From Armatimonadota bacterium (GTDB lineage Bacteria; Sysuimicrobiota; Sysuimicrobiia; Sysuimicrobiales; Kaftiobacteriaceae), in NCBI GenBank assembly GCA_031081675.1, contig JAVHLZ010000014.1:1-59361 (forward strand): 59,361 nucleotides of DNA, given 5' to 3'. Positions 1-59,361 of the stretch are shown here, piece after piece. The notes under the pieces are model-generated. The model had not been told where the DNA came from and ran no database searches. It worked only from the letters and a program-made list of their open reading frames with translations. Made by a program: the position numbers and the translations under genes. How positions within the stretch are numbered: position 1 is the stretch's first letter; every line of letters starts with the position of its first letter.

Positions 1-2
1 CC

Positions 3-818
3 CACCTCACGCTGCTGGTGGGGGTGATGGTCTTCGCCTTCCCGGTCTACGTGGCGTTTGTGGGGTCCACCCACGACCTGGGCACCGTGGCCCGGGGCGA
101 GATGGGCCTGCGGCCGGGCCCCCACCTGGTCGACACCTACGGGCGGGCGTGGCGCACCGGCACCGGCGAGCGGGTCCAGGCTCCCCCGGTGCGGCGGATG
201 ATGCGCAACAGCTTGATCATGGCCCTGACCATTGCCACCGGCAAGATCGCCATCTCCCTGCTGTCGGCGTTCGCGGTGGTGTTCTTCGAGTTCCCCCTGC
301 GGATGGCCCTGTTCTGGATGATCTTCATCACCCTCATGCCGCCCGTGGAGGTCCGCATCATCCCCACCTACAAGGTGGTGGCCGACCTGGGGCCGGTCAA
401 CACGTTTCCCGGCCTGACCATCCCCCTGATCGCGTCCGCCACCGCCACCCTGATCTTCCGCCAGTTCTTCCTCACCATCCCCGACGAGCTGGTGGACGCC
501 GCCAAGGTGGATGGGGCGACCCCCATGCGGTTCTTCTGGAGCGTGGCCCTGCCGCTGTCCTCGACCACCACGGCCGCCCTGTTCGTCATCCTGTTCATCT
601 ACGGGTGGAACCAGTACCTGTGGCCCCTGCTGGTCACCACCGGCCAGCAGATGGAGACCGTGGTCATCGGCATCACCCGCATGATCGGGACGGGGGAGGC
701 CCTGGTGGACTGGCCCCTGATCATGGCCACGGCCCTGCTGGCCATGCTGCCGCCGGTGGCGGTGGTGGTGATCATGCAGCGGTGGTTCGTCAAGGGGCTG
801 GTGGAACCCGAGAAGTGA
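3..818 (+). CDS. ugpE: sn-glycerol-3-phosphate ABC transporter permease UgpE, 5' truncated
   Basis: Inner-membrane permease of an ABC importer of the UgpBAEC type, which takes up sn-glycerol 3-phosphate and glycerophosphodiesters. The frame is open to the window edge and residues upstream of the first GTG (position 18) still resemble UgpE, so the true start lies outside the window. Landmarks shared with E. coli UgpE are the PLYVAF-like first helix, a MIFITLMPPVEVRI stretch, RQFF, the EAA-loop motif DELVDAAKVDGATPMRFFW, IYGWNQYLWPLL and the MQRWFVKGLVEPEK end. It is the only plus-strand gene in the first 44 kb. It converges on a glycerophosphodiesterase gene, overlapping it by 29 bp, so its operon partners must lie to the left. 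Confidence 0.93.
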   Translation, partial: HLTLLVGVMVFAFPVYVAFVGSTHDLGTVARGEMGLRPGPHLVDTYGRAWRTGTGERVQAPPVRRMMRNSLIMALTIATGKIAISLLSAFAVVFFEFPLRMALFWMIFITLMPPVEVRIIPTYKVVADLGPVNTFPGLTIPLIASATATLIFRQFFLTIPDELVDAAKVDGATPMRFFWSVALPLSSTTTAALFVILFIYGWNQYLWPLLVTTGQQMETVVIGITRMIGTGEALVDWPLIMATALLAMLPPVAVVVIMQRWFVKGLVEPEK

Positions 819-1527
819 GCACCCGGCGGGCCCACGCCGGGTCGTTCACGATGATCCCGTCCACTCCGAGGGCGGCGGCGCGGCGCAGATCCGCTTCGGT
901 GTGCGCCGTCCAGGGGATGACCCGCAGTCCCCGCTCCCGGGACCGCCGCAGAAGCCCGTCGGTGAGCGCGGCCACCGCGGGCAGCCACACGGGCACCCCC
1001 AGGGCGGCGGCCGCGTCGGGATCGGGGAGGACCTGCAGCAGGCCGAGAGGAAGGTCTGGCGCCCGCTCGCGGGTGCGCACCAGAATCTGAGGATCGAAGG
1101 CGGAGACCAGCACCTGATCCGCCGTCCCGGTCCGGCGGACCACCTCCACCAGGGCGTCTTCCAGCCCGGCCGCTTTGACCTCCACGTCCACCAGCAGGCG
1201 GCCGCGGGCCCACCCCAGGACCTCCTCCAGCAGGGGCACCCGCTCTCCGGCAAACGCCGGGCCGAACCACGACCCGGCGTCGAGCCGCCGCAGCTGGGCC
1301 AGGGTCAGCGCGGCCACCGCACCGGCGCCGTCGGTGGTCCGGGAGACGTCGGCGTCGTGGAGGACGACCAGATGGCCGTCGGAGGTGGCGCGCACGTCCA
1401 GCTCGATGCCGTCGGCGCCGTCGTCGGCCGCCCGCCGGAACGCCGCCAGGGTGTTCTCCGGCGCTGCGGCCGACGCCCCCCGGTGGGCGATCACCAGCAG
1501 ACGCCCGGCCCGCAGCCACGCGCTCAT
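790..1527 (-). CDS. ugpQ: glycerophosphodiester phosphodiesterase (UgpQ-like)
   Basis: Cytoplasmic GDPD-fold enzyme of 245 aa that hydrolyses glycerophosphodiesters to glycerol 3-phosphate and an alcohol. It has no signal peptide, consistent with acting on imported substrate. The catalytic signature is intact: HRG at residues 15-17, PENT at 23-26, the metal ligands E42 and D44, and H57-D58. Its ATG overlaps the stop of the second GDPD gene by 4 nt (ATGA), so the two are translationally coupled at the end of the Ugp-type transporter operon. The alcohol released is not shown by the sequence; in this neighbourhood myo-inositol from glycerophosphoinositol is an attractive candidate. Confidence 0.9.
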   Translation of the reverse strand: MSAWLRAGRLLVIAHRGASAAAPENTLAAFRRAADDGADGIELDVRATSDGHLVVLHDADVSRTTDGAGAVAALTLAQLRRLDAGSWFGPAFAGERVPLLEEVLGWARGRLLVDVEVKAAGLEDALVEVVRRTGTADQVLVSAFDPQILVRTRERAPDLPLGLLQVLPDPDAAAALGVPVWLPAVAALTDGLLRRSRERGLRVIPWTAHTEADLRRAAALGVDGIIVNDPAWARRVLTSRVPPAP

Positions 1528-2438
1528 GGGGGCACGCGGGCGGCCAGCTGGACGGCGGTGTCGGTAGTGACCTGGTCCACGCCGGCCTCCAGCACCGCCC
1601 GCAGGTCGTTCTGACTGTCGGGCCCCTCGTTGAGGGTCCAGACGTCCACCACCACGGGCCGGCCCAGGCGCTGCCGCAGGAACGGGACCGGGTTAAAGCC
1701 GTCGGCCAGCGCCTGCAGCAGGAACTCCTTGCGCAGGTAGACCTCCTGCGCCCCCTCCACCAGGCGGCAGAGGCTGTCCACCCGGTCGGCCAGGTAGGCA
1801 GCGGGGGGCAGGATCCGGCGGAAGCCCAGGGGGTGATCGTCCAGGTAGCCGTAGGCGTTGACGCGGGTGGGCAGCCGTGCGTGCTCGTCCGCAGGGCCGT
1901 CCAGATAGAACATCCAGTCCAGTCCCACCGCCACCGTCGGATCCAGCCGGTGCAGCAACCGCAGGTTCCAGTCGCCCAAGCAGCCCACCACCACGCGCAG
2001 GGCGGGGACGCGCCGCAGGGGCTCCAGCGCCCCCAGGAGGTGTCGGGCGCGCTCTTCCGACCACGGCCGCCACTCCTTGCAGTCCACCTGGACCTTCACC
2101 GGCCGCCGGACGGCGGCCAGCACCTCGACCACGTCTGACAGCGTGGCCGGGGGTTCGTCGGAGCCGCGCAGGCGCAGCGTCTTCAGGTCCGCGCGCGCGC
2201 ATGCCCGGACCGGCCCCCATCCGGTGGTTTCAGACTCCAGCCGCTCATCGTGGAGCACGGCGTAGTCCCCGTCGGCCAGGGGCTGGATGTCGAACTCGAT
2301 GACCTCCGCTCCGCCGTCCAGGACTTCCCGCAGGGCGGACAGGCTGTTGGGCGGGTGACGGCCGGTGCCCGACAGCAGCTTGTGGTACTTGAGCAGGACC
2401 CGCCGGCCCCGCCAGAACAGGCCCCCGGGCAGCGTCAT
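1524..2438 (-). CDS. divergent glycerophosphodiesterase-family protein
   Basis: A second GDPD-fold protein of 304 aa, about 60 residues longer than its neighbour. The usual HRG is replaced by H19-K20-L21, and the PENT region reads PPNS (29-32). The metal ligands E48 and D50 and the HD pair at 63-64 are kept, so metal binding is probably preserved while the phosphate-contacting Arg is conservatively replaced by Lys. The region between residues 150 and 260 (YLDGPADEH, YLRKEF) is not typical of UgpQ. Its ATG overlaps the stop of the ATPase gene by 4 nt (ATGA). It could have a different diester specificity or a lower activity. Confidence 0.8.
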   Translation of the reverse strand: MTLPGGLFWRGRRVLLKYHKLLSGTGRHPPNSLSALREVLDGGAEVIEFDIQPLADGDYAVLHDERLESETTGWGPVRACARADLKTLRLRGSDEPPATLSDVVEVLAAVRRPVKVQVDCKEWRPWSEERARHLLGALEPLRRVPALRVVVGCLGDWNLRLLHRLDPTVAVGLDWMFYLDGPADEHARLPTRVNAYGYLDDHPLGFRRILPPAAYLADRVDSLCRLVEGAQEVYLRKEFLLQALADGFNPVPFLRQRLGRPVVVDVWTLNEGPDSQNDLRAVLEAGVDQVTTDTAVQLAARVPP

Positions 2439-3481
2439 GGGCCGATCCGGACGCCGGACGCGTCGAAGAGGTGCACCCGGTCGACCTCCACCCCTACGCC
2501 GACCCGGGCTCCCACCGCCGGGCGCCGGGCCTGGTCCACCAGGACCTTCAGCTCCACTCCGTCCAGGTCCACCGTCACCAGCGCCTGGCGGCCCAGGGAT
2601 TCCACCACGACCACCCGGCCCGCCAGGTCCCCCTGAAGGTGCAGGTCCTCGGGCCGTACCCCCAGATATCCCGGGCCCGGCGGGATCCGCACCGGCAGGG
2701 GCAGGCGGCGACCCCCGGCGATGAACTGGCCGTCGGCGAACGTCCCGTCCAGCAGGTTCATGGGCGGGTGGCCCACAAACCGCGCGACGAACGTGGTGGC
2801 GGGCCGGCGGTACAGCTCGTCGGGAGAGGCCACCTGGAGCAGCTGGCCCGTGGAAAACACCGCCACCCGATCGGCCATGGCCAGCGCCTCGGCCTGGTCG
2901 TGGGTCACCAGGATGGTGGTCACCCCCAGCTCCTGCTGCAGCCGGCGGATTTCCCCCCGGGCCTGCACCCGGATCTGGGCGTCCAGGTTGGACAGCGGCT
3001 CGTCCAGGAGGAGGACCTGCGGCTCTTTGACCAGGGCCCGGGCCAGCGCGGCCCGCTGCTGCTGGCCGCCGGACACCTGGGCGGGGTAGCGGTCCAGCAG
3101 GGGTGCGATGCCGAGCAGCTCGGCGGTGCGCCGGACCCGGGCGGCCACCTCGCCGGCGGGCAGCCGCTTCAGCCGCAAGGGGAAGGCGATGTTCTCAAAC
3201 AGGGTCAGGTGGGGATACAGGGCGTAGGACTGGAAGACCATCCCCACGTCCCGGTCCCGGGGGTGCAGGTGGTCCACCCGGCGGTCGTCAAAATAGATGG
3301 CTCCGCTGGTGGGCTGGTAGATGCCGGCGATCATCAACAGCGTGGTGGTCTTGCCGCATCCGGAGGGTCCCAGAAACGCCACCAGTTCCCCGGCCCCGAC
3401 CTCGAGGTCCAGAGCGTGCACCGCCACCACCCGGCCAAAGCGTTTGCTCAGCCGCTCCAACCGTAGTCGGATGCCCTTCAC
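2435..3481 (-). CDS. ugpC: ABC importer ATPase (UgpC/MalK type)
   Basis: ATP-binding subunit of 348 aa for a carbohydrate-uptake (CUT1) ABC importer. It shows Walker A GPSGCGKT at about residues 38-45, a Q-loop in MVFQSYALYPH, the signature VSGGQQQR, Walker B VLLLDEP, the D-loop SNLDA and the switch His in LVTHDQAEA. A C-terminal MalK-like regulatory domain follows (YLGVRPEDL). The start is the GTG that overlaps the TGA of the preceding permease by 4 nt (GTGA). As the only MalK-type ATPase next to standard MalF/MalG-type permeases here, it may also energise the ATPase-less importer at 22380-25436; that is inference. Confidence 0.92.
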   Translation of the reverse strand: MKGIRLRLERLSKRFGRVVAVHALDLEVGAGELVAFLGPSGCGKTTTLLMIAGIYQPTSGAIYFDDRRVDHLHPRDRDVGMVFQSYALYPHLTLFENIAFPLRLKRLPAGEVAARVRRTAELLGIAPLLDRYPAQVSGGQQQRAALARALVKEPQVLLLDEPLSNLDAQIRVQARGEIRRLQQELGVTTILVTHDQAEALAMADRVAVFSTGQLLQVASPDELYRRPATTFVARFVGHPPMNLLDGTFADGQFIAGGRRLPLPVRIPPGPGYLGVRPEDLHLQGDLAGRVVVVESLGRQALVTVDLDGVELKVLVDQARRPAVGARVGVGVEVDRVHLFDASGVRIGP

Positions 3482-4302
3482 CCTTTGACGCCCCCTGCGT
3501 AGATGCTCAGCAGGTAGCGCTGGCCCAGGACGAACAGGACCAGCACCGGGGCCGCGTAGGTCAGCCCCACGGCGGCCATCATTCCGAAATCGGTGAACGC
3601 CTCGCTGAGGAAGCTCTGCATGTACATGGCCATGGTCCACCGCTGGCTGCTGACGATCAGGGTGAACGGCAGGATGAACTCGCCCCACGCCGACAGCAGC
3701 GCGAAGGTGCCCAGGGCCAGCAGTCCCGGCCGCACCAGGGGCAGGGCGATCCGCCAGAACACGCCCCACCGGGACATGCCGTCCACCAGGGCGGCCATTT
3801 CGATCTCCCAGGACAGGTAGTCGAAAAAGCCCTTCATCAGCCAGATCCCCAGCGGCAGCTCCAGGGCCACCTTGACCAGGATGACCCCCACCAGGGTATC
3901 GAACAGTCCCAGCAGCCGCAGGATGTAGAAGATGGCGATCAGCAGGCTCACCGCCGGAAAGGCGTGCAGGACCAGGACCAGTCCCAGAAACGCCCGCCGT
4001 CCGGGAAACGACATCCGGGAGATGGCGTAGGCGGCCAGGGACGCCACCACCACCTCCAGGCCGGCCACCACGACGGCGAAGACCAGGGAGTTCACCAGCG
4101 GGACCCGCAGAGGCGGCCGGCCGCCCACGGGCTGCCACAGAAACCGCCAGTTTCCCGGCGACCACCCGCCCACGGGCAGCAGGCCGTGCACCCGGTCAAA
4201 CCACCCGGTCAGCAACAGCCACAGCACCCCGGCGACGATGGGCAGGCTCAGGAGGGCCAGAGCGGCCACCAGCAGGCGCCACCGGGGAGGCAGCAGGGGC
4301 AT
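3478..4302 (-). CDS. sugar/glycerophosphodiester ABC permease, MalG/UgpE family
   Basis: Inner-membrane permease of 274 aa with about six transmembrane segments, the first at residues 10-30. The EAA motif is EIEMAALVDGMSRWGVFWRI, typical of the second permease of CUT1 importers. The start is the ATG whose A is also the last base of the previous permease's stop (TGATG). An open stretch continues upstream in this frame, but it lies inside the neighbouring permease gene and has no membrane character. The gene is part of the compact SBP-permease-permease-ATPase-GDPD-GDPD operon. Confidence 0.9.
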   Translation of the reverse strand: MPLLPPRWRLLVAALALLSLPIVAGVLWLLLTGWFDRVHGLLPVGGWSPGNWRFLWQPVGGRPPLRVPLVNSLVFAVVVAGLEVVVASLAAYAISRMSFPGRRAFLGLVLVLHAFPAVSLLIAIFYILRLLGLFDTLVGVILVKVALELPLGIWLMKGFFDYLSWEIEMAALVDGMSRWGVFWRIALPLVRPGLLALGTFALLSAWGEFILPFTLIVSSQRWTMAMYMQSFLSEAFTDFGMMAAVGLTYAAPVLVLFVLGQRYLLSIYAGGVKG

Positions 4303-5270
4303 CAGGACACCTCGATCCTGGGCTCGCCCACCAGCTGACGGAAGTTGAACACCCGCAGGTACACCACCGACACCACCACCCCGACCACGACCAGGACGGC
4401 GGCCATGGCGGCGCCCAGGCCGAACTGGACGTTGCCGTAGTAATTGGACAGGGCCAGCTTGTAGGCGTGCAGCGACCACACGGTGGTGGTGTAAAAACCC
4501 GGGCCGCCGTCGGTGAGCAGGAGGATGTACTCAAAGGACGTCAGCAGGGACAGGGTCTGGTAGGCGGTGACGAACAGGATGGGCCAGCGCAGGAGCGGCA
4601 GGACCACCCGCCGCACCGTCTGCCAGGTGGTGGCCCCGTCCACCGCCGCCGCGTAGAACAGCTCGGGGGAGATGGACCGGATCGCCGACGTGAAGATCAG
4701 CATGCCGAACGACGCCCCCACCAGCCCGTTGGCCAGGACCACCGTGGCCCACGGATGGCTGGTGATCCACCCCCGGGAGCTGCCGGTGAGGATGCCCAGC
4801 AGCCCGTACGGTGCCTCCCGGCTGATCCCCTGCCACACCAGCACGTACACCACCGGCGGCAGGATGCGGGGCAGCAGCCACAGGGCCCGCGCCTGGTTGC
4901 CGATCCCCGGCCGCACGGCGGTGGTCAGCACGGCCAGCGTCAGCCCCATCCCGACGTTGAACAGCAGCGTCAGGACCACGTAGCGGACCGTATTCAGCAG
5001 GATCCGGGGCAGAAACGGATCCGTGAGCAGGTCCCGGTAGTTGGCCAGCCCCACCCACCGGGGCTGGCGGAAGGTCAGGGTGGAGATGTCGGTGAGGGAG
5101 AGGTACAGGGTGGTCGCCACGGGCACCAGGAAGAACAGCGCGATCAGCACGCCGGCCGGCAGCAGGAACAGAGCCGGCGTGGCCGCGCGCGCCACCCGCG
5201 CCCCCGCGGCCACCCGAGCGGGTGCGACCTCGGCCTCCGCCTGGGCTGCGATCCGGTCCGACTCCGCCAT
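4302..5270 (-). CDS. sugar/glycerophosphodiester ABC permease, MalF/UgpA family
   Basis: First permease of the Ugp-type importer, about 322 aa. A hydrophilic Ala-rich N-terminus is followed by a first membrane helix (FLLPAGVLIALFFLVPV), the N-Y-R motif of the periplasmic loop (GLANYRDLL) and the EAA loop (LFYAAAVDGATTWQTVRRVVLP). The chosen start is ATG at 5270. An earlier in-frame GTG at 5303 lies inside a stable stem-loop that directly follows the binding-protein gene and has no ribosome-binding site, so it is less likely. It ends by a one-base stop/start overlap with the next permease. Confidence 0.88.
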   Translation of the reverse strand: MAESDRIAAQAEAEVAPARVAAGARVARAATPALFLLPAGVLIALFFLVPVATTLYLSLTDISTLTFRQPRWVGLANYRDLLTDPFLPRILLNTVRYVVLTLLFNVGMGLTLAVLTTAVRPGIGNQARALWLLPRILPPVVYVLVWQGISREAPYGLLGILTGSSRGWITSHPWATVVLANGLVGASFGMLIFTSAIRSISPELFYAAAVDGATTWQTVRRVVLPLLRWPILFVTAYQTLSLLTSFEYILLLTDGGPGFYTTTVWSLHAYKLALSNYYGNVQFGLGAAMAAVLVVVGVVVSVVYLRVFNFRQLVGEPRIEVS

Positions 5271-5281
5271 GGGGCGAGGGA

Positions 5282-5307
5282 GCGGGTGCGGAATTGCCCG
5301 CACCCGC
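5282..5307 (-). promoter_or_regulatory. intercistronic stem-loop after the binding-protein gene
   Basis: A perfect 10-bp inverted repeat (GCGGGTGCGG / CCGCACCCGC) with a 6-nt loop sits 5 nt past the stop of the binding-protein gene and before the permease start. It has no T-run, so it is unlikely to be an intrinsic terminator. Such stems commonly protect the upstream binding-protein mRNA from 3' decay and reduce read-through to the permeases. Confidence 0.6.
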
Positions 5308-5312
5308 CCGGG

Positions 5313-6653
5313 TTACTCGACGATGATCTGGTCCCGCAGGGCCCGCTGCATCTCGGTGGCCACCACCTCCACCGCCTGCTCGGGCGTCACCTGCCCGGAC
5401 TCCACCGCCGAGACGCCCCGGAACAGGGCGTCATTCCAGCGGGGCAGGTCGGGATGGGGCGGCTGGAAAGAGGTGTAGGTGAGCAGGTAGCTCACCTCCT
5501 TCAGGAAGCGGTCGCCGATCAGCCGGGCGGTGGTCTTCAGCACCGGCAGGTGGGCGCTGCCCACCGCGTGCTTGGCGTCCAGGTCCGGTACCGTGGTGTA
5601 GGCCAGCAGCCGCACCGCCAGCGCCTTGTTCTTGGACGCGGAGGAAACCATGTAGGCCTGGGGCTGGGAGAGGGTGATGGGCCGCCCGCCCTGCCGCCAG
5701 GTGGGGTGGGGGGCGAAGCCGAAGTTGGCGAACAGCCACTCCTGTCCGCCCTTGCGGGTCACCCACTGCTGCTCCCACTCGGCCCAGTTCCACGTCCCGC
5801 CTGAGAAGAACAGCACCTTGCCGTCGGTGACGGTCTGGTGGAAGCGGTTCCAGTCGCCGTCCAGCCGGTTGCGTTCCAGCACCCCGGCGTCCACGGCCGC
5901 GCGCAGCCAGCGGAAGTAGCGCAGGGCCGCCTCCCGGGTGAAGACCAGCTTGCCGCTGGCGGCGTCAAAGTCGCGTCCCCCGAAGGACCGGTACCACTGC
6001 AGGAAGTCCGGGCCCGGGCGCGGCCGGTGGTAGTAGCCCTTGCCGGATTCCACGACCTTCTTCTGCACGGCCTCCCGGGCGGTGGCCAGCACGTCCTCCC
6101 AGGTGAACTCGCCCCGGACGATGCGCTGGGGCAGGGCGGCGATCTGCTGGTCGGTCCACCCCAGCTGCCGGAGCAGCGTCTTGTTGAAGTACAGGGGGCG
6201 CGCTTCGGTGTCCTGGGGGATGCCGTAGATCTTGCCGCGGTAGCGCACCGCGTCCCACAGGGACTCCACCACGTCGGCGAACTGCCGGTAGCGGGGGATC
6301 TGGTCGTCCAGGGCGATGATGTACCCGGCCGCCGCCCAGGTGGTGGTCAGCGGGTGCGACGCCTGGATGATGTCGGGAGGGTTCCCGCCCTGGAACGCCA
6401 GCAGGACCCGGCGCAGGAACGGATCCCAGTCGGTCGTATCGAAGAACCCCTCCACCTTGACCTGGACCCCCGCGCCCTCCCGCCGCAGGTCGGCGTTGAG
6501 CCGCTCCGCCGCCGCCTGCAGGTTGGAAAAGCGGGTCACCGACGGGTTGTCCGGACCGATGGTCCAGGCGGTGAGGGTCACCGCCTGCTGTGCATAGGCC
6601 GGAGCGAGCACCAGCAGCGCCAGCACCAGACCGGCCGCGGCTATCCCACGCAT
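5313..6653 (-). CDS. extracellular solute-binding protein, family 1 (UgpB-like role)
   Basis: Periplasmic binding protein of 446 aa. The N-terminus MRGIAAAGLVLALLVLAPAYAQ is a classical signal peptide ending in an A-Y-A cleavage site; no lipobox Cys is seen. The mature part has the SBP_bac_1 layout, including PDIIQASHP, GIPQDTEARPLYFNK and TWEDVLATA. The ATG at 6653 follows a GGAGG at a spacing of about 9 nt. It heads the operon with two permeases, the ATPase and two glycerophosphodiesterases, so its ligand is plausibly a glycerophosphodiester or glycerol phosphate, but the ligand cannot be read from sequence. Confidence 0.9.
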   Translation of the reverse strand: MRGIAAAGLVLALLVLAPAYAQQAVTLTAWTIGPDNPSVTRFSNLQAAAERLNADLRREGAGVQVKVEGFFDTTDWDPFLRRVLLAFQGGNPPDIIQASHPLTTTWAAAGYIIALDDQIPRYRQFADVVESLWDAVRYRGKIYGIPQDTEARPLYFNKTLLRQLGWTDQQIAALPQRIVRGEFTWEDVLATAREAVQKKVVESGKGYYHRPRPGPDFLQWYRSFGGRDFDAASGKLVFTREAALRYFRWLRAAVDAGVLERNRLDGDWNRFHQTVTDGKVLFFSGGTWNWAEWEQQWVTRKGGQEWLFANFGFAPHPTWRQGGRPITLSQPQAYMVSSASKNKALAVRLLAYTTVPDLDAKHAVGSAHLPVLKTTARLIGDRFLKEVSYLLTYTSFQPPHPDLPRWNDALFRGVSAVESGQVTPEQAVEVVATEMQRALRDQIIVE

Positions 6654-6793
6654 GATGGCCACCCTCCTCACCTCCTCTGCTGGAGTTCTGCCTCCCCCCG
6701 TGGGGAGTCCTGGCATCGCCGTCCCGGCCGCCCGCGCACCCCCGGCCCGGCGCCGCCGGGGCCCGGGCGGCGGGGGGCCCGCTGGCCGGAGCG

Positions 6794-7582
6794 TCAGCCC
6801 CGGCTGAACCCCATCGCTTCGATCCACCCCAGGCTCTCCTCCGTGGTCCGGCTGGGCCGGTACTCCAGCCCCACGAATCCCGCATAGCCCAGCGCCTCCA
6901 GCTGGCGCAGCACGTACGGGTAGTGGATCTCGCCGGTGCCGGGCTCGTGGCGGTCCGGGGAGTCGGCCACCTGCACGTGGCCGATGCGCCCGTGCAGGCG
7001 GCGCAGGGTGTGCACGAGGTTCCCCTCCATGCGCTGCATGTGGTAGACGTCGTACTGCAACGCCGCGTTGGGCGCGCCCACCTCGTCCAGCAGGCGGATG
7101 GCCTGGGCGGAGGTGGTCAGGAAGAACTCGGGGATGTCGTAGGTGTTGATGGGCTCCACCAGCAGCGTGATGCCGTGGGGCGCCAGCGCCTGGGCCGCAT
7201 GCCGCAGGTTGTCCACCAGGCACCGCCACTGCTCGTCGGCGGGGACCTCGGCCAGCCGGCGGCCCACCAGGCAGTTCAGGCGCCGGCAGCCGAACCGGCG
7301 CGCCAGGTCCACCGCCCGCTCCACCCCCTCCCGGAACTCGGCGCGCCGGGCGGGGTCGGTGGCGATCCCCCGGTCGCCCCGGGCCCAGTCTCCGGCCGGC
7401 AGGTTGAACAGGACCTGCTCCAGCCGCAGCTCCCGCAGGGCGCGGGCGATGGCGTCGGTGTCCTCCTGGTAGGGGAACATGTACTCCACCGCCCGGAACC
7501 CGGCGCGGGCGGCAGCTTCGAAGCGCTCCAGGAACGGGCGCTCGGTGAACAGCATGGTCAGGTTCGCGGAAAACCGCAGCAC
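6794..7582 (-). CDS. hyi: hydroxypyruvate isomerase family protein (Hyi/OtnI)
   Basis: TIM-barrel isomerase of 262 aa. It matches E. coli Hyi closely from the start (LRFSANLTMLF) through FNLPAGDWARGDRGIA, NCLVG, EPINTYDIPEFFLT, YDVYHMQRMEGNL, a GHVQVADSPDRHEPGTGEI stretch and GLEYRP. The two catalytic or metal-binding Glu (EPIN and LEYRP) plus Asp and His are all present. Family members interconvert hydroxypyruvate and tartronate semialdehyde, or 2-oxo-tetronate-4-phosphate and its isomer. The start is GTG at 7582 behind GGAAGGAGGG. It lies between the Ugp-type operon and a predicted aldolase, suggesting a role in processing C3/C4 fragments from sugar-acid catabolism. Confidence 0.85.
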   Translation of the reverse strand: MLRFSANLTMLFTERPFLERFEAAARAGFRAVEYMFPYQEDTDAIARALRELRLEQVLFNLPAGDWARGDRGIATDPARRAEFREGVERAVDLARRFGCRRLNCLVGRRLAEVPADEQWRCLVDNLRHAAQALAPHGITLLVEPINTYDIPEFFLTTSAQAIRLLDEVGAPNAALQYDVYHMQRMEGNLVHTLRRLHGRIGHVQVADSPDRHEPGTGEIHYPYVLRQLEALGYAGFVGLEYRPSRTTEESLGWIEAMGFSRG

Positions 7583-7620
7583 CGTCGTCCCTCCTTCCCT
7601 CTGAGGTCGGGCGGCCACGG

Positions 7621-8736
7621 CTAGGTCGCCGCCAGGTGGGCGAAGCGGTCCATATGGCGCCCGCGGGCCTCCGCCATCCTCGCCAGGGCCTCGTCCACCG
7701 AGGCCTTCTCGTGCACCACCGCCCACAGGGCCTCGGCGGCGGCGTAGGGGTCTTCGGGACCGGGGTAGGTGAGGCTGCGGCCCACCAGGACTCCCCGCAC
7801 CGACGGGCCGGCCCGCATCGCCGCGGCCACCTCCTCCAGCAGGGGACCCGGCGCCCCCCGCGTCTCGCCGCCCAGCAGCAGCAGGGGGCACGTGGTGGCC
7901 TCCGCCACCCGCTCGAACTGCGGGCAGTAGGGCACCTTCAGCCACGTCCGCGCAGAGGAGGCCCCCAGACCGGTGGCGATGTTCACCACCGTCACCAGCG
8001 CTTCCGGCGTCCGGACCACGTGGTAGCCCTCCCGGCCGCGGGCGACCATCATCACCTCCAGGAACACCGGCAGCCCCCGCTGGTGGCAGGCGGTCACCGC
8101 CCGGGCGCAGGCCTCCAGGGTCCGCAGGGTGGCCGGATCGGAGAGGTCCACCCGCACCATGACCTTGGCCCCGTCCAGCCCCAGGGAGGCGATGCGCTCG
8201 GGGGTGAAGGCCGTCATGCGGTCGTCCAGCTCGAAGGCGCTGCCGTGCAGCCCGCCCCGGTTCATGCACCCGACCAGCACCTTGTGGTCCAGAAAGCCCG
8301 GCCCGCCGCGCTCCTTGTCGAGCCGCTGGAGGATCATCAGCTCCTCCAGGATGTCCGGGGTGGCCATCACGCCGTCCGCCCGGCCGATCAGGACCCGGAG
8401 GATGCGGGCCAGCAGCGCCCGGCGGCTGCCCATGGCCAGCGGGTCCGCCCCGGCCCGCAGGACGCCGCGCGCCGGGTGGTCGGCGGCCAGCAGGACCAGG
8501 CGCCCGTCGGGCGCGATCTGCTCCCGCCGCCGCCGGGCGGCGGCCTCCTCCTCCACCACCTGCGGCCGCTGAATGCGGACGTCGGTGATGCGGGCGACGG
8601 CTGCGGGGGGAAGAAACGCGTCGGGGGAGAACGCCGCGCCCCCGGCCGTGCGGCCGGCCACCCTCCCTGGTGCACCCAGGGGGCCCTGCTGTCCGGCCGA
8701 CGGGCCCCTGGTCCGCGCCCGCGCACCGCGCCTCAC
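7621..8736 (-). CDS. class I aldolase of the DeoC/LacD-like, Cgl0159-like family
   Basis: Cytoplasmic (beta/alpha)8-fold protein of 371 aa. Recognisable stretches are LVLLAADHPARGVL, DHKVLVGCMNRGG, DDRMTAFTPERI, KVMVRVDLSD, ARTWLKVPYCPQF, LLLGGE and GVLVGRSL; the Lys in TWLKVPY is a plausible Schiff-base residue (inference). Homologues occur beside inositol-catabolism genes in Corynebacterium, and the location next to the inositol enzymes and Hyi here agrees. The GTG start overlaps the preceding ATPase stop by 4 nt (GTGA) with GGGAGG seven nucleotides upstream. The first 45 residues are Arg/Gly-rich and may be a poorly conserved extension. The substrate is unknown; an aldol cleavage of a phosphorylated sugar acid is likely. 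Confidence 0.7.
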   Translation of the reverse strand: MRRGARARTRGPSAGQQGPLGAPGRVAGRTAGGAAFSPDAFLPPAAVARITDVRIQRPQVVEEEAAARRRREQIAPDGRLVLLAADHPARGVLRAGADPLAMGSRRALLARILRVLIGRADGVMATPDILEELMILQRLDKERGGPGFLDHKVLVGCMNRGGLHGSAFELDDRMTAFTPERIASLGLDGAKVMVRVDLSDPATLRTLEACARAVTACHQRGLPVFLEVMMVARGREGYHVVRTPEALVTVVNIATGLGASSARTWLKVPYCPQFERVAEATTCPLLLLGGETRGAPGPLLEEVAAAMRAGPSVRGVLVGRSLTYPGPEDPYAAAEALWAVVHEKASVDEALARMAEARGRHMDRFAHLAAT

Positions 8737-9794
8737 GGTCTATCCTCCCCCGGCAGCAGGTACACACCCGCCGGCCTCATCCGCAGGACCACCGACGTCC
8801 CCGGCGGCAGCAGGCCCCGCTCGGACAGCGGCTCGACCGCCGTCACCTCGCCCAGGAGGGTCTCGACCAGGTACTCCAGCGTCATGCCCATGAAGAACCC
8901 CGCCCGCACCCGGCCGGGCAGGCCCTCCCCGTCGGTGGCGATGGCGACCGCTTCCGGGCGGACCATCACTGTGACCGCCCCGGACGGTGCGCCCTCCTGC
9001 CGGAAGGCGAAGCGGTACGGCCCCAGGGTCACCTGGCCGTCGTGGTAGTGGCCGGGCAGGAGGTTGGCCTCTCCGATGAAGTCGGCCACAAAGCGGCTGG
9101 CCGGCCGCCGGTACAGCTCCTCGGGCGTGCCCACCTGCTCCACCTTTCCCTGGTTCATCACCACCACCACGTCCGACAGGGCCAGGGCCTCGGCCTGGTC
9201 GTGGGTGACATAGATGGTGGTGATGCCCAGCCGCCGCTGCAGGTCGCGGATCTCCGCCCGCACCCGCTTGCGCAGCTTGGCGTCCAGGTTAGACAGCGGC
9301 TCGTCGAACAGCAGCACGCGGGGCTGCATCACCAGGGCCCGGGCCACCGCCACCCGCTGCTGCTGGCCGCCGGACAGCTGGGCCGGGTAGCGGTCTTCCA
9401 GCCCTGGCAGTCCCACCAGGGCCATCGCCTCCGCCACCCGCCGGCGGATCTCGGACTCGGGCAGGCGCCGTACCCGCAGGCCGTAGGCGACGTTCTCGAA
9501 GACCGTGAGGTGCGGGAACAGGGCGTAGGCCTGGAAGACCAGGGTCACTCCCCGGCTGGCCGCCGGCAGCGGGGTGACGTCCTCCTCGCCGATGTACACG
9601 CGCCCCGCGGTGGGCTTCTCCAGCCCCGCGATGATCCGCAGGGTGGTGGTCTTCCCGCACCCCGACGGGCCCAGGAGCGTGACCAGACGCCCCGGCGGGA
9701 TGTCCAGGGTCACCCGGTCCACCGCCACCACCGGGCCGAATGTCTTGGTCACCCCGTCCAGGCGGACGCGGACGGCCTGGTCTGTGGCTGTCAC
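8733..9794 (-). CDS. ABC importer ATPase, FbpC/PotA/AfuC type
   Basis: ATPase of 353 aa with Walker A GPSGCGKT, Q-loop FQAYALFPH, signature LSGGQQQRVAVARAL, Walker B VLLFDEP, D-loop SNLDAKLR and switch His in VTHDQAEA. A C-terminal TOBE-like domain follows (VMVRPEAVAI). It partners the fused permease (10 bp away) and the binding protein of the same operon. In place of an iron transporter, an AfuABC-like phosphosugar importer fits the surrounding catabolic genes better. It is translationally coupled to the downstream aldolase gene. Confidence 0.9.
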   Translation of the reverse strand: MTATDQAVRVRLDGVTKTFGPVVAVDRVTLDIPPGRLVTLLGPSGCGKTTTLRIIAGLEKPTAGRVYIGEEDVTPLPAASRGVTLVFQAYALFPHLTVFENVAYGLRVRRLPESEIRRRVAEAMALVGLPGLEDRYPAQLSGGQQQRVAVARALVMQPRVLLFDEPLSNLDAKLRKRVRAEIRDLQRRLGITTIYVTHDQAEALALSDVVVVMNQGKVEQVGTPEELYRRPASRFVADFIGEANLLPGHYHDGQVTLGPYRFAFRQEGAPSGAVTVMVRPEAVAIATDGEGLPGRVRAGFFMGMTLEYLVETLLGEVTAVEPLSERGLLPPGTSVVLRMRPAGVYLLPGEDRP

Positions 9795-9804
9795 GGCATC
9801 TCCC

Positions 9805-12033
9805 TCACAGGGTCGGCACCACCCCCACGTGGCGCGCGCCCAGCCGCTGGGTCGCCAGGTACAGGGCCACGATGACGGCCGCCATGAAGACCACCAGCAC
9901 CCACGACAGGGCGGCGGCCAGGCCCACGGTGCCGTAGTTCACGTAGGAGAGAATCTGGGTGGTGGCCAGGTTGGTGCGCGGCGTGATCAGGAAGATGACC
10001 TGGCTGATGGCGGTCATCGCCCGGACGAAGCTGAACACCGCGCCCGCCAGCAGGGCCGGCCACACCAGCGGCACCACCACCCGTCGGAGGGTGGTCGCCG
10101 CGCCGGCCGCCAGGACGGTGGAGGCTTCTTCCAGGGACCGGTCGATCTGCAGGACCGCCGCCACCCCCGCCCGCAGCGCCACCGGCATGTTGCGGAATAC
10201 GAACGCCAGGATAATGATGAGCTCGGTGCCGGTCAGCAGCAGAGGGCCCTGGTTGAAGGCCAGGATGTAGCCGATCCCCATCACGGTGCCGGGCGTGGCG
10301 AAGGACAGCATCGACGCCACCTCCAGGGCCCGCCGGCCCACAAACGCATAGCGGGTCACGAGATAGCCGATCCCGAACCCGACCGCCGTGGAGGGGACGG
10401 CGGCGATCGCCGCCAGCACCGCGGACGTGCGGAACACCGCCCACCCGGTGGGCGACAGTCCCCGGTAGTGGGCGGCCGTCAGGGTATAGTCAAACCCCCA
10501 CAACTTGGTGAGGCTGCCCACGGCCACCGAGCCGTACAGCACCGCGGTCAGCAGGATCCACAGGAGGAACAGGGCGTTGCCGCCGTACTCCAGACCCGCC
10601 GGCAGGGGCCGCCGGTATCCGGCGGTGGGGCGCCCGGTCACGGTGACGTAGCCAGCCCGCCCGATCCACCGCTGCTGGAGGAAGAAGATGGCAAACGTCA
10701 TCAGGAGCAGCGTCGCGCCGAACACCGCCGCTTCGTGGGGGTTGTACCGGCCCACCAGGGAGAAGAACACCTCGGTGGCCAGGTAGGGCTTGTCGCCTCC
10801 CACCACGATGGGGTTGCCGAAGTCGGCCAGGCTCTCGATGGCCACCAGCAGGAAGGCGTTGGCCAGCCCCGGGCGCGCCAGCGGCCAGATCACCGTGCGC
10901 AGGACGTGCCAGCGGGGAGCGCCCAGGGTCTCGGCGGCCTCCTCCTGCGAGATGTCCAGCGCCCGCACCACCCCCTGCAGGACCAGGAAGGCGATGGGGG
11001 TGTAGGCCAGGATCTGGGCCAGCGCCACCCCCAGGGGGCCGAAGAACGCCGCGGTGGACAGCCCCAGCACCCGGTGCGTGATGAACCCCCGCCGCCCGAA
11101 CAGGTAGATGATGGCCAGCCCCAGGACGAACGGCGGCGTGATGATCGGCAGGATGGACACAGGTCCGAACAGCCGGCGCAGCGGCAGCCGGGATCGCTCG
11201 GCCAGCAGGGCAAACAGAAAGCCCAGCCCGGTGGAGATGGTGCTGACCACCACCGCCAGCAGGACGCTGTTGCGCACCGCCCCGAACCCCAGGTACAGCG
11301 CCGCCAGCGCCCCCACGCCCACCCCCGCCCGCAGCCCCCAGGCCAGCGCGGTCCGGCCGCCGCGGCGCAACCCTGCGGCGGCCAGGGCGGCCGCGGTGCC
11401 GGCCGCCGCGCCCACCCCGGCCGCCAGGCGTCCTTCGTGGACGGGGGTGGCGGGGTTGTTGACCATCAGGAAGATCGGCGAGCGGACCGTCTCCCGGACC
11501 ACCTCCAGGGTGAGATGTCCGCGCACCACCACGCTGGCCTGCAGCACGGCCACCAGCGGGTACACGATGAACGCCGCCACGAACCCCCACGCCCAGAGGA
11601 TCCCGACGGCGATGAACGGGTCGGCGTGGAGGTATCCCGCCGCGGACAGCGCGGCGCCGGCCAGGGCCAGGTAGCCCAGGATCGCCGCCCAGGCCGCCGG
11701 CCCCATGGGCGCACCCCGCTGCCCCACCGCGAGGGCCGTCGCGGCCAGCCCGACCGCGGCCAGGATGAGTGCCGCCCGCCCGCGGGCGGCCAGGGGCAGC
11801 GGGGCGCCGCCGGCGACTGCGGCCAGCGCCCCGGCTGCCACCGCCACGGCCACCCGCCAGTCCCGTCCCACCAGGTCCAGGCCGAGAGTCTGCGGGACGA
11901 AAACCCCCAGGTCGCGCCCCACGCGCGCCCACGGCAGGGCCAGGGCGGCCAGGGCCGCCAGCGCCCCCCACGCCGTCAGGGACGGCACGACCCGGACGGC
12001 CGGACGGGCGGGAGCGACCAGCACCTGGGCCAT
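9805..12033 (-). CDS. fused ABC permease (AfuB/FbpB type) with extra N-terminal membrane region
   Basis: Inner-membrane protein of 742 aa containing two BPD_transp_1 permease domains in one chain, as in FbpB/AfuB. The first domain spans roughly residues 270-470, with a LDISQEEAAETLGAPRWHVL EAA loop. The second spans roughly 520-730, with QIDRSLEEASTVLAAGAATTL. Compared with the 545-aa fused permease at 16056-17693 it carries about 200 additional N-terminal residues forming several predicted helices and a loop, a region not explained by the transporter family. It lies 12 bp after the binding-protein gene and 10 bp before the ATPase. The ligand is unknown. Confidence 0.88.
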   Translation of the reverse strand: MAQVLVAPARPAVRVVPSLTAWGALAALAALALPWARVGRDLGVFVPQTLGLDLVGRDWRVAVAVAAGALAAVAGGAPLPLAARGRAALILAAVGLAATALAVGQRGAPMGPAAWAAILGYLALAGAALSAAGYLHADPFIAVGILWAWGFVAAFIVYPLVAVLQASVVVRGHLTLEVVRETVRSPIFLMVNNPATPVHEGRLAAGVGAAAGTAAALAAAGLRRGGRTALAWGLRAGVGVGALAALYLGFGAVRNSVLLAVVVSTISTGLGFLFALLAERSRLPLRRLFGPVSILPIITPPFVLGLAIIYLFGRRGFITHRVLGLSTAAFFGPLGVALAQILAYTPIAFLVLQGVVRALDISQEEAAETLGAPRWHVLRTVIWPLARPGLANAFLLVAIESLADFGNPIVVGGDKPYLATEVFFSLVGRYNPHEAAVFGATLLLMTFAIFFLQQRWIGRAGYVTVTGRPTAGYRRPLPAGLEYGGNALFLLWILLTAVLYGSVAVGSLTKLWGFDYTLTAAHYRGLSPTGWAVFRTSAVLAAIAAVPSTAVGFGIGYLVTRYAFVGRRALEVASMLSFATPGTVMGIGYILAFNQGPLLLTGTELIIILAFVFRNMPVALRAGVAAVLQIDRSLEEASTVLAAGAATTLRRVVVPLVWPALLAGAVFSFVRAMTAISQVIFLITPRTNLATTQILSYVNYGTVGLAAALSWVLVVFMAAVIVALYLATQRLGARHVGVVPTL

Positions 12034-12045
12034 GGACCGCTCCCC

Positions 12046-13059
12046 CTACTTGGGCAGGGGGAAGACCTCCTTCGTCCACCGGTTGACCAGCCCGTCCCGC
12101 ACCGACGCCTTCCCGTACTTCAGGAAGTCGTACTTGATCACGTTGAACGCCTCAAACCGCGGCGCCACCGACGGAACCGGCGTCTTGGAGTTGGACGGGA
12201 TCTGGTAGGAGCCCGCCTGCGCCGCCAGAGCCTGGGCGGCGGGGGTGAGGGCCCACTCGATGAAGGTGATGCCGTGACTGCGGTTGGGCGCACCCTTGAC
12301 CAGGCTCAGCCCTCCGATCTCGTAGCCGGTGCCGTCCCGGGCTGCCCCGTAGGTGATGGGGAACCCCCGCAGCACCTGCAGGACCGCGTCGTGGACGAAC
12401 GTGACGCCCACCGCCACCTCCCCGCGCCCGGTCAGCACGCCGGGATCGGCACCTCCCCGGGTGTACTGGGCCACGTTGCGGTGGATCCGCTTGAGGAGAT
12501 CAAAGGCCTTCTCCTCCCCGAACAGCTGGACCACCGTGGCCAGCATGGTGTACCCGGTCCCGGAGGTGTTGGGGTTGGGATACGCCACCAGCCCCCGCAG
12601 CCGCGGGTCGGCCAGGTCCTCCCACCGCCGGGGCTCGGGGATGTTCTTCTCCCGCAGCAGCGAGGGATTGATGGCCCATCCCAGAATGCCGGCGTACAGC
12701 GGGATGTACTTGCCGGCCACCGCCTCCCGCAGCTCGGGCCGCAGGTCCGCCCACGCCCGGGGCCGGTAGAATTCGGTCAGCCCCTCCTCGTTGGCCACGA
12801 TGTGCGGGTCGCCGGTGCCGCCGAACCACACGTCGAACACCGGGTTGGCCCGCTCGGCCCGCAGCCGGGCCAGGGCCTCGCCGGAACTGAGGCGCACGAA
12901 CTCCAGCGCGATGCCCGTGGCCTTGGGAAATTCGGCCCGGATCAGGTCGCACCACTCCACGTTGGGACTGCACAGCACCGTCACCTTCCCCGCCGGCGCC
13001 GCGTGCCCGGCCAGCGACGCCAGCAGCACGGCCAGAACCGCCACCACGATCCGTCTCAT
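12046..13059 (-). CDS. periplasmic binding protein, FbpA/AfuA family
   Basis: Binding protein of 337 aa with a signal peptide (MRRIVVAVLAVLLASLAGHAAPA). The mature sequence has the layout of the FbpA/AfuA class: VTVLCSPNVEWCDLI, FDVWFGGTGDPHIVANEEGL, a WEDLADPRLRGLVAYPNP stretch and the EIGGLSLVKGAPN loop. I do not see the paired-Tyr iron site expected of true ferric-binding FbpA. Members of this class also bind hexose phosphates (AfuA) or phosphonates. The start at 13059 is preceded by GGAGGGG, which overlaps the end of iolO only 13 bp away. A weak 7-bp stem overlaps its stop codon (12041-12062). Confidence 0.88.
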   Translation of the reverse strand: MRRIVVAVLAVLLASLAGHAAPAGKVTVLCSPNVEWCDLIRAEFPKATGIALEFVRLSSGEALARLRAERANPVFDVWFGGTGDPHIVANEEGLTEFYRPRAWADLRPELREAVAGKYIPLYAGILGWAINPSLLREKNIPEPRRWEDLADPRLRGLVAYPNPNTSGTGYTMLATVVQLFGEEKAFDLLKRIHRNVAQYTRGGADPGVLTGRGEVAVGVTFVHDAVLQVLRGFPITYGAARDGTGYEIGGLSLVKGAPNRSHGITFIEWALTPAAQALAAQAGSYQIPSNSKTPVPSVAPRFEAFNVIKYDFLKYGKASVRDGLVNRWTKEVFPLPK

Positions 13060-13072
13060 CGTCTCCCCTCCT

Positions 13073-13888
13073 TCAGGATGGTGCGGTCGCGCGCAGGGCC
13101 CGCAGGTAGCGCACCGCCTGCGCCGCCGCCTGCTCCGGATCGGGCAGGGGCAGGATCTCCGCCGACAGAAACCCGCCGTACCCGATCTCCTCCAGCACGC
13201 CCAGGATCCTCCGGAAGTCCAGGTGCCCCCACCCCGGCGCCCGCCGGTTGCTGTCGGCCACGTGGACGTGGAACAGCCGGTCCCGGCCGTGGCGCAGGGC
13301 ATCCTCGATGGAGACCTCCTCGATGTTCATGTGGAAGGTGTCGGCCAGCACCCCCACCCGGGGCGACCTGACCCGGTCCAGGAGCTGCAGGACCTCGCCC
13401 ACCGTGGCCAGGTAGTCGGTCTCGTACCGGTTGATGGGCTCGATGGCCAGTCGCACCCCCAGCCGCTCGGCGTCGGGCAGCAGGCGCTGTAGCGCCTCCT
13501 CCAGGCGGCGGTCGGCGCTCTCCCGCCCATCCTCGATCCGCCCGCGCACCAGGCCCACGATCACCAGAGCCCCCCACCGGGCCGCCAGGTCAAGGTGCGC
13601 CCGCAGGCGCTCCACGGCCCGCCGGCGGATGTCGGGATCCCGGGCGGTGAGGCTCAGCCCGTCGGCCAGGTAGGCCTGCCCGGTGCCCAGGGCGGGGACG
13701 GTGAGGCCGGCCTGGCGCGTGCGCTCCCACAGCGCGTCGGCATCCACCGCCTGGGGGTCGCGCACTGCCAGCTCCACCCCGTCGTAGCCCAGCGCGGCTG
13801 CCCGCTCGATGGCCCGGGCCCAGTCCGCCTGCGCCGCCACGGCGGCGAACGAGGTCTCCTCGACGGAGATCACCAGGCTGATCTTCAC
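13073..13888 (-). CDS. iolO: 5-dehydro-L-gluconate epimerase (to D-tagaturonate), IolO
   Basis: TIM-barrel epimerase of 271 aa. It is colinear with Thermotoga maritima IolO (as I recall that sequence): MKISLVIS start, GVELAVRDP, LGTGQAYLADGLSLT, GALVIVGLVRGR, EPINRYETDYLAT, GVLADTFHMNIEEV, HVHVADSNRRAPGWGHLDF and AEILPLPDPEQAA. The metal-binding Glu, Asp, His and Glu are all in place. In the Thermotoga pathway it converts 5-dehydro-L-gluconate, made by IolN, to D-tagaturonate. It starts with GTG 117 bp after iolN and is followed 13 bp later by an AfuA-like binding-protein gene. Naming rests on motif-level similarity; an alignment would settle it. Confidence 0.9.
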   Translation of the reverse strand: MKISLVISVEETSFAAVAAQADWARAIERAAALGYDGVELAVRDPQAVDADALWERTRQAGLTVPALGTGQAYLADGLSLTARDPDIRRRAVERLRAHLDLAARWGALVIVGLVRGRIEDGRESADRRLEEALQRLLPDAERLGVRLAIEPINRYETDYLATVGEVLQLLDRVRSPRVGVLADTFHMNIEEVSIEDALRHGRDRLFHVHVADSNRRAPGWGHLDFRRILGVLEEIGYGGFLSAEILPLPDPEQAAAQAVRYLRALRATAPS

Positions 13889-14005
13889 GGCCTCTGCCGG
13901 CGTCGGTCATCCGGGACCCGGGACCAGCGGCTGTCGGCGGACCGGTCCCCGGATCCCCACTCCCTCATCCCAGATTCCGGATCCCCGATCCCGTTGCTCT
14001 CCTCC

Positions 14006-14971
14006 CTACGGCGGCCACCCCAGGCTGTAGATGCTCTTCCCCCCGCGGGCGGGCCCCTTGAGGATCTCCTCCAGCTCCCTCTCGTCCCGCTCGGTCAGCA
14101 GGTGCGCGGGAGGCAGCTGGCCGGGCGGGAACTTCTGCAGGATGTCGGTGACCAGCCGCTCCAGGTAGTCCAGCAGGGCCTCCACCCCCGGCAGGGCCTT
14201 CTCGGCCCGGGCCAGGGTGGGCCGGCCCACGACCCCCTCCAGATAGGCTTTCACTTCGATGGGTCCGGCGCCCACGTGGCCGTACCAGGCGATGGGCCGC
14301 CGCAGGAGGTTGCCGGCCTTGTCCACGTGCCCTTCGGGCAGGAAGCCGAACGGCGTGTTGTCCACCGCCCACTCCTGCTTCATCAGTTCCGGAAACAGGG
14401 CCAGGCACCAGCTGGTCTCCACCTCGTCGGCGTGGATGAACGGGGTCTCGTACGGTCCGCCCTCCGCCCGCAGCCGGAAGTGGTCGGGGATGGCGTGGTA
14501 CCAGTTCACGTTCACGATCAGCGCCGGCACCCGGTAGCGCTTGGCGAACTGGTGGATGGCGGTGGGGATCACGTACTCCTGGCCGTGGCCGTTGAGCAGG
14601 ATCTGCTTGCGGAACCCCATGTTCCAGAAGCCGGCGATCATGGCCCGCACGAAGGCGGTGAAGACGTCTTCGGGAATCGGCACGGTGCCCGGCATGCCGA
14701 TGTGGTGGTAGGGGTGCGAGCCGAACCACAGCGGCTCGCTGACGGTGCACCCGGTGCGCTCGGCCACGAGCTCGGCCATGCGCGTCACCAGGAAGATGTC
14801 CTCCCCCAGGGGCGCGTTGGGGCCGTGGGCTTCGGTAGATCCCAGCGGCACGATCAGCACGTCGTTGGTCTTCAGGCGTTCTTCCACATCGCGCATGGTC
14901 ATGGTCTGCAGGTAGATGCCGGTGCGTTTGTCCATGTGGCCGCCCGGCGGCGGCAGCTGCCACTTGCCCAT
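14006..14971 (-). CDS. iolN: 3-dehydro-scyllo-inosose hydrolase, IolN (creatininase family)
   Basis: Cytoplasmic metal-dependent ring-opening hydrolase of 321 aa. It belongs to the creatininase fold and matches Thermotoga IolN in detail: WQLPPPG-x-MDKRTG start, MTMRDVEERLKTNDVLIVP, GSTEAHGPNAPLGED (E47, H49, D58), HPYHHIGMPGT, LLNGHGQE, NWYHAIPDHF, FIHADEVETSW, GFLPEGHVDKAGNLL and PIAWYGHVG. The reaction opens 3-dehydro-scyllo-inosose to 5-dehydro-L-gluconate. It sits directly upstream of iolO in the same direction and 24 bp after the second AfuC-type ATPase gene. Presence with iolM and iolO in one window strongly supports the Thermotoga-type route over the Bacillus IolE/IolD route, whose genes are not seen. 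Confidence 0.93.
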   Translation of the reverse strand: MGKWQLPPPGGHMDKRTGIYLQTMTMRDVEERLKTNDVLIVPLGSTEAHGPNAPLGEDIFLVTRMAELVAERTGCTVSEPLWFGSHPYHHIGMPGTVPIPEDVFTAFVRAMIAGFWNMGFRKQILLNGHGQEYVIPTAIHQFAKRYRVPALIVNVNWYHAIPDHFRLRAEGGPYETPFIHADEVETSWCLALFPELMKQEWAVDNTPFGFLPEGHVDKAGNLLRRPIAWYGHVGAGPIEVKAYLEGVVGRPTLARAEKALPGVEALLDYLERLVTDILQKFPPGQLPPAHLLTERDERELEEILKGPARGGKSIYSLGWPP

Positions 14972-14995
14972 CGGTCGCCCTCCTCCCTGATGCGA

Positions 14996-16051
14996 TTAGG
15001 CGCTGGCGGTGTCGTCCCGGAGCACGTGCACCCGCTCCGGGGGAATCTCCAGGAACACCTCCCCTTCGTAGACCGTCTCGCCCGGCGCCGGCACGTCCAC
15101 GATCCAGGTGATCCCGCCGGCCGCCACCCAGTACCGGGCCAGGGTGCCCAGGAAGCTACTGGCGGTGATGCGGCCCGGCAGGACGGTTCCCGACGGCGGC
15201 GGCTGGCGGTGCAGGCGCAGGGCCTCGGGCCGCAGCATCACCGTCACGCGCCCCGGCGACAGTCCGTCCCCGCGCAGCCGGACCACCACGCCCGCGCAGC
15301 GGACGGCGTCGGGACCGATCACCTCCCCGTCGAGGAAGTTCGCCAGGCCCACAAAGTCGGCCACGAACCGGTGGGCGGGCCGGTGGTAGATCTCCACCGG
15401 GGTGCCCACCTGCAGGACGCGCCCCGCCTCCATGACCGCGATGCGGTCCGAGATGGCCAGGGCTTCCTCCTGGTCGTGGGTCACATACAGGACCGTCTTG
15501 CCCAGCTGGCGCTGCAGCTGGCGGATCTCCCCCCGGACCCGCACCCGCAGCTTGGCGTCCAGGTTACTCAGCGGTTCGTCCAGCAGCAGCACGTCGGGCT
15601 CCACCACCAGCGCCCGGGCCAGGGCGACCCGCTGCTGCTGGCCGCCGGACAGCTGGGAGGGAAACGCGCGCCCCAGTCCGGGGAGGCCCACCAGCTCCAG
15701 GGCGGCGGCCACCCGGGCCCGCACCTGGTCCTCGGGCACGCGGCGCATCCGCAGGCCGTAGGCCACGTTCTCGAAGACGGTCATGTGCGGGAACAGGGCG
15801 TACTCCTGGAACACCATGGCGGTCCGCCGCCGGTGGGGCGGGAGATGGGTCACCCGCTGCTCGTCGATGTACACCTCCCCCTGATCGGGCAGGTGGAACC
15901 CCGCCACGATGCGCAGGGTGGTGGTCTTGCCGCACCCGCTGGGCCCCAGCAGGGTGAAGAAGCAGCCTTCGGGGACGTCCAGGGTCACGTCGCGCACGGC
16001 CACCGTGGAGCCGAAGCGCTTGCTCACGCCCTCCAGCCGCACCCGCGCCAT
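14996..16051 (-). CDS. ABC importer ATPase, FbpC/PotA/AfuC type
   Basis: ATPase of 351 aa with Walker A GPSGCGKT, Q-loop FQEYALFPH, signature LSGGQQQRVALARAL, Walker B VLLLDEP, D-loop SNLDAKLR and switch His in VTHDQEEAL. A C-terminal TOBE-like domain contains VMLRPEALRL. It starts 4 bp after the fused permease stop, and its stop is 24 bp from iolN, so transporter and inositol enzyme are probably cotranscribed. It is clearly paralogous to the ATPase at 8733-9794. Confidence 0.9.
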   Translation of the reverse strand: MARVRLEGVSKRFGSTVAVRDVTLDVPEGCFFTLLGPSGCGKTTTLRIVAGFHLPDQGEVYIDEQRVTHLPPHRRRTAMVFQEYALFPHMTVFENVAYGLRMRRVPEDQVRARVAAALELVGLPGLGRAFPSQLSGGQQQRVALARALVVEPDVLLLDEPLSNLDAKLRVRVRGEIRQLQRQLGKTVLYVTHDQEEALAISDRIAVMEAGRVLQVGTPVEIYHRPAHRFVADFVGLANFLDGEVIGPDAVRCAGVVVRLRGDGLSPGRVTVMLRPEALRLHRQPPPSGTVLPGRITASSFLGTLARYWVAAGGITWIVDVPAPGETVYEGEVFLEIPPERVHVLRDDTASA

Positions 16052-16055
16052 CGCT

Positions 16056-17693
16056 TCACCCCACCGGCTGGCCCCGCAGCGCCCGGCCCACCGCGAGGCC
16101 GGTCAGCCCCACGGCGGCGAAGGTGACCGCCAGCAGCATGGTGGTCAGCGCCGCGGCGGCACCCCAGGTGTTGCTCTGGATCAGCCCCAGGATGACGAAG
16201 GTGGCCACCATCGTTCCCGGCGCCACCAGGAAGACCACGATGCTGACGTTGGTCACCGCCCGGATGAACGAGACGGCGAACGCCTCCACCAGCCCGCGCA
16301 GCAGCAGCGGCACGTACACGTCCAGCAGGACCCGCACGCCGCCGGCGCCGAGGTTCATGGCGGCCTCCTCGATGGCCCGCTCGATCTGCCGCAGCCGCGC
16401 CGCCGCCGCCTGATAGCCCATGGGCAGGTGCCAGAAGGCCAGCGCCAGGGCCACCAGCCAGGGCGTGCCGCCCAGGGGGGTGCGGTTGAAGGCCAGCACG
16501 AACCCCACGCCCACGAAGACGCCGGGCATCGCCCCCGGCAGGACCGCCAGGAAGTCCAGGGCGCGGCGCAGGGGGACGGCCCGGGACGTGAGGAAGGCGG
16601 CCACCACCCCCACCACGGCCGTGATGGCTCCGGCCAGGGCGCCGATCTTCAGGCTGGTCAGCAGCGTGCCGGCGCGCTCCCAGGCCAGGTGCCAGTGGTC
16701 GAACGTCAGCGACCAGTCCCGCCCCCACACGGCCGTGAACGCCCCGGCCACCACTCCCAGGTACACCAGGACCACCAGCAGGCTGACCAGGGCGCACACC
16801 GCCACCAGGGCCGCCCGCAGCGGCGCCGGCAGGGGCGGGCGGTCCAGCCGCGTGCCGCGGCCGGTCACGGTCACGTACAGCCGCCGGCTGACCCAGTACC
16901 GCTCCAGGAAGAACAGCGCCGTGGTCGGCACCAGCAGCATCGCCACCACCACCGCCGCCCCCGTCAGGTCGCCCATCCCCTCCATGCGGAACCACGCCTC
17001 GGTGGCCAGCAGCGGAAAGCCCCCGGCGATGAGGACGGCGTTGCCGAAGTCGGCCAGGACGGAGATGGCGACCACCAGCATGGCCCCGGCCACCCCGGGC
17101 CGCGCCAGGGCCAGGGTGACGCTGCGCAGCGCGGCCCACTCGTCCGCCCCCAGGTTGCGGGCCGCCTGCTCCAGGCTGGGGGCGATGGACTCCAGCACGC
17201 CGGCGATGATCAGCATGGCCAGGGGGAAGAACGCCACCGTCTGCACCAGCCACAGGCCCGGCCAGCCGAAGATGTTCACGTCCAGCCCCAGCAGGCCGCG
17301 GGTGATCAGCCCCTGGCGGCCGAACAGGAGGATGTAGGCGAAGGCCACCATGAACGGCGGGGCGAACAGCGGCAGCAGCGCCAGCGTCCGGAACAGCCGC
17401 CGCCCCGGCATATCCTCCCGGGTGACGGCGAAGGCGAAGATCAGGCCCACCCCCGTGGCGGTGGCGGTGGACAGGACCATCATGATCAGGCTGTTGCGCG
17501 CCGCCTGCAGCCAGCGCAGGCTGTGGGGAATCCCCAGGTAGTCTCTGAGGGTCGGGTAGGTGAGCACCCGCAGCGCCGGGTACAGGACGAACGCCCCCAG
17601 CGCGACGGCCGTGCCCAGCAGCATCAGCAGCAGCCCCGGGTCGGCGGCCTGTCGGCGGACCTCCTGCCAGCGCAGGACAGCCACGCACTCCAC
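16056..17693 (-). CDS. fused ABC permease, AfuB/FbpB type
   Basis: Inner-membrane protein of 545 aa with two permease halves of about six helices each. The EAA loops are APSLEQAARNLGADEWAALR in the first half and ERAIEEAAMNLGAGGVRVLL in the second. The length is normal for FbpB/AfuB permeases. The start is a GTG at 17693; a second in-frame GTG three codons later has a closer GAGGTGGAG and could be the real one. It follows the binding-protein gene after a 68-bp gap that contains a strong stem-loop. Confidence 0.88.
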   Translation of the reverse strand: MECVAVLRWQEVRRQAADPGLLLMLLGTAVALGAFVLYPALRVLTYPTLRDYLGIPHSLRWLQAARNSLIMMVLSTATATGVGLIFAFAVTREDMPGRRLFRTLALLPLFAPPFMVAFAYILLFGRQGLITRGLLGLDVNIFGWPGLWLVQTVAFFPLAMLIIAGVLESIAPSLEQAARNLGADEWAALRSVTLALARPGVAGAMLVVAISVLADFGNAVLIAGGFPLLATEAWFRMEGMGDLTGAAVVVAMLLVPTTALFFLERYWVSRRLYVTVTGRGTRLDRPPLPAPLRAALVAVCALVSLLVVLVYLGVVAGAFTAVWGRDWSLTFDHWHLAWERAGTLLTSLKIGALAGAITAVVGVVAAFLTSRAVPLRRALDFLAVLPGAMPGVFVGVGFVLAFNRTPLGGTPWLVALALAFWHLPMGYQAAAARLRQIERAIEEAAMNLGAGGVRVLLDVYVPLLLRGLVEAFAVSFIRAVTNVSIVVFLVAPGTMVATFVILGLIQSNTWGAAAALTTMLLAVTFAAVGLTGLAVGRALRGQPVG

Positions 17694-17715
17694 CTCGTCT
17701 CACACATCGGGCAAC

Positions 17716-17755
17716 GGGCGGGCCGGCGTCCCGCACAGCAGACGCCGGCCCGCCC
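17716..17755 (-). promoter_or_regulatory. intercistronic stem-loop after the binding-protein gene
   Basis: A perfect 15-bp inverted repeat (GGGCGGGCCGGCGTC and its complement) with a 10-nt loop lies 6 nt beyond the stop of the binding-protein gene. No T-run follows on the minus strand, so it is more likely an RNA-stabilising or attenuating stem than a full terminator. Confidence 0.7.
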
Positions 17756-17761
17756 GGCCCT

Positions 17762-18784
17762 CTACCGGCCGATCTCCCGCGTCCACCGCTCGCGGACGCG
17801 CGCCTGGTTCTGGATCGCCCAGTCCAGGTCGTAGGCGACGAACTTCAGCTGCTCGAACGGCGTGGCCCCCATGGGCACGGGGACGTCCGCCCGCACGGGG
17901 TAGCGGAATCCGTAGCGGGCGTTGATGTCCTGGGGCACCCGGGTCATCAGGAAGTCCACGTAGGCCTTGGCGCCCTCGGGGTTGGGGCCGCCCTTGACGA
18001 TGGACACCGCGCCCACCTCATAGCCGGTGTCCGGCGGCACCGTCACCTCCAGGGGGGCGGCCCGCAGCACCCGGGCGCCGATGGCCTCGTGGGCCCACAT
18101 CATCCCCACGATGGCCTCTCCCCGCTCCAGCAGGGTGATGGTCCCCGGCGCGGTGGGGGTGTACTGGGAGGCGTTGGCGTTGAGGGCCCTCAGGTACGCC
18201 CACGCGCGCTCCTCGCCCAGCCGGAAGATCTGGGCCGCCACGAAGATGTACCCTCCCCCGGTGGTGACGGGGCTGGGCATCACAAAGTGGCCGCGGAACT
18301 CGGGCCGGATCAGGTCGTCCCACGTGGCGGGCTTGCGCACGCCGCGGGGCGCCAGCTCCCGCTCGAACCGCTCGGTGTTGACGATGATGGCCAGAGCCCC
18401 CAGGTACCACCCGTGCCAGTAGCCGTCGGGGTCCAGGTAGGCCGGGTTGATCTTGGCCTGGGCCGCCACCGGCGACCGGTACGGCAGCAGCAGCCCCTCC
18501 CGGGCCAGCGGGATGTGGAAGTCCCGGGATCCCCCCACGAACACGTCGGCCCGCGGGCGGTCCTTCTCGGTGCGGATCCGCGCCTGCAGCGTGCCCGCCG
18601 CGGGGACCACCAGGGCGTCCACCTGGATGCCGGTGCGGCGGGTGAACTCCCGGTGGATCAGCGACGTCTCCAGGTCCGGCAGCGCCGAGTACACCACCAG
18701 GCGGGGGGCCGGGGCGGTGGCGGCGGTGCCCGCCAGCGTCAGCACCCCCAGGATGACGGCCAGCAGTGCTGCCCCTCTGCGCAT
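17762..18784 (-). CDS. periplasmic binding protein, FbpA/AfuA family
   Basis: Binding protein of 340 aa with a signal peptide (MRRGAALLAVILGVLTLAGTAATA). Characteristic stretches are LVVYSALPDLETSLIHREF, RADVFVGGSRDFHIPLAREGLL, WDDLIRPEFRGHFVMPSP, GEAIVGMMWAHEA and a GYEVGAVSIVKGGPNPEGA stretch. The start at 18784 has GGAGGGGG four bases upstream. It pairs with the fused permease and ATPase downstream and is 13 bp from the HAD phosphatase gene, an association that would suit uptake of a phosphorylated ligand. It is paralogous to, but clearly diverged from, the binding protein at 12046-13059. Confidence 0.88.
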   Translation of the reverse strand: MRRGAALLAVILGVLTLAGTAATAPAPRLVVYSALPDLETSLIHREFTRRTGIQVDALVVPAAGTLQARIRTEKDRPRADVFVGGSRDFHIPLAREGLLLPYRSPVAAQAKINPAYLDPDGYWHGWYLGALAIIVNTERFERELAPRGVRKPATWDDLIRPEFRGHFVMPSPVTTGGGYIFVAAQIFRLGEERAWAYLRALNANASQYTPTAPGTITLLERGEAIVGMMWAHEAIGARVLRAAPLEVTVPPDTGYEVGAVSIVKGGPNPEGAKAYVDFLMTRVPQDINARYGFRYPVRADVPVPMGATPFEQLKFVAYDLDWAIQNQARVRERWTREIGR

Positions 18785-18797
18785 ATTTCCCCCTCCT

Positions 18798-19733
18798 TCA
18801 GGATCCCGCCGCAGCCCCGGGCTGCGGCGGCGCCGTGTCCTGTCCTGTGCCCTGCAGCACACACCGCTCGATGACCTCCGCCAGCCCCTCCTCGTCGTTG
18901 GAGGCGGTGACCACGTCCGCCGCGGCCTTCAGATCGGCGGGCGCGTTGCCCATGGCCACGCCCAGCCCCGCCACCTGGATCATCTCCAGATCGTTGAGGT
19001 TGTCGCCCACGGCCACCACCTGCTCCAGCGGGATCCCCAGGTGGCGGGCCATCCACTGCAGCGCCGCGCCTTTGGACGAGCCCTGGGGCAGCACTTCCAG
19101 GTAGGTGTCCTCGGAGAACACCGTGTGGATCTGCCGGGGCAGCTGGCGGATCCGCGCGCGCACCCGCTCCAGGTCCGGCCGCGCCCCGATGATGAGGATC
19201 TTCATCGGCGGCGCGGACAGGACGGCCCGCAGGTCGCCCACCACCTCCACGGGGATGCCGTCCTTGCGCCGGTACTGGTCGGTGATCTCGCTGGGCCGGG
19301 CCGTGTACACCCGGTCGTTCACGTACAGGTGGGGCTGGACCTCCGGGTGCTCCCGCAGGACGTCCAGCACCGCCCGGGCGTGGTCGACGTCCAGCGGGAC
19401 GCGGCGCAGGACGGTGCCGGTGGCGAAGTCGTAGACCAGGCCGCCGTTGTACAGGATGATCGGCGGGTCGGCGCCCAGGCGCCGGACGTAGGGTTCCGCC
19501 GACGGCCACATGCGCCCGGTGGCCAGGCACACCCGCACGCCCCGCCGCCGCGCCGCCTGCACCGCCGCCCGGACCCGGGGGGTGATCTCCCGCGTGCTGG
19601 TCACCAGCGTGCCGTCGATGTCGGCCACCACCAGGCGGTAGCGGGGCGCGCCGCCTTCCCCCGGCTCCGGAGTCCCCGCCGGCCCAGCGCCCGTGGCGAC
19701 CACCCTGGGGGGAGGCTGTGCGCGCCCGCTCAC
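18798..19733 (-). CDS. HAD-superfamily phosphatase, Cof/YidA type
   Basis: Cytoplasmic Cof-type (HAD IIB) hydrolase of 311 aa. Motif I is DIDGTLV near residue 32, motif II is the Thr-Gly pair in CLATGRMW, the conserved Lys lies in PQGSSKGAALQWM and motif IV is VAVGDNLNDLEM. These enzymes dephosphorylate small sugar phosphates with broad specificity. The start is the GTG that overlaps the dehydrogenase stop by 4 nt (GTGA), with GGGAGG four bases upstream; the frame continues upstream only as antisense noise in the dehydrogenase gene. Location between an inositol-type dehydrogenase and an AfuA-like binding protein suggests removal of phosphate from imported inositol or sugar phosphates. Confidence 0.85.
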   Translation of the reverse strand: MSGRAQPPPRVVATGAGPAGTPEPGEGGAPRYRLVVADIDGTLVTSTREITPRVRAAVQAARRRGVRVCLATGRMWPSAEPYVRRLGADPPIILYNGGLVYDFATGTVLRRVPLDVDHARAVLDVLREHPEVQPHLYVNDRVYTARPSEITDQYRRKDGIPVEVVGDLRAVLSAPPMKILIIGARPDLERVRARIRQLPRQIHTVFSEDTYLEVLPQGSSKGAALQWMARHLGIPLEQVVAVGDNLNDLEMIQVAGLGVAMGNAPADLKAAADVVTASNDEEGLAEVIERCVLQGTGQDTAPPQPGAAAGS

Positions 19734-20749
19734 CGCGCCTCCCGGGCGGGGGCGGAGTCCCGCGGTTCTTCCAGCGGCAGGCGGACGGGCTGACCGGTGC
19801 GCACCGCCCGGTAGGTGGCCTCCACCAGCTCGGTGGCCCGGTAGCCGTCGTCGGCGGTCACGGCGGGCGGCCGCTCGCCCAGGCACGCGTCGATGAACAG
19901 CCGGTCCTCGGCCACGTATCCCCACTTGCGCTCCACAGGCATCTGGAAGCAGTCCACCGCCTCCACCTGCTCCCGCGCTCCCGGCGAAAACCACGCCCGC
20001 TCCAGTTCCTCGGTCACCACCGTCTTGTGCTCCCCGTAGATCTCCACCCGCTCGTAGGGGAACAGCCAGCTGGTGTGGGCGACGCTGGTCAGCGACGCGA
20101 TGACCCCGCTGCGGTAGCGCAGCAGGACCACAAAGCCGTCCAGCTCCCGGTAGACGCTCTGGCGGGCCCACCCCGCCAGTTCCTCCACCTCCCCGAACAG
20201 GAACCGGCCCATGTCGAACAGGTGGACCGGGGTCTCGTACAGGTAGCCGCCAGTGACGGAGGGGTCGGAGGTCCAGGGGGGCTGCTGCAACTCCCCGCGA
20301 TTGTGCTTCATCTGGGCCAGCAACGGCGTGATCTTCCCCTCGTCAATCAGGCGGCGGGCAAAGCGGTAGACGTTGGCGAAGCGGCGGTTGAAGCCCAGCT
20401 GGTAGATGCCCCGGGACCGCCGGGCCGCCTCGCGGATGCGCCAGGCGTCCGGCAGCGTGGTGGCCATGGGCTTCTCCGAGAAGACGTGCAGCCCCTCCGC
20501 CAGGCCGCGCAGGACCGGCTCCACGTGGGCGGTGTTGGGCGTGCACACGTACAGGGCGTCAAGCCCCTCCCCCAGCAACTGGTCCAGCGACCCGAGGGGG
20601 CGGGCCTGGACCTCGGCGGCCAGCCGCTGGGCGGCCTGAGGGACCGCGTCCGCCACGGCCACCAGCTGGGCCCGCGGGTCGGCCTTCAGGTTGAGGGCGT
20701 GAAGGCGGCCGATGAATCCGCACCCCAGGATCCCCACCCGCACCGGCAT
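19730..20749 (-). CDS. Gfo/Idh/MocA family dehydrogenase, candidate inositol 2-dehydrogenase
   Basis: NAD(P)-dependent oxidoreductase of 339 aa. It has the N-terminal Rossmann motif GILGCGFIGRLHA, the family EKPMA motif near residue 97 and the C-terminal substrate domain with YLYETPVHLFDMGRFLFG, where Asp and His are the usual catalytic pair. No other inositol 2-dehydrogenase is present, and it adjoins iolI, so oxidation of myo-inositol to scyllo-inosose is the most economical role; scyllo- or chiro-inositol or another polyol is possible. Start ATG at 20749 with GGGAGG five bases upstream. It is coupled to the HAD gene by a GTGA overlap. Confidence 0.82.
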   Translation of the reverse strand: MPVRVGILGCGFIGRLHALNLKADPRAQLVAVADAVPQAAQRLAAEVQARPLGSLDQLLGEGLDALYVCTPNTAHVEPVLRGLAEGLHVFSEKPMATTLPDAWRIREAARRSRGIYQLGFNRRFANVYRFARRLIDEGKITPLLAQMKHNRGELQQPPWTSDPSVTGGYLYETPVHLFDMGRFLFGEVEELAGWARQSVYRELDGFVVLLRYRSGVIASLTSVAHTSWLFPYERVEIYGEHKTVVTEELERAWFSPGAREQVEAVDCFQMPVERKWGYVAEDRLFIDACLGERPPAVTADDGYRATELVEATYRAVRTGQPVRLPLEEPRDSAPAREAR

Positions 20750-20776
20750 ACGGTCCTCCCTTCTCCCCCCGAGGGG

Positions 20777-21601
20777 TCAGTCTCCAAACAGCGCCTCCAT
20801 CTTCGCCCGCGCCGCGCGGGCCAGCTCCACCGGGTCCCACCGGTAGTACTCCGGCCGGAACAGTTCCACCGAGTACACGCCGCGGTAGCCCAGCGCCTCC
20901 AGCCGCCGGACCAGCTCCCGCAGGGGGATCACCCCGTCCCCCGGCAGCAGCCGGTGGGCGTCGGTGAGGGCCTGCCGGGGGCCCGGTTCGGCGTCGTCCA
21001 GGTGCACAACGTACAGGCGGTCGGCCGACAGCCCCTCCAGCATCTCCCACGTCGATCCTCCCACGTAGAAGTGGAAGGCGTCCAGGACCAGACCCACGGC
21101 GGGGTGGGCCACCGCGTCCACGATGCGCCGGGCGGCCGCCAGGGTGTTCACCGAGCAGTCGGCAAACCCCAGAAACTCGAACCCCACCCGCACCCCGTAG
21201 CGCTCGGCCACCTGGGCCAGGGCGCGCAGGGCGTCCACCGTCAGCGCCTCGATCTGGTCCGGGTCGGGCGCGTCCGCCCGCGGACTGGGCACCGCCACCA
21301 CGTAGGGGCAGTCCAGCGCCGCCGCCCACTCGCACAGGATGCGGCAGCGGCGCAGCACGGCCTCCCGCGCCGCCCCCGCGGCCAGCGTGGACTTCTCCAG
21401 GGCGTTCAGGCTGGCCACCTCCAGCCCGGCGTCGGCGATCTGCTGGCGCAGGGCGTACAGGGTGCCGCCGCCGTCCAGGTACGCCTGCAGCTTGGTGTCC
21501 CGGATCTCCAGCGCCTGGTAGCCGGCCTCCCGGGCCGCCCGCACGTCGGTCAGCAGGTCGGCCGGTCCCGTGGTGGCTCCGTTCAGCCCGAATCTCGGCA
21601 T
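20777..21601 (-). CDS. iolI: 2-keto-myo-inositol (inosose) isomerase, IolI-like
   Basis: TIM-barrel isomerase of 274 aa closely resembling Bacillus subtilis IolI. Shared stretches include GLNGATTG at the start, EIRD, VASLNAL, PYVVAVPSP, GVRVGFEFLGF, CSVNT, GLVLDAFHFYVGGS, YVVHLDDAE and SVELFRPEYY. The four metal ligands (Glu, Asp, His, Glu) are conserved. IolI interconverts scyllo-inosose and 1-keto-D-chiro-inositol, allowing more than one inositol isomer to be used. The start is the ATG sharing its A with the previous stop (TGATG); the open frame upstream overlaps the neighbouring gene and has no homology. It lies 27 bp before the dehydrogenase. Confidence 0.88.
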   Translation of the reverse strand: MPRFGLNGATTGPADLLTDVRAAREAGYQALEIRDTKLQAYLDGGGTLYALRQQIADAGLEVASLNALEKSTLAAGAAREAVLRRCRILCEWAAALDCPYVVAVPSPRADAPDPDQIEALTVDALRALAQVAERYGVRVGFEFLGFADCSVNTLAAARRIVDAVAHPAVGLVLDAFHFYVGGSTWEMLEGLSADRLYVVHLDDAEPGPRQALTDAHRLLPGDGVIPLRELVRRLEALGYRGVYSVELFRPEYYRWDPVELARAARAKMEALFGD

Positions 21602-22383
21602 CAGGCGTCCAGCACCTCCCGGCAGCGCCGCAGCGCGCCGCGGACGTCGGCGGTCGGCCAGCACTCCAGGCCCAGCGCCCCGCGGTAGCCGCCGGCGCGC
21701 AGGCGGTCGAGCACCGCGCGCCAGGGGATCACCCCGCTGCCGGGCTCGCCGCGGCCGGGCACGTCGGCCACATGCACGTGCCCCGCCCGAGCCGCGGCGC
21801 CCTCCAGCCGGTCCAGCAGGTCATCGTGCGTCACCCACATGTGGTACACATCCAGCAGCAATCCCACCGCCGGATGGCCGACGTCCTCCAGTAGCGCCAG
21901 GGCATCGGGCAGGCTGTCCAGGAAGTAGCCCGGATGGTCCAGGACGGAGTTCAACGGCTCCACCAGCAGCCTCACCCCGGCCGCCTGGGCCAGATCGGCG
22001 GCCCGCCGCAGCCCCACGACCGCCGCCTCCCACTGTGCAGACCGGGGGCGGTCGGAGCGGGCGTACCCCACGTGCACCACCAGCAGCCGCGTGCCCAGGC
22101 GCCGTGCCACCTCCAGGGACGTGCGCAGGTGCGCCAGGGCCGCCTCGTGGCCGGCGGGATCCAGCAGGGGCTCCTCAAAGGTCGTGCCGCTGAAGGCCAC
22201 CGCCGACATCCCCAGGTTCTCTAGCTGCGCGGCCAGATGGTCGATGTTCCGCTCCCGCCAGTCCCAGAATTCCACCAGCCGGAAGCCCTCTTCGGCCAGC
22301 AGCCCCAGCGCCGGCTCGGCGGGCCGTCCGGCCCACAGGGCGTCCAGGCAGGGACACAGTTCCCCTCCCCCGGATGCGCTCAC
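21601..22383 (-). CDS. sugar isomerase/epimerase-type TIM barrel protein
   Basis: Protein of 260 aa with the xylose-isomerase-like (AP endonuclease 2) barrel. All four putative metal ligands are present in VEPLNSVLDHPGY, LLLDVYHMWVTHDD, HVHVADVPGRGEPGSG and LGLECWPT. The HVHVADVPGRGEPGSG stretch is closest to hydroxypyruvate isomerases, but the Hyi NLPAGDW motif is absent, so a different keto-sugar or keto-acid substrate is likely. It is the fourth barrel of this fold in the cluster with IolO, IolI and Hyi. It is translationally coupled on both sides (GTGA to the permease, TGATG to iolI). Confidence 0.78.
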   Translation of the reverse strand: MSASGGGELCPCLDALWAGRPAEPALGLLAEEGFRLVEFWDWRERNIDHLAAQLENLGMSAVAFSGTTFEEPLLDPAGHEAALAHLRTSLEVARRLGTRLLVVHVGYARSDRPRSAQWEAAVVGLRRAADLAQAAGVRLLVEPLNSVLDHPGYFLDSLPDALALLEDVGHPAVGLLLDVYHMWVTHDDLLDRLEGAAARAGHVHVADVPGRGEPGSGVIPWRAVLDRLRAGGYRGALGLECWPTADVRGALRRCREVLDA

Positions 22384-23222
22384 GCCTTCTCCCGCACCGC
22401 TCCAAAGGTCAGGGCTCCGATCACGTACCGGCGCGCGAAGACCAGCAGCAGGATCGGGACCACGGCCGCGATGGTCCCCACCGCCGCCATCTCATTCCAG
22501 ATGATCTCGAACTGGGTCACCAGGCTGGCCACGCCGATGGGGAAGGTCTGCGACCGCGGCGTGGCCGTCAGGATGAACGCGAACATGAACTCGCTCCAGG
22601 CGAGGGCGAAGGTGATGACGGCCGTGGCCAGCAGCGCCGGCGCCAGCTGGGGGAGGAGGACGACGAAGAATGCGTACCAGCGGGTGGCGCCATCCACCAG
22701 CGCCGCCTCTTCGATCTCCATGGGCACTTCCAGCAAGAATCCTCGCAGCATCCAGGTGGCAAAGGGCAGGCTGAACACGGTGTACAGGAGCACCAGGGCT
22801 CCCAGGCTGTCGTACAGTCCCAGCCGCCGGACGATATCGAAGAACGGGATGACGACCACGATGGGCGGCAGAAAACGCAGGCTCAAAATCCAGTTGAGGA
22901 GCCCGCGGCGGAACGCGGGCGACACCGGCAACCGCGTCACCGGGTAGGCGATGAGCATGGCGACCACCAGGGCTGCCCCGACGGCAGCCAGGCACGCCGC
23001 CAGACTGTTGCGCAGGAGGACCAGAAATCCCCGCTGCAGCATGACCGATCTGAACGCGGCCACGGTGGCATCAAGGGGCAGCAACGTGGGAGGGAACCGG
23101 TAGAACTCCGGCAGCGGTTTGAGGGCGGTCACCACCATCCAGTAAAAGGGAAACAGGTACACGGCCGTCAGAACGGCCAGGACGGCCCCCGTCACCATGC
23201 GCCACAGACCCACCCGGCTCAC
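22380..23222 (-). CDS. carbohydrate ABC permease, MalG type
   Basis: Inner-membrane permease of 280 aa. It has the N-terminal helix and LFPFYWMVVTALKP motif of MalG-type CUT1 permeases and the EAA loop EIEEAALVDGATRWYAFFVV. The start is the GTG overlapping the stop of the MalF-type permease (GTGA). Together with that permease and the binding protein at 24132-25436 it makes an importer without an ATPase gene. It is coupled to the TIM-barrel gene downstream, linking transport to sugar catabolism. Confidence 0.9.
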   Translation of the reverse strand: MSRVGLWRMVTGAVLAVLTAVYLFPFYWMVVTALKPLPEFYRFPPTLLPLDATVAAFRSVMLQRGFLVLLRNSLAACLAAVGAALVVAMLIAYPVTRLPVSPAFRRGLLNWILSLRFLPPIVVVIPFFDIVRRLGLYDSLGALVLLYTVFSLPFATWMLRGFLLEVPMEIEEAALVDGATRWYAFFVVLLPQLAPALLATAVITFALAWSEFMFAFILTATPRSQTFPIGVASLVTQFEIIWNEMAAVGTIAAVVPILLLVFARRYVIGALTFGAVREKA

Positions 23223-24055
23223 GCGCTCACCTCGCGCACCAGGTACCGTCCCAGAACCGCAAAGGCCAGCGAGGTCACCAGCAGGACGAACAGAGACAGG
23301 GCGGCCGCGTAGCTCAGGTTGAAGAACTTGAAGGCCACGCGGTACAGGTACAGGCTGAGGAACTCGGTGGTGGCCCCCGGTCCCCCCGCGGTCAGGACCT
23401 GCACGTGGTCGAAGACGCGAAAGGTGTCGGTGAACCGAAACACCAGGACCAGCAGCAGCAGCGACTGCAGGTACGGGAACTCGATATGCCAGAACAGCCG
23501 CCAACCGTCGGCTCCGTCCACCCGCGCCGCTTCCACCGTGTCGGCCGGAACCGCCTGCAGTCCTGCAAAGCACACCAGGAAGACAAAGGGCATCCACTGC
23601 CACACGTCGACGCTCAGCACGGCGAACATGGCCGTGGCTGGTTCTGAGAGCCACAGAACGTCTGACGAAATGGCCCCCAGGCGGAGCAGCAGGACGTTGA
23701 GGATGCCGTAGGTGGGGGTGTAGATCAGCCGCGCGATCACACCGGCGGCCACTGGCGGAGTGACCATCGGGATCAGGAAGAGCACGTAGACCAGCGCCCG
23801 GGCCCAGCCGCTGTGGATGGTCCGATGGACCAGCAGCGCCAGTGCCAGTCCCAGGGTGAGCTCGGTGGCCAGGGCCGCCGAGACGTACACCCCCGTCGCC
23901 CGCAGGGATGCAAAGAACTGCGGGTCCTCCAGCGCCCGGGCAAAATTGTGCAGGCCGACGAACTCTCCCGTGCGGTAGTTGCGCAGGCTGAGGCCGACGT
24001 TATACAGAAGCGGGTACACCACCAGCGCGGCCAGCAGGGCCACGGGCGGCGCCAC
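23219..24055 (-). CDS. carbohydrate ABC permease, MalF type (N-terminus uncertain)
   Basis: Inner-membrane permease, at least 278 aa, with YPLLYNVGLSLRNY, the FVGLHNFARAL loop and the EAA loop TVEAARVDGADGWRLFWHI. The GTG at 24055 is the only standard start before the preceding stop codon in this frame. However, the codons just upstream read R-R-L-T-P-Y-L-L, which is typical MalF-type N-terminal sequence, so translation probably begins earlier, perhaps at a CTG near 24097 just after the stem-loop. Ribosome profiling or N-terminal peptides would decide. It is coupled to the MalG-type gene by a GTGA overlap. Confidence 0.85.
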   Translation of the reverse strand: MAPPVALLAALVVYPLLYNVGLSLRNYRTGEFVGLHNFARALEDPQFFASLRATGVYVSAALATELTLGLALALLVHRTIHSGWARALVYVLFLIPMVTPPVAAGVIARLIYTPTYGILNVLLLRLGAISSDVLWLSEPATAMFAVLSVDVWQWMPFVFLVCFAGLQAVPADTVEAARVDGADGWRLFWHIEFPYLQSLLLLVLVFRFTDTFRVFDHVQVLTAGGPGATTEFLSLYLYRVAFKFFNLSYAAALSLFVLLVTSLAFAVLGRYLVREVSA

Positions 24056-24098
24056 CAGCAGGTAGGGGGTCAGCCGACGCCCCAGACGTGTGGACAGA

Positions 24099-24125
24099 GG
24101 CCCGGGGGCGATCAGCCCCCGGGCC
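24099..24125 (-). promoter_or_regulatory. intercistronic stem-loop after the binding-protein gene
   Basis: A perfect 11-bp inverted repeat (GGCCCGGGGGC / GCCCCCGGGCC) with a 5-nt loop begins 6 nt after the stop of the binding-protein gene. It lies immediately before the probable real start of the MalF-type permease. There is no T-run. It mirrors the stems at 5282-5307 and 17716-17755. Confidence 0.65.
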
Positions 24126-24131
24126 CCGACC

Positions 24132-25436
24132 TCACCGATAGTAGCCGGCCTCCTTCATGTGACGCTCGATTTCCCGGGCGGCCTTGGTGATGGCTTCCTC
24201 GGGTGTCTCGATACCCGCCAGCGCGGCGTTCACGTGGGTGCCCAGGATGGCTTCCACCGCAAACCACTCCTGTGTCCGGGGCCTCCACTCGGCCGGGGCG
24301 GCCAGCGAGTCGGCCATGGCCTTGAAGAACGGGAAGCGGCGGTTCAGGTCCGCGTCCTGCAGAATGGACCGCCGGAACGGAATGCCACCGCCCAGGGCGT
24401 ACGGCCGCTGCACGCGGGCGCTGGTGGCCCACAGGATGAACTCGTATGCCCACCGCTGGTTGCGGCTCGCTTTGGGAATGGCCAATAGCCAGTTCCCCAT
24501 CAGGGGAGCGTGCTTGCCTCCCGGTCCCCGCGGGGCCAGCGTGTAACCCATCTTGCCGATGACCGTGGACACGGCCGGGTTCTCGACGATGTCGGTGATC
24601 TCTGCCGGCCAGATGAACCCCTGCGCCGCCCGCCCGGTGGCGACCTCCCGCGCCCGCTCGGCGGCATCATAGTTGGCCACACCCGGCGGCGCGTACTTCT
24701 TCAGTTCCACGGCGAAGAACCGCAGCGCATCCACCGCTTCCTTGGAGTTGAGCACCACCCGCCAGTTGTTGTCAAAGATCCGCGCCCCGAACGACAGCAG
24801 GACCGGCGTGAACTCGGAGATGACCGGGTTCCCCTTGGCGCCGCGGATCACGAACCCGTAGAAGGGCTTGCTGGGATCGTGGACCTTGCGGGCATTGGCA
24901 ATGACGTCATCCCAGGTCTGAGGCGCCGGCAGCAGGTCCTTGCGGTACATGAAGAATTCGACGTTGCCCACCAGCGTGATCGCATACAGCCGGCGCGGCT
25001 TGCCCGCTTCCCCGGGCGGAATCGGACCCCGAGGCGGCGGCCAGGACCCCAGGTCGTAAACCACCGGGAAGATGTCCGGGTCCCGCTGGTACCCGAAGGT
25101 CTGATCCAGGGGCACCAGCCAGCCCTCGGACCCGAACTTCGGCATCCACGGATCGTCAGCGATCAGGAGGTCGAAGGTGGGCGCGTTGGCCTGGAAGGCC
25201 GTCACCAGCTTCTCGTACAGGGTCGGGTAGGGGAATTCGACGAGCTCGACTTTCACCCCCATCTCCCGTTCCCACATGGGCAGGATTGCCTTCAGCCCCT
25301 TGGTCTCACCCCCGGCCACCACGGCCATGGTGAGCTTGGCGGGCTTGGGCGGCAGCCCCGGTGCGGCGACAGCGGTGGAGGCCACCGCCAGCGCACCGAC
25401 AAGTAACACAACCATCCTGGCCATTCTCCCACGCAT
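24132..25436 (-). CDS. extracellular sugar-binding protein, family 1
   Basis: Periplasmic binding protein of 434 aa. The signal peptide is MRGRMARMVVLLVGALAVAS through the VAA region; no clear lipobox. The mature part follows the SBP_bac_1 pattern: LTMAVVAGGETKGLKAILPMWE, FDLLIADDPWMPKFGSEGWLVPL, LYAITLVGNVEFFMYRKDLL and TWDDVIANARK. The ATG at 25436 follows GAGGAGG at a spacing of 7. It is 74 bp downstream of iolM in the same direction, so the ligand is plausibly inositol or a related polyol. Confidence 0.88.
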   Translation of the reverse strand: MRGRMARMVVLLVGALAVASTAVAAPGLPPKPAKLTMAVVAGGETKGLKAILPMWEREMGVKVELVEFPYPTLYEKLVTAFQANAPTFDLLIADDPWMPKFGSEGWLVPLDQTFGYQRDPDIFPVVYDLGSWPPPRGPIPPGEAGKPRRLYAITLVGNVEFFMYRKDLLPAPQTWDDVIANARKVHDPSKPFYGFVIRGAKGNPVISEFTPVLLSFGARIFDNNWRVVLNSKEAVDALRFFAVELKKYAPPGVANYDAAERAREVATGRAAQGFIWPAEITDIVENPAVSTVIGKMGYTLAPRGPGGKHAPLMGNWLLAIPKASRNQRWAYEFILWATSARVQRPYALGGGIPFRRSILQDADLNRRFPFFKAMADSLAAPAEWRPRTQEWFAVEAILGTHVNAALAGIETPEEAITKAAREIERHMKEAGYYR

Positions 25437-25510
25437 CCTCTCGCCTCCTCGAACTGATCTCACGTCACTCCCTCCGCGCTCACCCCCCTTCAGCGATCGG
25501 CCCGCCGGCC

Positions 25511-26680
25511 TCACCCCCGGATCATGATCTTGCCGTCCTCGCGCCGGGTGGCCTTCCGCAGGGCCTCCACGGCCCGATCCAGGGGGAACCGGCTGGTGAT
25601 GATCGGCGTCAGGTCAATGCGCCCCGCGGCCATGAGCTTGATCACGTTGGGGAAGTTGCCGTAGCCCGAGTGCCCCTGGGCGCCGTAGATCTGGGCCGCG
25701 TGGGTCTGGAAGTGCTCCAGGTACACGGGGGTGCGCTCGGCGGCCCGGCCGATCATGACGATCTTGCCGCCCACCGCCAGCGACGCCTCCATCTCCGGGA
25801 TGGTCCGGGCCGGCGCCCCGGCGGCCTCCACGTGCAGGGCCGCCCCCTCGCCCTCGGTGAGGTCCAGGATCGCTTCGCGGGGGGATGTCCCCTGGCGCTC
25901 CAGCTCCACGGGGTTCAGCACGACGTCCGCCCCCACCTGGCGCGCCAGGTCCTGGCGCACCGGACTCACTTCGAAGGCGATGATCTTCGCCGCGCCCGCG
26001 GCCCGGGCCAGGGCGATGGCGGCAAAGCCGATCGGCCCCGTGCCGAAGACCACCACGTGGCCGCCGGGCTTGAACCCCTCGGCGCGGGTGAACATGGCGT
26101 TGTAGGCGACGCTGGTGGGCTCGCACAGCGCGCCGGCCTCGTAGGCCCGCTCGACGCTGCCGTACCGCTCGGCCAGGGCGTTGATCTTCCAGCAGTACTT
26201 GGCCCCGATGACGATCCGCTCGGCCTGGGCGCCGTTGATGGTAAAGCCGATCTCTTCCAGGCGCTGGCACTGGTTGGGATAGCCGTTGCGGCAGGGGACG
26301 CACTCGCCGCACCAGATCATCTCCTCGCAGGTGACCATGTCCCCGGGCCGCAGGTCCCGCACCTCCCGGCCGACCTCCAGCACCTCGCCGCTGAACTCGT
26401 GCCCGATCACCACGGGAAAGCGCGTGAGCCCCGGGTACAACATGTAGCCGTCGGGGTCGGTCTCATAGAAGTGCACGTCGGAGCCGCAGATCCCGCAGGC
26501 CCGGGGCCGGATGACCACGTCCTTGGGGCCCGGCACCGGATCGGGCAGCGTCTCCAGGCTCACCCGCGGCCGCCGCCAGACGCTGCTGCCGGTGATGGCG
26601 GTGCGGGTGGCCTTCTCCCATTCGGTCAGCCGGTATCCCGGCCGGGGATCCCACTCGGCTGTCAGCACCAGTGCTTTCAT
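25511..26680 (-). CDS. iolM: scyllo-inosose 3-dehydrogenase, IolM (Zn alcohol dehydrogenase family)
   Basis: Medium-chain Zn dehydrogenase of 389 aa that resembles Thermotoga maritima IolM along its length. Shared stretches are MKALVLTAEWDPRPGYRL, GSSVWRRP, ACGICGSDVH, GYMLYPGLTRFPV, GHEFSG, EEMIWCGECVPC, PTSVAYNA and GSQGHSG-like GAQGHSGYGNFP. Catalytic Zn ligands are C62 and H94-E95; the structural Zn site is C124, C127, C130, C138; the nucleotide-binding motif is FGTGPIGF. The enzyme oxidises scyllo-inosose to 3-dehydro-scyllo-inosose, the substrate of IolN. ATG at 26680 has a strong GGAGGAGGG site. It is the first structural gene after the LacI regulator, with a 28-bp gap. Confidence 0.93.
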   Translation of the reverse strand: MKALVLTAEWDPRPGYRLTEWEKATRTAITGSSVWRRPRVSLETLPDPVPGPKDVVIRPRACGICGSDVHFYETDPDGYMLYPGLTRFPVVIGHEFSGEVLEVGREVRDLRPGDMVTCEEMIWCGECVPCRNGYPNQCQRLEEIGFTINGAQAERIVIGAKYCWKINALAERYGSVERAYEAGALCEPTSVAYNAMFTRAEGFKPGGHVVVFGTGPIGFAAIALARAAGAAKIIAFEVSPVRQDLARQVGADVVLNPVELERQGTSPREAILDLTEGEGAALHVEAAGAPARTIPEMEASLAVGGKIVMIGRAAERTPVYLEHFQTHAAQIYGAQGHSGYGNFPNVIKLMAAGRIDLTPIITSRFPLDRAVEALRKATRREDGKIMIRG

Positions 26681-26708
26681 GATCCCTCCTCCGTGTGGGG
26701 CGCCACGC

Positions 26709-27749
26709 TCACGCCCGCGTTCTCCCGCCGGGCGGGATGATCACCGCCCGGCGAGCCCCGCAGGAATCCCGGACGATCAGCTGTGGCTCCAGGACGATGC
26801 GCCGGCCCGCCGGGGACTCTCCGGCCATCAGCTCCAGCAGGCGCTGCATGGCCAGCTGGCCCATGCGGTACTTCGGCTGCGCCACGGTGGTCAGAGCCGG
26901 CGACACCAGAGAGGCGAACGTGATGTCGTCAAATCCCACCACCGCCACATCCTCGGGCACCCGCCGGCCGGCCGCGCGCAGAACCTCCAGGGCCCCGATG
27001 GCCATGAGGTCGTTGGCGGCCACGATGGCCGTGATGTCCGCTCGCCGCCGGAGCCACGCCTCCACCGCCCGCCGGCCGCCGTCGGCGGTGAAGTCCCCCT
27101 CGCCGACCAGGGCGCCATCGCGGGGCAGACCCGCGTCGGCAAGCGCCTGCTCGTAGCCGCGTCGCCGCTCCTGCGCCACCCGGACCGACGCCGGTCCGGC
27201 GATGTGGGCGATGCGCCGGTGGCCCAGCCGCAGCAGGTGCGCGGTGGCCTCGTAGGCCCCGTGGTAGTTGTCCACCAGGACCGCGTCGATGCGCACCCCG
27301 TCCACGTCGCGGGCCACCAGGACCACCGGCCGGCCCTCGCGGCGCAGCGCCCGCAGGTGCGCGGTGTTGGTGCCGGCCGTGGCAAAGATCACCCCGTCCA
27401 CCCACCGCTTGCGCAGCAGGTCCAGGTAGGCGCGCTCCCGGGCGAGGTCCTCGTAGGTGTTGCACAGAAGGACCGCATACCCGTGCTGGCTGGCGACGTC
27501 CTCAATGCCGCGGGCGATGGCCGGGAAAAAGGGGTTGCTGATGTCGGGGACGATGAGGGCCACGGTGCGGGAGGCCCGCTTTTTCAGGCTCTGGGCGATG
27601 ACGTTCGCCTGGTAGCCCAGGGCCCGGACGGCCTCCAGGACCCGCCGGCGGGTCTGGGGGCTCACCCGGTGGGCGCTGTGGTTGACCACCCGGGAGACGG
27701 TGGCCACCGACACCCCGGCCCGCCGGGCCACGTCCCGGATCGTCGCCAC
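26709..27749 (-). CDS. LacI-family transcriptional regulator of the inositol/sugar cluster
   Basis: Cytoplasmic repressor of 346 aa. Residues 1-50 form the LacI HTH and hinge (IRDVARRAGVSVATVSRVVN ... VLEAVRALGYQAN), followed by a periplasmic-binding-protein-like effector domain (VALIVPDISNPFFPAIARGIE, VDNYHGAYEATAHLL, GFDDITFASLVSPALTTV). GTG start at 27749 preceded by GGGAGGGGAG. It is the first gene of the minus-strand catabolic run. A LacI-type operator lies 24 bp upstream of its start, indicating autoregulation and probably control of iolM and the genes below. The effector is unknown; an inositol or keto-inositol would fit. Confidence 0.92.
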   Translation of the reverse strand: MATIRDVARRAGVSVATVSRVVNHSAHRVSPQTRRRVLEAVRALGYQANVIAQSLKKRASRTVALIVPDISNPFFPAIARGIEDVASQHGYAVLLCNTYEDLARERAYLDLLRKRWVDGVIFATAGTNTAHLRALRREGRPVVLVARDVDGVRIDAVLVDNYHGAYEATAHLLRLGHRRIAHIAGPASVRVAQERRRGYEQALADAGLPRDGALVGEGDFTADGGRRAVEAWLRRRADITAIVAANDLMAIGALEVLRAAGRRVPEDVAVVGFDDITFASLVSPALTTVAQPKYRMGQLAMQRLLELMAGESPAGRRIVLEPQLIVRDSCGARRAVIIPPGGRTRA

Positions 27750-27772
27750 CGTCTCCCCTCCCGCGCCGCCGG

Positions 27773-27788
27773 TGGAAAACGTTTACCA
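27773..27788. promoter_or_regulatory. LacI-type operator
   Basis: TGGAAAACGTTTACCA is a near-perfect 16-bp palindrome with the central CpG and AAACGTTT core typical of LacI/GalR operators (seven of eight positions symmetric). It sits in the 5' leader of the lacI gene, between its putative promoter and start codon, which suits autorepression. Confidence 0.7.
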
Positions 27789-27831
27789 GGTTTTTCGGTG
27801 CGCCCGCGGGAATCTCCTGCCGCCCCGCCGC

Positions 27832-27844
27832 GGTGACAGTCACC
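27832..27844. promoter_or_regulatory. palindromic operator copy 1 (GGTGACAGTCACC)
   Basis: Perfect 6-1-6 palindrome in the lacI upstream region. An identical core occurs 87 bp away (centre to centre). It does not resemble a LacI operator, so a second regulator may act here. It lies downstream of the putative promoter elements TTGCCC (27884-27889, minus strand) and TAAATG (27861-27866). Confidence 0.6.
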
Positions 27845-27860
27845 CTCAGCGTGGGGCAAC

Positions 27861-27889
27861 CATTTAGAACACCACCTCCCCCTGGGCAA
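27861..27889 (-). promoter_or_regulatory. putative lacI/iol promoter
   Basis: On the minus strand TTGCCC, a 17-bp spacer and TAAATG form a weak sigma-70-like promoter. It reads toward lacI and lies between the two GGTGACAGTCACC palindromes. Mismatches to consensus are several, so confidence is low. Confidence 0.3.
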
Positions 27890-27917
27890 CGACAAGTCCC
27901 CCGGTCGGGGGAAGACA

Positions 27918-27932
27918 CGGTGACAGTCACCG
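27918..27932. promoter_or_regulatory. palindromic operator copy 2 (CGGTGACAGTCACCG)
   Basis: Perfect 7-1-7 palindrome with the same 13-bp core as copy 1. It lies upstream of the putative lacI promoter, so the two copies bracket it. An AT-rich near-palindrome (GTATAAGCTATATAC, 27943-27957) and a C/G-run stem (27897-27912) are next to it. Confidence 0.6.
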
Positions 27933-28021
27933 AGCCAGGAGCGTATAAGCTATATACTCGCGCGCAGGGAGGTCGTGGGCACGTCGCCTGATCGGGCGAT
28001 CACTCCAACAGGGGACGTGAC

Positions 28022-28423
28022 CTACGGCATCGAGGCGGGGGTGGGCGGGGCGAGGGCGACCGCGCTGGCCAGGGCCAGGTGGCGGGTGTGAGCGAGGCTG
28101 ACGAGCACGTGGGCCACGCCCTGCCGGTCGGCGGCGGCGCGGGCGTGTCCGTGGAGGGCCACCACCGGCTTGCCCAGGGGATCATGGAGGATCTCAATCT
28201 CCCGCCACCCCATCGTCCTCCACCCCAACCCCAGCGCTTTCATGACCGCCTCCTTGGCGGCAAACCGCGCCGCCAGGCGCATGCTGCGGGCGCGGGGCGC
28301 GCGGGCGCGCTCCAGTTCGGCGGCGGTGAACACCCGGCGCGCAAACGCGTCGCCCCACCGGGCCAGGGCGCGCTCCACGCGCCTGACCTCCACCAAGTCC
28401 ACGCCCACGCCGCAGACCACCAT
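28022..28423 (-). CDS. acpS: holo-[acyl-carrier-protein] synthase AcpS
   Basis: Transfers 4'-phosphopantetheine from CoA to acyl carrier protein. The 133-aa product has the family motifs GVGVDLVEV at residues 5-13 (metal-binding Asp) and FAAKEAVMKALG (Glu/Lys), with the C-terminal VSLAHTRHLALASAVA. Length is normal. The start at 28423 follows GGAAGGAG; an alternative ATG at 28483 would overlap the Trm112-like stop (ATGA) but adds 20 Gly/Ala-rich residues not seen in AcpS. It is the last gene of the glmS operon, 272 bp from lacI. Confidence 0.92.
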   Translation of the reverse strand: MVVCGVGVDLVEVRRVERALARWGDAFARRVFTAAELERARAPRARSMRLAARFAAKEAVMKALGLGWRTMGWREIEILHDPLGKPVVALHGHARAAADRQGVAHVLVSLAHTRHLALASAVALAPPTPASMP

Positions 28424-28479
28424 CGGCGCTCCTTCCGCTTTCCCCTGACCCGCGCCGCCCGGACCCCCGGTCGCCGCGG

Positions 28480-28641
28480 TCATCCAGGCAGTTCCGCCTC
28501 GTCAATCAGCATGACCGGAATGCCGTCGCGGATCGGGTACCGCCGCCCGCAACGGGTGCAGACGATGCGGTCCCCGCGCAGCTCCACCGGCGCCTTGTCC
28601 AGCGGGCAGGCCAGGATCTTCAGCAGCTCCTCGTCGATCAT
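28480..28641 (-). CDS. Trm112/YcaR-like small zinc-ribbon protein
   Basis: A 53-aa protein starting MIDEELLKILACPLDKAP and ending near RYPIRDGIPVMLIDEAE. This is the Trm112/UPF0434 layout: Cys in ACPLDK (residue 12) and CTRC (28, 31), then the invariant YPIRDGIPVML block. Members bind Zn and activate methyltransferases; bacterial ones are often encoded near lpxK or cell-envelope genes. The ATG has GAGGAGGG directly upstream, 9 bp after the glmS stop. Its stop overlaps a possible alternative acpS start. Confidence 0.88.
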   Translation of the reverse strand: MIDEELLKILACPLDKAPVELRGDRIVCTRCGRRYPIRDGIPVMLIDEAELPG

Positions 28642-28650
28642 GGGCCCTCC

Positions 28651-30570
28651 TCACTCCACCGTCACGCTCTTGGCGAGATTTCGCGGCTGGTCGATGTCGT
28701 TCCCCCGTTCCCGGGCCACGTAGTAGGCCAGCAGCTGCAGGGGGATGATGGCCAGCACCGGCGCCAGCTCGTCCCGGGTCGGCGGGATCCGCACCACGGT
28801 GTGGGCGTGCTTGTCGATCTCGCCGTCGTCATCGTAGGCCACCGCGATCACCTCGCCGCCCCGCGCCTTGACCTCCTCAATGTTGGACAGGGTCTTGTCG
28901 TACACGTGCCGCTGGGTCGCCAGGGCCACCACCGGCACGCCCGGCGCCACCAGGGCCAGGGTGCCATGCTTGAGCTCGCCGGCGGCCAGAGCCTCGGAGT
29001 GCACGTAGGAGATCTCCTTGAGCTTCAGCGAGCCCTCCAGGGCCACCGCGTAGTCCAGGCCCCGCCCGATGAAGAAGACGTGCTCTCGGTCCGCGATCCG
29101 GCGGGCCAGCGCCTCCACCTGCGGCGCCCGGTCCAGCACCTGCTGGGCCTGGGCGGGCAGCGCCTTCATGGCGGCCACCAGCGCCAGCGCCTCTTCCCGC
29201 GCCAGGACCCCGCGGCGCAGGGACAGGTCCAGCGCCAGCATCTGCAGAGCCACCAGCATGGAGACGTATGCCTTGCTGCTGGCCACGGCGATTTCCGGGC
29301 CGGCCCGGATGTACAGGACGTCGTCGGCCTCGCGGCTGAGGGTGCTGCCGACCACGTTGGTGACGGCCACCACCCGCGCGCCCCGCCGGCGCAGCTCCCG
29401 CACCGCCGCCAGGGTGTCGGCCGTCTCTCCCGACTGGCTGATGGCCACCGCCAGGCTGTGGGGACCGATGAGCGGATCGCGGTACCGCAGTTCGGAGGCC
29501 AGCTCCGGCTCGGCGGGGATCCGCGCCCAGTGCTCGATCAGCCACCGCCCCACCAGGCCGGCGTGGTAGGCCGTGCCGCACGCCGTGATCCAGACCGCGC
29601 GCAGGTCCCGGACGAAGGCGTCGGTGTACCCCACCCCGTCCAGCTCCACCACCCCGGGGACGTCCAGCCGGCCCATCATGGTCTCCTGCAGGGCCCGCGG
29701 CTGCTCGAAGATCTCCTTGAGCATGAAGTGGGGGTAGCCTCCCCGCTCGGCCATCTGCGCGTCCCAGGTGATGTGCACCGGCTGCCGCCGCACCGGGGTG
29801 CCGTCCAGGCGCTGGATGCGCACGCCGCCCGCCGTCAGCACGGCCAGCTCGCCGTCCTCGATCACCAGCACGTCCCGGGTGTAGGGCAGCAGCGCCGGGA
29901 TGTCCGACGCCAGGACGGTCTCGCCCTGGCCGATCCCCACGATCAGCGGGCTGATCTGCCGGACGGCCACAATCTGGTCGGGGGCGTCGGCGCTCATCAC
30001 CACGATGGCGTACGCTCCCCGGGTGCGCGCCACCGCCCGGCGGACGGCCTCGTCCAGGGGAAGGCGGAGGCGGCGGTCCACCACCGCCTGGCGGGTGCCC
30101 GGCGGCGCCGCGCCGCTTCCCGCCGGGTCGTCGCCCTCCCGCCCGGGCGGCCCCGCCAGTTCTTCCTCGATCAGGTGGGCCAGCACCTCGGTGTCGGTGT
30201 CCGACCGGAAGGTGTGGCCCCGCGCCTGCAGCTCCTCCCTGAGGGGGAGGAAGTTCTCAATGATCCCGTTGTGGATCACCACCACCCGCCCGCGACAGTC
30301 GGTGTGGGGATGCGCGTTGGCGTCGGTGGGCAGGCCGTGGGTGGCCCAGCGGGTGTGGCCGATACCCACCGTTCCCTCGGGGAGAGGAGGCTGCCGGGTG
30401 ATCTCCTCCAGGCGGCTGAGCTTGCCCGCCGTCTTGCGCACCTCGATGCGGCCGTCGGCCAGGACCGCCACGCCCGCCGAATCGTAGCCACGGTACTCCA
30501 GCCGTTTCAAACCGTCCAGCAGGACCGGCAGCGCGCTCTGCCGGCCGATGTATCCCATGATGCCGCACAT
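28651..30570 (-). CDS. glmS: glutamine-fructose-6-phosphate aminotransferase GlmS
   Basis: Makes glucosamine-6-phosphate, the first step to UDP-GlcNAc. The 639-aa protein has the N-terminal amidotransferase nucleophile C2 (MCGIMGYIG), [20 protein letters not shown] and HNGIIEN, then two SIS domains ([61 protein letters not shown]) and the [10 protein letters not shown]-terminus. An insertion of roughly 28 residues near position 145 ([15 protein letters not shown]) is absent from most GlmS. A GGAGGG site precedes ATG 30570. Upstream is a glmS ribozyme, so expression is expected to fall when GlcN6P is high. Confidence 0.96.
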
Positions 30571-30690
30571 GATGCCCTCCTGCGGACACTGTTCCCCGAA
30601 TGGACAGACCGGATGTCAGCTCCGGCCGCACAAGACCCGCGCGGCGCGCCGACGGCGCCGCGGGATCCATTCGTGTGTGCGACCTGGTCC

Positions 30691-30950
30691 TGGCAGCCTT
30701 CTGGGCCGGAGTTGCCTCCGGGGTTTGGCGGCTGCCTTGCCTCCGACGGGCGTCGGAGGGGTGCAGGCCGGGACCACCGGCCTAGGGTCACCCGCCGATG
30801 CGGTCACCGCCCGGATCATCACGCCGATGACCGGGCGGGCCGTCCGAGATCCCCTCCCTCGTCACCCCTGGCGTGGGACTGCGGACGGGGGCGTCTGGTC
30901 CACCGGTCCGCCCCGCACAACCCGCCTTCCGCGCCAGGGGCCTGGCGCTG
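30691..30950 (-). ncRNA. glmS ribozyme (GlcN6P-activated self-cleaving riboswitch), expanded form
   Basis: The glmS leader carries the conserved core in order. AGCGCC marks the cleavage site (cut expected between 30949 and 30948). P1 is the 9-bp pair CCCCUGGCG / CGCCAGGGG (3' strand at 30865-30873). It is followed directly by UGACGAGG (30857-30864). P2 is GAGGGG (30851-30856) with CCCCUC (30756-30761). Next come CAUCGGCGGGUG (30789-30800), a P3 hairpin (about 30741-30758), then GCAAGG, CAGCC, CAAACC, a CCGGAGGCAACUCCGG hairpin (P4) and AGAAGGCUGCC closing P3.1. Extra hairpins enlarge P1 and the segments on both sides of CAUCGGCGGGUG. No gene overlaps it; the rest of the 456-bp gap holds only the leader ends and the promoter. 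Confidence 0.85.
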
Positions 30951-31013
30951 CGGCACCTGACCTGCGGCTTGCTCTCACCTCCCCCGCCCGCACGGGTGCC
31001 GGCGGGCCCTCTC

Positions 31014-31042
31014 AGTAGACCACACTTTAGCATCCCTGTCCA
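31014..31042 (-). promoter_or_regulatory. putative sigma-70 promoter of the glmS transcript
   Basis: TGGACA (31037-31042) and TCTACT (31014-31019) on the minus strand are separated by exactly 17 bp. They lie just upstream of the glmS ribozyme, overlapping the end of the wecG-like gene. This would produce a leader of about 430 nt before glmS. Confidence 0.5.
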
Positions 31043-31833
31043 TTGAGGTCTTTTCCCCTCTCCCGGCGCAGCCGCGCCTTCAGCGCCAGCACCATCAGGT
31101 GCGGGAGCGCCGCCGCCGTCCGCCACCGGCGCCGGGGCTCCCGGGCGATCCGGTACGCCCACTCCAGCCCGGCCCGCTGCATCCACGCCGGCGCGCGGCG
31201 CACGCGTCCCGCCAGCACATCCAGCGTCCCCCCCACGCCCATGCTCACCGGCACGCCGAGCGCCGCCCGGTGCCGGGCGATCCACATCTCCTGGCGCGGA
31301 AACCCCAGGGCGACCAGCAGCACGTGCGGGCGGGCCGCCCGGATCTGGACCAGGACGGGAGCGTCGTCGGAGAAGTAGCCGTGGTGGACGCCGGCAACCT
31401 GCAGGCCCGGATAGCGGCGGCGCAGCGCCTCCGCGGCGTCGTCGGCGACCCCCGGCGCCGCCCCCAGCAGGAACACGCGCCAGCCGGCGGCGGCCGCCTC
31501 CGCGCACAGACGCTCGGCCAGCTCCACGCCCGGCACCCGCACGAAGGGGGGGCGGCCCAGAATCCGCGCCGCCACCAGCACGCCGACCCCGTCGGGCACC
31601 ACCAGCGACGCCTGCGACAGGATCGAGCGCACGGCCGGATCCCGAGCGGCGGCCACCAGCATCGCCCCGTTGACCGTCACCACCTGATGCGGGCCGCCGG
31701 AGGCGATCAGGGCGGCCACCCGCTCCACCGCCTGGTCCAGGGTGACGTGGTGGACCCGAACCCCCAGCAGTTCGGAGGCGGGCGGCTCGCGGTCGGCGGG
31801 AACGCGGCCGGGAGGATGCGCGGCCGATGCCAC
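31027..31833 (-). CDS. WecG/TagA/CpsF family glycosyltransferase (GT26)
   Basis: Peripheral membrane glycosyltransferase of 268 aa. It contains the family hallmarks VVTVNGAMLVAAARDP, VVPDGVGVLVAARILG, RVPGVELAERLC, FLLGAAPGVADDAAEALR, ALGFPRQEMWIA and GVGGTLDVLAGRVRRAPAWMQRAGLEWAYRI, including the conserved DG and the C-terminal Arg-rich membrane-contact tail. Members add N-acetylmannosamine or a related sugar to undecaprenyl-PP-GlcNAc in teichoic-acid or enterobacterial-type antigen synthesis. It lies 6 bp after glmM, tying it to UDP-GlcNAc supply. Confidence 0.88.
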   Translation of the reverse strand: MASAAHPPGRVPADREPPASELLGVRVHHVTLDQAVERVAALIASGGPHQVVTVNGAMLVAAARDPAVRSILSQASLVVPDGVGVLVAARILGRPPFVRVPGVELAERLCAEAAAAGWRVFLLGAAPGVADDAAEALRRRYPGLQVAGVHHGYFSDDAPVLVQIRAARPHVLLVALGFPRQEMWIARHRAALGVPVSMGVGGTLDVLAGRVRRAPAWMQRAGLEWAYRIAREPRRRWRTAAALPHLMVLALKARLRRERGKDLNGQGC

Positions 31834-31839
31834 CGGGCG

Positions 31840-33198
31840 CTAACCCCGTGGGGCCTCCAGGCGGCGGCCGCCCAGCTCGCGGGCCACCACGTCCGCCAGA
31901 TGGTCGGCCAGGGACGCGGCCTGGGCGGCGTCCTCCGCCTCCACCATGATCCGCACCAGGGGCTCGGTGCCCGAGGCGCGCACCAGCACGCGCCCCCGCT
32001 CGCCCAGCGCCCGCTGCGCATCGGCCACCGCGCGCGCGATGGCCGGGCGGGTGTCCAGAGCCGCGCGGTCGGCCACGGCCACGTTGACCAGGACCTGGGG
32101 CAGCCGCTCCACCACCGCGGCCAGTTCCGACAGACGTTTGCCGGTCTGCAGCATCACGTTCACCACCTGCACCGCCGTCAGGGCGCCGTCGCCGGTCGTG
32201 GCGTGGTCCAGGAAGATGATGTGCCCGCTCTGCTCGCCGCCCACCGTCGCCCCGACCTGGCGCATCCGCTCCAGCACGTAGCGGTCACCGACCCGGGTGC
32301 GCTCCAGGGTGATTCCCGCCCGGCGCAGGGCCCGTTCCAGACCCAGGTTGGACATCACGGTGGCCACCACCCGCGCGCCGGGCAGCCGTCCCCGGGCGTG
32401 CAGGTGGAGGGCGCAAATGGCCAGCAGGCCGTCCCCGTCCACCACGGCGCCGGTCTCGTCCACCGCGATGACCCGGTCGGCGTCCCCGTCGTGGGCGAAT
32501 CCCACGTCCGCCCGGCGGTCCCGCACCGCCTGGGCCACCACATCGGGGTGGGTGGAGCCGCAGCGGACATTGATCCGCGCGCCGTCGGGCGTGTCGTTGA
32601 TGGGAATCACCGTGGCGCCCAGCGCCTCCCACAGGGCAGGGACGGTGCGGCAGGCCGCGCCGTGAGCGCAGTCCACCACCACCCGCAGCCCGGCCGCCGG
32701 GGCGACGGCCAGGGCCGCCAGGTGGTCCACGTAGAGGTCGGCGGCTTCGGGGATGTCCTCGGCGCGCCCGACCTGCAGGCCCACGGCCCGCCGCAGGTCC
32801 GGCGAGTCCAGCAGGGCCTCGATGGCGTCCTCGACGGCGTCGGGCAGCTTGAAGCCGTCGCGGCCGAAGAACTTGATGCCGTTGTCCTCCACCGGGTTGT
32901 GGGAGGCCGAAATGACCACCCCGGCGGTCGCCCCCAGCCGCCGGGTGAGGTACGCCACGGCGGGCGTGGGCAGGATCCCGCCCCGCAGGGCCTGGCCGCC
33001 GGCCGAGCAGATGGCGGCCACCAGCGCCGCCTCCAGCATCGGCCCGCTGAGGCGGGTGTCGCGGCCCACCAGGAACTGCCCGCCGCCGGCGGGACTCAGC
33101 AGGTGGGCCGCCGCCCGCCCCAGGCGCAGGGCCAGCTCGGGCGTCAGGTCCACGTTGGCGACGCCGCGCACGCCGTCGGTTCCGAACAGACGGCCCAC
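31840..33198 (-). CDS. glmM: phosphoglucosamine mutase GlmM
   Basis: Converts GlcN-6-P to GlcN-1-P. The 452-aa product begins GRLFGTDGVRG, the canonical GlmM opening. It has the phosphoserine loop ISASHNPVEDNGIKFFG, the Mg loop HDGDADRVI, the sugar-binding GEQSGHIIF and the phosphate-binding RASGTEPLVRIM. The start is GTG at 33198, which has GAGGGG a few bases upstream; earlier in-frame starts lack a site. It follows cdaR by 59 bp; the cdaA-cdaR-glmM order is the classical c-di-AMP block of Firmicutes. Confidence 0.95.
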   Translation of the reverse strand: MGRLFGTDGVRGVANVDLTPELALRLGRAAAHLLSPAGGGQFLVGRDTRLSGPMLEAALVAAICSAGGQALRGGILPTPAVAYLTRRLGATAGVVISASHNPVEDNGIKFFGRDGFKLPDAVEDAIEALLDSPDLRRAVGLQVGRAEDIPEAADLYVDHLAALAVAPAAGLRVVVDCAHGAACRTVPALWEALGATVIPINDTPDGARINVRCGSTHPDVVAQAVRDRRADVGFAHDGDADRVIAVDETGAVVDGDGLLAICALHLHARGRLPGARVVATVMSNLGLERALRRAGITLERTRVGDRYVLERMRQVGATVGGEQSGHIIFLDHATTGDGALTAVQVVNVMLQTGKRLSELAAVVERLPQVLVNVAVADRAALDTRPAIARAVADAQRALGERGRVLVRASGTEPLVRIMVEAEDAAQAASLADHLADVVARELGGRRLEAPRG

Positions 33199-33257
33199 CG
33201 CGCCCCTCACCGGTCGGGCGCCTGCAGCCCGCCCGCGCACATGCTCCCGTGCACCTG

Positions 33258-33917
33258 CTATCCTCCCCGGCGGACGACCACCACCACCATGTCCGGCCGC
33301 AGGTCGACCACCGTCACCTGCTCGGGCGCCACCACCTGGGGCCGCACCCGCCGGCGCCCCTCGGACAGGTCGGCCCCGTCCACCACCGCCACCAGGTCGT
33401 CGGGCCGGAGCCGGCTGACCACCGCCACCGGCCCCTGCACCTGCACCGCGATGGTGGACGGCTCCACGCGCGCCACCACCCCCGGCGGGACGTTCTGCAC
33501 CCGGACCCGCACGCCGGGGACGACCCGGGCCGCGATGGCCGGCACCACCTGCACCGCCACCCGCACGCGGGCCGGGCGGGCCATTCCCGACGGCGCGTCC
33601 ACCGCCACCTCCCGCACCACATCCCGGGTGGCCCCGGTCACGTCCACGGCCTCGGTGCGCACGGCGTCCAGGGCGGCCAGCTGCTCGGCCACGCCGGTCA
33701 CGACGACCGTGGGCGGGGTGACCCGGACGCCCAGCATGCTGTACCCGTAGGCCGGCTCGCCCTCGATCCGGGGGATCACGGCCACCACCTTGGAGGTGAC
33801 CTGCGGGCCGCGGGGCGGGCGGGTGGACACCACATAATACCAGGAGGTCACCGCGATGAGAAACGACAGGAGCAGGAGCAACTGCTGCTCGCTGAGCAGA
33901 GGGCGGCGCAGTTTCAT
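33258..33917 (-). CDS. cdaR: CdaA regulator CdaR (YbbR domains)
   Basis: Membrane-anchored extracytoplasmic protein of 219 aa. One N-terminal helix (LLLLLSFLIAVTSWYYVVS, about residues 14-32) precedes YbbR-type repeats (VRVTPPTVVVTGVAEQL, VQVVPAIAARVVPGVRV, VRVQNVPPGVVARVEPSTI). YbbR proteins modulate the diadenylate cyclase CdaA. It has about two YbbR repeats where others carry four, so it is short. Its ATG overlaps the cdaA stop (ATGA), the normal coupling in this pair. Confidence 0.88.
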   Translation of the reverse strand: MKLRRPLLSEQQLLLLLSFLIAVTSWYYVVSTRPPRGPQVTSKVVAVIPRIEGEPAYGYSMLGVRVTPPTVVVTGVAEQLAALDAVRTEAVDVTGATRDVVREVAVDAPSGMARPARVRVAVQVVPAIAARVVPGVRVRVQNVPPGVVARVEPSTIAVQVQGPVAVVSRLRPDDLVAVVDGADLSEGRRRVRPQVVAPEQVTVVDLRPDMVVVVVRRGG

Positions 33918-34726
33918 GAGCGGCGGATCGTCCTCCACCACCGCCACGGGCCCACGGCGGCCGCCGGGCCGGGCGCCGTCAGTTCCAGCAGGGCGGCCTT
34001 CACCTGTTCCTCCGACAGTCCCCGGATCAGCTCGCCCTCCCGGGCCAGGCTGATCGTCCCGGTCTCCTCGGACACGATCAGGCTCACCGCGTCGGTCTGC
34101 TCGGTGATCCCGACCCCCGCCCGGTGGCGCGTGCCCAGGAGGCGGGCCAGGGACGGGTTCTCCGACAGGGGCAGCAGGCAGCCGGCGGCCACCACCCGGT
34201 TGCCGCGGATGATGGCCGCCCCGTCGTGCAGCGGGGAATTGGGGAAGAACAGGGTGATGAGCAGCTGCACGGTGACCACCGCATCCACCCGCACGCCGGT
34301 CTCGATGAAGTCCTCCAGCCCCGTCTGCCGCTCCAGGACGATCAGCGCGCCGATCTTGCGCAGCCCCAGGATGCGCGCGGCCCGGGCCAGGTCGTTGGCC
34401 AGCCGGATGCGCTCCTCCCGCCCCAGGGCGTGGGGTGTGAGCCCGCTGATGAGCACGCCGCCGCGTCCGAGCTGCTCCAGCATGCGCCGCAGCTCGGGCT
34501 GGAAGATGACCAGCAGGGCGATGGGGATCACCACGCCCAGGTACTGGAGGACCGACTGGAGCGTGTACAGGCCCAGGGCCCGGCTGACGGCGTAGGCCGC
34601 CACCAGAATTCCCAGCCCGATGACCAGCTGCACCGCCCGGGTGCCCCGGATCAGCAGCAGCAGCTGGTAGACCAGCAGGGTGACGATGAGGATGTCGATG
34701 ATGTCCTGCGGGCGGATCTCCGGCAC
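33914..34726 (-). CDS. cdaA: diadenylate cyclase CdaA (DacA)
   Basis: Membrane-bound enzyme of 270 aa that condenses two ATP into c-di-AMP. Three N-terminal transmembrane segments lie within residues 10-80. The DisA_N catalytic domain shows the DGA motif (SPLHDGAAIIRGNRVVAAG) and the RHR motif (LGTRHRAGVGITEQTDA), both intact. GTG start with GGAGG upstream. It is 11 bp downstream of argF. c-di-AMP usually controls potassium, osmolyte and cell-wall homeostasis. Confidence 0.95.
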   Translation of the reverse strand: MPEIRPQDIIDILIVTLLVYQLLLLIRGTRAVQLVIGLGILVAAYAVSRALGLYTLQSVLQYLGVVIPIALLVIFQPELRRMLEQLGRGGVLISGLTPHALGREERIRLANDLARAARILGLRKIGALIVLERQTGLEDFIETGVRVDAVVTVQLLITLFFPNSPLHDGAAIIRGNRVVAAGCLLPLSENPSLARLLGTRHRAGVGITEQTDAVSLIVSEETGTISLAREGELIRGLSEEQVKAALLELTAPGPAAAVGPWRWWRTIRRS

Positions 34727-34736
34727 GGGTCCTCCG

Positions 34737-35663
34737 TCACAGCACCAGGGCCAGCAGCGCCTTCTGGGCGTGCAGGCGGTTTTCGGCCTGGTCCAGGACC
34801 ACCGAGCGGGGGCCGTCCAGCACGTCGTCGGTGATCTCCTCCCCCCGGTGGGCCGGCAGGCAGTGCATGACCACCCCGTGAGAAGCCGCCAGCGCCACCA
34901 GGGCCGCGTTCACCTGGTAGCCGGCGAAGGCAGCGAGCTTACCCGCCCGCTGGTCCTCCTGGCCCATGCTCACCCAGACGTCGGTATAGATCACGTCGGC
35001 CCCGCGGACGGCCGCCTGGGGATCGGTGCCCACCTCCAGGCGCGCTCCCGTCCGGGTGGCGATCTGCCGGGCCCGGGAGACGATGGCGGGGTCGGGCGCA
35101 TACGCGGGCGGGGTGGCCACCGTCACCGACAGGCCCACCTTGGCGGCGCCCAGCAGCAGCGAGTGGCACACGTTGTTGCCGTCGCCCACCCAGGCCACCC
35201 GCAGGCCGTCCAGACGGCCGAACCGCTCCCGGATGGTGAGCAGGTCTCCCAGGGTCTGGCAGGGGTGCTCCCGGTCCGACAGGCCGTTGATCACGGGCAC
35301 CGCGGCGTGTTCGGCCAGCACCTCCACCGTGCGGTGGCTGAAGGTGCGGGCCATGATCCCGTGCACCCAGCGGCTGAGGTTGCGGGCCACGTCGGGCACG
35401 CTCTCCCGGACCCCCATCTGGATGTCCTGGGGGCCCAGGTACACGGCGTGCCCGCCCAGCTCCAGCATGGCCACCTCGAACGTGACCCGCGTGCGCAGGG
35501 AGGGCTTTTCGAAGATCATGGCCAGCACCTTGCCCGCCAGAGGCCGCGGGTGGTCGGGCGACCCGCGCCGGCGCTTGAGGTCGGCCGCGGTGTCGAGGAT
35601 CCAGGCCACCTCCTCGGGGGAGAGGTCGTCCATGCTGACCAGGTCGCGGCCCCGCAGGTCCAC
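34737..35663 (-). CDS. argF: ornithine carbamoyltransferase
   Basis: Transfers the carbamoyl group to ornithine in arginine synthesis. The 308-aa enzyme has the carbamoyl-phosphate loop FEKPSLRTRVTFE (S-x-R-T-R), SRWVHGIMARTF, the HPCQ motif (REHPCQTLGDLLTI), the ornithine-side motif VSMGQE in the SMG loop and HCLPAHRGEEIT. The start is GTG at 35663 behind GGCGGAGG. The rest of the arginine pathway is not in the window, so this is an isolated argF within a cell-wall/c-di-AMP block. Confidence 0.93.
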   Translation of the reverse strand: MDLRGRDLVSMDDLSPEEVAWILDTAADLKRRRGSPDHPRPLAGKVLAMIFEKPSLRTRVTFEVAMLELGGHAVYLGPQDIQMGVRESVPDVARNLSRWVHGIMARTFSHRTVEVLAEHAAVPVINGLSDREHPCQTLGDLLTIRERFGRLDGLRVAWVGDGNNVCHSLLLGAAKVGLSVTVATPPAYAPDPAIVSRARQIATRTGARLEVGTDPQAAVRGADVIYTDVWVSMGQEDQRAGKLAAFAGYQVNAALVALAASHGVVMHCLPAHRGEEITDDVLDGPRSVVLDQAENRLHAQKALLALVL

Positions 35664-35677
35664 GGTCGCCTCCGCCG

Positions 35678-37084
35678 CTACTGTCCCCCCGCCCGCGCGC
35701 CCTCCCGCACCCACCGGGTCAGGATCTCCTCCAGGGTGGGCCGGGTCCGCTCCCGCAGTTCGTAGCGCACCCGCACCGCCGGATGCCGCAGGGCGATGAC
35801 CCGCCGCAGGTCCACGGGCGTGCCGATGACCACCACGTCGCAGTCGGCGGCGGCGAGGGTCTGCTCCAGTTCCCGAATCTGGGCCGGGCTGTAGCCCATG
35901 GCCGGCAGGACCGCGCCCAGGTGGGGGTAGCGGGCGAACACCTCGCGGATGGAGCCCACGGCATACGGGCGCGGGTCCACCAAGGTGGCGCCGTGGGCCC
36001 GGGCGGCCAGCACGCCCGCGCCGTAGGACATCTCGCCGTGGGTGAGGGTGGGGCCGTCCTCCACCACCACCGCCCGCCGCCCCGCCAGCAGGTCGGGACG
36101 GTCCACCTCCAGGGGCAGGGCCGCCTCGATGACCACCGCCTGGGGATTCACCCGCGCGACGTTGGCGCGCACGGCCGCCACGTCGTCGGGGCGGGCGGTG
36201 TCCACCTTGGTGATGACCACCACCTGGGCCATCCGCAGGTTGGTCTCCCCCGGGTGGTAGGTGAGCTCGTGGCCGGGCCGGTGGGGATCGGCCAGCACGA
36301 TGTGCAGGCCCGAGCGCACGAAAGGGAAGTCGTTGTTGCCGCCGTCCCACACCAGCACGTGGGCCTCCCGCTGCGCCTGGCGGATGACCTCCCGGTAATC
36401 CACGCCGGCGTACACCACCGTCCCCGCCGCCAGGTGCGGCTCGTATTCCTCCCGCTCCTCGAGGGTCACGGGGATCCGGTCCAGGTCCTCCAGGGTGGCG
36501 AACCGCTGCACCCGCTGGCGGGCCAGGTCGCCGTAGGCCATCGGGTGGCGGACGACGGCCACCCGCAGCCCCAGGCCCCGCAGGATCTGGGCCACCCGGC
36601 GAGTGGCGGGGCTCTTGCCGGCGCCGGTGCGCACGGCGCCGATGCTCACCACCGGCACCCGCGCCGTCAGCATGGTGGCCCGGGGGCCCAGCAGGACCAC
36701 GCTGGCGCCGGCGGCCAGCGCCAGGGAGCTGACGTGCATCACGTGCTCGTGGGAGACGTCGCTGTAGGCAAACACCACCTGGTCCGCCCGCAGGCGGCGG
36801 ATGAGGTCGGCCAGCTCCTCCTCGGGGTAGATGGGGATCCCCTCCGGGTACAGGGGCCCGGCCAGGTCGGGAGGGTAGATGCGGTTCTCGATCTCGGGGA
36901 TCTGGGTGGCCGTGAACGCCACCACCCGGTACTCCGGCCGATCCCGGTACACGACGTTGAAGTTGTGGAAGTCGCGTCCCCCCGCCCCCAGGATGATGAC
37001 CCGGGTGGGGGGTGCAGAGCGGGACGGGCGCGCGAGGCCGCGCAGGGGTCTCCGGGCGCGCCGTCGGGCGGTGGTCCTGGGCAT
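35678..37084 (-). CDS. cyclic 2,3-diphosphoglycerate synthetase family protein
   Basis: Cytoplasmic protein of 468 aa. It starts with RVIILGAGGRDFHNFNVVYRDRPEYRVVAFTATQIP, then IENRIYPPDLAGPLYPEG, and contains a P-loop-like VVSIGAVRTGAGKSPATRRVAQIL, AGVDYREVIRQAQREAHVLVWDGGNNDFPF, VITKVDTA and GPTLTHGEMSYGAG. This is the layout of the cDPGS family, whose archaeal members make the thermolyte cyclic 2,3-diphosphoglycerate from 2,3-DPG and ATP. Bacterial members are often annotated only as GTPases and their product is not firmly established. Start ATG at 37084 with GGGAG upstream. It precedes argF by 14 bp. Confidence 0.82.
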   Translation of the reverse strand: MPRTTARRRARRPLRGLARPSRSAPPTRVIILGAGGRDFHNFNVVYRDRPEYRVVAFTATQIPEIENRIYPPDLAGPLYPEGIPIYPEEELADLIRRLRADQVVFAYSDVSHEHVMHVSSLALAAGASVVLLGPRATMLTARVPVVSIGAVRTGAGKSPATRRVAQILRGLGLRVAVVRHPMAYGDLARQRVQRFATLEDLDRIPVTLEEREEYEPHLAAGTVVYAGVDYREVIRQAQREAHVLVWDGGNNDFPFVRSGLHIVLADPHRPGHELTYHPGETNLRMAQVVVITKVDTARPDDVAAVRANVARVNPQAVVIEAALPLEVDRPDLLAGRRAVVVEDGPTLTHGEMSYGAGVLAARAHGATLVDPRPYAVGSIREVFARYPHLGAVLPAMGYSPAQIRELEQTLAAADCDVVVIGTPVDLRRVIALRHPAVRVRYELRERTRPTLEEILTRWVREGARAGGQ

Positions 37085-37179
37085 CGGGGCTCCCAGAAGC
37101 GTCGGACTGTCCTGCTGACCTTGTTCTGTGCAAAGACTGTCAAACCCTGGCACCGGCGCGCGGGCCAGTCCAGCGCAGG

Positions 37180-38346
37180 TCAGGGAGCCAGCCGCCGGGC
37201 GCCCACGTAGCGGGCGGCGTAGTACGGCTCATCCAGGGACGAGACGGTGACCTGGCGGGCGCTGCTGGAGGCGTGGATGAAGCGGCGGTCGCCCAGGTAG
37301 ATCCCGACGTGGGACGCACCGGGGGCGTAGGTGGTGAAGAAGACCAGGTCGCCCGGCCGCAGCTGGCCCGGGGGCACCGGGACGCCCAGGCGGAAGTAGT
37401 CAAAGGAGCGCAGGCGGGCCAGCTCGGGCGCGAACGCCGAGAAGACCAGGTAGACGAACCCCGAGCAGTCCAGCCCCCCTGCCGACGCGCCTCCCCAGAC
37501 GTACCGGGTGCCCACGTACTGCAACGCCTCCCGGACGATCACCGCCGCGGCGGGCTGGGGAGAGGCGGGGATGGGTGGCGGCGGGGTCAGGTCGGCGGCG
37601 CGGATCCAGCCGGTGGTGTCGTCGGGCAGGCGCACCTCGTACCACTCGTCCCGGCGACCGACCACCTGCAGCGGGGTCTGAGCCGCGGCGACGGCCAGGG
37701 TGGTGAAATACGACGCCGGGCCCCGGCGCACGCGGACGGGACGGGGCGCGCTGATCTCATCGCCGGTGTCCAGGTCAGGGATCTGCGGGGCGGGCGCGGG
37801 CTCGGGGACCGGCAGGCGCAGGCGCACGGTCGGGCCGGGCGGAGGAATGCGCACGACGACGCGGGCGCCGGGGACCACCAGCCTCTGGCCGGGGTGGATC
37901 AGGTCCGACCGCAATCCGTTGGCGCCACGCAGGGCGTGGACTGTGACGCCGAACCGGCGGGCAATGCCGTACAGCGTGTCCCCGCGGCCGACGGTGTAGC
38001 GCAGGCTGATGCGGCGGACCTGAACGGAGGCCAGGTCGGCGCGCGGCCCGCGGGCAGAGGTCTGGACGGATGGGGGGGCAATGCGCGGGGCCGCAGACGG
38101 CCGCACCGGGCGGACGCCGGCCGCCGGGATGCGCAGGACCTGGCCGGCGCGGATGCGCGCGGGGTCGGCGATCCCGTTGGCCGCCGCCAGGGCGTCCACG
38201 GGCACGCCGTAGCGCAGGGCGATCCGGTACAGGGTCTCGCCCGGCCGGACCACGTGAGCCGACGCCGACGCCGGGGCCGGCGGGGCCAGCGGGCCCGCCA
38301 GCGCCAGCACCAGGACGGCGGCGGCGGAGACGGTGCCCAGGCGCAT
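37180..38346 (-). CDS. cell-wall hydrolase: two LysM domains, SH3 domain, NlpC/P60 peptidase
   Basis: Secreted protein of 388 aa. After a signal peptide (LGTVSAAAVLVLALAGPLA ... ASA) come LysM 1 (HVVRPGETLYRIALRYGVPVDAL, about 31-75), LysM 2 (YTVGRGDTLYGIARRFGVTVHAL, about 117-160), a bacterial SH3-like segment (VRVRRGPASYFTTLA ... DTTGWIRAADL) and the NlpC/P60 domain. The Cys nucleophile is in LDCSGFVYLVF, the His in ASHVGIYLG, and FIHASSSARQVTV completes the fold. It should cleave D-Glu-diamino acid links in peptidoglycan. A second, shorter paralogue lies at 39478-40413. Confidence 0.93.
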   Translation of the reverse strand: MRLGTVSAAAVLVLALAGPLAPPAPASASAHVVRPGETLYRIALRYGVPVDALAAANGIADPARIRAGQVLRIPAAGVRPVRPSAAPRIAPPSVQTSARGPRADLASVQVRRISLRYTVGRGDTLYGIARRFGVTVHALRGANGLRSDLIHPGQRLVVPGARVVVRIPPPGPTVRLRLPVPEPAPAPQIPDLDTGDEISAPRPVRVRRGPASYFTTLAVAAAQTPLQVVGRRDEWYEVRLPDDTTGWIRAADLTPPPPIPASPQPAAAVIVREALQYVGTRYVWGGASAGGLDCSGFVYLVFSAFAPELARLRSFDYFRLGVPVPPGQLRPGDLVFFTTYAPGASHVGIYLGDRRFIHASSSARQVTVSSLDEPYYAARYVGARRLAP

Positions 38347-38412
38347 CGGCGGATCGGTGGGGTTGCGGTACTACGTGTGTACCCGCGTCCGCCGCGCGCC
38401 TAGACCCCCCGC

Positions 38413-38448
38413 AAAAGCGCGACGGCGGGACCCACAGGTCCCGCCGTC
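38413..38448 (-). terminator. putative intrinsic terminator after rpsI
   Basis: An 11-bp perfect stem (GACGGCGGGAC / GTCCCGCCGTC) with a 6-nt loop is followed on the minus strand, four nucleotides later, by a TTTT run. It lies about 90 bp past the rpsI stop and before the NlpC/P60 gene, so it would end the rplM-rpsI transcript. Confidence 0.6.
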
Positions 38449-38487
38449 CTGCGCCTCTCCCGCTGGTACCCGCTGTGTGCTCACCTA

Positions 38488-38519
38488 CCCTCTCCCTGGC
38501 GAGCGGGCCAGGGTGAGGG
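38488..38519. repeat. GC-rich palindromic repeat, CCCTC-type
   Basis: CCCTCTCCCTGGC, a 6-nt loop and GCCAGGGTGAGGG form a 13-bp imperfect palindrome (12 of 13 paired) between rpsI and its terminator. It belongs to the same sequence type as the elements at 45252-45338, 57500-57565 and 57727-57769. Confidence 0.6.
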
Positions 38520-38540
38520 ACTTCGTGACCCTGCCCAGAG

Positions 38541-38936
38541 TCAGCGCTTGGAGTACTGGAACGCCTTGCGCGCCCGCTTGTGCCCGTACTTCTTGCGCTC
38601 CTTCATCCGGGGATCGCGGGTCAGCAGGCCCGCCTTGTGCAGCAGCGAGCGCAGGGATGCGTCCAGGCTGGCCAGAGCCCGGGCGATGCCGTGCCGCAGC
38701 GCCCCGGCCTGTCCGGAAATCCCTCCGCCGTCGACCGTGGCCACCACGTCAAACCGCCCCTCGGCCTTGGCCAGCTGCAGAGGCTGGCGGACGAGGCTCT
38801 GCAGCGTGGGCCGCGGGAAGTAGGATTCGGCCGGCTGGTCGTTGACCACGATCTTCCCGCTGCCGGGCAGCAGGCGCACCCGCGCCACCGCTTCCTTGCG
38901 CCGCCCCGTGGCGGTCGCCACCGCTTCCACAGCCAT
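38541..38936 (-). CDS. rpsI: 30S ribosomal protein S9
   Basis: Ribosomal protein uS9 of 131 aa, the normal length. It shows [19 protein letters not shown], the [15 protein letters not shown] region, [21 protein letters not shown] and the basic tail [20 protein letters not shown] that reaches the tRNA in the P site. The ATG at 38936 is chosen; a GTG three codons earlier would overlap the rplM stop (GTGA) and is possible. It forms the standard rplM-rpsI pair. Confidence 0.96.
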
Positions 38937-38941
38937 CGCGC

Positions 38942-39454
38942 TCACGTCTCCGTCCCGTCCGATCCCTGATCTCTGACCGCTGATCGCCGGTCCCGCAGGT
39001 CCGCCATTTCGGGCTTCTGCGCCCGGTGAGGGTGCTCGCTGCCCCGGTAGACCTTCAACCGGCGCAGCATCTTGCGCCCCAGGGAGGTCTTGGGCAGCAT
39101 CCCCCAGACCGCCTCGGTGATGACCCGCTCCGGGTCGGTTCGCAGCAGCTGGCCCAGGGTGGCCTGCTTGAGCCCGCCCGGATAGCCGGTGTGCCAGTAC
39201 ACCTTCTCCTGCTGGGCCTTGCGGCCGGTCAGCCGCACCTTGGCCGCGTTGATGACGATCACCCCGTCGCCCACGTCCATGTGCGGGCTGAACTCGGGCT
39301 TGTGCTTGCCCCGCAGGAGTGTCGCCACCCGGCTCGCCAGGCGGCCCAGGACCATCCCCTCGGCGTCGACGACGTGCCACCGGCGGACGACAGAGCCCGG
39401 AGCAGGCTGGAAGGTTTTCACAGGTGCAGCGCTGCGTGACACGGCGGGGACCAT
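38942..39454 (-). CDS. rplM: 50S ribosomal protein L13 with repeat-derived C-terminal extension
   Basis: Ribosomal protein uL13 of 170 aa, longer than the usual 142-150. The core [60 protein letters not shown] and [14 protein letters not shown] is typical. Beyond the normal HPHRAQKPE end there are about 20 extra residues ([21 protein letters not shown]), encoded by a run of GATC-rich degenerate repeats, so the extension looks like captured repeat sequence. Start at ATG 39454 or the GTG 39421 typical of shorter L13. Confidence 0.95.
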
Positions 39455-39477
39455 TGTACCGGCCACCCCCCGCCCCG

Positions 39478-40413
39478 TCAATTGCGCGCCGACAGGTCGA
39501 CCAGGCGCCGCACCCCGAGGAAGCGCTCCCGGTACAGCGGGTCGTCCAGGGAGGTGACGGTGACCTCGCCCGCGGCCGAGGAGGCGTGGATGAACAGGCC
39601 GGCGCCGATGAAGATCCCCACGTGGGACGGCCCCGGCTCGTCGGTGGTGAAAAACACCACGTCGCCCGGCAGGATCGCCTCCGGCCGGACCGGCCGGCCG
39701 AGGCGGAAGTAGTCGTAGGAGGTCAGCCGCCCCACCCCCGACAGGTACGGGGCGAAGACCCGGTGCACCAGCCCCGAGCAGTCCATCCCCGCAGGCGACT
39801 CGCCGCCCCAGCGGTAGGGGACGCCCAGGTACCGGCGTGCCCGCTGGACCAGATCCCACGCCGCCGTTCCGGCCGCCGCCGAGCGCGCGAACGCGGCCGG
39901 GGGCACCGGGATCGGGCGCGGGGGAGGTCCGTGGCGGCGCGCCAGCACCTCCACTCCCCGCCGGGTGGGAATCGCCAGGCGCTGGCCGGGGTGGATCCTG
40001 TCCGACCACAGCCCGTTGGCCCGGACGATCCACTCGACGGGGACGCGGTAGCGGCGGGCGATGGCCAGCAGGGTGTCGCCCCACCGCACCCGGTGGACGG
40101 CGACCACCAGCGCCGGACCCCGTGATGCAGCGGCCGGCCGGGTGCCGGAGGAAGGAGGCCGCCGCGAGGCCGGCCCCGCCGGCACCCGCAGGACCTGCCC
40201 GGGGACCAGTCGTTCCGGATCCGAGATTCCGTTGGCCCGCGCCAGGGTGTTGGCTGGCACCCCCAGGCGGGCGCCGATGGCCCACAGGGTGTCGCCCGGG
40301 CGAACTACGTACGTCTGTGCCCTGGAGGAGGCGCCGGCAGGCCCGGAGAGGGCGAGCAGTCCACCCAGCAGGATCGCGAGGGCGGCGGGTAGAGCAGGCA
40401 GCCGGTGCCTCAT
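39478..40413 (-). CDS. cell-wall hydrolase: two LysM domains and NlpC/P60 peptidase
   Basis: Secreted protein of 311 aa: signal peptide ([24 protein letters not shown]), LysM 1 ([23 protein letters not shown], about 35-78), LysM 2 ([23 protein letters not shown], about 107-150) and NlpC/P60 with the Cys in [11 protein letters not shown], the His in PSHVGIFIG and [13 protein letters not shown]. It lacks the SH3 segment of its paralogue at 37180-38346. Its ATG overlaps the stop of the nucleotidyltransferase (ATGA), and it ends 23 bp before rplM, so a wall hydrolase is wired into the same transcript as two ribosomal proteins. Confidence 0.92.
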
Positions 40414-41435
40414 GGCGGCATCGGGTCTCTGCCCGCGCCGCCTGCCTCTCCAGACGCGCCCTCCACGCGCGAGGCATCGCCGATGTTGACCCGTCCCCGC
40501 ACCCCGCGCACCGCCGCGCCCTCGCCCACCACCGAGGCGGTCAGGTGGGCGTCTTCCACGACCGCCCGCGGCAGGAGGATCGAGTCCCGGACCGTGGAGT
40601 GCACCACCCGGACCTCATCCCCCACGCACGCATGGGGGCCCACCACCGACCCCTCGAGGGTCGCCGAGGAACTGACGTAGGAGGGGGGGATCACCGTCCC
40701 GCCCAGCCCCTCCGGGACCGGCGGGGGGTCCAGCGCCAGCAGGTCCCGGTTGGCCTGCAGCCACGCCTCCACGGTCCCGCAGTCGTACCAACGCTCGACC
40801 GCAAACGGCCGCATCGGCACCCCCCGGTCCAGCATCAGCTGCAGCCCGTCGGCCAGCCAGAACTCCCCCCGCTGGCGGCGGTCTTCGGCCACCAGCCGCT
40901 CCAGCGCCTCGCGCAGGGCCAGGGTGTCGGTGATGTAGTAGACGCCGATCACCGCCAGGCGGCTGGGCGGCACCTCCGGCTTTTCCACGATGCGCCGGAT
41001 CAAGCCCTCCCGGTCCACTTCCACCACCCCCAGCCGCCGGGGGTCGGCCACCTCCTTCACCCCGGCCAGGGAGTGCGGGCCGCGCACCAGGGCGGCCAGG
41101 TCGCCCTTGACGATGGTGTCGCCGAAGATGATGACCGCCGGCGTGCCGTCCAGGTACTCCCGGGCCACGTAGACGGCGTGGCCGTTGCCCAGGGGCTGCT
41201 CCTGCCAGACGGCGCGCACGGTCAGGTGCGGATAGCGCCTGCGGGCGAAGTCGATCACCCGCTCGCCCAGGTAGCCCAGCACCAGGATGACCTCGTCGAC
41301 GCCGCAGGCGGACAGCTCGTCCACGATGTGGGCCAGGATCGGCCGCCCGGCCACCGGCAGCAGGGCCTTGGGCTGGGTGAAGGTGTGGGGCCGCAGCCGC
41401 GTCCCCATCCCGGCGGCGGGGATGATGGCCTTCAC
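40410..41435 (-). CDS. nucleotide-sugar pyrophosphorylase (RmlA/GlmU-type with left-handed helix)
   Basis: Cytoplasmic nucleotidyltransferase of 341 aa. The N-terminal signature KAIIPAAGMGTRLRPHTFTQPKALLPVAG is followed by VIIFGDTIVKGD (metal Asp), VEKPEVPPS and FAVERWYDCGTVEAWL. The C-terminal 80 residues (SSATLEGSVVGPHACVGDEV, VHSTVRDSILLPRAVVEDA) are hexapeptide-like repeats. This is the layout of glucose-1-phosphate thymidylyl- or uridylyltransferases and archaeal-type bifunctional sugar-1-P nucleotidyltransferases; substrate is not determined. GTG start at 41435. Its neighbour, a phosphomannomutase, could supply hexose-1-phosphate. Confidence 0.85.
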   Translation of the reverse strand: MKAIIPAAGMGTRLRPHTFTQPKALLPVAGRPILAHIVDELSACGVDEVILVLGYLGERVIDFARRRYPHLTVRAVWQEQPLGNGHAVYVAREYLDGTPAVIIFGDTIVKGDLAALVRGPHSLAGVKEVADPRRLGVVEVDREGLIRRIVEKPEVPPSRLAVIGVYYITDTLALREALERLVAEDRRQRGEFWLADGLQLMLDRGVPMRPFAVERWYDCGTVEAWLQANRDLLALDPPPVPEGLGGTVIPPSYVSSSATLEGSVVGPHACVGDEVRVVHSTVRDSILLPRAVVEDAHLTASVVGEGAAVRGVRGRVNIGDASRVEGASGEAGGAGRDPMPP

Positions 41436-41624
41436 GGGTGTGAGAAATTCTCCCGGGCCGCCCTCCAGGCCTGTCTGCCTACCCAGGTCCATCCCCGCGT
41501 CGTCAGGTCCCCGCCCGGTGCGGCACCGCGGCCGCCGCCTGAGCAGCGTGCCGGGTGAGGCGGCGGGACCGGATCGCGGGAGTGCCCGGGGCGCCCACGC
41601 GTCGTCCGGCGGACGGACCGGCCG

Positions 41625-43016
41625 TCACCAGCGCACGGGACCGACGTCGGCGAAACGGGACAGCGCCTGCTCCAGGGTGCGCTTGATCCTCTCCAGGCCC
41701 TCCGGCGTCCGGGCCTCCGCCCGCAGGACCAGGACCGGCTGGGTGTTGCTGGCCCGCACCAGGCCCCACCCGTCCGCACACAGCACCCGGGCCCCGTCCA
41801 CGTCAATCACCGGGTAGCCCTCCCGCTTGAACTGCTCGGTGAGGGAGCGGACGACTTCGAACTTCACCTCGTCGGGGCAGTCCACGCGGACCTCGGGGGT
41901 GGCCGGGTAGCGGGGCACGTCGGCCAGCAGCGCCGACAGGGGCCGGTCGGTGTGGGAGAGGATCCGCAGCAGCCGGGCCGCCGCGTAGACGGCGTCGTCG
42001 TAGCCGTAGTACTCGTCGGCGAAGAACATGTGGCCCGACATCTCGCCGGTGAAGACGGCGCCCACCTCGCGCATCTTGGCCTTGATGAGGGAGTGGCCGG
42101 TGCGGTAGAACATGGGCCGGCCGCCCAGGCGCTGGATCTCGTCGTACAGCGCCTGGGAGCACTTGACCTCCACGATCCCCACCGTCCCGGGGTGGCGGGG
42201 CAGGATCTCCCGCCAGAACAGGATCATCAGGATGTCGCCCCAGACGATCTCGCCCCGGTCGTCCACCACCCCCAGCCGGTCCCCGTCGCCGTCAAAGCCG
42301 AAGCCCACGTCGGCGCCCTCGCGGCGCACGGCGGCGATCAGGTCGCGCAGGTTCTCCGGCTGCACCGGGTCGGGGTGGTGGTGGGGAAAGCGCGGGTCGG
42401 ACTCGCAGTACAGGCGGACGACCTCCACCCCCAGGTCCTCCAGAGCGTCGGGGGCCACCAGGCTGGCGGTGCCGTTACCGCAGTCCACCACCACCCGCAG
42501 CCGCCGCGGACCCAGGCGGACCTTTTCCCGGAGCATCGCCCGGTACGCGGGGATCACGTCGCGGGCCTCCACGGACCCGACCCCCCCGACAAACTCCCCC
42601 GCCTCCGTCAGCCGGCGGATCTGCTGGATCTGCTCGCCGTACAGGGTGCCGAATCCGTGGGCCAGCTTGAAGCCGTTGAACTCGGGCGGGTTGTGGCTGG
42701 CGGTGACCATCACCCCGCCGTCGATGCCGTAGTGCACCCGGGCGAAGTAGAAGACCGGGGTGATCACCGTGCCGATGTCCACCACGCGGCATCCGCTTCC
42801 CACCAGGCCGCGCACCACGGCGTCGCGGATCCACGGAGAGCTCTCGCGGTTGTCCCTGCCCACCAGGACCGGAGTCTCGCGCTCCTGTGCCCCCTCTGTG
42901 CGCAGGTAGGACGCATACGCCCGGGCAATGGCCTCGGCGACCTCGGGGGTGATGTCGCGCCCGGCCACACCGCGGATGTCGTATTCGCGGAAGATCGTCG
43001 GGGAGATGGTCACCAC
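41625..43016 (-). CDS. phosphomannomutase/phosphoglucomutase
   Basis: Alpha-D-phosphohexomutase of 463 aa. Opening TIFREYDIRGVAG; phosphoserine loop VTASHNPPEFNGFKLAHG; Mg loop GFGFDGDGDRLGVVD; sugar-binding GEMSGHMFFADEYYGYDDA; phosphate-binding RASNTQPVLVLRAEA. This pattern is that of AlgC/ManB-type bifunctional enzymes rather than GlmM. Two adjacent GTG codons (43016 and 43013) can start translation; a TTG further up lies within a 9-bp tandem repeat. It would supply mannose-1-P or glucose-1-P for the nearby nucleotidyltransferase and the polysaccharide genes at 44.7-51 kb. Confidence 0.92.
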   Translation of the reverse strand: MVTISPTIFREYDIRGVAGRDITPEVAEAIARAYASYLRTEGAQERETPVLVGRDNRESSPWIRDAVVRGLVGSGCRVVDIGTVITPVFYFARVHYGIDGGVMVTASHNPPEFNGFKLAHGFGTLYGEQIQQIRRLTEAGEFVGGVGSVEARDVIPAYRAMLREKVRLGPRRLRVVVDCGNGTASLVAPDALEDLGVEVVRLYCESDPRFPHHHPDPVQPENLRDLIAAVRREGADVGFGFDGDGDRLGVVDDRGEIVWGDILMILFWREILPRHPGTVGIVEVKCSQALYDEIQRLGGRPMFYRTGHSLIKAKMREVGAVFTGEMSGHMFFADEYYGYDDAVYAAARLLRILSHTDRPLSALLADVPRYPATPEVRVDCPDEVKFEVVRSLTEQFKREGYPVIDVDGARVLCADGWGLVRASNTQPVLVLRAEARTPEGLERIKRTLEQALSRFADVGPVRW

Positions 43017-43019
43017 ATT

Positions 43020-43064
43020 CAATCTACGCAATCTGCGCAATCGGCTCAATCTACTCAATCAACT
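43020..43064. repeat. 9-bp tandem repeat, five copies
   Basis: Five consecutive 9-mers of the form CAATCNNCN: CAATCTACG, CAATCTGCG, CAATCGGCT, CAATCTACT, CAATCAACT. They fill the gap between the LptD-like stop and the phosphomannomutase start and could vary in copy number. In the mutase frame they encode a reiterated S/R-R-L triplet upstream of the start. Confidence 0.75.
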
Positions 43065-43080
43065 CCACGACTCGAGATCG

Positions 43081-44652
43081 TCAGGGACCCCGGAACTGAA
43101 ACTGCATCTGAGCCTGGGGAAACGCCGCCAGGCCCAGGGAGACCCACAGCTCCTGGCGGACCTGGCGGTACTCGACCGAGAGCTCAAAACAGCCCTCGAC
43201 CTGCGCCGTGAGGATATAATCCAGGTCCTCGAACAGCGCCGTGGTCGTATTGTATGTCCCCCGAACGGTGACGTAGGCGTCGGTCCCCAGGGCCCATCCG
43301 ACGTCGGCCCGCAGGGTGGTCGCGCGGGTGGTGAGATTGTAGGCCGGACCCACCGTCCAGTGGTAGGCGCCCGGGATCCGCTCACCGTAGGACACGCCGA
43401 CCGACGGGGTCTCCGTGAGAAAGTCATAGGAGGCCGAGGCGGAAAACCTGGTGGCCACGGTGCCGTCCCGCAGGCCGGATGTCTCATAGGCCAGTGTCAC
43501 GCGGTCGACGATGTCCGCGGGATTGACGACATCCACGGCCAGCGGCGTCGTTCCCGCCGGGCGCAGTTGGGTGTGGGTCAAAGACAGCAGCGCCTGCGGT
43601 CCCAGGCGGTGGGTGACCGCCACGTCCGCCACCGCCGTCTCCAGGCGGTCGCCGGTGGCGTAGGTGGCCTGCCGCCAGGTCCAGGCTGCCCTCGCCTCGG
43701 TCGTCGGGCCCAACGCCACAGGGGGAAGGTGCACGCCCGCCTCATAGCGCAACCTGGTCGTCTCGACGCCTGTCCCCTGCTCCCGGTGCCACCCGTAGCG
43801 GACGGCGGCCGACCACAGGAATGATCCCGCCAGCGGCTGCGGGGAGAGGCTCAGGCCGCCTTCGACCCGCTGGGCCAGGGTCCCCAGGGCGGCGGACACA
43901 TCAGCGCGCGGCGTGCCCGTGGGAAAGGCGTACCTGTAGGCCGCCCACAGCCCGTCGACGTTGTTGTATCCGACGCTCGGAAAGCTCCCCGCGGTCTCCT
44001 GGGGGCTGCGCAGGGACACCACCAGCACCGGCAGGCCGAGGAGCCAGTGGCGGCCCGCCCACAAGGTGGCCCCGTACGCCGTCACGCGGTCGTCGGGAAT
44101 GACCTCCAGGCGCTGGGCGGTGACGCGGTAGGGAGGCGCGGCGGGATGGCAGGTGGTGAGGGTCGCGTCGGTGGCCTCGATGCGCTCGCGGGTGGCCCGC
44201 ACCTGCGCGGCGCGCACGTACACGCCGCTGACGATCGTCTCGGCCGGCGCCAGCTCGGCGGCCTCGTGCCGGGCGTCATAGACGAGGACATCTCCCCGCA
44301 TCTCCCGTCCCTGGGAGTCCAGGATGATGACGTGCCCGCGGGCCTCCACGCGTCCGGCGTCCAGGTCCACGCGGACCACATCGGCCCGCACACCAATCCC
44401 GCGGTAGGCGAGGGTAACCCGTCCCACGGCCTCCACCGTCCGGGCGGCATCGTCGTAGACGATCCGATCCGCCTCGACGGTCAGCTCGTCCGGGGACACC
44501 GCCGGCGACGCCACGCGGCCACCCTCCAGGCGCGCGGCGGCACGCCCGCAGGCCCCGTGTCCTCCTTCGGAGGCCCGTGCAACGGTGCCTGGGGAAATCA
44601 GCAGAGCGCCCGTCAGGACCACGCACACCGCGAAAGGCGTTCGTCTGCCCAC
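43081..44652 (-). CDS. LptD/OstA-like outer-membrane protein
   Basis: Predicted outer-membrane barrel of 523 aa. A signal peptide (FAVCVVLTGALLISPGTVARA) precedes an OstA/LptA-type jellyroll of about residues 55-180 (VEADRIVYDDAARTVEAVGRV, GVRADVVRVDLDAGRVEARGHV, LTTCHPAAPPYRVTAQRLEV). The remaining residues show alternating beta-strand patterns and the protein ends in an aromatic strand (MQFQFRG). It is shorter than E. coli LptD (784 aa) but like LptD of deep-branching diderms. GTG start; purine-rich ribosome-binding-like runs lie about 20 nt upstream. It diverges from the LpxB-like operon, together suggesting LPS-like glycolipid export. Confidence 0.75.
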   Translation of the reverse strand: MGRRTPFAVCVVLTGALLISPGTVARASEGGHGACGRAAARLEGGRVASPAVSPDELTVEADRIVYDDAARTVEAVGRVTLAYRGIGVRADVVRVDLDAGRVEARGHVIILDSQGREMRGDVLVYDARHEAAELAPAETIVSGVYVRAAQVRATRERIEATDATLTTCHPAAPPYRVTAQRLEVIPDDRVTAYGATLWAGRHWLLGLPVLVVSLRSPQETAGSFPSVGYNNVDGLWAAYRYAFPTGTPRADVSAALGTLAQRVEGGLSLSPQPLAGSFLWSAAVRYGWHREQGTGVETTRLRYEAGVHLPPVALGPTTEARAAWTWRQATYATGDRLETAVADVAVTHRLGPQALLSLTHTQLRPAGTTPLAVDVVNPADIVDRVTLAYETSGLRDGTVATRFSASASYDFLTETPSVGVSYGERIPGAYHWTVGPAYNLTTRATTLRADVGWALGTDAYVTVRGTYNTTTALFEDLDYILTAQVEGCFELSVEYRQVRQELWVSLGLAAFPQAQMQFQFRGP

Positions 44653-44720
44653 ATCGCGACAGGTTCGGTTCCCCTCCTCCCCTCCCTCCTCCGGTTCTTT
44701 CGCCGTGCCGGGGGGGACAC

Positions 44721-44726
44721 TATAAT
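44721..44726 (+). promoter_or_regulatory. -10 box TATAAT of the envelope operon, possibly leaderless
   Basis: A perfect TATAAT ends 8 nt before the ATG of the LpxB-like gene, so transcription would begin within a few bases of the start codon (leaderless or nearly so). No good -35 is seen. On the other strand the same stretch offers TATAGT facing the LptD-like gene, so the two promoters overlap divergently in an 82-bp gap. Confidence 0.6.
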
Positions 44727-44734
44727 CGTGAAGC

Positions 44735-46099
44735 ATGCCGCACGGATCGGCGCTGCCCGACATCGTCGACCTCATCCTCGCCGGCAACGGCCCCGGCGAA
44801 CTGGCGGGGTGGATCCGTCCGGTGGCGGACGCCGCCCGTCGCGCGGGCCCGCCGGGGCTGCGGGTGACACTGGTCCTGTCGCCCACCCAGTTTGCGGGCG
44901 GGCGCGAGCCGGCGGTGGCGCGGAGCTGGGGGCTGTTTGACCGGATCCTGGAACCGGCGGAGGCGGTGCGGGTGGCCCTGGGGCTGAAGCCGCTGGACAT
45001 CGTGCCGCAGGCCACCGTGGTCCACCTGGGCGGGGACCTGTGGTTCTCCGCGCGGCTGGCCCGCCGGCTGCGTGTTCCCGCCTGCGCGCTGGTGGAGACG
45101 CCGCTGGTGGCCCGTCGGCATGCGGCGTTTGAGACCATCTGCGCCACCTCCGAGGACCTGGCCCGCCGCCTGGTGGGCCTGGGGGTCCCCGCGGGCAAGG
45201 TGGTGGTGACGGGGGATCCCCGGGCGGACGCCCTGACTGGGGTCCTGCATACCCCCCCACCCTCGCCCTCTCCCCGGAGGGGAGAGGGGAGTCAGGACCG
45301 GAGGGGAGAGGGGAGTCAGAAGGCGAAGGGTGGGGGGGACGATACTCTCCGAGACGGGTGGACGACGCAGATGGCCGATGCGGCGCACGCGGAAGCGGGC
45401 CGCGCCGGCGATTTCGGTCACGAGCGGGAAAGCGAAGTGGTTTCCATCCTGCCGGGCAGCCGGGACCGGTTTGCCCGGGAGCTGGTCCCCTTCTTCCTGC
45501 GGGCCGCGGATGCTCTGGCCGGCCTGCGCCCCGGGGTGACGTTCCAGGTGGTCGCCTCCCCGTTCCTCTCCCCGGCCCTGGTCGCATCCCTGCAGCGGCG
45601 GGTGCGCGAGGGCTGGCCTCACCTGCCGGTGCGGTGGGTCGCCGGCGAGCCCTGGCAGAGCCTGAGGCACAGCGATCTGGTCCTGACCATCCCGGGCACC
45701 AACACCATGGAGCTCGCCCTGCTCGGCGTGCCGTTTGCCGTCATCGTTCCGCTCGACCTCATTGACCGCGCGCCGGCCGAAGGTCTGCTGGAGTGGGCCA
45801 GCCGGCTGCCCGGGGTCGGCAGGCCATTGAAGCGCGCCGCGGCGGCGTGGTATTTCCGCCGGCCGCGGCTGGTGGCCCTGCCCAACATCCGGGCCGTCCG
45901 CGCGGTCGTACCCGAGTGGGTCGGCCGGTTCAGCCCGGCCGACCTGGCGCGCCGGGTGGCCGACCTCCTGGCCGACCGGGACCGCCGGGCGGCCATCACC
46001 GCTGACCTGCGGCGGCTGTACCCGGCGGAGGCCGGGGCGGCCGACCGGGTCGCTGCCTGCGCCCTGTCCCTGGCGGCGGGATCGGAGAGGCGGCCATGA
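44735..46099 (+). CDS. lipid-A-disaccharide-synthase-like glycosyltransferase with in-frame repeat insertion
   Basis: GT-B fold protein of 454 aa resembling LpxB. N-terminal: DLILAGNGPGELAGWIRPVADAARR; C-terminal: VVSILPGSRDRFARELVPFFLRAADAL, DLVLTIPGTNTMELALLGVPFAVIVPLDLIDRAP, LPNIRAVRAVVPE. Between the halves, residues about 173-201 (PPPSPSPRRGEGSQDRRGEG) derive from an 87-bp palindromic repeat that keeps the frame, followed by about 25 more low-complexity residues. The insertion falls in the interdomain linker, so function may be preserved. Typical LpxB joins two acyl-glucosamines; no LpxA/C/D is in the window, so the acceptor is unproven. Confidence 0.8.
   Translation: MPHGSALPDIVDLILAGNGPGELAGWIRPVADAARRAGPPGLRVTLVLSPTQFAGGREPAVARSWGLFDRILEPAEAVRVALGLKPLDIVPQATVVHLGGDLWFSARLARRLRVPACALVETPLVARRHAAFETICATSEDLARRLVGLGVPAGKVVVTGDPRADALTGVLHTPPPSPSPRRGEGSQDRRGEGSQKAKGGGDDTLRDGWTTQMADAAHAEAGRAGDFGHERESEVVSILPGSRDRFARELVPFFLRAADALAGLRPGVTFQVVASPFLSPALVASLQRRVREGWPHLPVRWVAGEPWQSLRHSDLVLTIPGTNTMELALLGVPFAVIVPLDLIDRAPAEGLLEWASRLPGVGRPLKRAAAAWYFRRPRLVALPNIRAVRAVVPEWVGRFSPADLARRVADLLADRDRRAAITADLRRLYPAEAGAADRVAACALSLAAGSERRP
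45252..45338. repeat. 87-bp palindromic element inserted inside the LpxB-like gene
   Basis: The ends CCCCCCCACCCTCGCC and GGCGAAGGGTGGGGGGG are inverted repeats differing by one base. Inside are two direct copies of a 22-bp CCGGAGGGGAGAGGGGAGTCAG-type unit with a 24-bp period. The length is a multiple of three (29 codons) and the frame has no stop, so the element is translated. Confidence 0.75.
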
Positions 46100-47835
46100 G
46101 ACGCCTGGCGCGCCTTATCGCCCCCTACTGGCCCCACCTGGGCGCGGGCGTGCTGTGCGTGGTCCTGCTCACGGCGGCCCAGCTGTTCGTGCCGCGCTAT
46201 GCGGGGCTGACCATCGACGCCATCGTCCGGACGCGCAGCCTGGCGGTGCTGGACGAGGCCGCCCTGGTCATGCTGGGGGCGTTCGCCCTGCGCAGCCTGT
46301 TCCTGTACGGCCAGCTGTACTTCGGCCTGTACCTGGGCCACCGGGTGATCGCCGACCTGCGGCGGATGATCTTCCAGAAGGTCCAGCGCTGGTCCCTGGA
46401 CCGGTTCACGGGATGGACCAGCGGGGACCTCATTGCCCGCAGCCTGCAGGACACTCAGGTGGTGCAGAATGCCCTGCTGGTGGGTCTGCTGGACTTCATC
46501 GGCACGGCTCTCACGCTGGTGGGCATTGCGGCGATGCTGTTCATCCTTCAGTGGCGGCTGGCCCTGTACACGCTGGTGGTGGTCCCGCTGTTGCTGGGCA
46601 GCGCGCGCGCGTTCGGTCAGGAGATCCAGCGGGTCTCGGTGCGGGCCCAGGAGCGGGTCGCCGGGCTGGCGTCGCTGCTGCGCCAGGCGTTCGGCGGCGC
46701 GCGGGTCATCCGCGCCTTCGTCCAGGAGGAGCGGGAGGTCGGGCGGTTCGTCCAGGAGAACGAGCGCACCTTCCGCGAGAACCTGCGGGTCAGCCAGTTG
46801 ACGGCCGTGCAGGTGCCGGTGGTCAGCTTCTTCACCGCTCTGGGCCTGGTGGGCGTCCTGTGGCTGGGCGGGCGGATGGTGACCGCCGGCGCCATCACGG
46901 CGGGGACGCTGGTGTCGTTCCTGGCCTATGCGGGGATCGCCGTGGAGCCGGCCATCGCCCTGTCCCGGCTGTACGCCGGGATGCGCCAGGGGCTGGGAGC
47001 GCTGGACCGGGTGATGGAGGTGCTGCGGGTACCCGAGGGTGTGGCCGACGCGCCAAAGGCCAAGGACCTGCCGCCGGTGCGGGGCGACGTGCGGATGCAG
47101 GACGTGTGGTTCAGCTACGACGGCTCCCACATGGTCCTGCGGGGCGTGTCGCTGGACGTGCGGGCCGGGGAGCGGGTGGCGATCGTGGGGTCCAGCGGCG
47201 CCGGCAAGTCCACCCTGGTCAACCTGATCCCCCGCTTCTATGACCCCACCCGGGGCGTGGTGGAGATCGACGGTCGGGACCTGCGGACGGTCACCTTGCG
47301 GTCGCTGCGCCGGCAGGTGGGGCTGGTCCCCCAGGAGACGGTGCTGTTCGTCGGCACCGTGCGCGACAACATCGCCTATGCCCGCCCCGACGCGTCCGAG
47401 GAGGAGGTGGTGGCGGCCGCCAAGGTGGCCAACGCCCACGATTTCATCCTGGCCCTGCCCCGGGGCTACGACACGATGGTCGGCGAAGGCGGGGTCGAGC
47501 TCTCGGGCGGGCAGCGCCAGCGCCTGGCCATCGCCCGCGCGGTGCTGGCCGACCCGCGCATCATCATCCTGGACGAGGCCACCTCGGCCCTGGATGCCGA
47601 GTCCGAGCGCCTGATCCAGGAAGCCCTGGACCGCCTGATGCAGGGCCGCACCACGTTCATCATCGCCCACCGGCTGTCCACGGTGCGCAAGGCCGACCGG
47701 ATCGTCGTCCTGGAGGCCGGGCGCATCGTGGAGGAAGGCCGCCACGAAGACCTGCTGCGCCGGGGCGGAGTCTACGCCCGGCTGGCCGGCCTGCAGCTGG
47801 TGGACGTTTCCCCGCGCTCGTCCCCCGATGCCTGA
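46096..47835 (+). CDS. MsbA-like lipid/polysaccharide ABC exporter (half-transporter)
   Basis: Inner-membrane protein of 579 aa: six-helix exporter domain (about 1-310) followed by an ATPase domain. Walker A is GSSGAGKST, the Q-loop [18 protein letters not shown], signature [17 protein letters not shown], Walker [13 protein letters not shown] and the switch His in IAHRLSTV. It is a homodimer type like MsbA, flipping lipid-linked sugars or lipid A. The ATG overlaps the LpxB-like stop (ATGA); 8 bp overlap with the downstream GT2 gene shows a tight operon. Confidence 0.9.
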
Positions 47836-48724
47836 CCTGACCGTCGTCGTCCCCACCTACAACCAGGCCGAGCTGCTGCGGGAGTGCCTGCGGTCGCTAG
47901 TAGACCAGACGCTGCCCACAGACCGCTACGAGGTCATCGTGGTGGACGACGGGTCCACCGACCACACGGCGGCCGTGCTGCGGGAGTTCAGCCCCCGGGT
48001 GCGCGCCGTGCGGCTGCCGTCCAACCGCGGCCGCAGCGCCGCCCGCAACGCCGGCATCCGGGAGGCGGCGGCGCCGCTGGTGGTCCTGATCGACAGCGAC
48101 ATCGTGGTCCGCCCCGATTTCCTCGACCGTCACCTGGACGTCCACCGCCGCCGCGGCCCGGGGGTCGTCTCCCGCGGGCCGGTGGTCGACGTGCCCGACG
48201 CGGCCACCGCCCGGCGCTCCCGGCTGCGGTGGGTCCCTCCCTCGCCGGCGTTTCTGACCACCGCCAACGCCGCCGTGGAGAAAGCGGCTCTGCTGCGGGC
48301 GGGCCTGTTTGACGAGGACTTCCCCGGCTACGGGTGGGAGGACTTTGAGCTGGGGCTCCGGCTGCAGCGGCTGGGGCTGCGGCGGGTGTTCTGCCGTCAG
48401 GCCGTCGCGTTCCACCTGGCGCCGGCCGCCCGACCCGTCGATGTGGATGCCCTCCTGGCGAAGGAAGAGGACCGAGCCCGCAGCGCGGTGCACTTCTACC
48501 GCAAGCACCCCACCTTTCAGACCCGCATCCTCATCCAGGCCACGCGGCTGCACCGCCTGCTGTACTGGCTCCAGACCGCAGGAGGCTTGACGACCCGCGA
48601 AAACATCCGGGCCGTGACGTCGGCCTTAAGACGGCACCGCCTGGGAGGTCTGGCGGACCTGGCGCTGCGCGGCGTGCTGAACCGCCACTACCTGTACACC
48701 CTGGAAGGAGCCCTCAAAGAGTGA
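47828..48724 (+). CDS. family 2 glycosyltransferase
   Basis: Cytoplasmic GT-A enzyme of 298 aa. LTVVVPTYNQAELLRECLRSL and VIVVDDGSTDHT form the nucleotide-binding region; VVLIDSDIVVRPDF carries the DxD-like metal motif; FDEDFPGYGWEDFELGLRL is the usual acceptor-site ED motif. A basic C-terminal tail (TSALRRHRLGGLADLALRGVLNR) may be membrane-apposed. It overlaps genes on both sides (8 bp, then GTGA) and likely adds a sugar to the lipid-linked glycan exported by the neighbouring ABC protein. Confidence 0.9.
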   Translation: MPDLTVVVPTYNQAELLRECLRSLVDQTLPTDRYEVIVVDDGSTDHTAAVLREFSPRVRAVRLPSNRGRSAARNAGIREAAAPLVVLIDSDIVVRPDFLDRHLDVHRRRGPGVVSRGPVVDVPDAATARRSRLRWVPPSPAFLTTANAAVEKAALLRAGLFDEDFPGYGWEDFELGLRLQRLGLRRVFCRQAVAFHLAPAARPVDVDALLAKEEDRARSAVHFYRKHPTFQTRILIQATRLHRLLYWLQTAGGLTTRENIRAVTSALRRHRLGGLADLALRGVLNRHYLYTLEGALKE

Positions 48725-51054
48725 ACCAGGAGACCTGGTGGACGCGCCTCACACGCCTGCTGATCCTGGGCACCGCCCTGGTCTTCAGCTCCGGCTACGC
48801 GGCCGCGGGCCTGTTCCTCCTGCTGGTGTTCGGCGTTGCGGAAAGCCTGGCGACGCGGCGGATCCCCTGGGAGCGGAGCCCGCTGGACCTGCCCCTGGCG
48901 GCATTTGTCGCCGCGTTTCTGCTGGCGGGGGTGGCGTCCCCCTACCGCGGCACCGCCACGGGGTCCGCCGTGCTGTCGGCCCTGGTGCTGTGGGCGGGAT
49001 TTGCCCCCTTCTACCGGAACCTGCGCGGTAGGCCCTCGCTGGGGGTGGCGCTGGTCCGGGCGTGGGTCGCCGGCGGCCTGGGGGCGGCGGTGTGGACCCT
49101 TGCCAGTACCCCGCTGACCGGCCGGGCCGAGCTGCCGGCCCTGTCGGTAAACCCGCTGGGGACGACGCTGATGATCGCGTGCGTCCTCAGCCTGGGCCTG
49201 GCGATGACGTCTGCGGGGGCGGTCCGCCTGCTGGCCGCCGCGACCGGAGCGACCTCTGTCCTCGCCCTCGCCCTCACGTACTCCCGGGGGTCCTGGGTGG
49301 GCGCCGCGGCGGGAGTGGTCGCACTGCTCGTGATGGTGCGGGGACGGTGGGTGGCACCGGCACTGGTGTCGCTGGCAGCCGCCGCCGCCGTCTGGGTGGT
49401 GCTGTTCCCCTCGGCTGGACCGGGGATTGTGCAGCGGGCAGCCACCATCTTCAATCCGGCCGCCAACGAGGACCGCCTCGCCCTGGCCCGGGCGGCCCTC
49501 GCCATCTTTCGTGACCACCCGCTGGTGGGGACGGGGATGAACACTTTCTGGATGGTGCACCCGGACTACGTCGTGGTCGATGCAATACCCCGCGCGTTCG
49601 CCCACAATATCATCCTCAACGCGGCGGCCGAAGGGGGACTGGTGGGGCTGGCGGCGTTGGTCGCCGTGATCGCTGGCGCCCTGGCAGCCGGCTACCGGTG
49701 GCGCCGCGCGGCGGCCACGCGGGAGGAGCGGATCCTCGCCGCCGCGGTGCTGGCGGCGTTTGTGGGCCTGCTGGTGAGGGAGCAGTTCGACGGGACAATC
49801 ATGACCGTCAACGTGGCGGCAGGGTTCTGGATGCTGGTCGCCGTGCAGGCGGCATTCTCACAACATCGCCAGCCTGCCCCGGTCTCCGGGGATCCGGCCC
49901 CGCTGGCGGGCCGGCCGTCGGTCCTGGTGGTCAGCAACGGCCACGGGGAGGACGCCGTGGGGATGGTCCTGGCGCAGGCCTTGCGCCCGGCGGCAGATGT
50001 GGCGGCCTTTCCCCTGGTCGGCCTGGGCACGGCCTACCGCGACATCCCGCTCCTGGACCCCCGGCGCGCGCTGCCCTCGGGGGGGTTCGGATTCCGCAAC
50101 CACCTGCCGGGCCTGCTGGCCGACCTGCGCGCCGGCGTCCTGCGCCTGTGGTGGCAGCAGCGGCGCACCCTGCGGGCGTGCCGCGGCCGGTTCGACGCGG
50201 TGGTGGCGATTGGGGACTTCTACTGCCTGTGGATGGCCGCCCACGCCGGCCGGCCGGTGGTCTACATCGCCACGGCCAAATCCGAGCACGGCGAGCCTCA
50301 CCAGTGGCTGGAGCTGCGGCTGATGCGCCGGCTGCCCGCGGTCGTGTTCGCCCGGGATGCCCTCACCGCTTCGGCCCTGGCGGCCCGGGGCGTCCCGGCG
50401 CGCCATGTGGGCAACCCCCTGATGGACACCATCGGCCCCGACGGCACGGACCCCCGCCTGGACCCGCGCCTGCCGACGGTACTCCTGCTGCCGGGAAGCC
50501 GCCAGGAGGCCTACGGCAACCTGGAGCTGCTGCTGGCCCTGGCGGGCCGGGTGGGCCGGACGGAGCGGGTCAACCTCGTGTGCGCGCTGGCGCCGTCTCT
50601 GGACCTGGACCGCGTGCACGCGACAGCCGTGCGGGCCGGGTGGCAGGCGGACGGAGACGTGCTGCGCTCTTCGGAGGCGGCCGTGCGCCTGACGGGCGCC
50701 TTCGGCGCGGCCGTGCGCGTCGCTGATGTGGTGGTCGGGCTGGCCGGAACCGCCAACGAGCAGGCGGCGGGACTGGGCAAACCCGTGGTGGCGTTCCCGG
50801 GTCCCGGCCCCCAGTTCACGCGCCCGTTCCTGCGGCTGCAGCAGCGCATCCTGGGAGATGCGGTGGTGGCGGTGGGCTCCTGGGACGAAGCCGCGGAGGC
50901 CGTCCTGCGCCTGCTGGGAAATCCCGCCGAGCGGGCCCGCAGAGGCGAGGCAGGACGGCAGCGGATGGGGCCCCCCGGAGCCGTCAGTCAGATCGCGGCG
51001 GAGGTGCTGGCCCTGCTGCCCCGGCCCGCGGCGTCGTCCCCTAGTAGTTCTTGA
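48721..51054 (+). CDS. fusion of O-antigen-ligase-like membrane domain and LpxB-like domain
   Basis: Single protein of 777 aa. Residues about 1-385 form ten or more membrane helices with the Wzy_C/WaaL-like loop IFRDHPLVGTGMNTFWMVHPDY followed by HNIILNAAAEGGLVGL. Residues about 398-775 are an LpxB-related GT-B domain: SVLVVSNGHGEDAVGMVLAQAL, VVAIGDFYCLWMAA, KSEHGEPHQW, NPLMDTIG, LLLPGSRQEAYGNLELLLAL and GLAGTANEQAAGLGKPVVAFPGPGPQFTRPF. The frame is continuous and joined by a Pro-rich linker (RQPAPVSGDPAPLAGRP). Starts at GTG overlapping the GT2 stop (GTGA). It could combine glycan ligation with a glycosyl transfer step. Confidence 0.85.
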   Translation: MNQETWWTRLTRLLILGTALVFSSGYAAAGLFLLLVFGVAESLATRRIPWERSPLDLPLAAFVAAFLLAGVASPYRGTATGSAVLSALVLWAGFAPFYRNLRGRPSLGVALVRAWVAGGLGAAVWTLASTPLTGRAELPALSVNPLGTTLMIACVLSLGLAMTSAGAVRLLAAATGATSVLALALTYSRGSWVGAAAGVVALLVMVRGRWVAPALVSLAAAAAVWVVLFPSAGPGIVQRAATIFNPAANEDRLALARAALAIFRDHPLVGTGMNTFWMVHPDYVVVDAIPRAFAHNIILNAAAEGGLVGLAALVAVIAGALAAGYRWRRAAATREERILAAAVLAAFVGLLVREQFDGTIMTVNVAAGFWMLVAVQAAFSQHRQPAPVSGDPAPLAGRPSVLVVSNGHGEDAVGMVLAQALRPAADVAAFPLVGLGTAYRDIPLLDPRRALPSGGFGFRNHLPGLLADLRAGVLRLWWQQRRTLRACRGRFDAVVAIGDFYCLWMAAHAGRPVVYIATAKSEHGEPHQWLELRLMRRLPAVVFARDALTASALAARGVPARHVGNPLMDTIGPDGTDPRLDPRLPTVLLLPGSRQEAYGNLELLLALAGRVGRTERVNLVCALAPSLDLDRVHATAVRAGWQADGDVLRSSEAAVRLTGAFGAAVRVADVVVGLAGTANEQAAGLGKPVVAFPGPGPQFTRPFLRLQQRILGDAVVAVGSWDEAAEAVLRLLGNPAERARRGEAGRQRMGPPGAVSQIAAEVLALLPRPAASSPSSS

Positions 51055-52609
51055 CCACCACCAGCCCGCCCGGGGCGCCGCCCACCACCACCGGAGGACC
51101 GGGCAGGGCGGCCACCATGTCCACGGGCATGACGGCCACGACCCGCCCGCTCGTCCACTCGGCCGCCAGCCCGTCGCGGGAGACAAAGCGCACCGGCCGC
51201 CGGATGTAGAACCAGGCGAACGGTGTCGGCTCGCCTTCGACGAGGACGTGGGTGTCCTCGGCGGCCGCCACTTCCACCATCCTGGCCACCGGCCTCCACG
51301 GGGACATCCGGTCCCACTGGCGGGCCGTCGCCACCAGGAGAAGGCTGTAGCCGGCAAGCGCCGCCGCGGCCAGCGCGGGGACTGCGGAGCGGCCGGCTCT
51401 CGTCCGCAGGAGGAGCGAGGACACCGCCAGCCCCCCGGCCAGCGGCAGCAGCAGGGCGGCTGCCACCGGCCGGAACGGCGTCACTTCGGCCGGCAGCGGG
51501 GCCGCCGCCAGCGTCACCAGGGCCGCCGTCAGCAGGCCCCCTGCCGCCAGCGAGACCGCCGACGCCCCCCGGATCCTGCGAGGGTCGGACACGACGGAGG
51601 CGAGCAGCACGGACGCCGGCGGAAAGACCGGCAGCAGGAACCGGATGACCTTGTCTCCCGGCGACACCGACAGAAAGACCAGCACCGCCACAACCCACAG
51701 AAAGCACACCCGCAGCACGCGATCGCGCGCGCGGAGGCCCTCCCGCAGCGCCGGCCACAGCCACCCCGTCCAGGGCAGCAGGCCCAGCGGCAGGAAGACC
51801 GCGTAGGCGAACAGCCCGGCCGCAGCCGGCACCCACCCCGGCGCGGACAGGGCCGGACGGAAGAAGCGGCCCACGCCCAGAGTCCCGCCCCCGAAGAACG
51901 TCTCCACAAACTCCCGGCCCTGGCGCAGTCCGGCCGCCACAAACCACGGGGCGGCCACCGCCAGGCACGCGGCGGCCGCGACGGCCAGCGCCACCGGCCA
52001 CCGGGCGGGAGGCCGCGGACGGTCCACGACCAGCCGCGTCCCCGCGACCAGAGCCGGCAGCACCACCCCCACCAGCCCCTTGGACAGGACGGCCAGCCCG
52101 GCCGCCACCCCCGCCACGACGGCCCAGACCACGCGCCCGTCCGCCTCCCAGCGCAGGTAGCCGTACACCGCCAGGGCCACGAACAGCGTCAGCGGCACGT
52201 CCTGCTGGGGGACCAGGGCCTGGTAGAAGAACTGCGCCGAGGTCAGCAGGACCACCGCGGCCAGCAGCGACTCCCGCACCGGAAGGACCAGGCGCGCCAG
52301 CCGGTAGGTCGCGCCGGCGGTCGCCAGCGCCAGCGCCAGATGCCACAACCGCACCGCCCACTCCGCCGTCCCGAACGCGGCGATGGAAACCTGCAGCAGC
52401 CAGAGGGTCAGCGGCGGCTTGTCGAAGACGCGCCCGTCCCGGAAGGTGTAGGCGACCCACTCTCCGCGGGCCAGCGCGTCCCGGGCGACCGTGGCGTACA
52501 GCGCCGTATCGCCGTCTGTGAGGGGGAGATTCAGGCCCGCCGCCAGGACAGCCACGGCTGCCGCAAGCCACCACCCGGGCCAGACGGACGAGCGCGGGGC
52601 TTCAGACAT
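51041..52609 (-). CDS. ArnT-like glycosyltransferase (PMT/GT83 family)
   Basis: Integral membrane transferase of 522 aa with about 12 helices. The first extracytoplasmic loop has the family acidic motif LPLTDGDTALYATVARD and YTFRDGRVFDKPPLTLW. Then come ALVPQQDVPLTLFVALAVYGY and LSKGLVGVVLPAL. A periplasmic C-terminal domain is near 430-522. Family members move aminoarabinose or another sugar from undecaprenyl phosphate to lipid A or proteins. It converges on the fusion gene, overlapping by 14 bp. Confidence 0.85.
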   Translation of the reverse strand: MSEAPRSSVWPGWWLAAAVAVLAAGLNLPLTDGDTALYATVARDALARGEWVAYTFRDGRVFDKPPLTLWLLQVSIAAFGTAEWAVRLWHLALALATAGATYRLARLVLPVRESLLAAVVLLTSAQFFYQALVPQQDVPLTLFVALAVYGYLRWEADGRVVWAVVAGVAAGLAVLSKGLVGVVLPALVAGTRLVVDRPRPPARWPVALAVAAAACLAVAAPWFVAAGLRQGREFVETFFGGGTLGVGRFFRPALSAPGWVPAAAGLFAYAVFLPLGLLPWTGWLWPALREGLRARDRVLRVCFLWVVAVLVFLSVSPGDKVIRFLLPVFPPASVLLASVVSDPRRIRGASAVSLAAGGLLTAALVTLAAAPLPAEVTPFRPVAAALLLPLAGGLAVSSLLLRTRAGRSAVPALAAAALAGYSLLLVATARQWDRMSPWRPVARMVEVAAAEDTHVLVEGEPTPFAWFYIRRPVRFVSRDGLAAEWTSGRVVAVMPVDMVAALPGPPVVVGGAPGGLVVVKNY

Positions 52610-52683
52610 CCGGAGGACCGGTGAGAGGCGGCCTCACCGAGAGGCGCACGGGCCGGTGGGAGGACGACGCGCGACCGTCGGGT

Positions 52684-52761
52684 CTATTCACCCGCGGCCT
52701 GACGCATGAACCAGACCAGCAGGATCAGCCCCAGGAGAATGTACACCTCAGGTCCGATCAT
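52684..52761 (-). CDS. possible 25-aa single-helix membrane protein
   Basis: A short frame reads MIGPEVYILLGLILLVWFMR and five more residues, a single hydrophobic helix with a positive end. GGAAGGAG lies 10 nt upstream of the ATG. It sits in the 257-bp gap between the PHP gene and the ArnT-like gene on the same strand. The length makes chance occurrence possible; the hydrophobic pattern and ribosome-binding site make it worth recording. Nothing else was seen in this gap. Confidence 0.35.
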   Translation of the reverse strand: MIGPEVYILLGLILLVWFMRQAAGE

Positions 52762-52866
52762 CGGGCGGATGCTCCTTCCCACACCGTTCCTGCCCCGTGG
52801 TTTCCCCACACTGAGAGCAAATCCTCTTCCCGGTGGTGCCCGGTCGTCGGGCCGCCATAGACATCC

Positions 52867-53745
52867 TCACTCCGGCGCAACCCACAACGGTTGCGACCAC
52901 AGGGCCCGTCCGCCGGAGGTGGCCTCCACCCTCACGTAGCCTTCCGTCCCGTCGGGACGGTAGCCGGCGGCCGTTCCCCGCGCCTCCGCCAGGAGCCGGC
53001 CTCCCCGGCCGACAAACCGGATCCGGGCGGGCTCGTCCACCCGGACGTCGATGCGCCCGTCCGACACCGTCACTTCCCCCGACAGCCCTGTGGACGCGTA
53101 AAACGCCCCGCCCAGCAGGGCCGCGCGCAGGGCCTCCGCGGTCACCGCCGGCACCTTCACCATGATCCAGCCCCGGTCGAACTGCCCGGCGTGGTGACAG
53201 TCGTCTACCGCCACCCCCCAGACGGGCGCCTGAGGCCCGCGGGCGGTGAGCGCCATGTCCCACCGGCGGAGGTCTTCGGTCGGGTTTGAGTGGGGGTTCC
53301 AGATCTCCAGCAGGTGGTATCCCCGCAGCGTGACGACCGCCTGAGGAGACCACGTCCCCGTCCACAGGTTCCCGGTCCAGGAGGGGTGGCACAGGGACAC
53401 GATGCCGCCTGAGGCGACGGTCCGGTCGACGCGCTGCTGGGCCGTCCCCTCGCGCAGGGGGACGTCCACGAACAGCCGGCCCATGTGCGGCCCCAGGGGG
53501 CGCAGCAGCCGCGACACGGTGTCCTCCGTGCCCGGGATGGCCAGAAAGTCCGATCCGTTCAGGTCGTCGCAGCGGGTCACCCGGTTGTGGTCGGTGAGGG
53601 CCACGAAACTGTACCCCGCGTCCCGGTACATCCGCAGCAGGTCGCGCGGCGTGAACCGTCCGTCGGACTCGGTGGTGTGGCAGTGCAGCTGAGCCCGGTG
53701 AAACGTGCCCGGGACGTCGTAAGGGATCATGACCCGCATGGCCAC
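52867..53745 (-). CDS. PHP-domain metal-dependent phosphoesterase
   Basis: Protein of 292 aa with the polymerase-and-histidinol-phosphatase fold. The N-terminal HCHTTESDGRFTPRDLLRMYRDAGY, VALTDHNRVT, PGTEDT, SLCHPSW and VAVDDCHHAGQFDRGW give the metal-binding His and Asp set. The C-terminal 80 residues (LSGEVTVSDGRIDVRVDEPARIRFVGRGG) form a beta domain found in secreted-like PHP proteins, though no signal peptide is seen. Either GTG 53745 or ATG 53739 could start. The substrate is unknown; such proteins act on phosphoesters or nucleotides. Confidence 0.85.
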   Translation of the reverse strand: MAMRVMIPYDVPGTFHRAQLHCHTTESDGRFTPRDLLRMYRDAGYSFVALTDHNRVTRCDDLNGSDFLAIPGTEDTVSRLLRPLGPHMGRLFVDVPLREGTAQQRVDRTVASGGIVSLCHPSWTGNLWTGTWSPQAVVTLRGYHLLEIWNPHSNPTEDLRRWDMALTARGPQAPVWGVAVDDCHHAGQFDRGWIMVKVPAVTAEALRAALLGGAFYASTGLSGEVTVSDGRIDVRVDEPARIRFVGRGGRLLAEARGTAAGYRPDGTEGYVRVEATSGGRALWSQPLWVAPE

Positions 53746-53872
53746 GACGGATGAATTTCGGGAACCGCACCCGCAGGCCTTTCCGACGCCCGGCCCAGCG
53801 TTCCGGGTGCGGAGGACCGGCCAGGGAAACTCGAGAGCCGCGGGATGGGCGGGGACGTGCGGGCGGGAGGAG

Positions 53873-54505
53873 TTACGGGGCGGTGGACGGGGGCCCCGAT
53901 ACGATGTCCGGCGGCAGCGGGACGTTGAGGCGGTAGTTGCGGTAGCTGAGAGAGGCGGTCACCGGAAACAGCGTGGGGATGGACGCCCGGGCGGCGTCGG
54001 GCAGCAGGTAGCCTTCGATCTCCGCATAGTGGTAGCGCACCTGCAGAGGGCCCCACGCGTAGCGCAGGGTCGCCTCCAGGACCAGCCAGCGGCGGGCGTC
54101 GATCAGGGCCGTCACCGACGGCGGGTTCACCGCCGGCCGCAGGGCCTCCAGTTCCACCTCCAAGGTCTGCTGGTCCGCCCAGCGGACGCCGGAGGCACGG
54201 TAGTCGGCCAGCACCTGCTGCGGGGAGGACACCAGCTGGAAGGTGTTGCCCAGCGACCGCAACGCCGCCGGCGCCTCGTGGACGACTACCCGGTAGACGG
54301 CGGGGCGGGCGGCGTAGACCGTCGTGCGCAGGATGAAGCGGAAGATCCCCAGCACCCGCACGTCCGCGTCCTGCTCCACGATCAGCGTCCGCAGCGTCGG
54401 GTTGACTGCTTCCAGGCGACGGACGACCTCCGCGAAGGTGGGAGCGGGGTCCGTGCCGCCGGCGCCCGCCGCGCTCGCGGCGACAGCGAGGCCTACCACG
54501 GCCAC
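53873..54505 (-). CDS. exported LolA-like protein of unknown function
   Basis: Predicted secreted or periplasmic protein of 210 aa. The hydrophobic start AVVGLAVAASAAGA followed by a small-residue site looks like a signal peptide when translation begins at GTG 54505; a longer open frame reaches 54685 but crosses a GGGGTCTGACCCC palindrome and has no homology. The body has a LolA/RseB-like flavour (FAEVVRRLEAVNPTLRTLIVEQDADVRV, RPAVYRVVVHEAP, WLVLEATLRYAWGPLQVRYHYAEIEGY), beta strands with a lipid-like half-barrel pattern. Its role, perhaps lipid or lipoprotein handling, is not established. Confidence 0.6.
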   Translation of the reverse strand: MAVVGLAVAASAAGAGGTDPAPTFAEVVRRLEAVNPTLRTLIVEQDADVRVLGIFRFILRTTVYAARPAVYRVVVHEAPAALRSLGNTFQLVSSPQQVLADYRASGVRWADQQTLEVELEALRPAVNPPSVTALIDARRWLVLEATLRYAWGPLQVRYHYAEIEGYLLPDAARASIPTLFPVTASLSYRNYRLNVPLPPDIVSGPPSTAP

Positions 54506-54539
54506 GAGGCACCACCCCGCGGGCCCGAACGCACCGAAT

Positions 54540-54557
54540 GGGGTCTGACCCCTTTTT
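54540..54557. repeat. GGGGTCTGACCCC palindrome followed by TTTTT
   Basis: A perfect 6-1-6 palindrome with five Ts on the plus-strand 3' side. It could act as a short terminator on the plus strand or be a copy of a dispersed palindrome. It lies just upstream of the LolA-like gene start. Confidence 0.4.
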
Positions 54558-54726
54558 GCTCGTTTTGCCCGGCGAAGCGGAACGGTAAACGCGATGTGAA
54601 CGGGACGAAATGGCCGGACATGGAGGGTCTGCCCCCTGTTCCCCTGCGGGGGCTGTGCCCGCGCCACGGAATTCAGCCGGTCCATGGTCAGAACACCGAC
54701 AGTGACCGCCGCTCCCGCCCGCGTGG

Positions 54727-55428
54727 TCAGCGACGGCGCCCCTCGTCGGCCTCCGCCGACGAGGCCGGGGGCACGGAAGGCGGGGACAGGAGACCCGCCA
54801 GAGCCGCCAGGGCGGCCGCCTGGGCGCGGTTGCGGACGCGCAGCTTGCGGTAGGTCGCCTTCAAGTGCGTCTTGACGGTGGCCTCGGACAGGAACAGCCT
54901 CTTGCCTATTTCCCGGTCGCTGAGTCCGGAGGCCACCAAACGCAGAATTTCCACTTCTCGCTCCGTCAGCCCAATCGCCCGCGGGGACGGCGGACCGGCT
55001 CCGTTGCCCGATCCCAGCCGCGCCACCAGGTGGCGGGCGATCCGGGGATTGAGCATCGCCTGGCCGCTGGCCACCCGGCGGACGGCGCTGAGCAGGTGCT
55101 CGGGCTCAATGTCCTTGAGCACATACCCCACCGCTCCCGCCTCCAGCGCCCGCACCGCCTCCTCGGGGTCCTCCCGCTGGGTAAGGACGAGCACGTTCGC
55201 GCCCGGACACCTGGCGTGAATCGTCCGGATGGCCTCCACGCCGTCGTCGTCGGGAGTAAACGGTTCGATGACCACCACATCCGGCCGCTCCGCGCAGGCA
55301 AGCCTGACGGCTTCGCGCGCGGAGGCGGCCTGCCCGATCACGGAAATGTCCGGCGCCCGGCGCAGCAGTTCAGCCACCCCTGAGCGGATGAGGGGCTGGC
55401 TGTCCACGATGAGAAGCCGGATCCCCAT
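54727..55428 (-). CDS. atypical NarL/LuxR-type response regulator without phosphoacceptor Asp
   Basis: Transcriptional regulator of 233 aa: receiver domain (1-120) and a LuxR HTH (about 152-215, LTEREVEILRLVASGLSDREIGKRLFLSEATVKTHLKATYRKL). In the receiver the residue aligned with the phosphorylated Asp is E55 (VVVIEPFTPDDDG), and one of the two acidic-pocket residues is S10 (IVDSQP). T83 and K105 of the switch are kept. A Glu at the site mimics phosphorylation, so the protein may be permanently active or use another input. No histidine kinase is nearby. Ala-rich C-terminal tail. Start ATG 55428. Confidence 0.9.
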   Translation of the reverse strand: MGIRLLIVDSQPLIRSGVAELLRRAPDISVIGQAASAREAVRLACAERPDVVVIEPFTPDDDGVEAIRTIHARCPGANVLVLTQREDPEEAVRALEAGAVGYVLKDIEPEHLLSAVRRVASGQAMLNPRIARHLVARLGSGNGAGPPSPRAIGLTEREVEILRLVASGLSDREIGKRLFLSEATVKTHLKATYRKLRVRNRAQAAALAALAGLLSPPSVPPASSAEADEGRRR

Positions 55429-55514
55429 CGCCCGCCACTCCGGTTGACGAGCGGGGCCGGTGCGTTCTCAGCCCCGCCAATCTGGCCCAGGCTCCCAATC
55501 GGGGGGACGCAGGT

Positions 55515-55543
55515 GTCATAAGGAGTACGACTCGACCGACCAA
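55515..55543 (-). promoter_or_regulatory. putative promoter of the response-regulator gene
   Basis: On the minus strand TTGGTC (55538-55543) and TATGAC (55515-55520) are 17 bp apart, about 90 bp before the regulator start, inside an unusually AT-rich part of a 280-bp gap. The gap holds nothing else recognisable. Confidence 0.35.
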
Positions 55544-55708
55544 AATCCCTTTCGAATGATGACCTCAGCTATACGGTATCCGTCAAACGACGGCACCTGC
55601 GACCGCCGACCTGCCCTGGGGCGGAAAACGAGCATCGGGCCGGCCTGGTCTGGAAGGGATGCCGGACTGGCCGCACAGCCAACCGGCCCGGGCGGGCGGT
55701 TGGGCGGC

Positions 55709-56548
55709 TCAGGGACGGCCCGAAGAGGAGATCAGCACCGCCCCGTACTGGGCAGCGGCCTCCCGCGCCGAGGGGTGAATGACAAAACCGAACAGCACGG
55801 TCACCGGGGGGCCCGGCAGCTGGGCCGCCAGGCGCTGCGCCTGCCGTGCCGCCAGCTCCACGTCCCGCCCGTAGATCCGGCTGCGGACCTCCCCCACCAC
55901 CACCACGACCTCGCCGTCCCGCCGGCCTTCTCCGTACAGGTCGACTTCTACCTCCTGCCCGTCCACGGAGAAGAACCGCCGGTCCAGGCTCGCGACGGTG
56001 ATCCCGTAGTGCTGGGCGAGATAGGCCGGCGTCACCTCGCGGGCCAGGTCTTCCAGAGTGAACCCGATCGTCTCCGCCAGCCGGCCGACCTGCCGGGCCA
56101 GATCGTCCACGCGCTCCCCCAGTGTGCGGACCGTCTCCTCGGTCCGCCGCTGCGCGTCGGCCAGCTGGTCCACCCGCGCCGCCAGCGCCTCCAACCGCTC
56201 CTCGGTCCGCCGCTGCGCGTCGGCCAGCTGGTCCACCCGGACCGCCAGCTGGTCCACCCGCGCCGCCAGCGCCTCCAGCCGCTGCTCGGTTCGCCGCTGC
56301 GCGTCGGCCAGCTGGTCCACCCGCACCGCCAACGCCTCCAACCGCTCTTCGGTTCGCCGCTGCGCGTCGGCCAGCTGGTCCACCCGCGCCGCCAGCGTCT
56401 CCAACCGCTGCTCGGTCCGCCGCTGCGCGTCGGCCAGCTGTTGCAGCGACTGCTCCAGGCCCGCAAACCGTTCGTCCGCCCGGGCCTGCGCTTCCGCCAA
56501 CCGGGTGAGGGCCGCCTCCAGCCTGTCGAGTCGCGACACGCGCGCCAT
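55709..56548 (-). CDS. long coiled-coil protein with repeat array and nuclease-like C-terminus
   Basis: Protein of 279 aa. Residues about 10-165 are a continuous coiled coil built of five near-identical 21-residue units ([21 protein letters not shown]), each three heptads, with one extra single heptad between units three and four. The C-terminal part ([52 protein letters not shown]) has the E/D-(x)n-E-V-K-like pattern of PD-(D/E)XK nuclease relatives (DUF3782-like), here ExR. Start ATG 56548 with GAGGAG upstream; earlier frame is not conserved. Similar proteins are common in thermophiles and cyanobacteria, with unknown role. Confidence 0.75.
56106..56440. repeat. 63-bp tandem repeats inside the coiled-coil gene
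   Basis: Five copies of a 63-bp unit and one extra 21-bp step encode the 21-residue heptad units. Copies are nearly identical at the DNA level, so unequal crossing-over could change the coil length in frame. Confidence 0.75.
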
Positions 56549-56763
56549 AACCAGGTCGCTCCTCAAACTATCGTAGTTGGCTCCTCGCGCGATGTCAAAG
56601 AAACAAGCCACTGTGACTGTCGGCTCAGAGTGTACTGCGGCAGGCAGGCGCGAAAGATCGAGCCGGAAGAGGAATTTCACCAGCGAAAGCAAAGAAAATG
56701 CAGGTCGCAATCGCGCGATCGTGCGATCAATGCCCGGAGAATACAAACCCGGTTCTGGTTACC

Positions 56764-56769
56764 TATAAT
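56764..56769 (+). promoter_or_regulatory. -10 box TATAAT before the small basic protein gene
   Basis: TATAAT lies 70 bp upstream of the ATG at 56839, within a 290-bp divergent gap with low GC. No good -35 is seen at the expected spacing. A self-complementary GATC/CGCG-rich stretch (ATCGCGCGAT near 56709) lies 45 bp upstream and may be an operator. Confidence 0.45.
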
Positions 56770-56838
56770 GAGGTTAGGGTTACAGGAAGAGATTGCACCG
56801 GCGAAACACCTCGCCACACGGGAAAGGAGGCAGACGTA

Positions 56839-57243
56839 ATGCCGAGATTTGAAAAGCTCTCCGCTGCGGAGGTCAGGCGGCTGCAGGCACCAGGTGGGCG
56901 CCCGGAGCTGGCCGACTACGTGGAATTCCTGCAGAAACTGCGGCCCGGAGACTGGGCGCGGGTAGTGATCGCGCCGCGGGAGAGCGCCCGCGCCGTCAAG
57001 CGCCGGCTGGGTGCCGCCGGCCGGCTGCTGCGCAGGCAGATTCACTTCCTGGACACAGGCAAGAAGACCGAACTGCTGTTCAGCGTGGACCGCAGGCGGC
57101 CGGGCCGGCCGCGCCGCCGGCGGCGGATGCGGAAGGCCGCACCCCGGGCGGCGGCTCCCAAGGCCCCGGAGGCTGCCGGGACCAGAGGCCGCGCCCGCCC
57201 CACGCCGGCGCCGGAAAAGCCCCGGGGCGAGCCTGTCCGCTAA
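56839..57243 (+). CDS. small basic protein with Arg/Pro/Ala-rich tail
   Basis: A 134-aa protein of no family I recognise. Residues 1-80 are ordered-looking (LSAAEVRRLQAPGGRPELADYVEFLQKLRPGDWARVVI, KKTELLFSVD). From about residue 82 it becomes a run of Arg, Pro, Ala and Lys (RRRPGRPRRRRRMRK) with AT-hook-like RPGRPRR, so DNA or RNA binding is likely. Excellent AGGAGG site 8 nt before the ATG. An independent promoter suggests a free-standing gene. The first half might be a regulator-like fold. Confidence 0.7.
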   Translation: MPRFEKLSAAEVRRLQAPGGRPELADYVEFLQKLRPGDWARVVIAPRESARAVKRRLGAAGRLLRRQIHFLDTGKKTELLFSVDRRRPGRPRRRRRMRKAAPRAAAPKAPEAAGTRGRARPTPAPEKPRGEPVR

Positions 57244-57499
57244 CCCTGGGAACTCCTCTCCCTAACGGGACGAGGGAGTGACGAAAGCGGACAGGAAGGT
57301 GGTGGGCCGGTTCGCAAGAGACACCGAGCGGACACGACGGAGGACGTCCTTCCACCCGGCACCGGATAATCTCTCCTGCAGCCGAACCATTCCAGGTGCG
57401 CCGCAATCCCCTTCCGGTGGACCGCGCGACGGGTCCACCTCGCATCCGCCTCCGTCTGCACGAGACCTCTTCCCCGCCCTTACCCGGCCCTTACCCTCG

Positions 57500-57565
57500 C
57501 CCTCTCCCAGAGGGAGAGGGGAGGTGTCATGGGCCTTTACCCAGCCCTCTCCCGGAGGGAGAGGG
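57500..57565. repeat. two palindromic CCCTCTCCC repeats in tandem
   Basis: CCCTCTCCC-AGA-GGGAGAGGG (57500-57520) and CCCTCTCCC-GGA-GGGAGAGGG (57545-57565) are perfect 9-bp stems, starting 45 bp apart with similar flanks (ccctTAccc...). They lie in the 614-bp gap 57244-57857, which I regard as non-coding; its weak open frames are repeat read-through. Confidence 0.75.
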
Positions 57566-57649
57566 GAGAAAGGAGTTTCGGGGCGTCGCGCGCCGCGCTC
57601 AACCGCTCCCTCTCCCCTTTCGCGCTCACCGCTCCCTCGCCCCTGTGGG

Positions 57650-57701
57650 GTGTACGGACCGGGGAGATAGGTGACAAGTGTACCGGAGATATGGGTAACA
57701 G
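57650..57701. repeat. direct repeat GTGTAC-GGAGATA, two copies
   Basis: Two imperfect units sharing GTGTAC, GGAGATA and GGT(G/A)ACA are spaced 28 bp. The form resembles the outer ends of some insertion sequences, but no transposase is present, so at most this is a remnant. Confidence 0.4.
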
Positions 57702-57726
57702 TCGGCTCCAGAGGACTGGCATGATT

Positions 57727-57769
57727 CCCTCACCTGACCTGAGGAGTGGGGAGAGGGTGGGGGTGAGGG
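57727..57769. repeat. CCCTCACC...GGTGAGGG inverted repeat
   Basis: Eight-bp arms separated by 27 bp, with a purine-rich GAGTGGGGAGAGGG interior. Third member of the GC-rich palindrome family in this gap. Confidence 0.5.
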
Positions 57770-57857
57770 GGGACGCAAGTCCCCGATCCCGGCAGGGACT
57801 GTCCCCGGGCGCGGGGACACTCACCAGACCAATCTGCAAGCGGGCAGTCCGGCCACG

Positions 57858-59282
57858 TCAGTCCCCCGTCCACTGCGCTGCCACTTCCACCCCCCAGTCG
57901 GTCTCGGTTCTGCCGGGCACGTGTCCCGCGTTCTCGCGGCGCACGACCCACGGCCGGATGGTGGCCACCAGTCCGCCCGGCCCCCCGCCCACGCGCCAGT
58001 CCACCCCCACCACCAGCGAGTACTCCACCACCCCCCGGAGGAACGCGTACGTGGTCGCCTCCGTCAGATCCGTCCAGAACCGCCCTACCTCGCCCTCACC
58101 TTTGCGGATGTAGGTCGCCCACAGGGTCGGCGACGCCGTCGAGGATAGCGTCCACCGCAGGTGGAGGGCATCAAAATCGGCGCCCAGCGGGTGGGCCAGG
58201 GGGAACCCGCGCAGCAGGTAGTGGAGCGCCGGTCGGCTGGCCGAGTACGTCCAGTTCGGGACCACGGTGTACTGGATCAGGTAGCCGCCTCCTTCCCGGC
58301 GGGCCGTCTGCACCCCGACCGTCGCCCCCCACCGCCACGGGAACGGATTGGGCGGCAACGTCAGGTCGTCAATGAGCACTTCTCCGTACAGCCGCAGCCC
58401 GGGGTGGGGCAGCCACTCCAGGTCCACGGTGCCGAGGTAGTTGTCGTCGATGCCCTGTTGTTGTGCCCGCAGCACGTGGCCCAGGATCTGGTTGATCAAA
58501 AAGGGCACCGGCTGGACCACGTACACCCAGTAGGGGGCGCCGTCCATGACGACCGCCTCGCTGAACCCCAGGCGCAGGTGTGGCCGCACCATCCAGTCCG
58601 CCCGGCCGGCCACCAGCGAGCGACCACCGTCCAGCCAGCCCACCACCTTGGTGTACCGGACCGTGGGCCAGGCGACAGAGTACTGGAGCCTGTCAAACGG
58701 CGGGGCGGCATCCGCAAACAGCAACCCGCCCGCCCCGCCCGGTCCCCAGCCCATCCGCTCCCGGCCCAGCAGGAAGGGAGACTCCGGACCGACCCACATC
58801 CCCGCGGTGGGCGAGTCCACCGCCCACCCCACCATCCCCTGAGTCGCACGGTACGGCGTGGAGACCAGTGCGAAATAATCCCGCTGAAGCGCATAGAGCC
58901 TGGCGACGTTGCCGCCCGCAACTCCCACGCCCGCGACTAGCCACTCTTCCGGGCCGGCCTCCCACCTCAGGCGGTCAAGCATCTGCCTGTCGGCCGGCGC
59001 CAGCAGGGCCACGGCGGAACTGTCCACCTCGCGCAGCGCCGCCCGCAGCTCGACCGCCGCCACCGGCCGCCTCGTCCCTGTCCAGAGCGGCAGGATGCCC
59101 AGCGTCTTGAGCCTGTCCACAACCTCCACGGACCACGGCAGAGCCAGGGCCGCCGGTGGGCGCACCAGCATCCCCGCGGCCAGCAGACAAAGGACCACCA
59201 CCGGCGCGGTCCCGCGGTGCGCCCGCGGAGCAGAACCGGCGGCCGACCTCCCCGGCCCGCGCCGCCGCCACCAGGTTCTCAC
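57858..59282 (-). CDS. Wzi-like outer-membrane capsule-assembly protein
   Basis: Predicted outer-membrane barrel of 474 aa. A signal-like hydrophobic segment (VVVLCLLAAGMLVRPPAALA, about 27-50) is followed by the CapsAssemb_Wzi pattern PESPFLLGRERMGWGPGGAGGLLFADAAPPFDRLQYS and repeated beta strands ending in WGVEVAAQWTG. Wzi binds exopolysaccharide at the cell surface. The start is the GTG that overlaps the upstream gene's TGA (GTGA); an upstream TTG is less likely. Fits the polysaccharide genes at 44.7-52.6 kb. Confidence 0.7.
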   Translation of the reverse strand: MRTWWRRRGPGRSAAGSAPRAHRGTAPVVVLCLLAAGMLVRPPAALALPWSVEVVDRLKTLGILPLWTGTRRPVAAVELRAALREVDSSAVALLAPADRQMLDRLRWEAGPEEWLVAGVGVAGGNVARLYALQRDYFALVSTPYRATQGMVGWAVDSPTAGMWVGPESPFLLGRERMGWGPGGAGGLLFADAAPPFDRLQYSVAWPTVRYTKVVGWLDGGRSLVAGRADWMVRPHLRLGFSEAVVMDGAPYWVYVVQPVPFLINQILGHVLRAQQQGIDDNYLGTVDLEWLPHPGLRLYGEVLIDDLTLPPNPFPWRWGATVGVQTARREGGGYLIQYTVVPNWTYSASRPALHYLLRGFPLAHPLGADFDALHLRWTLSSTASPTLWATYIRKGEGEVGRFWTDLTEATTYAFLRGVVEYSLVVGVDWRVGGGPGGLVATIRPWVVRRENAGHVPGRTETDWGVEVAAQWTGD

Positions 59283-59361
59283 CGGGCCTTCACGCAAGCG
59301 ATGGCCGCCCGGGCAAACTCCGGCGCATCGGCCCGCAGGCTGTAGTACACGAAGGATCCCC
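59279..59361 (-). CDS. C-terminal end of an unidentified gene (truncated by the window)
   Basis: The last 26 codons read GSFVYYSLRADAPEFARAAI and six more residues, then TGA overlapping the Wzi start. Coding is supported by the GTGA overlap. Too short to name; it may belong to the same exopolysaccharide operon. Confidence 0.5.
   Translation of the reverse strand, partial: GSFVYYSLRADAPEFARAAIACVKAR

Follow-up and report, generated by a model that had tools for sequence, protein, structure and literature searches.

Does the leader of glmS in the window (the whole 59,361-nt stretch of DNA that was analysed) contain an intact glmS ribozyme, and if so, how would its cleavage silence the gene in this host? 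The host lineage is Candidatus Sysuimicrobiota (CSP1-3/ANGP1). The 43 genomes of the window's order were divided into seven families, from f1, the window's own, to f7. The relatives include the MAGs Terrabacteria group bacterium ANGP1 and Armatimonadetes bacterium CSP1-3, and NCBI places ANGP1 in Candidatus Sysuimicrobiota.

Organization of the locus, which is read throughout from the minus strand, resembles the Bacillus cdaA-glmM-glmS cluster with one inserted gene. The regulated gene glmS (28651-30570; NF001484 810 bits, TIGR01135 793 bits) has its start codon at 30570. The upstream operon (31027-34726) is defined by NCBIfam matches to cdaA (33914-34726), glmM (31840-33240) and a tagA/wecG-type glycosyltransferase gene (31027-31833). 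An open reading frame at 33258-33947, which occupies the YbbR/CdaR position, gave no NCBIfam match. The full order is cdaA, the YbbR-position frame, glmM, tagA/wecG, ribozyme, glmS and acpS. A promoter and terminator scan found none.

The candidate element extends over 264 nt, from A-1 at 30949 to the end of P3.1 at 30686, and its 3' end lies 115 nt upstream of the glmS start codon. The sequence-only reading, which had described a glmS ribozyme of about 260 nt immediately before glmS, was right on both length and position. It had also looked to RF00234 for a score above threshold, and this expectation failed: at the gathering score (37 bits) no match was obtained in the window, nor in a genome-wide search of the host genome, and the model, when forced on the window, gave 15.1 bits over P3-P4 only. 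This cut-off is an operational and not a biological definition. It is passed by 27 genomes of the same order, whose copies share the window's architecture, with scores of up to 89 bits, and one relative was aligned end to end with RF00234 at 89 bits. The miss is therefore attributed to the sensitivity of the model and not to absence of the ribozyme.

A leave-out covariance model gives a more direct measure. The f1 and f5 copies were aligned by conserved anchors, with the P1 loop and the P2.1-P2.2 insertion trimmed, and the model was built from ten relatives with the window excluded, seven of them from genomes above the RF00234 cut-off. It scores the window at 90.1 bits (E 3e-21), while the runner-up in the 59 kb reaches 8 bits. 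In the relatives, the same element is found directly before glmS in most cases, and with one gene between in f3. The hand-drawn structure with all pseudoknots, window included, pairs 93.6% of cells and contains 21 pairs changed on both sides. It beats every slid register and all shuffles (0/500) on every measure, the shuffles preserving column make-up and not relatedness.

The canonical core is a double pseudoknot of P2, P2.1 and P2.2 stacked between P1 and P3, with a P3/P3.1 pseudoknot and an L4 tetraloop that docks on P1 (PMC11602151). The structural and positional features of the class were found in the window: the cleavage site and core, the double pseudoknot, P3/P3.1, P4/P4.1 with its GNRA loop, and the location in the glmS 5' UTR. 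Motifs named in the sequence-only reading occur on the minus strand in the order that it gave. The predicted cleavage site (CA/GCGCC) lies between A-1 (30949) and G1 (30948); its AGCGCC is invariant in all aligned relatives, and the Rfam consensus is aAGCGCCuG. P1, which had been read as a 9-bp helix, is present and has 10 bp, nine of them Watson-Crick and one G-U, formed by GCCCCUGGCG (30941-30932) and CGCCAGGGGU (30873-30864). Both sides are changed in six of its eight counted pairs, and 97.7% of cells are paired across 11 sequences. The invariant core UGACGAGG (30864-30857) plus UCGGCGG is present, and CAUCGGCGGGUG occupies 30800-30789.

The remaining helices follow the same plan. In P2.1, CGAG (30861-30858) pairs with CUCG (30848-30845), invariant in f1/f5 and in other relatives except f4, whose hairpin sits within the loop. 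P2 joins AGGG (30855-30852) to CCCU (30787-30784) and shows a compensatory change, the A-U pair of f1, f5 and f7 being G-C in f3 (GGGG/CCCC). P2.2 (CGCC 30947-30944 with GGCG 30796-30793) is invariant in f1/f5. P3 (AGGCC 30783-30779 with GGCCU 30769-30765) is paired in 100% of cells, and the P3.1 pseudoknot (GGUCC 30775-30771 with GGACC 30690-30686) in 78%, despite ragged alignment tails. P3.1 covaries, with GUUCC/GGAAC in L006, L011 and L030 and GCCC/GGGC in L092. Covariation supports both P4 (30736-30730 with 30698-30692), within which CAAACC sits, and P4.1 (30721-30716 with 30711-30706), which is closed by the GNRA loop GCAA; the P4.1 loops inspected in five families are all GNRA. A separate observation concerns GCGCCAGGCCCCUGGCGC (30948-30931, minus strand), which can form a 7-bp hairpin that buries the cleavage site and could be a folding trap. 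As a competing fold, this hairpin (GCGCCAG/CUGGCGC) was rejected, at -12.6 kcal/mol vs -48.3 kcal/mol for P1.

The additional hairpins that the sequence-only reading had pointed out, in an expanded P1 loop and beside CAUCGGCGGGUG, are borne out. The P1 loop is structured and 58 nt long, and a 46-nt hairpin insertion (30799-30844) fills the P2.1-P2.2 loop. This loop measures 4-7 nt elsewhere in f1/f5; in the core construct of PMC7125110 it consists of four residues, 47-50. A further hairpin (30759-30740) is located between P0/P3 and P4, with both-side changes in four of its six main pairs. The Rfam alignment takes this last hairpin as P3. That assignment was rejected because the hairpin is additional and is absent in f7; the true P3/P3.1 adjoins it on the 5' side.

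Could these insertions, together with the low Rfam score, be signs of decay, leaving a degenerate and inactive remnant? RF00234 gives the window a mere 15 bits, and the insertion near the active site is missing in the nearest relatives, as such a reading would have it. All core positions that are invariant in relatives are nevertheless intact in the window; P1, P3.1, P4, P4.1 and P0 still pair, and P1 is more stable than the local misfold. Copies from f7, f3 and Actinomycetota, to which Rfam gives 37-89 bits, have hairpins of comparable size at this position. The decaying-copy reading was rejected on account of the intact core and is considered very improbable. From sequence comparison, we conclude with a probability of about 0.93 that the element at 30949-30686 is a glmS ribozyme, a GlcN6P-dependent self-cleaving riboswitch. 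The case shows that RF00234 overlooks true members that carry insertions.

Much of the novelty first seen in this element is ordinary. The length of the P1 loop varies freely. P2.1-P2.2 loop hairpins are found at the same site in the sister families f7 and f3 (20-55 nt) and in most of the Actinomycetota set (21-59 nt). An outer membrane in the host, as the sequence-only reading had it, is borne out by the Omp85 protein encoded in the genome. The same reading identified the ribozyme correctly and overstated how far it extends the range: RF00234 is above its cut-off in Deinobacterium and in most glmS-bearing relatives of the window's phylum, and Actinomycetota and Chloroflexota MAGs carry a glmS ribozyme before glmS. 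Such ribozymes were already known outside Firmicutes. From Deinococcus-Thermus, McCown, Roth and Breaker reportedly described in 2011 glmS variants whose core has additional stems; compared by description only, these variants share with the window the extra core stems and an outer-membrane host. What had gone unnoticed is more unusual, namely the helix P0, a conserved Shine-Dalgarno (SD)-like leader element and a missing RNase J, the last being the most interesting point.

P0 joins the leader, 5' of the cleavage site, to the linker between P3 and P4. The leader GGUGC (30957-30953) pairs with GCACC (30764-30760). In f1/f5, leaders end in (G)GUGC-NNN-A-1, and GCAC(C) stands directly 3' of P3. 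The four inner pairs of seven are invariant in these families. The outer ones co-vary: pair 5 is G-C or C-G, pair 6 is C-G, U-A, G-C or U-G, and pair 7 is U-G, U-A or G-C. The helix pairs 90.5% of cells, against 19-46% in slid registers, with three pairs changed on both sides. Its covariation score was reached by none of the 500 shuffles; the two-sided pair count alone was matched in 93 of the 500 and is not unusual. RNAalifold places P0 unprompted. The single-sequence duplex energies of these GC-rich RNAs do not exceed those of shuffled leaders, a test regarded as uninformative since the GC content is too high. The window itself forms five of the pairs.

P0 might also be no real helix, GUGC and GCAC being conserved for other reasons and the flanking matches arising by coincidence among few related sequences. 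Invariance of the inner pairs among only 11 related f1/f5 sequences would fit this, as would the 4-bp pairing of L004 and L005 and the absence of P0 in f7. The inverted pair 5 of one f5 clade (C-G for G-C in L014 and L018), the four forms of pair 6, the loss of pairing in slid registers and the choice made by RNAalifold argue against it. In f3, moreover, a different sequence pair is found at the same place: the leader UGGGU is complementary to an ACCCA within the P3-P4 hairpin loop, and in L087 both sides are changed, to UGGCG/CGCCA. A chance match is thus unlikely, and P0 is probably a lineage helix, which looks new. To our knowledge, the canonical glmS ribozyme has no substrate-side helix of this kind. 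If true, P0 would be a new architectural element, which would anchor the substrate strand. The 5' flank appears to be structured differently in three Chloroflexota MAGs (L054, L067, L085), where a small, apparently covarying leader hairpin (CCUGU/ACAGG, CCGGU/GCCGG) adjoins the cleavage site.

The leader carries a second conserved feature. An SD-like GGAGGTG is found at 30976-30982 on the minus strand, 33 nt 5' of A-1. All 30 of the 30 ribozyme leaders compared, from five families, have the pattern GG[AG]GG[TG]G at 27-40 nt 5' of the cleavage site (1.83 expected), and a purine-rich run, often GGAGGTGAGAGGGG, continues it. The conservation of this element across the lineage, as judged from these leaders, looks new. 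As the motif is a perfect SD, it might serve to start translation of a short open reading frame in the leader. This is improbable: an ATG, GTG or TTG follows at a usable spacing of 4-12 nt in only one of the 30 leaders, and there is no common frame. Pairing of the SD-like element with downstream RNA, suggested on visual inspection by C-rich loops in f3 and f7 such as UCCCACCU, was also considered and rejected (mean z -0.4 to +0.9). Long-window swap tests for pairing between the leader and downstream RNA gave no convincing signal, with a best p of 0.05 (f1).

The simplest reading of the SD-like element, although a doubtful one, is that it would bind 30S subunits in the manner of a STAB-SD and be cut off by the ribozyme. 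STAB-SD is known from Bacillus (Agaisse and Lereclus 1996, as cited in PMC3997798). In both cases an SD sequence stands in the 5' UTR with no start codon behind it. The window differs from Bacillus in that the element belongs to the piece that ribozyme cleavage would release, and its stabilising role here is putative.

A different arrangement was observed in the Actinomycetota order of genome G061 (L098-L111). There, a CCUCUC that directly follows P3.1 has two possible pairing partners, a leader GAGAGG at about -25 and the Shine-Dalgarno of glmS (SD:post -11.9). The leader:post duplexes average -14.3, compared to -8.1 for shuffles (sd 0.6), and own and swapped pairs differ at p = 0.003. This suggests cleavage-coupled SD sequestration in that order, in which the uncut leader would mask the anti-SD and the cut would free it. 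The window's lineage showed no pairing of this type.

In B. subtilis, RNase J1 degrades the mRNA with a 5'-OH and in this way turns GlcN6P-induced cleavage into repression (PMC3997798, PMC7125110). Canonical RNase J, scored by the TIGR00649 cut-off, was found in f2, f3 and f7 and in 22 of 23 other ribozyme-bearing genomes (Actinomycetota, Chloroflexota, Bacillota). No genome of f1, f4, f5 or f6 has a match above this cut-off; in f1 the count is 0 of 10, the host's own genome included. Judged by this profile, the missing canonical RNase J in ribozyme-bearing f1, f4 and f5 looks new. In a host without canonical RNase J, cleaved glmS mRNA would have to be silenced otherwise.

The host genome does encode RNase E/G and RNase Y. 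Its best RNase J-like match is a distant beta-CASP protein, at 43 bits vs a cut-off of 400. This protein has 516 aa, belongs to the metallo-beta-lactamase/beta-CASP proteins and is a remote relative of RNase J and of EF2904 (PDB 2az4); its gene lies on contig C13 of the host genome (L114, 1338-2888, minus strand). In L115, a beta-CASP gene of the 516-aa type adjoins a gene that is RecB/Cas4-like by eye. Silencing could still follow the classical route if such a divergent enzyme had replaced RNase J and degraded the 5'-OH product. The presence of this RNase J-related protein in the host and in f1/f5 relatives would allow it. The scores of 43-51 bits are nevertheless far from the cut-off of 400, and the best solved relative is EF2904, a protein with no established function. 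Furthermore, since related proteins occur in f3 beside true RNase J, the beta-CASP protein is unlike a replacement, and we regard this route as rather unlikely.

With GlcN6P plentiful, the metabolite would act as cofactor and the RNA would be cut between A-1 and G1. P0 would keep the 5' flank beside the scissile bond and may aid positioning or folding. The cut would free the leader with its SD-like element, a putative 30S-binding stabiliser or loading site, and would leave an mRNA with a 5'-OH. This cleaved mRNA might be silenced by RNase E/G, by RNase Y, by the distant beta-CASP protein or through lost ribosome protection. A leader-tethered class of glmS ribozymes that represses without RNase J can tentatively be imagined: P0 would dock the leader on the catalytic core, and repression would come from removal of the SD-like stabiliser by cleavage and not from entry of RNase J. 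We hold this proposal, too, to be rather unlikely.

Compared to the glmS ribozymes of B. subtilis, B. anthracis and Thermoanaerobacter tengcongensis (RF00234), the window shares the core of P1, P2, P2.1 and P2.2, the cleavage dinucleotide, P3/P3.1 and P4/P4.1 with a GNRA loop (PMC11602151, PMC7125110), and the position before glmS and after the cdaA-glmM cluster. It differs in having P0, the 46-nt P2.1-P2.2 hairpin, the P3-P4 hairpin and the SD-like leader, and in lacking canonical RNase J. The f7 and f3 ribozymes have the core, the SD-like leader and the P2.1-P2.2 loop hairpin in common with the window. Those of f7 differ from it by having neither P0 nor the P3-P4 hairpin, and those of f3 by having P0 in the form of a leader-to-loop contact and by standing before a two-gene operon; RNase J is present in both families. 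In f3 (L043, L045, L048, L049, L086, L087, L088), the ribozyme is followed by a gene that by eye is fructose-1,6-bisphosphate aldolase/phosphatase-like, and then by glmS. As the ribozyme precedes both genes, a single ribozyme may serve substrate supply as well as glmS. In genus g9 of f5 (L007, L008, L017, L019), glmS stands directly after tagA/wecG and the ribozyme is gone; an RF00234 search of these four genomes gave no match.

A family that keeps the ribozyme without canonical RNase J is a natural test of the role of self-cleavage in gene control.

Follow-up and report, generated by a model that had tools for sequence, protein, structure and literature searches.

The question raised by this locus is whether a response regulator of the NarL/FixJ type, in which the phosphate-accepting aspartate has become glutamate, could be held in an active-like state without a kinase, the glutamate serving as a natural phosphomimetic. 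The gene lies in a window of 59,361 nucleotides, which is the whole stretch of DNA analysed and also the whole contig. An earlier note on this DNA had described its product as a phosphomimetic orphan regulator. The gene and its parts are as follows.

54727–55428, minus strand: NarL/FixJ-type regulator with a pseudo-receiver (E55, S10) and a GerE/LuxR helix-turn-helix (HTH), from the ORF, Pfam, alignment and AlphaFold2.
55066–55419, minus strand: receiver domain, residues about 4–121, with a (beta-alpha)5 fold, from the Response_reg match (residues 6–117), the model and a fold match.
55399–55401, minus strand: codon of S10, which replaces the second Asp of the metal-binding DD pair, from alignment.
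55264–55266, minus strand: codon (GAA) of E55, the former phospho-Asp position, from alignment.
54805–54969, minus strand: GerE/LuxR-type HTH DNA-binding domain, residues 154–208, from Pfam.

The ORF starts with ATG and encodes a protein of 233 amino acids. Its receiver is recognized by the Pfam Response_reg model with 79.3 bits (cut-off 30.2), and the HTH, considered intact in the earlier note, is confirmed by a GerE score of 68.7 bits, well over the cut-off of 23.5. The succession of receiver and GerE/LuxR HTH, full-length alignments with NarL and VraR, and the fold matches assign the protein to the NarL/FixJ subfamily. NarL, DosR and VraR/LiaR are its top relatives of solved structure by sequence. 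In all five phmmer alignments, with E. coli NarL (1a04), DosR/DevR (3c3w) and VraR/LiaR (5hev, 7ve6, 4gvp), E55 occupies the phospho-Asp column and S10 the column of the second Asp of the DD pair; the phosphorylation site is ungapped (LLDLNMP in NarL, VIEPFTP here). The replacement of Asp at E55 is seen also in an alignment of 74 rows described below. The coordinates of the gene and both substitutions had thus been read correctly in the earlier note. Since E55 and S10 align ungapped with these two Asp residues, the NarL, DosR and VraR alignments rule out the possibility that the note had raised against its own reading, namely that another Asp occupies the site; D60–D62 fall on the ordinary loop after it. 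Relative to the canonical response-regulator set, the second acid of the DD pair is Ser and the acceptor Asp is Glu, while the first acid, Thr and Lys are kept. The switch residues T83, Y102 and K105 are all present, and their combination with E55 is, at the level of sequence, what is expected of a natural phosphomimetic.

The AlphaFold2 model, built on an alignment of 52 rows, has a mean pLDDT of 84.5 and comprises a (beta-alpha)5 receiver, a helical linker and the HTH. The modelled receiver superimposes on the N-terminal domain of VraR (7ve6) at 1.0 Å over 135 columns and on DesR receivers at 1.2–1.8 Å. VraR/LiaR and NarL are among the top fold matches. Neither the model nor the fold comparison distinguishes the active from the inactive state.

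Judged by its residues, the regulator belongs to the pseudo-receivers (aspartate-less receivers, ALRs), an already catalogued class in which a single gene of this kind is ordinary. Glu is the commonest replacement of the lost phospho-Asp, found in 26% of ALRs, in which the first acid is retained in 65% and the second position is acidic in 29% (PMC4395418). It is named a phosphomimetic in many regulators and may mimic phosphate by binding Thr and Lys, although this has been disproved in some cases (PMC12632262). The usual uptake of a phosphoryl group is presumably lost here, since Glu stands in for the acceptor Asp and Ser for the direct metal ligand of the DD pair. Given the change of the phosphate-accepting Asp to Glu, the regulator probably does not need the usual kinase for its action. 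E55, with its longer acidic side chain, would most likely pair with K105 and T83, and this pairing would bias the intact Thr–Tyr switch toward the active, dimerizing state. A regulator biased in this way could bind DNA without a kinase, and the amount made or a partner would then determine how active it is. A phosphomimetic, constitutively active regulator is plausible because the Thr-Tyr-Lys switch is intact and Glu appears to have been gained repeatedly in receivers that keep the switch. Of the reading in the earlier note, an atypical (pseudo-receiver) regulator without a linked kinase is well supported, but its phosphomimetic and constitutive character is only plausible.

The substitution is singular within its own genome. 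Pfam finds 21 receiver matches there, and 22 receivers were aligned from the 18 stretches covering them; 18 are canonical and four non-canonical. Glu stands at the phospho-Asp column only in the regulator at 54727–55428, the other 21 receivers carrying Asp. Close copies (E <= 1e-50) occur in two of ten genomes of the family, namely its own and one of a different genus (G003). The G003 copy is the nearest relative (63% identity over the matched stretch); it has Asp-Asn at positions 9–10 and Glu at 55, encoded by GAG. Between the two genes, the NG86 estimates are 0.30 for dN and 1.08 for dS (dN/dS about 0.28). Since the Glu of the G003 copy is encoded by a synonymous codon and dN is well below dS, E55 is a genuine residue and purifying selection acts on the gene. 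A sequencing error or assembly artefact is ruled out, the relative from another genus having Glu by a different codon.

Relatives were searched in 61 genomes and then in 43 genomes of the order Sysuimicrobiales (Ca. Sysuimicrobiota). From the loci found, 82 receiver-bearing ORFs were taken, of which 74 entered the tree (one, G057, from outside the order) and eight were dropped (six shorter than 200 aa, two OmpR-type). Residue 55 is Glu in ten rows from nine genomes, Asp in 63 and Val in one; these shares are not frequencies in the order, because the rows were picked by similarity to the query. On the best tree, built without the five key columns, Glu-55 corresponds to five changes, at least three of them forced by supported branches. 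A single Glu-55 clade is rejected with p-AU 5.6e-9, in a test that presumes a group named beforehand and that may be affected by attraction of long branches. The query and the G003 copy are joined with full support, the tree resolving no sister to the two; the closest Asp-bearing relatives (e.g., the G016:C7 copy) reach 54% identity. Glu-55 therefore seems to have originated repeatedly in these related bacteria, in at least three lineages of the order.

All ten Glu-55 rows are non-acidic at the second DD position (Gly in four, Pro in two, Ser, Asn, His and Ala in one each), and all keep Thr/Ser83, Tyr102 and Lys105, as well as Pro at D+4, Gly at D+8 and Ile at K+2. Among the 42 canonical rows, defined by both acids, Asp, Thr/Ser and Lys, Tyr is also present in every one, and Thr/Ser, Tyr and Lys occur together in three of the 22 other non-canonical receivers of the sample. 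This contrast is a pattern and not a probability, the Fisher value of 4e-6 counting kindred rows as independent. Ile at K+2, which moves CheY toward its active form (PMC12632262), is not specific to the Glu-55 rows because it is the commonest residue in the canonical relatives too (24 of 42). The bulky Gln at T+1 (Q84) is shared by the query and its 63% relative and is absent from the other eight Glu-55 rows; the pocket-lining S10, F57, Q84 and R85 are unlike most canonical relatives.

The coupling of Glu with loss of the second acid, complete in the sampled rows of the order, is not general: among 19 loci picked by patterns, one of which contains Glu, ten have Glu at the site, and six of these, none of the order by title, keep an acidic residue at the second position. 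A rule that Glu-55 entails loss of the second acid is thus rejected; the share of Glu-bearing loci among the 19 carries no meaning. An independent-pairs test of the coupling has three supported pairs, too few for significance. Within the order, the combination of Glu-55, loss of the second acid and a kept switch fits phosphomimicry, short of proof. What the present analysis adds is that Glu-55 arose more than once within a single order, in receivers whose switch is intact. We also consider, as a speculative and rather unlikely generalization, that NarL-type regulators of Ca. Sysuimicrobiota repeatedly and in parallel became kinase-free "on" regulators through two shared steps, in which the second metal-binding acid was lost and the Asp of the site changed to Glu; selection would have kept the switch, and some of these regulators lie at surface-polysaccharide loci. 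If true, nature would have run a phosphomimetic experiment in replicate, for which close kin that retain Asp and a linked kinase are the controls.

The surroundings of the gene were inspected for kinases, partners and possible targets; three neighbouring genes are relevant.

57858–59297, minus strand: Wzi-like capsule assembly protein, 2.4 kb upstream of the regulator (PF14052, 31.2 bits, cut-off 30.1).
53873–54685 (start may be 54505), minus strand: next gene downstream, an ORF possibly co-transcribed with the regulator, its product probably exported (by eye).
48721–51054, plus strand: Wzy_C/O-antigen-ligase-like protein, part of a glycan cluster.

No HATPase_c domain is found on the contig, whose end lies about 3.9 kb from the gene on its upstream side, and 16 places elsewhere in the genome match this domain. 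The statement of the earlier note that no kinase is nearby holds on the contig, but the proximity of the contig end limits it. It is also untrue of every Glu-55 gene, because those of G037:C99 and G039:C79 adjoin an OmpR-type regulator with its own kinase. A second NarL-type regulator is likewise absent from the contig, where the only receiver match is the regulator itself. The next gene downstream matches no Pfam or NCBIfam family. Its 5' part or leader contains the near-palindrome GGGGTCTGACCCC (54540–54552), which occurs at 19 places in the genome, some clustered, against none for the reversed control, and resembles a dispersed repeat. Just upstream of the regulator, positions 55709–56746 encode a coiled-coil protein with repeated units, whose library matches are coiled-coil noise.

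Further downstream on the same strand are a CehA/McbA-like PHP protein (below cut-off) and a PMT_2 glycosyltransferase, and the glycan cluster at 44.7–52.6 kb comprises LpxB-like, ABC transporter, GT2, Wzy_C and PMT_2 genes. By neighbourhood, the Wzi-like gene is a possible target of the regulator. The G003 copy, missed by our custom gene caller, which performs poorly on that genome, comes after a UDP-sugar dehydrogenase and a GT4/CoA-binding sugar transferase; a search of the window's own genome, made without a positive control, did not find such a dehydrogenase. The Glu-55 gene of G025 precedes a polysaccharide-export operon (Poly_export/SLBB), and the same order is seen by eye in G028. Genes for exopolysaccharide (EPS) thus adjoin three of the ten Glu-55 genes (G003, G025, G028), and the window's own lies near capsule/O-antigen-like genes. 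The neighbourhood hints that surface-polysaccharide genes may be controlled by the regulator, a weak suggestion because the other six Glu-55 genes are not at EPS genes (contexts were read for five of them, the sixth lying at a contig edge) and EPS loci also hold several Asp-55 relatives (gene names mostly by eye). Regulation by c-di-GMP of the VpsT/CsgD type is ruled out: the VpsT motif is W[FLM][TS]R, and the protein contains no Trp. The NCBIfam CsgD model scores 70.1 bits on it, far under its cut-off of 250.

Other degenerate receivers were encountered in these genomes. In the window's own genome, a Poly_export/Wzz-like operon (G000:C1:3568–5813; L112, L093) is headed by another degenerate NarL-type regulator, in which Arg replaces Lys and the DD pair is missing or displaced; a NusG-like gene comes next, and related copies in G003 (C299, C115) share contigs with Wzz-like genes. 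Divergent pairs of NarL-type regulators occur in relatives (L048, L051, L052, L053, L068), several of them at EPS loci. In these pairs, one partner carries the motif LLDQ(D/E)(M/I)PG and has its switch Thr replaced by Ala, with Gly or Ser at this position in further members of its clade; the L048 locus also encodes a HisKA_3 kinase. Three genomes (L064, L070, L071) encode degenerate receivers of yet another kind, with Asn-Ala for the DD pair, the Asp retained and Tyr in place of Lys.

Phosphomimicry, in which Glu-55 would hold a kinase-independent regulator active-like, is the most likely explanation of its activity, and we regard it as about evenly balanced. Besides the bulky Q84, the non-specific Ile at K+2 and the coupling that fails outside the order, it counts against this reading that the loss of the metal ligand takes away part of the normal active-state chemistry and that, in published cases, Glu in this position need not be what makes the protein active (ChxR, PMC4395418; PMC12632262). 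The main rival, possible if somewhat doubtful, is that a small ligand or a protein partner drives the pseudo-receiver, the role of Glu-55 being limited to maintaining the fold of the metal-free pocket; the partner might be another regulator of the NarL type, by analogy with the BldM-WhiI and RcsB-RcsA heterodimers. This mode appears to match the sequence nearly as well: BldM and WhiI provide a precedent for dimers independent of phosphorylation (PMC4125116), ALRs may accept other input signals (PMC4395418), related NarL-type regulators form the divergent pairs noted above, and four pocket residues of the query depart from most canonical relatives. Against it, the contig holds no such partner, and a mere structural filler would not need the Thr, Tyr and Lys that every Glu-55 row keeps.

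It is quite improbable that phosphorylation still drives the regulator, through an unlinked or off-contig kinase and at Glu-55 or a neighbour (D60–D62, T83). The first acid, T83 and K105 are retained, and a kinase could lie beyond the nearby contig end or at one of the HATPase_c places elsewhere, but acceptor and direct metal ligand are both lost, D60–D62 belong to an ordinary loop, and the other receivers of the genome all have Asp at the aligned column. Decay of a regulator whose receiver is losing function, which the absence of two catalytic residues and of a close copy from eight of the ten family genomes might suggest, is very improbable indeed: the low dN/dS between two genera, the Glu kept through a synonymous change, the HTH score and a full-length model with confident domains all speak against it.

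Among known systems, the solved structures closest by sequence, NarL (1a04/1rnl), DosR (3c3w) and VraR/LiaR (4gvp, 5hev), all carry Asp at the site. ChxR of Chlamydia trachomatis has, like the window regulator, a native Glu in place of the phospho-Asp; it binds DNA constitutively and has been shown to be active without phosphorylation, but it belongs to the OmpR/PhoB and not the NarL/FixJ subfamily, and its Glu is dispensable, DNA binding and activity persisting after replacement (PMC4395418). BldM and WhiI of Streptomyces are, as described in PMC4125116, orphan atypical regulators of the same NarL/FixJ subfamily that form homo- and heterodimers without phosphorylation, and WhiI lacks one of the two Mg-binding Asp residues; neither is described there as carrying Glu in place of the phospho-Asp, the Lys kept here is missing from WhiI as well, and no partner gene stands beside the window regulator. 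The 2025 review of pseudo-receivers (PsRs) describes 20 atypical regulators, all but two of them orphans, and calls the on/off switching of PsRs a mystery (PMC12632262). With Glu-bearing regulators that arose separately and have an intact switch, and with Asp-bearing kin for comparison, a single-residue swap could ask whether a natural Glu is phosphomimetic. The window regulator resembles the ALR/PsR class in the change of phospho-Asp to Glu, in the first acid kept with the second lost, and in being an orphan gene (PMC4395418, PMC12632262). Both residues of the Thr-Tyr pair are retained in 47% of PsRs, and in contrast to many of them the window regulator retains the whole Thr-Tyr-Lys switch together with the loop Pro (D+4) and Gly (D+8) (PMC12632262).
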